DNA from: Solirubrobacterales bacterium
GTDB taxonomy: Bacteria; Actinomycetota; Thermoleophilia; Solirubrobacterales; Solirubrobacteraceae
Assembly: GCA_003134675.1 (NCBI GenBank)
Contig: PLBZ01000033.1
Span: forward strand, 2,815 to 25,917
Length of the DNA: 23,103 nucleotides
Reading direction: 5' to 3'
Made by a program: the position numbers and the translations under genes. The notes beneath the pieces were generated by a model that had not been told where the DNA came from, ran no database searches, and saw only the letters and a list, made by a program, of their open reading frames with translations. Positions 1-23,103 of the stretch are shown here, piece by piece; the first letter of the stretch is position 1; the number at the start of each line of letters is the position of its first letter.

Positions 1-1211
1 TGCTGCCAGTAGAAGCGCGTGCCCGAGGAGAGCCTGAAGCTCGAGTGACTGTCTCCGAGGCGCCAGATGAAGCCGCCGCTGTGGATATCGATGTCATACA
101 GCGTCCAGGTGTTGCGTACCGAGACCAAGACATCGCCCGCGGAGCCCGGATCGGCCGAGTTGAGGTGGGCGTAGTCCCACGGATAGTTACGGGGCACGGG
201 ATTTTTCGATTCGCCCAGGGGGATGTGCCCAAGCGTGTGCCACTCCCACATAACCAGACCCGTCTTGATGTCGATCTCCTGCACCACCGAATCGGTGAGG
301 ACCCCGGCGGAGGGACCGTGCACGCTCGACAAGTTCATGTGGATCGGGTCGAACACGTCGATCCAGGCCGTGCCCTGCGGAGTGAGCCGGACCTCGTGGA
401 GGTCGGCGTGGTAGCCGTTGCCCGCCCTGATCGTCGCGAGGTGCCGGTAGGAGCTGTCGTAGAGGACATCCTCCCCCTCGCCGAAGCCAACCTGGATGAT
501 CCTCCCCTGCCACCAGCTGAGCACGGGTTTGCCCTGGTACTGCTGTACCTGAAAGTTCGTCGCCTGCTCACCGGCTCCGAGCGGGTGAAACCACACGAGG
601 TTCCCGTTCTGTTCGGTGATCATCGGTCCGGGCGCGCCACTGCCCTGATAGGGGGCGAGGAAAAGATCGCCCGGCGCCGCGCCGGGCTTGGCGGGTGTGG
701 TGATCCTCACCGTCGAGGGGGACAGTTCCGGGGCGGAGCTGTAGTGCTGGACCGCATGAGGGTCGCCCGGATTGATCGGGAACTCCTTCTGACTCACGGC
801 GGCCTGATCGGCAATCGTGAAGGTTGTACTCGCTTCTGGAGCGCCCGCGACGCGCGCGTGGACGCTCACGCGCTCCCCGGCGAGAAACGGATGGGTGGGC
901 AGGAAGCTCTCTCCCGTTCCGGTCGAATAGGCCCGCAGGACCCCGGGATGGGAGCCGCTGTGGGAGCCCACCACGTGCACGTTCGACACCTGCGTTCCCG
1001 CGCTACCCAGGAAGCTGATCTGGGTGGAGGGCGAGGCGTCCACAGTCCCGGGCAGTGGTGAGATCGTCACCGGGTTCTGGGCGGCCGCCGCGATCGCACG
1101 ATTGGAGTCGAGGGCGACCGAGGTGGCCGACGATGTGCCACCACACGCGCCCAGCGTCAGCGCAGTCGCCAGCACCACGAGCAGGGCGCCGGTCGCGCCT
1201 CGTACGCTCAT
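1..1211 (-). CDS. Arylsulfotransferase-like lipoprotein (C-terminus beyond window)
   Basis: Probable extracytoplasmic enzyme of the bacterial ASST type, a beta-propeller family that moves sulfate between phenolic compounds without PAPS. 403 codons are visible. Residues 1-23 form a lipoprotein signal with lipobox L20-G-A-C23, so the mature protein should be tethered to the membrane. Residues 60-135 form a small beta domain (SFLGS, GSHSG, AYSTG, AGERV) also present in the 4385-6280 paralogue. The ASST domain follows, with LHE (H272), AHLNSAD (H349) and VSVRNTW (R366). The window ends after Y-W-Q plus two bases CA, matching the WQHD motif of the paralogues. Start: ATG at 1211 with GGAGG (1220-1224 on the plus strand) 8 nt upstream. 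It lies 46 bp behind the MFS-ASST gene, so the two are probably co-transcribed. Family assignment is by motif similarity to its neighbours and general ASST knowledge; the substrate is unknown. Confidence 0.85.
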   Translation of the reverse strand, partial: MSVRGATGALLVVLATALTLGACGGTSSATSVALDSNRAIAAAAQNPVTISPLPGTVDASPSTQISFLGSAGTQVSNVHVVGSHSGSHPGVLRAYSTGTGESFLPTHPFLAGERVSVHARVAGAPEASTTFTIADQAAVSQKEFPINPGDPHAVQHYSSAPELSPSTVRITTPAKPGAAPGDLFLAPYQGSGAPGPMITEQNGNLVWFHPLGAGEQATNFQVQQYQGKPVLSWWQGRIIQVGFGEGEDVLYDSSYRHLATIRAGNGYHADLHEVRLTPQGTAWIDVFDPIHMNLSSVHGPSAGVLTDSVVQEIDIKTGLVMWEWHTLGHIPLGESKNPVPRNYPWDYAHLNSADPGSAGDVLVSVRNTWTLYDIDIHSGGFIWRLGDSHSSFRLSSGTRFYWQ

Positions 1212-1257
1212 CGAGGAACCCTCCACGGGTGCGCTTCATCTGTCGCGAAGTGGATCG

Positions 1258-4206
1258 TCATTGAACCGCTTGCGAGAATATCCGAGAAGCTCCGAGCACC
1301 CGGCCATCGGCGGTGAGTGCCTCGATCTTGAAGCTCTTATAGCTCCGTGACATCGGAATCGCCGTCTCGAACCCGGACTTGGTTGTGGTTGCCACAACGC
1401 TCAGCTTGCCGGTGCCTGGTCCCGCGAGGACCCTCCAAGACACCACCTGGGTGGCTCCGTTCCAGCTCGCGTACACCGTGGTCTTGCCGCCCGTCTGCAG
1501 GGCCTCGCCCGCGGGCGAGGAAAGCGGCTCACCGACCCACTGCTCGAGCGTCGCCCGGTAGGTGAGGTCGGGCCCCGGGAGCTCTCCTCCGAACAGCAGC
1601 TTGCCCGATCGGCTGTACTCGGAGAAGGACGGTTCCGATCCCCAGCCGACGAACACGTTGCCGTTCGGCAGGGGCTCCGTGTTGCCCATGTATTCGGATT
1701 TGAACTTGCCGTCGCCGCTGTACTGGGCAACGAGCGTCGCCGTGTGTGCGCTTTGGTCCAATTTGAGCACGAGCCCGCGAGATCGTCCGGTAGCCGGGAC
1801 GGAGGTGCCCCCGCCGGTCAGCTGGCAACAGTGATCGTCGAACATGCTGACCGTCGAGCCGTTCTTGAGCCTCGCGTCGTGCTGCCACTGGAAGGCCGCA
1901 CCCGGGCCGAACTTGAAGCTCGAGCGCTTGCCGCCGAGGATCCACTCGATCCTGCCGGTGTCGATGTCGACCAGGTAGGCGCCCCACGTGTTGCGCATCG
2001 AGACGAGGAACTTTTCGTTGCCGGTCAGGTCGATCGCGTTGACGTGGTAGGCGTCCCAGGGAAACCCGTTGGTCGGCAGCGAGGCCTGGGACTGGCTCAG
2101 CGGAATGTGATCGAGCGCGTCCCAGTTGCGCACGAGCTTGCCGGTCTTGAGGTTGTACTCCTGGACCGCCGAGTCGACCAGCGCGCCGTTGTAGGCGCCT
2201 CCGTACTTGGAGAGGTCCATCGGGATGTTCTTGTTCGCGGTGACCCAGGCGTCTTCTCCGTCGATCGCAAGCTCGTGGACCGTGAGGACCCAGCCGCCCG
2301 TCGCTTTGAGCCTCGCGACCGTCCGGTAGTGCTGATCGACCACCACGTATTCGCCGCTTTCCGTCGCGCCCGTGTTCGTCACACGGCCCTGCCACCAGGC
2401 CAGTGCCGGCTTGCCCTCGTATGTCTGCAGGCTGAGGTTGACGGCGGCAACCCGCTTGGGCACGGGCTGGAACCAGACCGGCTGCAGGCCGCGGTCGAGG
2501 ATCAGCGGCCCGCTCTGTCCGATGATCGGCGGTTCGTTCAGGTTGTAGAAGTTCGTCGTGAATATGTAGCCTGGCGCCAGCTGTCCCGCGGGCGCCCGCT
2601 GCAGGCTGCGGATGATGGGCGGGTGAAGCGACGGCGCGCTGAGGTAGCTGTAGGCGCCGCTGGTCGTGTAGTCGCCGATCGGAGCGGCGTGAGAGCCGGC
2701 GAACGCGACGGTGAGCCCGACGAAGCATGCGAGCACCACACCGATCGCGAGCGCAAAGCGCCGGGCTGCCCCCGCCAACGCGGTGTCGGGCTTGGGCACC
2801 GAGGTGAACGTCATGAGCGCCGCAGCCGCAGCTAGGCAGGCGCAGATCAGGTAGGCGAGCCGAAAGCCGGCGGTCAACGCCTGCGCTACCTGCTGCCCCG
2901 AGCCGATCAGATGGGTCGTGCGCTGCGTGGCGAGCGTGATCAGGACCGCGAGCCCGAGACCGCCACCCACCTGGCGCGAGGTGTTCACGAGACCCGACGC
3001 GAGTCCGGCCTGCCCCGCCTTGGCGCCCTGGGTGGCGGCGATCGTCGAGGGCACGATCGACATCGCGATCCCCGCCGCGGTGAGGATCCCGGGGATCATC
3101 ACGTACACGATCGCGCTGCCGCTGGATCCGATCCGCGTGAACAGCAGGAGTCCGGCGCTCAACATGAGCAGCCCGCCGCCGAGCACGGGGCGCACACCGA
3201 AGCGGCCCACGAGCTTGCCGGCGCGCGAGGCGACGAGCAGGATCGTCAACGACATCGGCAGGAACACCAACCCTGCGTGCAGCGGCGAGAGCCCCAGCAC
3301 TTGCTGCATGTACAGCGAGCTCACGAACCACATCGGGAACAGCGCCGCGCTGAACAGCAACACGATCGTGTTGGCGGTTCGCAACGGTTTTGTGAGCTCC
3401 TTGAAGGGGATCAGCGGCGCGGACGCCACACGCGCCTCGATCACGCCGAACATTCCGAGCAAGACCACGCCGAGAATGATCGGGCCGAGCGCGGCAAAGG
3501 TGTCCCAGCCCTTGAGGCCCGCTTCGACGACCCCGAACACCAACACCATCTGGCCGATGGTCAGGGTCAGCGCACCGGCAAGGTCGAAGCCTTCGCGTGC
3601 TCTGCGACGCTCGCTCACGACCGCGTAAGCCACCAGCGCCGCCCCGATCGCAATCGGAGGGTTGATCAGCAGGACCCAGCGCCAGCTGAGCACTTCGGTG
3701 ATGATCCCTCCGAACAGCATGCCGGCAGCGCCCCCAAGTCCGTTCATCGCCGCCCATGTGGCGATCGCGCGGTGGAGCTTGGGGCCGGGCGGAAACGACG
3801 CGGTGATGATCGCCAGCGAGGTCGCGGCCATCAGCGCGCCGGCGAGGCCCTGCACTGCGCGCGCGACGACGAGCACCACCTGGTCGGGCGCAGCGCCCCC
3901 GGCGAGCGAGGCGAGCCCGAACAGGATCAGCCCGGCGACGAGCGTTCGGCGCTGCCCGAAATGATCGGCCGCGCGACCGCCGAGCATCAGGAAGCCTGCG
4001 AACGTGATCACGTACGCGTCGACGACCCATTGCAGGTCGGGCGAGGAGAAGCCGAGGCTCGATTGGATCCTGGGCAGCGCGACGTTGACGATGCTCAGAT
4101 CGAGGATGACCATGAACTGGGCCACACAGCACACAGCCAGCAGCCACGCCGAACGCCTGTTAGGGTGCGCTTCCGAGCCCTCTAACGACAATTGGAGCCC
4201 GGCCAT
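1258..4206 (-). CDS. MFS transporter (DHA2-type) fused to arylsulfotransferase-like domain
   Basis: 982 residues in two parts. Residues 20-467 are a 14-helix DHA2 drug/proton antiporter: TM1 motif FMVILDLSIVNVALP (31-45), motif A GGRAADHFGQRR (76-87), and motif C region GGAAGMLFGG through WRWVLLINPP (158-184). After residue 470 comes RRF followed by a 15th hydrophobic segment (484-504) that looks like the signal sequence of a secreted protein. Residues 540-982 are an ASST-like domain with HEL (H644), YHVNAID (H721), SMRNTW (R738), WQHD (H776) and a C-terminal SWNGAT beta module (914-919). The extra helix would put the ASST domain outside. The N-terminal beta domain of the other two paralogues is missing, replaced by the transporter. 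ATG 4206 gives a normal MFS N-terminus. The frame stays open upstream to 4362, but that part is antisense to a lipoprotein gene. No clear SD is seen, so the start is moderately certain. Confidence 0.88.
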   Translation of the reverse strand: MAGLQLSLEGSEAHPNRRSAWLLAVCCVAQFMVILDLSIVNVALPRIQSSLGFSSPDLQWVVDAYVITFAGFLMLGGRAADHFGQRRTLVAGLILFGLASLAGGAAPDQVVLVVARAVQGLAGALMAATSLAIITASFPPGPKLHRAIATWAAMNGLGGAAGMLFGGIITEVLSWRWVLLINPPIAIGAALVAYAVVSERRRAREGFDLAGALTLTIGQMVLVFGVVEAGLKGWDTFAALGPIILGVVLLGMFGVIEARVASAPLIPFKELTKPLRTANTIVLLFSAALFPMWFVSSLYMQQVLGLSPLHAGLVFLPMSLTILLVASRAGKLVGRFGVRPVLGGGLLMLSAGLLLFTRIGSSGSAIVYVMIPGILTAAGIAMSIVPSTIAATQGAKAGQAGLASGLVNTSRQVGGGLGLAVLITLATQRTTHLIGSGQQVAQALTAGFRLAYLICACLAAAAALMTFTSVPKPDTALAGAARRFALAIGVVLACFVGLTVAFAGSHAAPIGDYTTSGAYSYLSAPSLHPPIIRSLQRAPAGQLAPGYIFTTNFYNLNEPPIIGQSGPLILDRGLQPVWFQPVPKRVAAVNLSLQTYEGKPALAWWQGRVTNTGATESGEYVVVDQHYRTVARLKATGGWVLTVHELAIDGEDAWVTANKNIPMDLSKYGGAYNGALVDSAVQEYNLKTGKLVRNWDALDHIPLSQSQASLPTNGFPWDAYHVNAIDLTGNEKFLVSMRNTWGAYLVDIDTGRIEWILGGKRSSFKFGPGAAFQWQHDARLKNGSTVSMFDDHCCQLTGGGTSVPATGRSRGLVLKLDQSAHTATLVAQYSGDGKFKSEYMGNTEPLPNGNVFVGWGSEPSFSEYSRSGKLLFGGELPGPDLTYRATLEQWVGEPLSSPAGEALQTGGKTTVYASWNGATQVVSWRVLAGPGTGKLSVVATTTKSGFETAIPMSRSYKSFKIEALTADGRVLGASRIFSQAVQ

Positions 4207-4375
4207 GAAGAGAACGCCACTGACCTCGATCCTAACGCTAGTGGCTGTTCTGGCGAGCACTGTCGCAGTGGCGGGGTGCGGCGGCAAAGGGGTGAGCTCC
4301 TCCGCCAAGCCGACGACGAGCAGTACCCCCACAACCACGACGACGACGAAGCACAAGTCCAAACCGGCCTACTGA
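4205..4375 (+). CDS. Small lipoprotein of unknown function
   Basis: A 56-residue protein: basic MKR start, hydrophobic stretch, then lipobox V22-A-G-C25 and a Ser/Thr-rich tail containing TTTTTT and ending KHKSKPAY. This is the classic layout of a small actinobacterial lipoprotein with a disordered linker and no folded domain. ATG 4205 is preceded by GGAG (4192-4195) with a good spacing. Its ATG overlaps the opposing ATG of the MFS-ASST gene within one CATG (4204-4207), so each promoter would lie in the other coding region. Its stop is 9 bp from the stop of the convergent ASST gene at 4385. No homologous family is recognised. The lipobox and SD support it as a real gene; the head-to-head overlap argues for caution. 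Confidence 0.6.
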   Translation: MKRTPLTSILTLVAVLASTVAVAGCGGKGVSSSAKPTTSSTPTTTTTTKHKSKPAY

Positions 4376-4384
4376 GCCGCCGGT

Positions 4385-6280
4385 TCATCGGAGCGAGGCG
4401 GCATAGCTGATCACGCGAACGGTCTGCGAGATGCCGAGCACATGCCCGGATGAGTCGAGCGCCTGCACCGCAACGTAGGCGTGCTTCTGAGGCAGGGTCG
4501 TCGAGCTCTCAAAGCCACCGACCCCGATCTTGGTCTGCGCCTTCAGCGATTTAGGGTGCTCGCCCGCGAGCACGCGCCACCAGGCCACCTCGGTCGCGCC
4601 GTTCCAGCTCGCGTGCACGATCGTCTCTTCGCTCGTGTCGTTCAGGCCGGCGAGGACCACGGGCGGGCTCAGCGGGCGACCGCTCCAGGGGAAGCGGAAG
4701 GCCCGGTAGAAGGACATGTCGAACGGCTGATGGGCGTCGAAGAGCAGCGAGCCACCCTTGGTGTACTCGCTGATCGCGGGCACCCCGCCGTAGCCCACGA
4801 GGGTGTTCCCGTCCGCCAGCGTCTGCATGTTGCCCTGGCTCGAGACAAGCAGCGGCGGGTTGCGGTGTGTATAGACGGAGGCGAGGTGCGCTCGACGGGC
4901 CTTGAAGTCAAGCTTGATCCGCACGGCACGCGACTGGTGGTGGATCGGGGGGTTCGAGCCGTTGTCGAAGAAGGTGAGCTCCCCGTCGGAGAGGACGCGG
5001 CCGTCGTGTTGCCAGGCCATCCTCGTGCCCGGCCCCATCTTGAAGGAGCTCTTGTTGCCGCCCAGGCGCCAGAGAACCTTGCCGGTGCCGCCCTCGAGCT
5101 GATAGCCGGCCCAGGTGCTGCGCGCCGAGATCAGGATGTTGCCGTGTGGATTAATGCCCGCCCCCCCCAAGTCGATCGAGTTGAGGTGGAAATAATCCCA
5201 AGGCGTCGCGTCCGTCGGCGTCTCGACTTCGGACTCCGAAGCGCCGATGTGATCGAGGCTGTGCCATTCCCAGCGCACAAGGCCTGTCTTGATATCGATC
5301 TGCTGGATCGCCGTGTCGACGATCGTCCCACCCGAGGAGCCCTCGATCGAGGAGAGGTCGCAGCGGATCGGGTTGAACGCGGTGATGTAGGCGATGTCGT
5401 GAGACGCGATCTGGAAGTCGTGCAGGTCGGCCTTCAGGCCGTTGCCGCCGGAGATCCTCGCAACGGTCTGGTAGTGGGAGTTCATGACGATGTCTTCGCC
5501 CTGACCGAAGCCCAGCGAGAGCACACGCCCCTTCCACCACGTCAGGTCGCGCTGGCCTTCATATGTCTGCTCGCTCAGATTCTCCGCCGTTTCGTCCCCC
5601 CCCAGCTCCTCGAACCAGACGAGTCGGCCCCGCGGCGTGTAGATCAGCGGCCCGTACTGACCCGGGCCGGGGCCGTTAGTCGTGAGGATGTCGCCGGCAG
5701 CGGGATCGCGATCCGGCACGGTGACGGTCAGGACCGGGGCCTGGACGCCGGGCAGGGTATAGAAGCTCTGATAGTCGGCGGGCGCCGCCCGCGGGTTGGG
5801 GAACTCCGAAATGCTTGCCGTCGGATATGGAGTATCGACGCGAAACCGAAAGGCGACCCGCTTGCCGCCGTTGCTGGAGCCGACCACGGCGCGCACGTCG
5901 ACGCGCTCGCCGGCATCGAATGGGGTGTCGGGCGCGAAGCTTGCGCCGCCACCCTGCGAGTAGGCGTGGAGGCGGCCGGCGTGACGGCCGCTGTGTTCGC
6001 CCACGACTGAGATCTCGCGGATCTCCGTGGCCGGCACACCCAGGAAGCTGATCTGCGCGCGCGGGTTCGCCGTGTCGGTTCCCGGTGCCGGCGAGACATC
6101 GACCGAGGTGCCGGGGAGCCTCGCGTCGTGTTCCAGGGTGGCCGGCAGGCAGGAGGGGGACTTGCCGCTTTGTGACACTTCGCTATGCGAGCCGGGTAGG
6201 ACCCCGGTACTCAACACCACAACGACGACGATCAACGCGACGAAGCCGACCAGCAGGACGATGAGGCCGTTCCGTTTCAT
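4385..6280 (-). CDS. Membrane-anchored arylsulfotransferase-like protein
   Basis: 631 residues. One N-terminal helix (5-25, very Val/Leu-rich, no lipobox, no AxA cleavage site) acts as a signal anchor, leaving the rest outside the membrane. Residues 74-150 form the small beta domain shared with the 1-1211 lipoprotein. Residues about 185-540 form the ASST-like propeller domain, with LHDF (H287), YFHLNSID (H365), ISARSTW (R387) and WQHD (H425). The order His-His-Arg-His recalls the catalytic set of E. coli AssT, but exact equivalence is inferred. A C-terminal beta module has VHASWNGATEVAWWRVLAG (555-573). It is the first gene of the three-ASST minus-strand series. The start ATG 6280 has only a weak SD and overlaps (ATGA) the stop of a possible 28-codon upstream ORF. 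Substrate unknown. Confidence 0.85.
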   Translation of the reverse strand: MKRNGLIVLLVGFVALIVVVVVLSTGVLPGSHSEVSQSGKSPSCLPATLEHDARLPGTSVDVSPAPGTDTANPRAQISFLGVPATEIREISVVGEHSGRHAGRLHAYSQGGGASFAPDTPFDAGERVDVRAVVGSSNGGKRVAFRFRVDTPYPTASISEFPNPRAAPADYQSFYTLPGVQAPVLTVTVPDRDPAAGDILTTNGPGPGQYGPLIYTPRGRLVWFEELGGDETAENLSEQTYEGQRDLTWWKGRVLSLGFGQGEDIVMNSHYQTVARISGGNGLKADLHDFQIASHDIAYITAFNPIRCDLSSIEGSSGGTIVDTAIQQIDIKTGLVRWEWHSLDHIGASESEVETPTDATPWDYFHLNSIDLGGAGINPHGNILISARSTWAGYQLEGGTGKVLWRLGGNKSSFKMGPGTRMAWQHDGRVLSDGELTFFDNGSNPPIHHQSRAVRIKLDFKARRAHLASVYTHRNPPLLVSSQGNMQTLADGNTLVGYGGVPAISEYTKGGSLLFDAHQPFDMSFYRAFRFPWSGRPLSPPVVLAGLNDTSEETIVHASWNGATEVAWWRVLAGEHPKSLKAQTKIGVGGFESSTTLPQKHAYVAVQALDSSGHVLGISQTVRVISYAASLR

Positions 6281-6412
6281 TCAGAGTCGACCCCGGCTCC
6301 GGGACAGAGCAGACCATCGAGTCGGGTGCGGACGATACCGAGGAAACCGCGCACTTCCGGCATGGATGCGCCAGCCGGCACGATCTTTACCAACTTCTTC
6401 GCCGTGCAGGAG

Positions 6413-7423
6413 CTAGTCGCCAGCGACCTCGAGGACGAGCTTGCCCGTATTCTCGCCCTTGAAGAGGCGCAGGAGGGTGTCGGGAAATCTCTCAAGGCCA
6501 CTGGCGATGTCCTCGCGCGACTTCAACTTGCCGGCGGCCAGCCATTCCGCCATCTCCCGCGCCCCATCGGCGTAACGATCTCCGTAGTCGGAGACCACGA
6601 AGCCGGTCATGCTCGCATGGTTGACCAACAGCGACATGTAGTTGGAGGGGCCCTTCATGGCACCGGTTGCGTTGTACTGCGAGATCGCGCCGCAGAGAAC
6701 CACACGAGCGTTACGGCTCAGGCGGGCCAGTGCGGCGTCAAGGATGTCTCCGCCAACGTTGTCGAAGTACACGTCGATGCCCCTCGGACAATGCTCGTGG
6801 AGGGCTGCATTGACGTTCTCGGCCTTGTAATCGATCGCGGCGTCGAAGCCAAGTTCCTCCAGTATGTATGCGCACTTCTCGCTCCCGCCCGCGATCCCAA
6901 CCGCGCGGGCACCCTTCAACTTGGCGATCTGACCGACGACCCCGCCGACTGCGCCGGCGGCGCCGGAGACGACGACCGTCTCCCCGTCCTGCGGGCGACC
7001 GATGTCGAGCAGGCCGAAGTAAGCGGTCATGCCCGGCATCCCCAGCGTGCCGAGATACACCTCCAGTGGCGCCTGCGAGGTGTCGACCTTCATCACCGCC
7101 CCGCCGTTGGCGACCGCGTACTCCTGGACGCCTAGCAGCCCGGTCACGCAGTCGCCGACGGCGACATCAGGATGGTTGGAGGCGATCACCTCACCGCCCG
7201 CGAGCGCACGCATCACATCGCCGACGCCGACCGGCGCGATGTAGGACCTGCCGTCGTTCATCCAGCCGCGCATGGCCGGATCGAGCGAGATGTAGAGGAT
7301 CTTGATGAGCACCTCACCATCGCCCGGCTCGGTGACGGGCTCCTCCGTGTATTGCCAATCGCTGGGCTTCGGCAAGCCAACCGGACGAGCGGCGAGCCGG
7401 AACTGATGATTTACGAGGTCCAT
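6413..7423 (-). CDS. NADP-dependent oxidoreductase, CurA-like zinc-free MDR family
   Basis: 336 residues, close to the E. coli curcumin reductase CurA length. Probably reduces the double bond of alpha,beta-unsaturated carbonyl compounds with NADPH in the cytoplasm. Typical CurA/prostaglandin-reductase signatures are visible: YISLDPAMRGWM (44-55), GGEVIASNHPD (77-86), LGTLGMPGMTAYFGLLDIG (124-142), the nucleotide-binding loop SGAAGAVGGVVGQIAKLKG (153-171), FDNVGG (220-225) and CGAISQYN (244-251). No zinc-binding Cys/His set is present, as expected for this branch. ATG 7423 was chosen because AAGGG lies 7 nt upstream and the N-terminus aligns with CurA; the frame is open for 28 more codons without support. 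It is divergent from the secreted protein at 7517, with 93 bp between. Natural substrate unknown. Confidence 0.93.
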   Translation of the reverse strand: MDLVNHQFRLAARPVGLPKPSDWQYTEEPVTEPGDGEVLIKILYISLDPAMRGWMNDGRSYIAPVGVGDVMRALAGGEVIASNHPDVAVGDCVTGLLGVQEYAVANGGAVMKVDTSQAPLEVYLGTLGMPGMTAYFGLLDIGRPQDGETVVVSGAAGAVGGVVGQIAKLKGARAVGIAGGSEKCAYILEELGFDAAIDYKAENVNAALHEHCPRGIDVYFDNVGGDILDAALARLSRNARVVLCGAISQYNATGAMKGPSNYMSLLVNHASMTGFVVSDYGDRYADGAREMAEWLAAGKLKSREDIASGLERFPDTLLRLFKGENTGKLVLEVAGD

Positions 7424-7516
7424 GAGCCTGCCCTTCGTTGGAGTCTGCAGATCGGCCCTACACCCAAGCACATCGCGAGCGGCGCTTCGGCGTCGTGAAC
7501 GGGACATACTCCCTGG

Positions 7517-8203
7517 ATGGGCAAAGCATCGATCTCCATCCTCGCAACGGCTCTAGCCGTTGCGCTCGCGCCCACACCGGCACTCGCCAGGTCGGGGGAC
7601 GTCGCCGCGACGAAGGCGTACATACAAGCCGACTACGCGTTGGTGCACACAGCGAGGATCAACATGCGGACCGGCGAAGCGGCCCTGGAAACCCTCCGAC
7701 AAACACTCAGTGCCGAATGTCCCGGAGCAGCCGCAGCATCGCCTGAGAATGAAGCCGCCGAACATCTCAGCAAGGAGGTGATCGGCGCGATGTCGATCGT
7801 CTTCATCCGCTCCGACGTCCAAGCGGTCGCCAGCTTCGCCAACGCAGTCGAGCGCTTGCACTGGAGCAACCACAAGCTCACACACAAGGTTGTTTCCTAC
7901 GCATCCAAGCTCCAAGCGCTCGCCACGCTTGCGATGCCCGATGTGTGCGGCGATTTGAAAGCGTGGGCAGCCAGCGGCTATAAAACACAGCCCCCGAGCA
8001 CCACACAATTCGACCGGTACTTCACCGCCGAGGACGTGGGAATCGGAGAAGTACCCGCGCGCCTGCTCGCCCCTTACGAGCATTCTGCCGAGCGGGCGCT
8101 CCTGCGGCGCACCACACAGTTCGAAAACGAACTGGTCGACGCGGAAGCCAGGGCCGTCGAACCGTGGTCGAAGATCCTCGACGCGCTCAAACTGCAGCCG
8201 TAA
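7517..8203 (+). CDS. Secreted protein of unknown function
   Basis: 228 residues. A Sec signal peptide (1-24) ends in A-L-A before R25, so the mature protein is probably exported. The rest is mostly helical in appearance, with two cysteines (C68, C144) that could form a disulfide, and an E/A/R-rich C-terminal helix (about 185-225). No enzyme motif or known domain is recognised. ATG 7517 has no SD, but a CATACT hexamer at 7505-7510 sits where a -10 box would make the transcript leaderless; this is tentative. It is divergent from the CurA-like reductase. The stop is 87 bp before the chosen start of the repair gene alkA. Confidence 0.75.
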   Translation: MGKASISILATALAVALAPTPALARSGDVAATKAYIQADYALVHTARINMRTGEAALETLRQTLSAECPGAAAASPENEAAEHLSKEVIGAMSIVFIRSDVQAVASFANAVERLHWSNHKLTHKVVSYASKLQALATLAMPDVCGDLKAWAASGYKTQPPSTTQFDRYFTAEDVGIGEVPARLLAPYEHSAERALLRRTTQFENELVDAEARAVEPWSKILDALKLQP

Positions 8204-8290
8204 CTGGACCGGAAGCACCGACGGATCGTCGGGTTTGGTCAGGTCCGATTCCCGCCAGACATACCCGTCCGCGTGTGTCACTGTCTTGCT

Positions 8291-9796
8291 GTGATCTTCG
8301 ATTCGGAGCGTTTCTGGCAGGTGCTCGAGCTTGGCGATCCGCGCTTTGACGGCTGGGTCTTCTGCGGTGTGAAGAGCACCTGGATCTACTGCCGTCCGAG
8401 CTGTCCCGCCCGCACGCCCAAACGCGAGAACGTACGCTTCTTTGCGACCGCTGCAGCGGCGCAGTCCGCGGGCTTCCGAGCGTGCAAGCGCTGTCGTCCT
8501 GACGCGACGCCGGGCTCTCCGGATTGGGATCTTCGCGCGGATCTCGTCGGACGCGCGATGCGCCTGATCGCCGACGGCGTGGTCGATCGCGAAGGCGTTG
8601 GTGGCCTCGCCGGACGCCTCGGTTACACCGAGCGCCACGTGTATCGCCAGCTCATGGCCGTGGTAGGCGCGGGACCGCTCGCGCTCGCGCGTGCCCAGCG
8701 CGCCCAGACTGCTCGGATCTTGCTCGAGACGACGGTCGTGCCGATCACCGGCGTGGCGTTCGCCGCAGGCTTTCAGAGCGTGCGGCAGTTCAACGCGACC
8801 GTCCAGGAGGTCTTTGCGATGACGCCGAGCGATCTGCGCAGGCGGGGGCGGAGAGGAGACCTCTCCGAGGAGAGCGGGGCGCTGTCGCTGCGCCTCCCCT
8901 ACCGCTCCCCGCTGGACGGGCAAGGCCTGATGGCGTTCCTGAGACTTCGTATCGTGCCCGGCGTCGAGGAGGTTCAGGGTGGCGCCTACCGGCGAAGCCT
9001 CCGTTTGCCGCACGGCACCGGTGCAGTCGAGCTGCGTCCCGCCGAGGGGTACGTGCACGCCCGCTATTGGCTTTCTGATCTGCGAGATCTTGCCGCGGCG
9101 ATGCAGCGCTCGCGGACGCTGCTCGACCTCAATTCTGATCCACTCAGCGTGACGGAGGCGCTGGGTGATGACGCGCTGATCGGAGCGCTCGTGCGCCAGA
9201 CCCCGGGGCGCCGGGTGGCAGGCCACGTCGATCCTCATGAGCTCGCCATCCGCGCAGTGCTTGGTCAACAGGTCTCGCTGCGAGGCGCCTCGACACTTGC
9301 CGGCCGTCTGGTGGCCTCCTATGGCGAGCAGCTCAAGCGGTCGCTCGGCGCGGTGACGCACGTGTTTCCATCCGTGGAGGCGCTGGCCGAGGCAGACCCC
9401 GATCGGCTGGCGATGCCGAGCGCCCGTCGGCGTGGCCTACTTGCCCTGGCCAGGGCGCTTGCGCGCGATGAGATCGCGCTTGACGCCGGAGCAGATCGTA
9501 AGGACGCCCGGCGTCGGCTGCTGGCTCTACCCGGGATCGGGCCCTGGACCGCCGAGTACATAGCGATGCGCGCGCTGCGCGATCCCGACGCCTTTCTGCC
9601 GAGCGATCTCGGCGTCCGCCATGCACTCGAGCGGCTCGGCCACGATGGTCGGCCTGCAGCGGCTGAGCGGGAGGCACAGCGCTGGCGCCCGTACCGCGCA
9701 TATGCCCTCCAGTACCTGTGGGCTTCGCTCGATCCACCCGCACGAGCTAAGAGTGCTCCGCGCACTGCCGACGATGCCGACAGGCTTGCTGCGTGA
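8291..9796 (+). CDS. alkA: Ada-type methylphosphotriester sensor / AlkA DNA-3-methyladenine glycosylase fusion
   Basis: 501 residues from GTG 8291. Residues 1-75 form the Ada zinc domain with C34, C38, C65 and C68 (YCRPSC...ACKRC), which in Ada proteins accepts a methyl from DNA phosphotriesters and switches on transcription. Residues 82-185 are an AraC-type helix-turn-helix region with the FAAGFQSVRQFN motif. Residues 198-310 match AlkA_N. Residues 315-480 form the HhH-GPD glycosylase domain with LPGIGPWTAEYIAMR (413-427) and the catalytic Asp D439 in PSDLG. The protein both senses alkylation damage and excises alkylated bases. The same fusion followed by ogt is known in mycobacteria. The start at 8291 fits the family N-terminus (21 residues up to RFDG); an in-frame GTG at 8273 is the alternative. 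Neither has a clear SD. Its stop is 8 bp before ogt. Confidence 0.95.
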   Translation: MIFDSERFWQVLELGDPRFDGWVFCGVKSTWIYCRPSCPARTPKRENVRFFATAAAAQSAGFRACKRCRPDATPGSPDWDLRADLVGRAMRLIADGVVDREGVGGLAGRLGYTERHVYRQLMAVVGAGPLALARAQRAQTARILLETTVVPITGVAFAAGFQSVRQFNATVQEVFAMTPSDLRRRGRRGDLSEESGALSLRLPYRSPLDGQGLMAFLRLRIVPGVEEVQGGAYRRSLRLPHGTGAVELRPAEGYVHARYWLSDLRDLAAAMQRSRTLLDLNSDPLSVTEALGDDALIGALVRQTPGRRVAGHVDPHELAIRAVLGQQVSLRGASTLAGRLVASYGEQLKRSLGAVTHVFPSVEALAEADPDRLAMPSARRRGLLALARALARDEIALDAGADRKDARRRLLALPGIGPWTAEYIAMRALRDPDAFLPSDLGVRHALERLGHDGRPAAAEREAQRWRPYRAYALQYLWASLDPPARAKSAPRTADDADRLAA

Positions 9797-9804
9797 GGAG
9801 CGCG

Positions 9805-10317
9805 ATGGACCTCATGCTGTACACCACCCTCGACAGTCCAATCGGAGAGCTGCTGCTGCTCGGCGACGATCGAGCCCTGCATGGCCTCTACATGCAGGAG
9901 GGGCGCAAGCCGGTGAGGATCGCTGCGAGATGGGAGCGGTCCGCGCAGCCGTTTGCGCAAGTGCGAACGCAACTCCAGGAGTACTTCGCGGGTGAGCGCA
10001 TCACCTTCGATGTGCCTCTCGTCATGAAAGGCACCCCGTTCGAGCGCCGGGTCTGGCAGGCGCTGCGAGATATTCCCTACGGGAACACCGTCAGCTACGG
10101 CGAGATAGCGCACCGCGTCGGCCAACCTTCGGCGGCACGAGCCGTGGGCCTCGCCAACGGACGCAATCCAATCGCTGTGATCGTCCCATGCCATCGTGTG
10201 ATCGGCGCGAACGGAACACTCACCGGCTACGGCGGCGGGTTGGAGCGCAAGCGGCAGCTGCTCGAGCTCGAGGGTGGACAGACAGTGCTCGACCGCTTTG
10301 GTGGCTGTGTGCTCTAG
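9805..10317 (+). CDS. ogt: Methylated-DNA-[protein]-cysteine S-methyltransferase
   Basis: 170 residues. Suicide repair enzyme that removes methyl or alkyl groups from O6 of guanine onto its own cysteine. The active-site motif IVPCHRVIG is present with C129, preceded by the DNA-binding segment VSYGEIAHRVGQPSAARAVG (96-115) and NPIAV. ATG 9805 is preceded by GAGGAG (9795-9800), whose first bases lie within the alkA stop codon (9794-9796), so the two are probably co-transcribed and translationally coupled. A GTG at 9793 in the same frame is a less likely start. Ogt here supplies the methyltransferase activity missing from the Ada-AlkA fusion. Its TAG stop shares the four bases CTAG with the stop of the convergent permease gene. 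Confidence 0.97.
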   Translation: MDLMLYTTLDSPIGELLLLGDDRALHGLYMQEGRKPVRIAARWERSAQPFAQVRTQLQEYFAGERITFDVPLVMKGTPFERRVWQALRDIPYGNTVSYGEIAHRVGQPSAARAVGLANGRNPIAVIVPCHRVIGANGTLTGYGGGLERKRQLLELEGGQTVLDRFGGCVL

Positions 10318-11084
10318 CCGGCGCGCTCGGCGGAGGCGAGGCCGCGTCGCGCCCACACCGCCATCACAGCAACGCCGGCGGCGAGCAGCCCAAACGCGAG
10401 AACGACCTTGACCGGCGAGCCCGCGAGCAGCCCGCGCGCGGCCTCGAGCATCGCGGTCGCCGGATTGAAGAGCGCGACGGAGTGGATCCAGCCCGTCAAG
10501 AGGCGCAGCGGAACGTAGACGGGCGCGAGGAACAGCCCCACGAAGACAGGCATCTGGATCAGCGCGCCAGCCTGTTCGGTGCGCAGGAACATTGCCACGC
10601 CGGCCGCCCACAGGGCGGCGACGAGATTGGCCAATATGCCGAGGCCGAGCAGGCCGACGAGGTCAATGCCGTTGCCGAAGACGTTCATGCCGGCGAGCAG
10701 CGCCGCGATCGTGATCACGGTGCCTGTCAGGAACCAGCGCACAAGTGCCCCGACGGCGTACCCGGCGATGATCCCGCTGCGCTGCGGCGCGGTCAGCAGC
10801 AGGCGCCGAGCGAAGCCCGAGTCGAAGTCCCGCGCGATCCCAAACCCGGTGAAGACGCCACCGAACGCCGCCGACTGCAGGAACACAAACGCAAACTGGA
10901 ATGCCGTATAGCCGGGCTTGTAGTCGAAGTTCGGGATGTCCGAGATCCTCGACAGTCCGCCGGCGAACGCCGCGAGGAAGAACAGCGGGAAGATCATCGA
11001 CGGAAGCAGGATCGCCGGGCTGACGAGCGTGTTGTGGACCGAGCGCCACGCCACGCCTCGCGCGACGAACACGAAACGCCTCAT
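10314..11084 (-). CDS. ABC-2 type transporter permease (second)
   Basis: 256 residues with six predicted membrane segments. This is an integral-membrane subunit of a DrrB-like ABC-2 exporter. Visible family features: TM1 region ILLPSMIFPLFFLAAF (25-40), IARDFDSGFARRLLLTAP in the first cytoplasmic loop, and LFNPATAMLEAARGLL before the last helix. ATG 11084 overlaps the stop of the upstream permease by four bases (ATGA), a translational-coupling arrangement; the frame is open further upstream, but only as a shadow of that permease. It is the last gene of the exporter operon. The ATPase gene feeding it is broken at 12.4 kb, so the transporter is probably inactive unless another ATPase substitutes. 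Transported substrate unknown. Confidence 0.92.
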   Translation of the reverse strand: MRRFVFVARGVAWRSVHNTLVSPAILLPSMIFPLFFLAAFAGGLSRISDIPNFDYKPGYTAFQFAFVFLQSAAFGGVFTGFGIARDFDSGFARRLLLTAPQRSGIIAGYAVGALVRWFLTGTVITIAALLAGMNVFGNGIDLVGLLGLGILANLVAALWAAGVAMFLRTEQAGALIQMPVFVGLFLAPVYVPLRLLTGWIHSVALFNPATAMLEAARGLLAGSPVKVVLAFGLLAAGVAVMAVWARRGLASAERAG

Positions 11085-11923
11085 GTCCGCACCAGTCGGT
11101 TCTTCATCGCGCCGCTCGCGAGACCGAGCGTGAGGACACACAGCAGCAGCGCAAAGCCAAAGCCGAGGGCGAGCGCCTGGCCGTCCCATCCCTTGATGAT
11201 CAAACTGCGGATGCCCTCGATGAGATAGGAGACTGGGTTGTAGGTCGCGACCTCGCGGAACCAGTGCGCCTTGATCAGGTTGCGCGGGAGACTCGAGGAG
11301 CTGAGGAACACGGTCACGAACAGCAGCGGGAAGAAGCCTTGAACCGCTTCGCCGGTACCAAAGCGCAGCGCGAGCAGCGCACCGAGTCCCGCGAAACCAA
11401 ACGCGATCAGGATCGAGAGCGCGAGCAGGACGAGCGCGCCCCCGACGCCGCTCGCAATCGGAACGCCGCTCGCGATCCCGACCAATAGGTACAGGAGCGA
11501 CTGGATGCACGCGACGACGACGGAGCCGCCGAGCTGGCCGGCGAGCAGTGCGCCGCCCCTCAGCGGTGTCAGCGCGAGCCGGTTGAAGAAGCCCGACTCG
11601 ATGTCGCGTGCGAGATCAGTACCGGCGCTGACAGCGACGAACAGCGCGCCTTGGATGAAGGGCACAGCGAGCGCGAAGTCGCGGTAGCTGACATCCGGAA
11701 AGCCGCGGATCTTCCTCGCCGCACCGAGCGCACTGCCGTTGATCGCGAACAGGATCAGCGGGAAGAGCAGCGGGAAGACGAGCAGCGCTCGCTGGCGAAT
11801 TGTGCGCTTGATCGAGCGACGCGCAACCGCACCAACCTGTTCGAGCAAGCCAGGCGGTGTGAGCGACTCAGCGTCCACGATCGCCCCTGCGGGTATGCGG
11901 GTCAGATCTCCGCTACTGCTCAT
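11081..11923 (-). CDS. ABC-2 type transporter permease (first)
   Basis: 280 residues, DrrB-like membrane subunit. A cytoplasmic N-terminal tail is followed by six membrane segments, starting at FPLLFPLILFAINGSAL. Family landmarks are DLARDIESGFFNRLALTPLRG in the first cytoplasmic loop and the C-terminal block FFPLLFVTVFLSSSSLPRNL with YNPVSYLIEGIRSL. ATG 11923 was chosen because GAGG lies 6 nt upstream and because it overlaps the ATPase stop by only 11 bp; an in-frame ATG at 11977 would overlap far more. It is the middle gene of an ATPase-permease-permease operon on the minus strand. Confidence 0.92.
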   Translation of the reverse strand: MSSSGDLTRIPAGAIVDAESLTPPGLLEQVGAVARRSIKRTIRQRALLVFPLLFPLILFAINGSALGAARKIRGFPDVSYRDFALAVPFIQGALFVAVSAGTDLARDIESGFFNRLALTPLRGGALLAGQLGGSVVVACIQSLLYLLVGIASGVPIASGVGGALVLLALSILIAFGFAGLGALLALRFGTGEAVQGFFPLLFVTVFLSSSSLPRNLIKAHWFREVATYNPVSYLIEGIRSLIIKGWDGQALALGFGFALLLCVLTLGLASGAMKNRLVRT

Positions 11924-12416
11924 CCTGTTCCTCGCCGGCCCCCTCGAGCTTGCGCCCGGTCTTGGCCAGGAAGACATCGTCGAGCGAGGGCTGATGCAGC
12001 TGTAGCGACGCGACCTTCAGGTGGGCTTGGTCAAGCGCGCGAACGACCTCCGCGAGCTGGGCCTCGCCCCCGGGCAGCTGTACCATGACAGCGCCACGGC
12101 CGTTGCGCGCGAGGGTTCCGAAGGCGGCGAGCGTCTCGGCGAGAACCTCAGCGGCGCTCTCCTCGGCGGGGACGACCTCGACGCTTGGGCTGCCGATCTC
12201 CCCCTTCAGCTGCGCCGGTGTGCCCTCGGCGACGATCTTGCCGTGGTCGATGATCCCGACGCGGTCGGCCAGCGCGTCCGCCTCCTCGAGGTACTGCGTG
12301 GTCAGGAACACCGTCATGCCCTCCTCGTGAGCGAGCCGCCCGACCTCCTCCCAGAGCGCGCTGCGGCTCTGCAGGTCAAGGCCCGTCGTCGGCTCGTCGA
12401 GGATGCAAAGGGGGGG
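11913..12416 (-). pseudogene. ABC transporter ATPase, N-terminal half removed by element insertion
   Basis: The C-terminal part of a DrrA-like exporter ATPase. Reading in from the break, the frame shows PPLCILDEPTTGLD (Walker B and D-loop), LQSRSALWEE, then TVFLTTQYLEEADALADRV with a Gln (TTQ) at the H-loop position as in DrrA-type proteins, DHGKIVAEGTP, and a C-terminal regulatory domain ending QPSLDDVFLAKTGRKLEG. Walker A, Q-loop and the LSGGQ signature, which should lie upstream, are absent; instead the serine integrase gene begins at 12438. The frame stays nominally open into the integrase, but the encoded residues stop resembling an ATPase about where the G-run 12410-12416 lies. An internal ATG at 12317 would give only a 134-residue fragment without nucleotide-binding ability. 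The missing half is not found elsewhere in the window. Confidence 0.85.
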
Positions 12417-12425
12417 TTGGAAAGG
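12405..12425. other. Probable attachment-site junction (attL-like) of the integrated element
   Basis: Left of this point the minus strand encodes ABC ATPase; right of it lies the start of an outward-unrelated serine integrase gene, whose SD (AAAGGAG) begins at 12421. Recombinases of this type cross over at a short core next to their own gene, so the crossover should be within or beside the G-run at 12410-12416. The exact core cannot be fixed without the other end or an uninserted relative. Confidence 0.55.
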
Positions 12426-12437
12426 AGCGCGTACCTC

Positions 12438-13958
12438 ATGGGCGTGCAGAGCATAAGCAAGAAGAAGGGCCTGGGTGCCGAGGCAACTGCCGACGCAACT
12501 GGTGTGATCGACGCGGTGATCTATGGCCGGGCGTCGAAGGACCGGCTGCGGTTGATGCGTTCGATCGGCGATCAGATCGCTGATTGCCGGACGTGGTGTG
12601 AGCCGTTGGGGTGGCGGGTGGTGGACGTCATCACCGACGCGAATCGTTCGGCATCGCAGTGGCGGCGTAAGGAGCGGGAGGGGTTCGAGGAGGCCCTGGG
12701 CTTGATCGAGTCGGGGCGGATTCAGGGGTTTGTGACCTGGGAGCCCTCACGGGCGGGTCGTGACCTGGCGATCTATGTTCAGCTGCGGGCGGCGTGCCAG
12801 CGATTTGGGGTGCTGTATCTGACGCAGGGGCGGGTCTACGACTTCTCCCGCCCGGATGACAGTTTCATGATGGGTTTTGAGTTCCTGCGGGCCGAGGCGG
12901 ACGCGAACACGATGCGCGAGCGGCAGTTGCGCACGGCGCGGCGGAACGCGGAGAAGGGCCGCCCGCACGGCCGGCTGGCGTATGGGTATCGGCGTGTGTA
13001 TGACGAGCGGACCGGGGTGCTCGTTCGCCAGGAGCCCGACCCGCATACCGGCCAGATCGTCAGGGACGCGGCCAGGGACGTGCTGGCGGGAGCGAGCATG
13101 TGGTCAGTTGCGATGCGGTTGCAGGACGCGGGTGAGCCGACGCCGATGCGCCCCTGGTCCGAGCATCCGCGCGGGTGGGATACCTACACGATCCGGCATC
13201 TGCTGCAAAACCCGACGATCGCGGGCAAGCGTGTGTACCGCGGGCAGGTGATCGGCGATGCTGCCTGGGAGCCGCTGATCAGTTGGGAGGACTTCCAGAA
13301 GCTCCAGCGTCTGTTCGCTGATCCTGGTCGCAGGGTCAGGGGCGGGGGTGGGATGCCGGCGAAGACGCTGATGGTCCATATCGCCCGCTGCCATTACTGC
13401 GGGCGGCCGTTGAAGCGGGCGGTGATGCGACGGAAGAACAAGGCCGACGCGGTGAAGTACCACTGCCAGTTCCGAGGGTGCTACAAGACGACGATCTCTC
13501 AGCCCGGCCTCGACGCCTATGTGCAGGAGGTCGCGTTGGCGTGGTTTGAGCGGCCGGCGAACCTGGCCCGGCTGACCGCGACCGACGGCGACGGCGACGG
13601 GTGGCTCGATCACGCTCACGCGGTCGAGGAGGAGTTGGCTTCTCTACAGCAGCGGTTGGATGAGGCGGCTGACCGCTACGCGGCTGGCGATCTGCCGGTC
13701 TCGATGTTGAGCAGGATCGAGCAGCAGTTGCGGCCGAAAATCGAGCAGGCGCAGCGTGCTTTGGTCCCGCCGATCAGCGACGAGAACATCCGTGCCCTGG
13801 TCAGTGCCGGCGACGTGCGGGCGGCATGGGCCGAGTTGGCGCTGGCGGAGCAGCGCAAGATCGTCAAGGCCGTCTTCGACGTGCGGGTGCAGCGGACCGC
13901 CAACCGGGGCCAGAACGCCTTTGAGCCTGAGCGAGTCCTCGTTGCGCCACGGGTCTGA
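12438..13958 (+). CDS. Large serine recombinase / integrase
   Basis: 506 residues. Catalyses site-specific integration and, usually with a directionality factor, excision of the element. The N-terminal resolvase domain (about 25-165) has Y29-G-R-A-S33 with the nucleophile S33, SIGDQ (42-46), and SRAGRD (104-109) in place of the common SR-SRD block. The recombinase domain (about 175-300) has GRLAYGYRRV and LLQNPTIAGKRVYRG. A zinc ribbon has C318, C321, C343 and C348. A coiled-coil stretch (about 395-445) is followed by a C-terminal tail. ATG 12438 is preceded by AAAGGAG (12421-12427) with 10 nt spacing. The frame is open further upstream only as antisense to the ABC ATPase. The gene sits beside the ATPase break, as expected for an integrase next to its attachment site. 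No excision factor is recognised in the window. Confidence 0.95.
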   Translation: MGVQSISKKKGLGAEATADATGVIDAVIYGRASKDRLRLMRSIGDQIADCRTWCEPLGWRVVDVITDANRSASQWRRKEREGFEEALGLIESGRIQGFVTWEPSRAGRDLAIYVQLRAACQRFGVLYLTQGRVYDFSRPDDSFMMGFEFLRAEADANTMRERQLRTARRNAEKGRPHGRLAYGYRRVYDERTGVLVRQEPDPHTGQIVRDAARDVLAGASMWSVAMRLQDAGEPTPMRPWSEHPRGWDTYTIRHLLQNPTIAGKRVYRGQVIGDAAWEPLISWEDFQKLQRLFADPGRRVRGGGGMPAKTLMVHIARCHYCGRPLKRAVMRRKNKADAVKYHCQFRGCYKTTISQPGLDAYVQEVALAWFERPANLARLTATDGDGDGWLDHAHAVEEELASLQQRLDEAADRYAAGDLPVSMLSRIEQQLRPKIEQAQRALVPPISDENIRALVSAGDVRAAWAELALAEQRKIVKAVFDVRVQRTANRGQNAFEPERVLVAPRV

Positions 13959-13970
13959 TGACCCGTGGCG
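13945..13970. terminator. Hairpin terminator between convergent integrase and IclR genes
   Basis: A perfect 11-bp inverted repeat (CGCCACGGGTC / GACCCGTGGCG) with a 4-nt loop. The integrase TGA stop (13956-13958) lies in the loop. No T-tract follows on either side, so it would be an actinomycete-style terminator without U-run, or an RNA-end stabiliser. Its place between two convergent genes supports a bidirectional role. Confidence 0.6.
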
Positions 13971-13996
13971 TCGGTCATCGCCGCTGTTTTCGCAGC

Positions 13997-14857
13997 TTAC
14001 TCGTCATCCCGCCGGTAGCCGAGCCGCGCGGAGATGCGATCGGCCGTCGAGACGAGGTGCGGGGTGAGCGCGTCGACGAGCTCTGAGAGCGAGATCATCG
14101 AGGTATGCGCCTCAAGGCTGACGGCGGCGACGACCTCACGCGCCTCGTTGCGCACGGGCACTGCGACCGAGTGCAGCTCGGGCGCGAGCTCCTCGTCGTT
14201 GACCGCGAAGCTTTCCTCCCGCACCTCGTCGAGCTCGTCGCGCAGCGCCTGTTTGCTCGTGATCGTGTTCGGGCCGTGCTTCGTCAGCTTCATCGAGGCG
14301 AGAAGCTCGCCCTGCTCTCGCTCGGGGAGATTCGCCAGTAGCAGCTTGCCGATCGCGGTGCAGTATGCGGGTAGGCGCGAGCCGGGGTGCAGATTGAGGT
14401 CAACCCCGCCCTGACCGCGGCGGAGACTGCGCACGCGATCGACGTACACGATCTCCGGCCCGTCCAGCACCGCCAGGCTGACCGTGTAGGAGGTGCGCTG
14501 TCGCAGTTCCTCGAGGTATGGGTGGGCGTGCTCCAGCAGCCCTGTGGCGTTCAGCACGGACATCCCGAGGTCGGTCACCTTCAGACCCAGGCGGTACTTA
14601 CGTGAGGCGCCCTGCTCCAGATAGCCCAGCGCCACGAGCGTAATGACATACCTGTGAGTCGTTGAGCGACTCATACCTAACTCGTCGGCGATGTTCGCGA
14701 TCCCGAGAACGGGACGATCTGGCGTGAAGCAAGTGAGGATCGCGAGACCACGCTCCAGCGACTGCGAATAGCGCGGCTCCCGCAGGCTGGGAACCGACCA
14801 AGCGGGCTCCTGTGTGCCTTTTGCCGTTGTGGGACTACTGGTTTTTCTTCTGGGCAT
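13997..14857 (-). CDS. IclR-family transcriptional regulator
   Basis: 286 residues. The N-terminal winged HTH (about 33-95) has SQSLERGLAIL (31-41), IANIADELGMSRSTTHRYV (53-71) and LGYLEQ. The C-terminal IclR effector domain (about 105-282) has LPAYCTAIGKLLLA (162-175) and NDEELAPELHSVAVPVRN (220-237), the conserved ligand-pocket blocks; it resembles the PcaR/PobR aromatic-catabolism branch. The first 30 residues are a polar tail. No catabolic gene is adjacent, so target and ligand are unknown; autoregulation from the 85-bp divergent region towards the ParB-like gene is plausible. It is the first gene after the integrase and is probably cargo of the element. ATG 14857 lacks a strong SD. Confidence 0.93.
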   Translation of the reverse strand: MPRRKTSSPTTAKGTQEPAWSVPSLREPRYSQSLERGLAILTCFTPDRPVLGIANIADELGMSRSTTHRYVITLVALGYLEQGASRKYRLGLKVTDLGMSVLNATGLLEHAHPYLEELRQRTSYTVSLAVLDGPEIVYVDRVRSLRRGQGGVDLNLHPGSRLPAYCTAIGKLLLANLPEREQGELLASMKLTKHGPNTITSKQALRDELDEVREESFAVNDEELAPELHSVAVPVRNEAREVVAAVSLEAHTSMISLSELVDALTPHLVSTADRISARLGYRRDDE

Positions 14858-14922
14858 TTGTACTCAGACTCTACGTGTACCGCGTCGTTTTTGTTGTGTG
14901 CAAGCCCAAAGGCACGAGCCGA

Positions 14923-14937
14923 CCTCCCGCGTGGAGG
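14923..14937 (+). promoter_or_regulatory. Hairpin covering the SD of the ParB-like gene
   Basis: CCTCC at 14923-14927 can pair perfectly with the SD GGAGG at 14933-14937 across a 5-nt loop, directly ahead of the GTG at 14943. If transcribed, this would hide the ribosome site. The stem is short, so it may also be coincidental. Confidence 0.35.
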
Positions 14938-14942
14938 CGTGA

Positions 14943-15323
14943 GTGGCCCGGCGCCGCGATGGTGACACGATGCGGGGTATGCCGACGTTGAGGATCGCCG
15001 ACGTGCTCGTCGGCTCCGGCGCTGATTGGGCCGCGTACCTGGACAGCGAGCGCGTGGGGCGGTACACCCAGAACCTCGACGCGCTGCCGCCGGTCGTTGT
15101 CTTTGACACCGAGGAGGGGCTGCTGCTCACGGATGGTTATCACCGGGTCGCCGCGGCGCAGCAGCGCGGTGAACAAACGATCGACGCGGAGGTGCGTCAC
15201 GGTTCGCGCGAGGATGCGCTGCGTTACGCGGCGGAGCTCGGTGCCGCCCAGCGTGGCATTCCCCTGCAGGATGCGTTGGCTTACATCAAACGGCGCAGCG
15301 GCCGCTGGAGCGACGAGCGCTAG
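14943..15323 (+). CDS. Small ParB/Srx-fold (ParB-like nuclease domain) protein
   Basis: 126 residues from a GTG start with SD GGAGG (14933-14937) 5 nt upstream; an ATG at 14979 is the alternative. The core LLLTDGYHRVAAAQQRG (60-76) followed by IDAEVRHGSREDALRYA matches the ParB-like box in which D-G-x-H-R forms the nucleotide-binding centre. The protein lacks the HTH and dimerisation domains of true partition ParB, so it is a stand-alone domain, as often seen in phages and mobile elements. Its role is not evident: it may bind nucleotide or act as a DNA-linked regulator. No parA-like gene is nearby. Confidence 0.75.
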   Translation: MARRRDGDTMRGMPTLRIADVLVGSGADWAAYLDSERVGRYTQNLDALPPVVVFDTEEGLLLTDGYHRVAAAQQRGEQTIDAEVRHGSREDALRYAAELGAAQRGIPLQDALAYIKRRSGRWSDER

Positions 15324-15438
15324 GTTCCAGACGCGTTGATGGGGAGCAGAGTGTTGCCGGCGAGGAAGCGCGGCCAAAGCCGAGACCGCCCGCACTGCGC
15401 TGCGCCATCCGGGCCAGCCGTCCTGCAACACTGAGCCG

Positions 15439-16011
15439 ATGGCGCGTATCCGCGACATACTCGGCCTTGGGCTCGTCGTCGCGCTCGCGAAGTTCGGCCT
15501 GCTCGGCGCCGGTCCTGCTTGGGCGCAGGCGTCGTCGTTGCGGCAGCCCGCGTCGAGCTATAAGTTCGAGGATCTCACGATCACACGACAGGTGGAGGCG
15601 GATGGCAAGCCGAATGCCGGATTCGTCTCTTATTTCCGGCTCAATCGAGCATTGCCCTTTGCTCCGCGGGGAAAGTTCGAAGGGGAAGAAGAAGGCGGCC
15701 CGCGTCTGTTCGCGGCGTATCTCTCGGTGGATCACGTCCATGAAGAAGGCGCCACGGAAACAATCGGCGACGATGCGAGCAGGCACTGCTACGCAGAAGC
15801 GATCGAAGTCCACGCGCACGAACATCAGCCGCGCATCGGGGAACTTGTGAGGGTGTCGCTCGTGATCCACGGGCGAGCTGTGATCAACACCCGCACACGG
15901 GTACGAACCCGCAAAATGGGAAGGAGCGTACGAAAGCCCAACGGGGTACTTCTCCTTCAAACGAACCTGCCGTACGAAAAGGCTTTTGGCTGCTTGAAGA
16001 TGTCGTCCTAG
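15439..16011 (+). CDS. Secreted protein of unknown function
   Basis: 190 residues with a signal peptide (1-29, cleavage after A27-W-A29). The mature part begins with a Ser/Gln-rich stretch, then SYKFEDLTITRQVEADG, a Glu-rich loop (EGEEEGG), a His/Glu-rich segment (HVHEEGATET, VHAHEHQ) and a basic C-terminal region. Two cysteines lie in the mature part. No known domain is recognised. Third-position composition is less GC-biased than in the flanking integrase and helicase. Its TAG stop shares CTAG (16008-16011) with the stop of the convergent gene. SD is weak. Confidence 0.6.
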   Translation: MARIRDILGLGLVVALAKFGLLGAGPAWAQASSLRQPASSYKFEDLTITRQVEADGKPNAGFVSYFRLNRALPFAPRGKFEGEEEGGPRLFAAYLSVDHVHEEGATETIGDDASRHCYAEAIEVHAHEHQPRIGELVRVSLVIHGRAVINTRTRVRTRKMGRSVRKPNGVLLLQTNLPYEKAFGCLKMSS

Positions 16012-16211
16012 TGATGCTGTTTTCGCAGGGCGCGGCGGACCACGGCTGCCTGCTCGGCGGTCATCGGCGGGAACCGCCGCGCCACCTCTGACGCGGCTTG
16101 CAGTAGGTTCGTCTGCAAGCTCGACACCGGCTCGGTGGCCTGCGCCGGCTCGTCTGGGCTCGCCGCCCTGGCCATGCCCGGTGATTGGCGCGCGGCACGG
16201 GCAAGGGACAT
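16008..16211 (-). CDS. Small protein of unknown function, coupled to DUF4913-like gene
   Basis: 67 residues. Its ATG overlaps the TGA of the preceding gene as TGATG (16209-16213), a typical stop-start coupling. The N-terminal half is Ala/Pro-rich; the C-terminal part RRFPPMTAEQAAVVRRAL resembles the short helical tail of many small accessory proteins on actinobacterial plasmids and integrative elements. No function can be assigned. Coupling and its place in the cassette are the main support. Confidence 0.55.
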   Translation of the reverse strand: MSLARAARQSPGMARAASPDEPAQATEPVSSLQTNLLQAASEVARRFPPMTAEQAAVVRRALRKQHH

Positions 16212-16813
16212 CACGGCCGGTTCTCCGGCTCGGCCTTGCCCCCGCGGGGGAACTGTGCTTCGGCCTCTGCGCGGCGGTGGACGTCGGCGATGACGAACGC
16301 GACGAACTCCTCGTCGCGGTTGATGATTGGTGTCTCGGGTTGGGCGGGTTGGGGTTCTTCGCCGGGCCAGATCGTTTGGCGGGTGGGGCGGTCGCGGTCC
16401 AGGCGGGTGCCGGACAGCGCGACCCACTCGCGCAGGCGAACCTGTGCTGCGTGGAAGTCGGCGAGCCAGCCGATCGGGGCGGAGGCGTGCTGGGCGGGGT
16501 CGTAGGCGCCGAGCCAGTGCAGGTGCAGCGCGGACAGCTCCCAGACCAGCTCGGGGTGGCGGTGCCACGCCGGCGGGATGACCGAGGCCGGTAGGCCGAA
16601 CTCGTGGCGCAGCCAGTCGACCCACTCGTTGAGCGCGAGCCACTCGTACTCGGCGTCCTCGACGGTCAGGGTGCGCCAGTTGACCGGGTGCGCCAGCTCC
16701 ATGTCCTGGCCGGCTTGGGCCGTGATCTGCTCGGGCTCCAGATCCTCGGTGTCCGGGTCGTTGTCCTGGTCGTAGGGGCCGTAGCTCGGTGATTCGGGAG
16801 GTTGGCTGCTCAT
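16211..16813 (-). CDS. DUF4913-like mobile-element protein
   Basis: 200 residues. An acidic disordered N-terminus (1-35) is followed by a Trp-rich helical core: EYEWLALNEWVDWLRHEF (55-72), PAWHRHPELVWELSALHLHW (81-100) and SAPIGWLADFHAAQVRLREW (111-130). The pattern of W-HPE, a long helix and a W-D-H segment resembles DUF4913 proteins of actinobacterial conjugative elements and plasmids; the match is by memory of the family pattern, not a search. The start ATG 16813 has AGGAG 11 nt upstream. It heads a two-gene minus-strand cassette with the 67-residue protein. Function unknown; an accessory role in transfer or maintenance is inferred from context. Confidence 0.7.
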   Translation of the reverse strand: MSSQPPESPSYGPYDQDNDPDTEDLEPEQITAQAGQDMELAHPVNWRTLTVEDAEYEWLALNEWVDWLRHEFGLPASVIPPAWHRHPELVWELSALHLHWLGAYDPAQHASAPIGWLADFHAAQVRLREWVALSGTRLDRDRPTRQTIWPGEEPQPAQPETPIINRDEEFVAFVIADVHRRAEAEAQFPRGGKAEPENRP

Positions 16814-17132
16814 GGTCGCTTGCTCTCCTGCGCGTTGGGCACCGGCGGGTCCGGTGCGCTACTGCGCAGGTGCGAGACGGCTCCCCAGCGGCCGACCGGG
16901 CTGATCGGCTCCCGCCGAGTTGCGCAGGCGGGGTAGAGGCAATGCCGTTTTACGTAAGCCGGAGCCGACTTCTGCTCCAGGTAGAAAGGAGGGGCCAGCC
17001 ATGAGTCGATCCAGGCTTTCGCGGCTCGTCCTTTGCGTCAGTCTGGGTCAACGCAGCGAAAGCATTGCTTTTCGGGCGGAAGCAGTTGCGCTCCACTTCA
17101 CGAGAGTTGTTGTACCGTGGCGGCTACTTGAC
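16814..17132. other. Gene-poor region with leader-like signals
   Basis: Between the DUF4913-like gene and the convergent end of the gene at 17133. The minus strand should carry the promoter of the 16813 gene. On the plus strand there is a 20-codon ORF (16942-17004), then a near-ideal SD and ATG at 17001, and a short 13-base palindrome AAAGCATTGCTTT shortly downstream of it. No RNA gene or repeat array is seen. Confidence 0.4.
16942..17003 (+). promoter_or_regulatory. Possible leader peptide and strong ribosome binding site
   Basis: A 20-codon ORF starting at ATG 16942 ends with a TGA overlapping a second ATG (17001) as ATGA. That second ATG has AAAGGAGG at 16985-16992, 8 nt upstream, the strongest SD in the window. 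The frame from 17001 runs to 17510 but is antisense to the better-supported gene at 17133-17684. This could be a real leader plus gene, or a remnant of one. Confidence 0.3.
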
Positions 17133-17684
17133 TCAGTTGGTGGACCACCCTTCAGCGGCCAGCTTCCATCCTTCCGCAAGTTCGAGTCCTCGCTTTTCCG
17201 CATTGCTGGCGCAGACACATTGTGGCTCCGTCAGAATCCATCGAAGGTCGGTGCCCATTGGGGTCGTATCCATTCGCACCGCGAACCTGAAGCAGTAGTC
17301 CTTAGTAAGCCGTCGACCGACTCCGGTCGGAGGCCCAGGCTTACGGAGCCAAACCTCCACGTCGAAGTTGTGACCCCGCCGCTTCAAGCCCTGCTCATTC
17401 TCCGGCCCTCTGGTGTCAACGACGATGTGAGCAAAGTGGTTTGCACGCACTGTTCGCTGTGGCGGCACGATGAACGTGCGTGTCGTGGTGACCACGACGA
17501 GTCTGACTAGGAGTGTGGCCGGGTAGGTGTTCTCGACGCGAACGAGCACCTCGTCATCCGTGCTCTTGGGATCTTGTAGAGCGAAGAGTACGGTAGGTCG
17601 ACGGAATCGGGTGATGAGGTATGGGCTGGCCTTTGCAGCGGCAACAACGGGTTTGCCAATAGCCCCTACCACAGGTTCGACCAT
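17133..17684 (-). CDS. Protein of unknown function, beta-rich
   Basis: 183 residues from ATG 17684; a GTG at 17711 with GGGAG 6 nt upstream is an equally possible start. No signal peptide is present. The sequence alternates hydrophobic strands typical of a beta-sandwich: DEVLVRVENTYPATLLVRLVVV (44-65), TFIVPPQRTV, HFAHIVVDTRG, FDVEVWLRKPG and YCFRFAVRM. No domain is recognised. The DNA here (about 17.0-17.9 kb) is AT-richer than the rest of the element and third positions are weakly GC-biased, suggesting a different origin. The opposite strand is also open over 17001-17510; I prefer this strand because its product looks like a folded protein and it stays open across the whole interval. Divergent from the 17886 gene. 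Confidence 0.5.
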   Translation of the reverse strand: MVEPVVGAIGKPVVAAAKASPYLITRFRRPTVLFALQDPKSTDDEVLVRVENTYPATLLVRLVVVTTTRTFIVPPQRTVRANHFAHIVVDTRGPENEQGLKRRGHNFDVEVWLRKPGPPTGVGRRLTKDYCFRFAVRMDTTPMGTDLRWILTEPQCVCASNAEKRGLELAEGWKLAAEGWSTN

Positions 17685-17885
17685 CGCAATGTGTTCGCCT
17701 TGTCGGGCCACCTTCCTCTCCCAGGACTCGCCGTCAACTTCTCCGTTGTGCAGCAAGCGCTTACGGTAGGCGGCTCGACGCGCCTCCTCAGGACGACTTG
17801 CGACAGTCTGGCCGCAGGCTCCGCCGACTACTGCTTTGCCATAACGAAGGAGCAGTCTGGGCTGCACCCTGAGACGTCTGCCACC

Positions 17886-18920
17886 ATGAAACCTGTGCTG
17901 GGAGTTCCGCGGGCGGCCACTGTGCTCGCGACCATAGTGGTCGCGGCCACTGCGGGCGGGACGATGGTCGCGCTTGGCGACGCCGAAGAAGCACCGTCGC
18001 AGTCAACAGCTATGCGGGTTCGGATCGCTGCGCAGGCGGCCGAATCGGCGCTGGGACTAGTCAAGCCGGCGCAAGGCTGGACCCGTCTGCCGACCGTTCC
18101 TCTACGTGAGCGCCGGCTGATCGGCTCGCGCGCAGTGGAAAGCGGCAACCTGAGCCACGAAGAACGCGCGAAGCTAGAGGCGCACGCGACGCTCTGGGTC
18201 ACGAGGTCGACACCACGAGCCATCCTGGCCTACGTCCGCTCGCGGCTGCCCCACGATGCGAAAGCGCAGGGGGAATCGACCGCGGGCACCTCGCCCCGGC
18301 CCGTGGGCCCGCCCGGCCCGAATACGCTCTCGGAAATCCAGCGCCACGAGAAAGTCGAATTCTGGAGTCAAGAATTCACGCTTCCCCCGGCCAGCGACGT
18401 GTTGCGTAGCCGAGCGCTGACCGTCTATATCGCACGGACGACAGGCGGTCGGTTCGTGATTCGCTTGGAAGGCCGCGCCGTGTGGGAGGGGGTCCGGCCC
18501 AGCTACTCGCTCCTCGGCACGAACGTTCATGTGATCACGATCACCAACACCTTCCCAGCGAAGCGCAACGTCGGCCCGAGCTCGGCGATCATCTCTAACC
18601 CCTCCCTCGTGCAAGAACTGGTCGCGCTCGTCAACTCGATCCCGGTCTTCGAAGACAAAGGCGCAGAGTTCAGTTGTCCATCCGAGAAGCCGGAAACCGA
18701 GAAGCCGGAAACTATGGCCGCAGGCTATTTCGTGTTGACGTTCGCTGAACAGCCCACTGCGGTCGCGCTCGCGACTCTCGAAGGCCAACCCTACGCCTGC
18801 GGCGAGAGCTTCCTGCCAACCATCTCCGTGCCGGGGCATCCCCCGCTCGAACTCGACGTAGAACCAGCCCTCGTCAAGATAATCAACAGGATCGCCGGCC
18901 TGCACCTACCGCAAGGCTGA
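17886..18920 (+). CDS. Exported or membrane-anchored protein of unknown function
   Basis: 344 residues from ATG 17886; the frame is open upstream, but the family-like start is here, just before a hydrophobic segment (9-31) that serves as signal peptide or anchor. Residues 63-85 carry GWTRLPTVPLRERRLIGS, then a helical segment, a Pro/Gly linker (135-147, PRPVGPPGPN) and a beta-rich C-terminal domain with RALTVYIARTTGGRFVIRLEG (176-196) and NVHVITITNTF. A 5-residue repeat EKPET-EKPET lies at 268-277. Two cysteines (C264, C305) could pair. No known domain is recognised. It is divergent from the 17133 gene with about 200 bp between, which should hold both promoters. Confidence 0.7.
   Translation: MKPVLGVPRAATVLATIVVAATAGGTMVALGDAEEAPSQSTAMRVRIAAQAAESALGLVKPAQGWTRLPTVPLRERRLIGSRAVESGNLSHEERAKLEAHATLWVTRSTPRAILAYVRSRLPHDAKAQGESTAGTSPRPVGPPGPNTLSEIQRHEKVEFWSQEFTLPPASDVLRSRALTVYIARTTGGRFVIRLEGRAVWEGVRPSYSLLGTNVHVITITNTFPAKRNVGPSSAIISNPSLVQELVALVNSIPVFEDKGAEFSCPSEKPETEKPETMAAGYFVLTFAEQPTAVALATLEGQPYACGESFLPTISVPGHPPLELDVEPALVKIINRIAGLHLPQG
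18684..18713 (+). repeat. 15-bp direct tandem repeat inside the 17886 gene
   Basis: Two copies of GAGAAGCCGGAAACC, the second differing only in its last base, encode EKPET twice. Being in frame and short, it is a possible slippage site changing linker length. Confidence 0.8.
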
Positions 18921-18963
18921 ATGAGTCCCTTACGAGTGGGGCTCAAGGAAGGTTTCGCTCGCC

Positions 18964-18984
18964 TCGCCGCTCGCCGCTCGCCGC
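18964..18984. repeat. Three tandem TCGCCGC heptamers
   Basis: Three exact copies in the 202-bp region between the convergent genes ending at 18920 and 19123. An imperfectly spaced 7-bp inverted repeat (18956-18962 with 19005-19011) surrounds them and might act as a weak terminator. No gene is seen in this interval. Confidence 0.6.
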
Positions 18985-19122
18985 GCTACCGCCTTCGCCA
19001 TCGAGCGAGCGTCCCGGCGGCGGTTGCGCGGACGCTCGCGTTGGACGACGAGCAGAGCCAAGCCGACGCCCGACGCTGCGCTCGCTCCCCCACGCCAAGC
19101 AGCAGCCTGCGGTATTCGCGAT

Positions 19123-22100
19123 CTAGAGGCTCACGCCGGGCGTCTTGCGCGGCTGGCGTGCCTGGCGTGCGGCGGGGACGAAGCTCGGTGGCGTTGGGCG
19201 CTCGGCTGGCGCCGGCGCGGCGGGAGGCGGATGCTGGGCGTGGAGCGTCTGCACGGTGAGCCGGGCCTCGAGCGGCTCCTCTGGTGGGTCCTTGAGGCCC
19301 GGTTCGGTGTCGTCGTTGAGTTCGGCGAGCTGCGCCTCGACGTCGGCGAGGTGCCGCTCGGCGTCGTGGAGGGTCTCGGTGTGGCGGAATGGCTGGCCGA
19401 TGCGCTGGCCGGCGTCGGCAACGGTCTGTTGCGCGGCGGCCAGGTCTTCGCGGGCGCCAGCGAGCAGGGTGGGGATGCCGGAGACGCGGTTCTCGATGCG
19501 TTGGACGAGCCCGACCTGGCCGTCGAGCAGAGTGTCGCTGTCGATCCTGAAGGTGCTGCGGGGTACGCCGTCGAGCGTGATCTCGGCTTCCAGGCCGCCC
19601 ATGCCGGGGCGCACAGCGAGCTGGATGTCAAAGCCGCTGATCTGGCCGATCGGCCCGTAGTCGCGCTTGGTGTAGCGCGGCGCCGACTTCAGGCCCGTGC
19701 TGTTCGCCCAGCGCGCGAGCGCGGCTGCGGCCTGCACGCGCGAGTCGTAGCTGCGGTCGTGGAGCTGGATGGCGAAGCGCTCGCCGCTGGTGTCGATCAC
19801 CCGCGGCAGCGCGGCCTCCAGGCCGGCGATCTGGTCGCTGGCGCGCTCGGCGGCGTGTTGAGCTTCGCGTCGAGTGTGGGTGAGCATGTGCTCGTTGCGC
19901 TGGTAGGCGCGCTCCAGCCGCCGCAGCCGCGTGACCTCGTTGGAGAGCGTGGAGTGCTCCAAGAGCAAGGGGTTGCCGGATGAGATGGCCTTGGCCTCTG
20001 CCGCGGAGAGTGCGCTGGAGTCGATCTCCTCGATCTCGCGGCTGTCGAGCCGGCCGCGCATGAGCTGCGCGATGAACGTCGCCTTGCGCTCGACGCCCTG
20101 CCACATGTAGCTGTCGAAGGACCGCTCGGTGACGAACCGTACGATCGCGACCTCCGGGTTCTGGTTGCCCTGCCGCATGATCCTGCCCTCGCGTTGCGCG
20201 ATGTCGGAGGGCCGCCACGGGCAGTCCAGGTGATACAGAGCGACGGCGCGGGCTTGGACGTTGGTGCCGACGCCCATCTTCTGAGTGCTGCCGATCAGCA
20301 CCGCGATGTGCCCGGCGCGCGCGGCGGCGAACATGCGGGCCTTCTCGACGTCGGTCTTGGCTTCGTGCATGAAGCGGACGCGCTCGCCGGGCATCCCGCG
20401 GGCGACGAGTTGCAGGTGCAGCTCGTCGTAGGCGTTCCAGCGATCCGGGTTCGGCGTGCCGATGTCAGAGAACACCAGCTGCAGCGCCCCGCAGATCGGT
20501 GAGGGCTCGCCGGTGATCGTGTCGAGGTACTCGTTGTTGCGCGTTTGCTCCCAGACTCGGTGGATCGCGTCGGCGGCGGCGTCGACCTTCGTCGGGCCGG
20601 ACGGGCCGTCCGCGAGGACCATGCGGATGTCCAGGGCGGCCTTGCGGCCGTCGGTGGAGATCGTGAGCATGTTGTCCTCACTCGGGTTGACCCGCTTGGC
20701 CGCGACCGCCTCGGCGCGCTCGCCGAGGTCCTCGATGAACTGCTCCAGCTCGACGGTCGGCTGCACCGCGACCGTGGCGGGAGCGCGCTGCCCGTCCTCG
20801 CGCACAGCCAAATCCGGGGTGGGTAGGCGCAGGTCGGCGGCGGTCTTCACGTCGGCGAACACGGACCACATGCGCAGCATCTCGGGGACGTTTGAGAACT
20901 TCGCGAACCGGGTCTTCATGCGGAAGCTGCTGTTGCCGGCCGGGGCCATCTCCATCTGCGTGACGGTCTGCCCGAACGTGGCGGCCCAGGCGTCGAACGC
21001 GCCGATCCCGGCGTTCTCCAACAGGTCGGGACGTAGGTAGCGCTGCATCACGTACGCCTCGGTCACGCTGTTCGCGATCGGCGTCGCGGTGGCGCCGGTG
21101 ACTACCCGCTCGCGGCCTTCCGAGCGCAGGTACTCCAGCTTCATGTGCAGGTCTGAGGCGCGCTCGGAGCCCTCGATCGCGGCGTCGCGGATGTTGGAGT
21201 CGGTGGCGAGGTTCTTGTACATGTGCAGCTCGTCGACGATCACGTAGTCGATCCCGGTGTCCTCGAAGTAGACGCCGCGGTCGCGGGCCTGGTCGGTACG
21301 GGTCTTGACCTTGTTCTCCAGCGCGAGCAGCTTGCGCTCGATCCGCTTGACGCTCATCCGCTGCTCGCCCTTGGCGTCGTGAAGCACCCGCCGCACGTCA
21401 TCCACCTGTCCTTGGATGTAGGCGGCCTGGGTCTCGGCGCGCAGCGGGATCTTCGCGAACGCACCCTGGGTCATCACGATCGCGTCCCACTCGTTCGCGG
21501 CGACGCGCGCGACGAGGAGCCGGCGCTTCTCGGCGGTGAGATCTTGGCTTGAGGCGGCGAGGATGCGCGCCCGCGGGTAGATCTGCAACCACTCCCGGCC
21601 GAACTGCTCCAGCATGTGATTCGGCACGACGACCACGGGCTTTGCGATGAGTCCCATGCGGCGCATCTCCATCGCGCCGATGATCATCTCGGCGGTCTTG
21701 CCGGCGCCGACGTCGTGGAACAGGCCGGCGGCGGGCTCGGCGATCATCCGCGCGACCGCTGCCCGCTGATGTTCCCTGGGGGTGAAGCTGGCGGCCATGC
21801 CGGGCAGTGACAGGTACTCCCCGGCGCCGGTGTAGTCGCGTAGCACGATGCTGTTGAACCGGCGGTTGTACTCGTCAACCAGTGCCTTCGCGCGGGCGGG
21901 GTCCTCCCATACCCACTCGCCGAAGCGCTCCTGGAGGGCGTCGGCCTTCTCCTGCGCGGCGGTCGTCTCGATCGGGTTCAGCACGCGGCGGGTTTTGCCG
22001 TCGGTGTCCTCGTACTCGTCGTAGACCAACAGCGTGCGCTGCTCCATCAGCGCCTGGGCGATATCGGGAGCCGGCCGTCGTGCGGTGCCCCACTCCGAGG

Positions 22101-23067
22101 TGGACAGGATGCCTCCCCGGCCGCCGCGGACCTCCCACATGCCCGCCAGCGGGTTCTCCACCCGCACCTCCTCGGAGCGCAGCAGCTCACACAGGAACTC
22201 CTCGTGAACCTGCTCGCTGATCCATACCGCGCCGAGCCGGGCCGCGATATCCTCCACGCCCAGGTCGGCCGGGAGCACGTCGGTGAGCGCGTCGACGTTG
22301 GCCTGGAATGTCGGGTCCTGCGCCGCGCGGGCGCGGGCGCTCTGGAGCTTGGCGCGCACGTCACCGGACAGGTAGGCGGGAGCGTGTACGAGCTCGCCGC
22401 TGTCAGGGTCGGTGAACACCATCCCGGCCAGCGCGGCGCGGGCCTCGGGCTCTCCCATTCCGAGCAGGTCGGCGACCAGCGGCAGGTCGATGCGGCCGAT
22501 GCGGTCCAGGCTGACCGCGATCGCGTCCGCCGGGCTCTCCACGCCCTGAACCTCGGCTCGGGGTGCGACGACGCGGCGGGTCATGATCGCCGCCGGCAGC
22601 GCGGTCTGGTCTTCCTCGTCGAACTGCTCCAACGCCAGCACCAGCGGCCCGAACGGGTCGGCCCGCAACAGCCGGATCGGCGTTGGCGCGACCCGCGCGT
22701 AGGTCGGCTCGCCCGTGTCGTTGGTGCGGCCGGTCGGCCGCAGCCTGTAGCGATTCAACGGCCCGTGCGCCCCGACGTAGCGCTGGTAGTCACGCATCAG
22801 CGACGCGCGCGCGGCGGTGATCTCCTCGGTGTCATCCACGCTCGCCGCCTCCAGACCCAGCAGCCGGGTGGCGTCGTCGCGCAGCCCCAATAGGGCGCGC
22901 AGCTCGCGCGCAGCCGACTTTGGGACCTGGAGCCGCTCCAGCTCGCCTGCGGCGACCGTAGCGAAGCCGCCGCCCTGCGCGACGACGATCGTGCCGTCCC
23001 ACCGCTCCGGCGGCGAGGGCGTGAGCGCCGCGCGGCGTGCCTCTTGACCCGGCGTCCGCTCGCTCAT
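19123..23067 (-). CDS. Large SNF2/DEAD-type helicase of mobile elements (N12-class methylase/helicase family)
   Basis: 1314 residues from ATG 23067 (GAGGGG 6 nt upstream). SF2 helicase motifs in order: FTPREHQRAAVARM (Q-like), FHDVGAGKTAEMI with GAGKT at about 454-458 (Walker A), VDELHMYKN at about 611-619 (Walker B, DELH), TGATATPIAN at about 657 (motif III) and QREGRIMRQGN at about 958 (motif VI). The N-terminal region with DYQRYVGAHGPLN matches the segment between methylase and helicase in COG4646-type proteins of conjugative elements and large plasmids. The C-terminal 300 residues contain a coiled coil (LSNEVTRLRRLERAYQRN), a beta domain and a Pro-rich tail. A role in element DNA processing or protection is inferred. 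No methylase motif is inside this frame. The frame remains open to the window edge, so an earlier start is possible. Confidence 0.9.
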   Translation of the reverse strand: MSERTPGQEARRAALTPSPPERWDGTIVVAQGGGFATVAAGELERLQVPKSAARELRALLGLRDDATRLLGLEAASVDDTEEITAARASLMRDYQRYVGAHGPLNRYRLRPTGRTNDTGEPTYARVAPTPIRLLRADPFGPLVLALEQFDEEDQTALPAAIMTRRVVAPRAEVQGVESPADAIAVSLDRIGRIDLPLVADLLGMGEPEARAALAGMVFTDPDSGELVHAPAYLSGDVRAKLQSARARAAQDPTFQANVDALTDVLPADLGVEDIAARLGAVWISEQVHEEFLCELLRSEEVRVENPLAGMWEVRGGRGGILSTSEWGTARRPAPDIAQALMEQRTLLVYDEYEDTDGKTRRVLNPIETTAAQEKADALQERFGEWVWEDPARAKALVDEYNRRFNSIVLRDYTGAGEYLSLPGMAASFTPREHQRAAVARMIAEPAAGLFHDVGAGKTAEMIIGAMEMRRMGLIAKPVVVVPNHMLEQFGREWLQIYPRARILAASSQDLTAEKRRLLVARVAANEWDAIVMTQGAFAKIPLRAETQAAYIQGQVDDVRRVLHDAKGEQRMSVKRIERKLLALENKVKTRTDQARDRGVYFEDTGIDYVIVDELHMYKNLATDSNIRDAAIEGSERASDLHMKLEYLRSEGRERVVTGATATPIANSVTEAYVMQRYLRPDLLENAGIGAFDAWAATFGQTVTQMEMAPAGNSSFRMKTRFAKFSNVPEMLRMWSVFADVKTAADLRLPTPDLAVREDGQRAPATVAVQPTVELEQFIEDLGERAEAVAAKRVNPSEDNMLTISTDGRKAALDIRMVLADGPSGPTKVDAAADAIHRVWEQTRNNEYLDTITGEPSPICGALQLVFSDIGTPNPDRWNAYDELHLQLVARGMPGERVRFMHEAKTDVEKARMFAAARAGHIAVLIGSTQKMGVGTNVQARAVALYHLDCPWRPSDIAQREGRIMRQGNQNPEVAIVRFVTERSFDSYMWQGVERKATFIAQLMRGRLDSREIEEIDSSALSAAEAKAISSGNPLLLEHSTLSNEVTRLRRLERAYQRNEHMLTHTRREAQHAAERASDQIAGLEAALPRVIDTSGERFAIQLHDRSYDSRVQAAAALARWANSTGLKSAPRYTKRDYGPIGQISGFDIQLAVRPGMGGLEAEITLDGVPRSTFRIDSDTLLDGQVGLVQRIENRVSGIPTLLAGAREDLAAAQQTVADAGQRIGQPFRHTETLHDAERHLADVEAQLAELNDDTEPGLKDPPEEPLEARLTVQTLHAQHPPPAAPAPAERPTPPSFVPAARQARQPRKTPGVSL

Positions 23068-23103
23068 CACCAGCCCCTCACGGCGGGTGGCCAGGGTGAT
23101 CCG
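23066..23103 (-). CDS. Possible 3' end of an upstream gene (partial)
   Basis: In another minus-strand frame a TGA at 23066-23068 overlaps the helicase ATG as TGATG, and the 12 codons before it are open to the edge (ending AVRGW). This would fit an upstream gene, for example a separate methylase partner, translationally coupled to the helicase. Too short to test. Confidence 0.3.

Follow-up and report, generated by a model that had tools for sequence, protein, structure and literature searches.

A DHA2-type transporter fused to an arylsulfotransferase-like enzyme: a possible membrane station of a two-step sulfate relay

In the two-step sulfation of caprazamycin, the type III polyketide synthase (PKS) Cpz6 produces triketide pyrones, the PAPS-dependent Cpz8 sulfates them and Cpz4 takes the sulfated pyrone esters as donors in the last step, as described in PMC4257720, PMC4924298 and PMC5916927. 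Cpz4 is reported to be an active enzyme, with an antibiotic's sugar hydroxyl as the group it sulfates, and the residue that becomes sulfated in the ping-pong mechanism of E. coli ASST to be His436 (PMC13426309). According to the same source, no natural substrate is known for ASTs in general, those of the PAPS-independent arylsulfotransferases being largely unknown (PMC13426309). The supply of donors to enzymes outside the cell is an open question. A type III PKS and a PAPS sulfotransferase are also described for the adipostatins, where they yield a sulfated end product (PMC12135136).

Two-step sulfation, DHA2 pumps and ASSTs are already known, and a fusion of such a pump (MFS) with an ASST was not found described in the open PMC literature, searched at the level of listings. 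In the same literature 9KF4 gave no match and Arylsulfotran_2 led to one plant review. The fusion considered here lies in a stretch of 23,103 nucleotides, which was analysed as a whole and is called the window below. As in the Cpz6-Cpz8-Cpz4 system, the same three kinds of enzymes are linked in the window's relatives, and by sequence and by fold the nearest solved structures to the ASST part of the fusion are those of Cpz4 (35% identical, rmsd 1.9-2.0). Unlike in that system, a 15th helix joins the Cpz4-like enzyme to an MFS exporter in one protein, and no antibiotic cluster was recognised around the fusion. With respect to EfpA, EmrB and QacA, which are 14-helix DHA2 MFS pumps, the fusion has an extra helix and, probably, an enzyme outside the cell. 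Its parts are the following:

1258..4206, minus strand: MFS-ASST fusion gene, 982 aa (translation, Pfam domains, homologues)
2797..4164, minus strand: DHA2-type MFS part, residues 15-470, 14 helices
2704..2784, minus strand: predicted 15th membrane helix, residues 475-501, basic residues at the cytoplasmic side (model, charge counts)
1267..2664, minus strand: ASST beta-propeller part, residues 515-980, Cpz4-like

The original prediction was that a complete 14-helix DHA2 transporter runs without a stop into an ASST-like domain, and it proposed a domain search of the product. Translation of the frame from 4206 to 1258 on the minus strand gave 982 residues and no internal stop; in the list of open reading frames the open frame starts upstream, at a TTG at 4362. 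In Pfam, MFS_1 (residues 27-418, E 1.5e-49) is followed in this one product by Arylsulfotran_2 (PF14269, residues 594-872, E 3.9e-42), and PF05935 also matches residues 676-861. Both ASST matches are above the curated cut-offs (PF14269, 145.1 bits against 27; PF05935, 52.3 bits against 24.2). In NCBIfam the first half of the fusion resembles efflux pumps of the EmrB, LmrA and TcmA type, with the best 25 of 37 matches all under the curated cut-offs. The 14 helices of the transporter were found within residues 15-469 of the structural model described below which, together with the MFS_1 match, agrees with the predicted DHA2 architecture.

A protein search with the fusion returned 2609 matches (E < = 0.001) among 7995 scored candidates. 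Both PF07690 and PF14269 were present in 120 out of 120 of the matches listed (the best 120 of 2609), one of which is the window's own and the others 79-88% identical to it; hence the homologues listed are fused, and the case that they always occur as two separate genes, which would have refuted the fusion, was not what we observed. Near-full-length fusions were detected in 28 of the 146 genomes of the family (the window's own included), belonging to three genera; a single TAG is reported for two of these rows (G088 and G101), in both at the end of the frame. A pattern scan of one genome per species, over 84,980 species, gave 41 loci. In 34 of them both parts are in one open frame, while the other seven are two pieces at contig ends and five lone transporters. 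The loci include records titled Acidimicrobiales, Nocardiopsaceae and others, and one contig-edge ASST piece comes from a record titled Chlamydiae. The soil origin of the fusion carriers was likewise judged from record titles. The loci of the scan and the genomes of the family overlap (L013 and L069 contain one identical sequence, and L017 and L062 another), so that the two sets are not independent. With a threshold of E < = 1e-180, the fusion was detected in 9 of 299 genomes evenly sampled from the class, among which are the window's own and one that belongs to a different family of the order and has only a piece. Of 396 genomes evenly sampled from the phylum it was detected in 1, the window's own. 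It is, therefore, rare outside its home lineages. A frameshift or a chimeric assembly was discarded as an explanation because both domains recur across many homologues and genomes. The single open frame, the two Pfam domains and the conservation in homologues confirm that the fusion of the original prediction is real, a conserved gene whose distribution is limited.

In the MFS part, D36, D81, R86, R116, Q119 and G120 are invariant in 64 out of 64 fusions. We take these to be motif residues of proton antiporters, and their conservation fits, as expected from sequence, a working antiporter.

The topology was evaluated on an AlphaFold2 model of the fusion built from 64 sequences (pLDDT 83.2, pTM 0.77). 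The model contains 15 membrane-length helical segments, if two segments are taken as one helix where DSSP breaks, with the predicted helix 15 at residues 475-501 and beta strands after it, which agrees with the additional helix that had been proposed between the two parts. Taking the N-terminus as inside, the inner loops contain on average 21.7 K+R over the 64 sequences and the outer loops 4.9, and the inner loops have the higher number in every one of the 64. In the loop ahead of helix 15 the mean is 3.25, versus 0.92 in the 25 residues beyond. The hydrophobic segment had been placed at residues 482-504 and preceded by RR: its core is at about 484-502, and RR is present in the window's protein and is not kept across the 64 sequences, in which the constant feature is at least one K or R immediately ahead of the helix (64/64). 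Mean identity is lowest in the linker with helix 15, where it is 59.2%, compared with 81.4% in the MFS part and 71.8% in the ASST part.

The enzyme part has three free-standing relatives, L021, L064 and L065 (53-56% identical to it), which start with a signal-peptide-like segment at the position of the fusion's helix 15. After this segment they have a stretch like IGAFTTKGAWSF, the counterpart of IGDYTTSGAYSY in the window's fusion. The resemblance of this segment to an export signal in the free enzymes supports an enzyme outside, whichever form came first, and, together with the charge distribution, it predicts an extracytoplasmic site for the ASST part, which is probably outside the cell as had been suggested.

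For the catalytic residues we used a profile of 21 ASST sequences, which was aligned to E. coli ASST (3elq). The match over the whole sequence is weak (profile E 0.00064); the counterparts that the alignment gives are the following:

1879..1881, minus strand: H776, equivalent of His436 (the sulfated histidine) of E. coli ASST
2038..2046, minus strand: H721-V-N723, equivalents of His356 and Asn358
1993..1995, minus strand: R738, equivalent of Arg374

H721, N723, R738 and H776 are invariant in all the 64 fusions and in all the 21 rows of the profile, and H644 and H700 are likewise invariant in 64 out of 64 fusions. His252 of E. coli ASST is not covered by the alignment and Thr501 is left without a match; our guess is that H644 is the counterpart of His252. 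The likeness to E. coli ASST (3ELQ, PF05935) consists of the four residues first named, while the difference is that the fusion has a transporter and no N-terminal beta domain.

Two vicinal cysteines, C793 and C794, follow the catalytic QHD in a DDxCC motif and are invariant in the 64 fusions. DDxCC is also present in the free short enzymes L021, L064 and L065, and it is absent in Cpz4 and in the two paralogues that were compared. In the window, two ASST paralogues flank the fusion:

4385..6280, minus strand: upstream ASST paralogue, 631 aa, whose propeller is preceded by an N-terminal helix and by beta strands (PF14269, model)
3..1226, minus strand: downstream ASST paralogue, interrupted by a run of N at the edge of the window; its signal looks lipoprotein-like by eye (PF14269)

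The run of N, which the downstream paralogue (the third ASST gene) enters at window positions 1-3, is in contig C37 near the window start. Both neighbours are only distantly related to the enzyme part of the fusion, with 39-43% identity. That the ASST part could be a close copy of them was rejected, as the 26 paralogues sampled group together on one side of the tree.

It had also been proposed that, compared with the two neighbours, the small N-terminal beta domain was replaced by the transporter. Beta strands do precede the propeller in the one neighbour that was modelled. Nevertheless, this idea is weakened by the closest free enzymes, which are short. In L021, L064 and L065 the signal runs directly into the propeller, and the Cpz4 crystal structure aligns from its residue 51 onward, so it is more likely that the transporter was joined to a short enzyme. 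A quick tree nests the free short enzymes among the fusions; a single clade of fusions is not rejected (AU p 0.464) and the careful tree is compatible with either order. Helix 15 could be an old signal peptide or the free enzymes could have been released from a fusion, and the tree is compatible with both.

The same parts can stand together fused or unfused, because three genomes of the window's genus (G105, G100 and G092, corresponding to L054-L056), in which no fusion was detected, keep a lone MFS gene set between ASST genes. The lone MFS proteins are about 59% identical to the MFS part of the fusion and, in a tree with nine lone transporters, their group adjoins the fusions (SH-aLRT 94 for the joint branch). 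In G100 only, where the lone MFS has one ASST gene on either side, Sulfotransfer_4 and type III PKS genes follow in the same stretch.

These two genes are also those which recur beside the fusion. When the neighbouring frames of the loci were clustered, one cluster besides that of the ASSTs comprised ten loci, with frames of 233-268 residues, and the three members scanned were Sulfotransfer_4 (PF17784). With BLAST, 12 of the 34 fusion loci had Sulfotransfer_4 in the flank that was fetched, whereas none was found for the other 22, some of which had short flanks. In nine loci (L026, L029-L033, L036, L037 and L040) it is the same-strand gene directly upstream of the fusion. In five of these cases its stop shares 4 bases with a possible start codon; the gap is four bases in two, and 111 and 127 bases in the other two. 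Its best PDB match is 9kf1, which we take to be Cpz8 from the neighbouring entry number, and the next is SgdX2. In L013 and L017 a type III PKS is beside Sulfotransfer_4.

Over the family, Sulfotransfer_4 was detected in 47 and the PKS domain in 39 of the 146 genomes. Sulfotransfer_4 is present in 25 of the 28 fusion genomes versus 22 of the 118 others (Fisher p 2.9e-12) and type III PKS in 17 of 28 versus 22 of 118 (p 2.2e-5), with kinship ignored in both tests. In all the 17 fusion genomes bearing it, a PKS match lies within 4 kb of a Sulfotransfer_4 match, while over the family 25 of 43 PKS matches are within 4 kb of one. Among the 25 genomes counted of genus g17, 5 of 6 fusion genomes have Sulfotransfer_4, and 4 of the remaining 19 (p 0.012). 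A post hoc grouping, partly based on match ranges alone, counts genomes that have a free short enzyme or a fusion split between contigs with the fusion genomes; the values then become 9 of 11 versus 0 of 14 (p 2.7e-5). Neither family had a match in the window's own assembly, which is 67% complete. The own assembly, G061 and G093 are the three fusion genomes (out of 28) in which Sulfotransfer_4 is absent, whereas type III PKS is absent in 11 of 28, including all six of g17. Both families are present in 8 of the 118 genomes without a full-length fusion row. Besides the ASST cluster, 11 neighbour clusters recur in at least three loci; in the nine of them that were annotated, no acceptor pathway was evident beyond the sulfotransferase and the PKS. 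Several ASST paralogues are beside the fusion in many loci.

At L011:8895-10583 (plus strand), one frame of 562 aa combines a second Sulfotransfer_4 with a type III PKS. The same single frame probably occurs in G086, G088, G089, G098, G109 and G111 since there both families match frames of equal length at neighbouring places.

We propose, with slightly less than even confidence, that the fusion is the membrane station of a two-step, trans-membrane sulfate relay. The sulfotransferase that depends on PAPS (Sulfotransfer_4) would load sulfate, in the cytoplasm, on a small carrier, which we infer to be phenol-like and which would be made, in many lineages, by the adjoining type III PKS. The charged carrier should not pass the membrane by itself and would be the cargo of the MFS part, exported, in the direction that we presume, via the proton antiport of its family. 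The ASST part, kept outside by helix 15, would take the sulfate onto H776 and hand it to a putative extracellular or envelope acceptor. The partner genes would then be expected in the window's own species too. Somewhat more tentatively, this single polypeptide could be a dedicated trans-membrane sulfate relay, in which an activated sulfate carrier is exported and, coupled to this, used on the outer side. What sequence and prediction back of this scheme is the fusion itself, the likely outside position of the enzyme, the catalytic and antiport residues, the kinship with Cpz4 and the linkage in relatives.

Several observations argue against the relay. The p-values above ignore kinship, and the partner genes are missing in the 67% complete own assembly and in part of the other fusion genomes; Sulfotransfer_4 was not found beside 22 of the 34 fusions, in flanks of which some are short, and both families also occur together in 8 genomes without the fusion. 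DHA2 pumps carry many cargoes and nothing ties the pump of the fusion to aryl sulfates; two further residues of E. coli ASST, His252 and Thr501, have no match in the alignment. A type III PKS with a PAPS sulfotransferase can, moreover, simply make a sulfated end product, as described in PMC12135136.

This last point leads to the main rival, which is in essence the idea of the original prediction, namely that the protein exports a phenolic compound and modifies it on exit. The cargo of the MFS part would be the acceptor, or a sulfated polyketide already completed, which the ASST part outside would sulfate or re-sulfate, with the aryl sulfate donor leaving by another route. DHA2 transporters do export metabolites, as is familiar for the family. 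Both the sugar hydroxyl of an antibiotic sulfated by Cpz4 (PMC13426309) and the sulfated end product of a PKS-sulfotransferase pair (PMC12135136) could be read in this way. However, the closest gene linkage of the fusion is with a sulfotransferase of the donor-making type, and the nine annotated neighbour clusters contain no evident acceptor pathway. Acceptor export is still one option, and we consider it unlikely; it is because of the gene context in relatives that we favour an exported sulfated carrier as the donor.

Still less probable, in our opinion, is a role in detoxification or scavenging, in which the outer enzyme would shift sulfate among environmental phenols and the pump would expel those that enter, so that two stress functions are simply co-located. 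A drug-type pump and the several ASST paralogues alongside it in many loci are what one would expect in such a case, and for ASTs in general PMC13426309 gives no known natural substrate; the linkage with Sulfotransfer_4 and type III PKS would, though, be left unexplained. Finally, the ASST part could be a propeller without catalytic activity that the pump uses as an outer cap or a binding domain, since beta-propellers in general often are binding modules. This is very improbable, given that H644, H700, H721, N723, R738 and H776 are invariant in 64 out of 64 fusions and that Cpz4, at 35% identity and an rmsd of 1.9-2.0, is an active enzyme (PMC13426309).

If the relay is true, it would supply the donor and explain how extracellular or envelope targets are sulfated while PAPS stays inside, and it would offer a means of access to sulfation outside the cell with no PAPS there. 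As the fusion and genes of the donor-making type adjoin in relatives, the questions of the substrate and of the donor route can be tested with one small gene set.

Other features were found in the window. A small frame is head to head with the fusion:

4205..4375, plus strand: small lipoprotein-like frame, 56 aa, whose start codon overlaps that of the fusion (list of open reading frames)

Similar small frames, many of them with PAY or GY at the end, are present in 25 of 37 loci, as selected with a loose lipobox pattern and by eye. A secreted-looking protein of about 230 aa is encoded near ASST arrays in the window (7517-8203, plus strand; matched by eye) and at L006:4957-5649 (minus), L027:4806-5498 (minus) and L034:10930-11607 (plus); the two copies scanned had no Pfam match. 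The window also contains a serine recombinase (12042-13958, plus strand) and a large helicase-type protein (19123-23070, minus strand), which perhaps represent a mobile element beside the region. At 8273-10317, on the plus strand, two consecutive repair genes are of the Ada/AlkA type and of the 6-O-methylguanine methyltransferase type.
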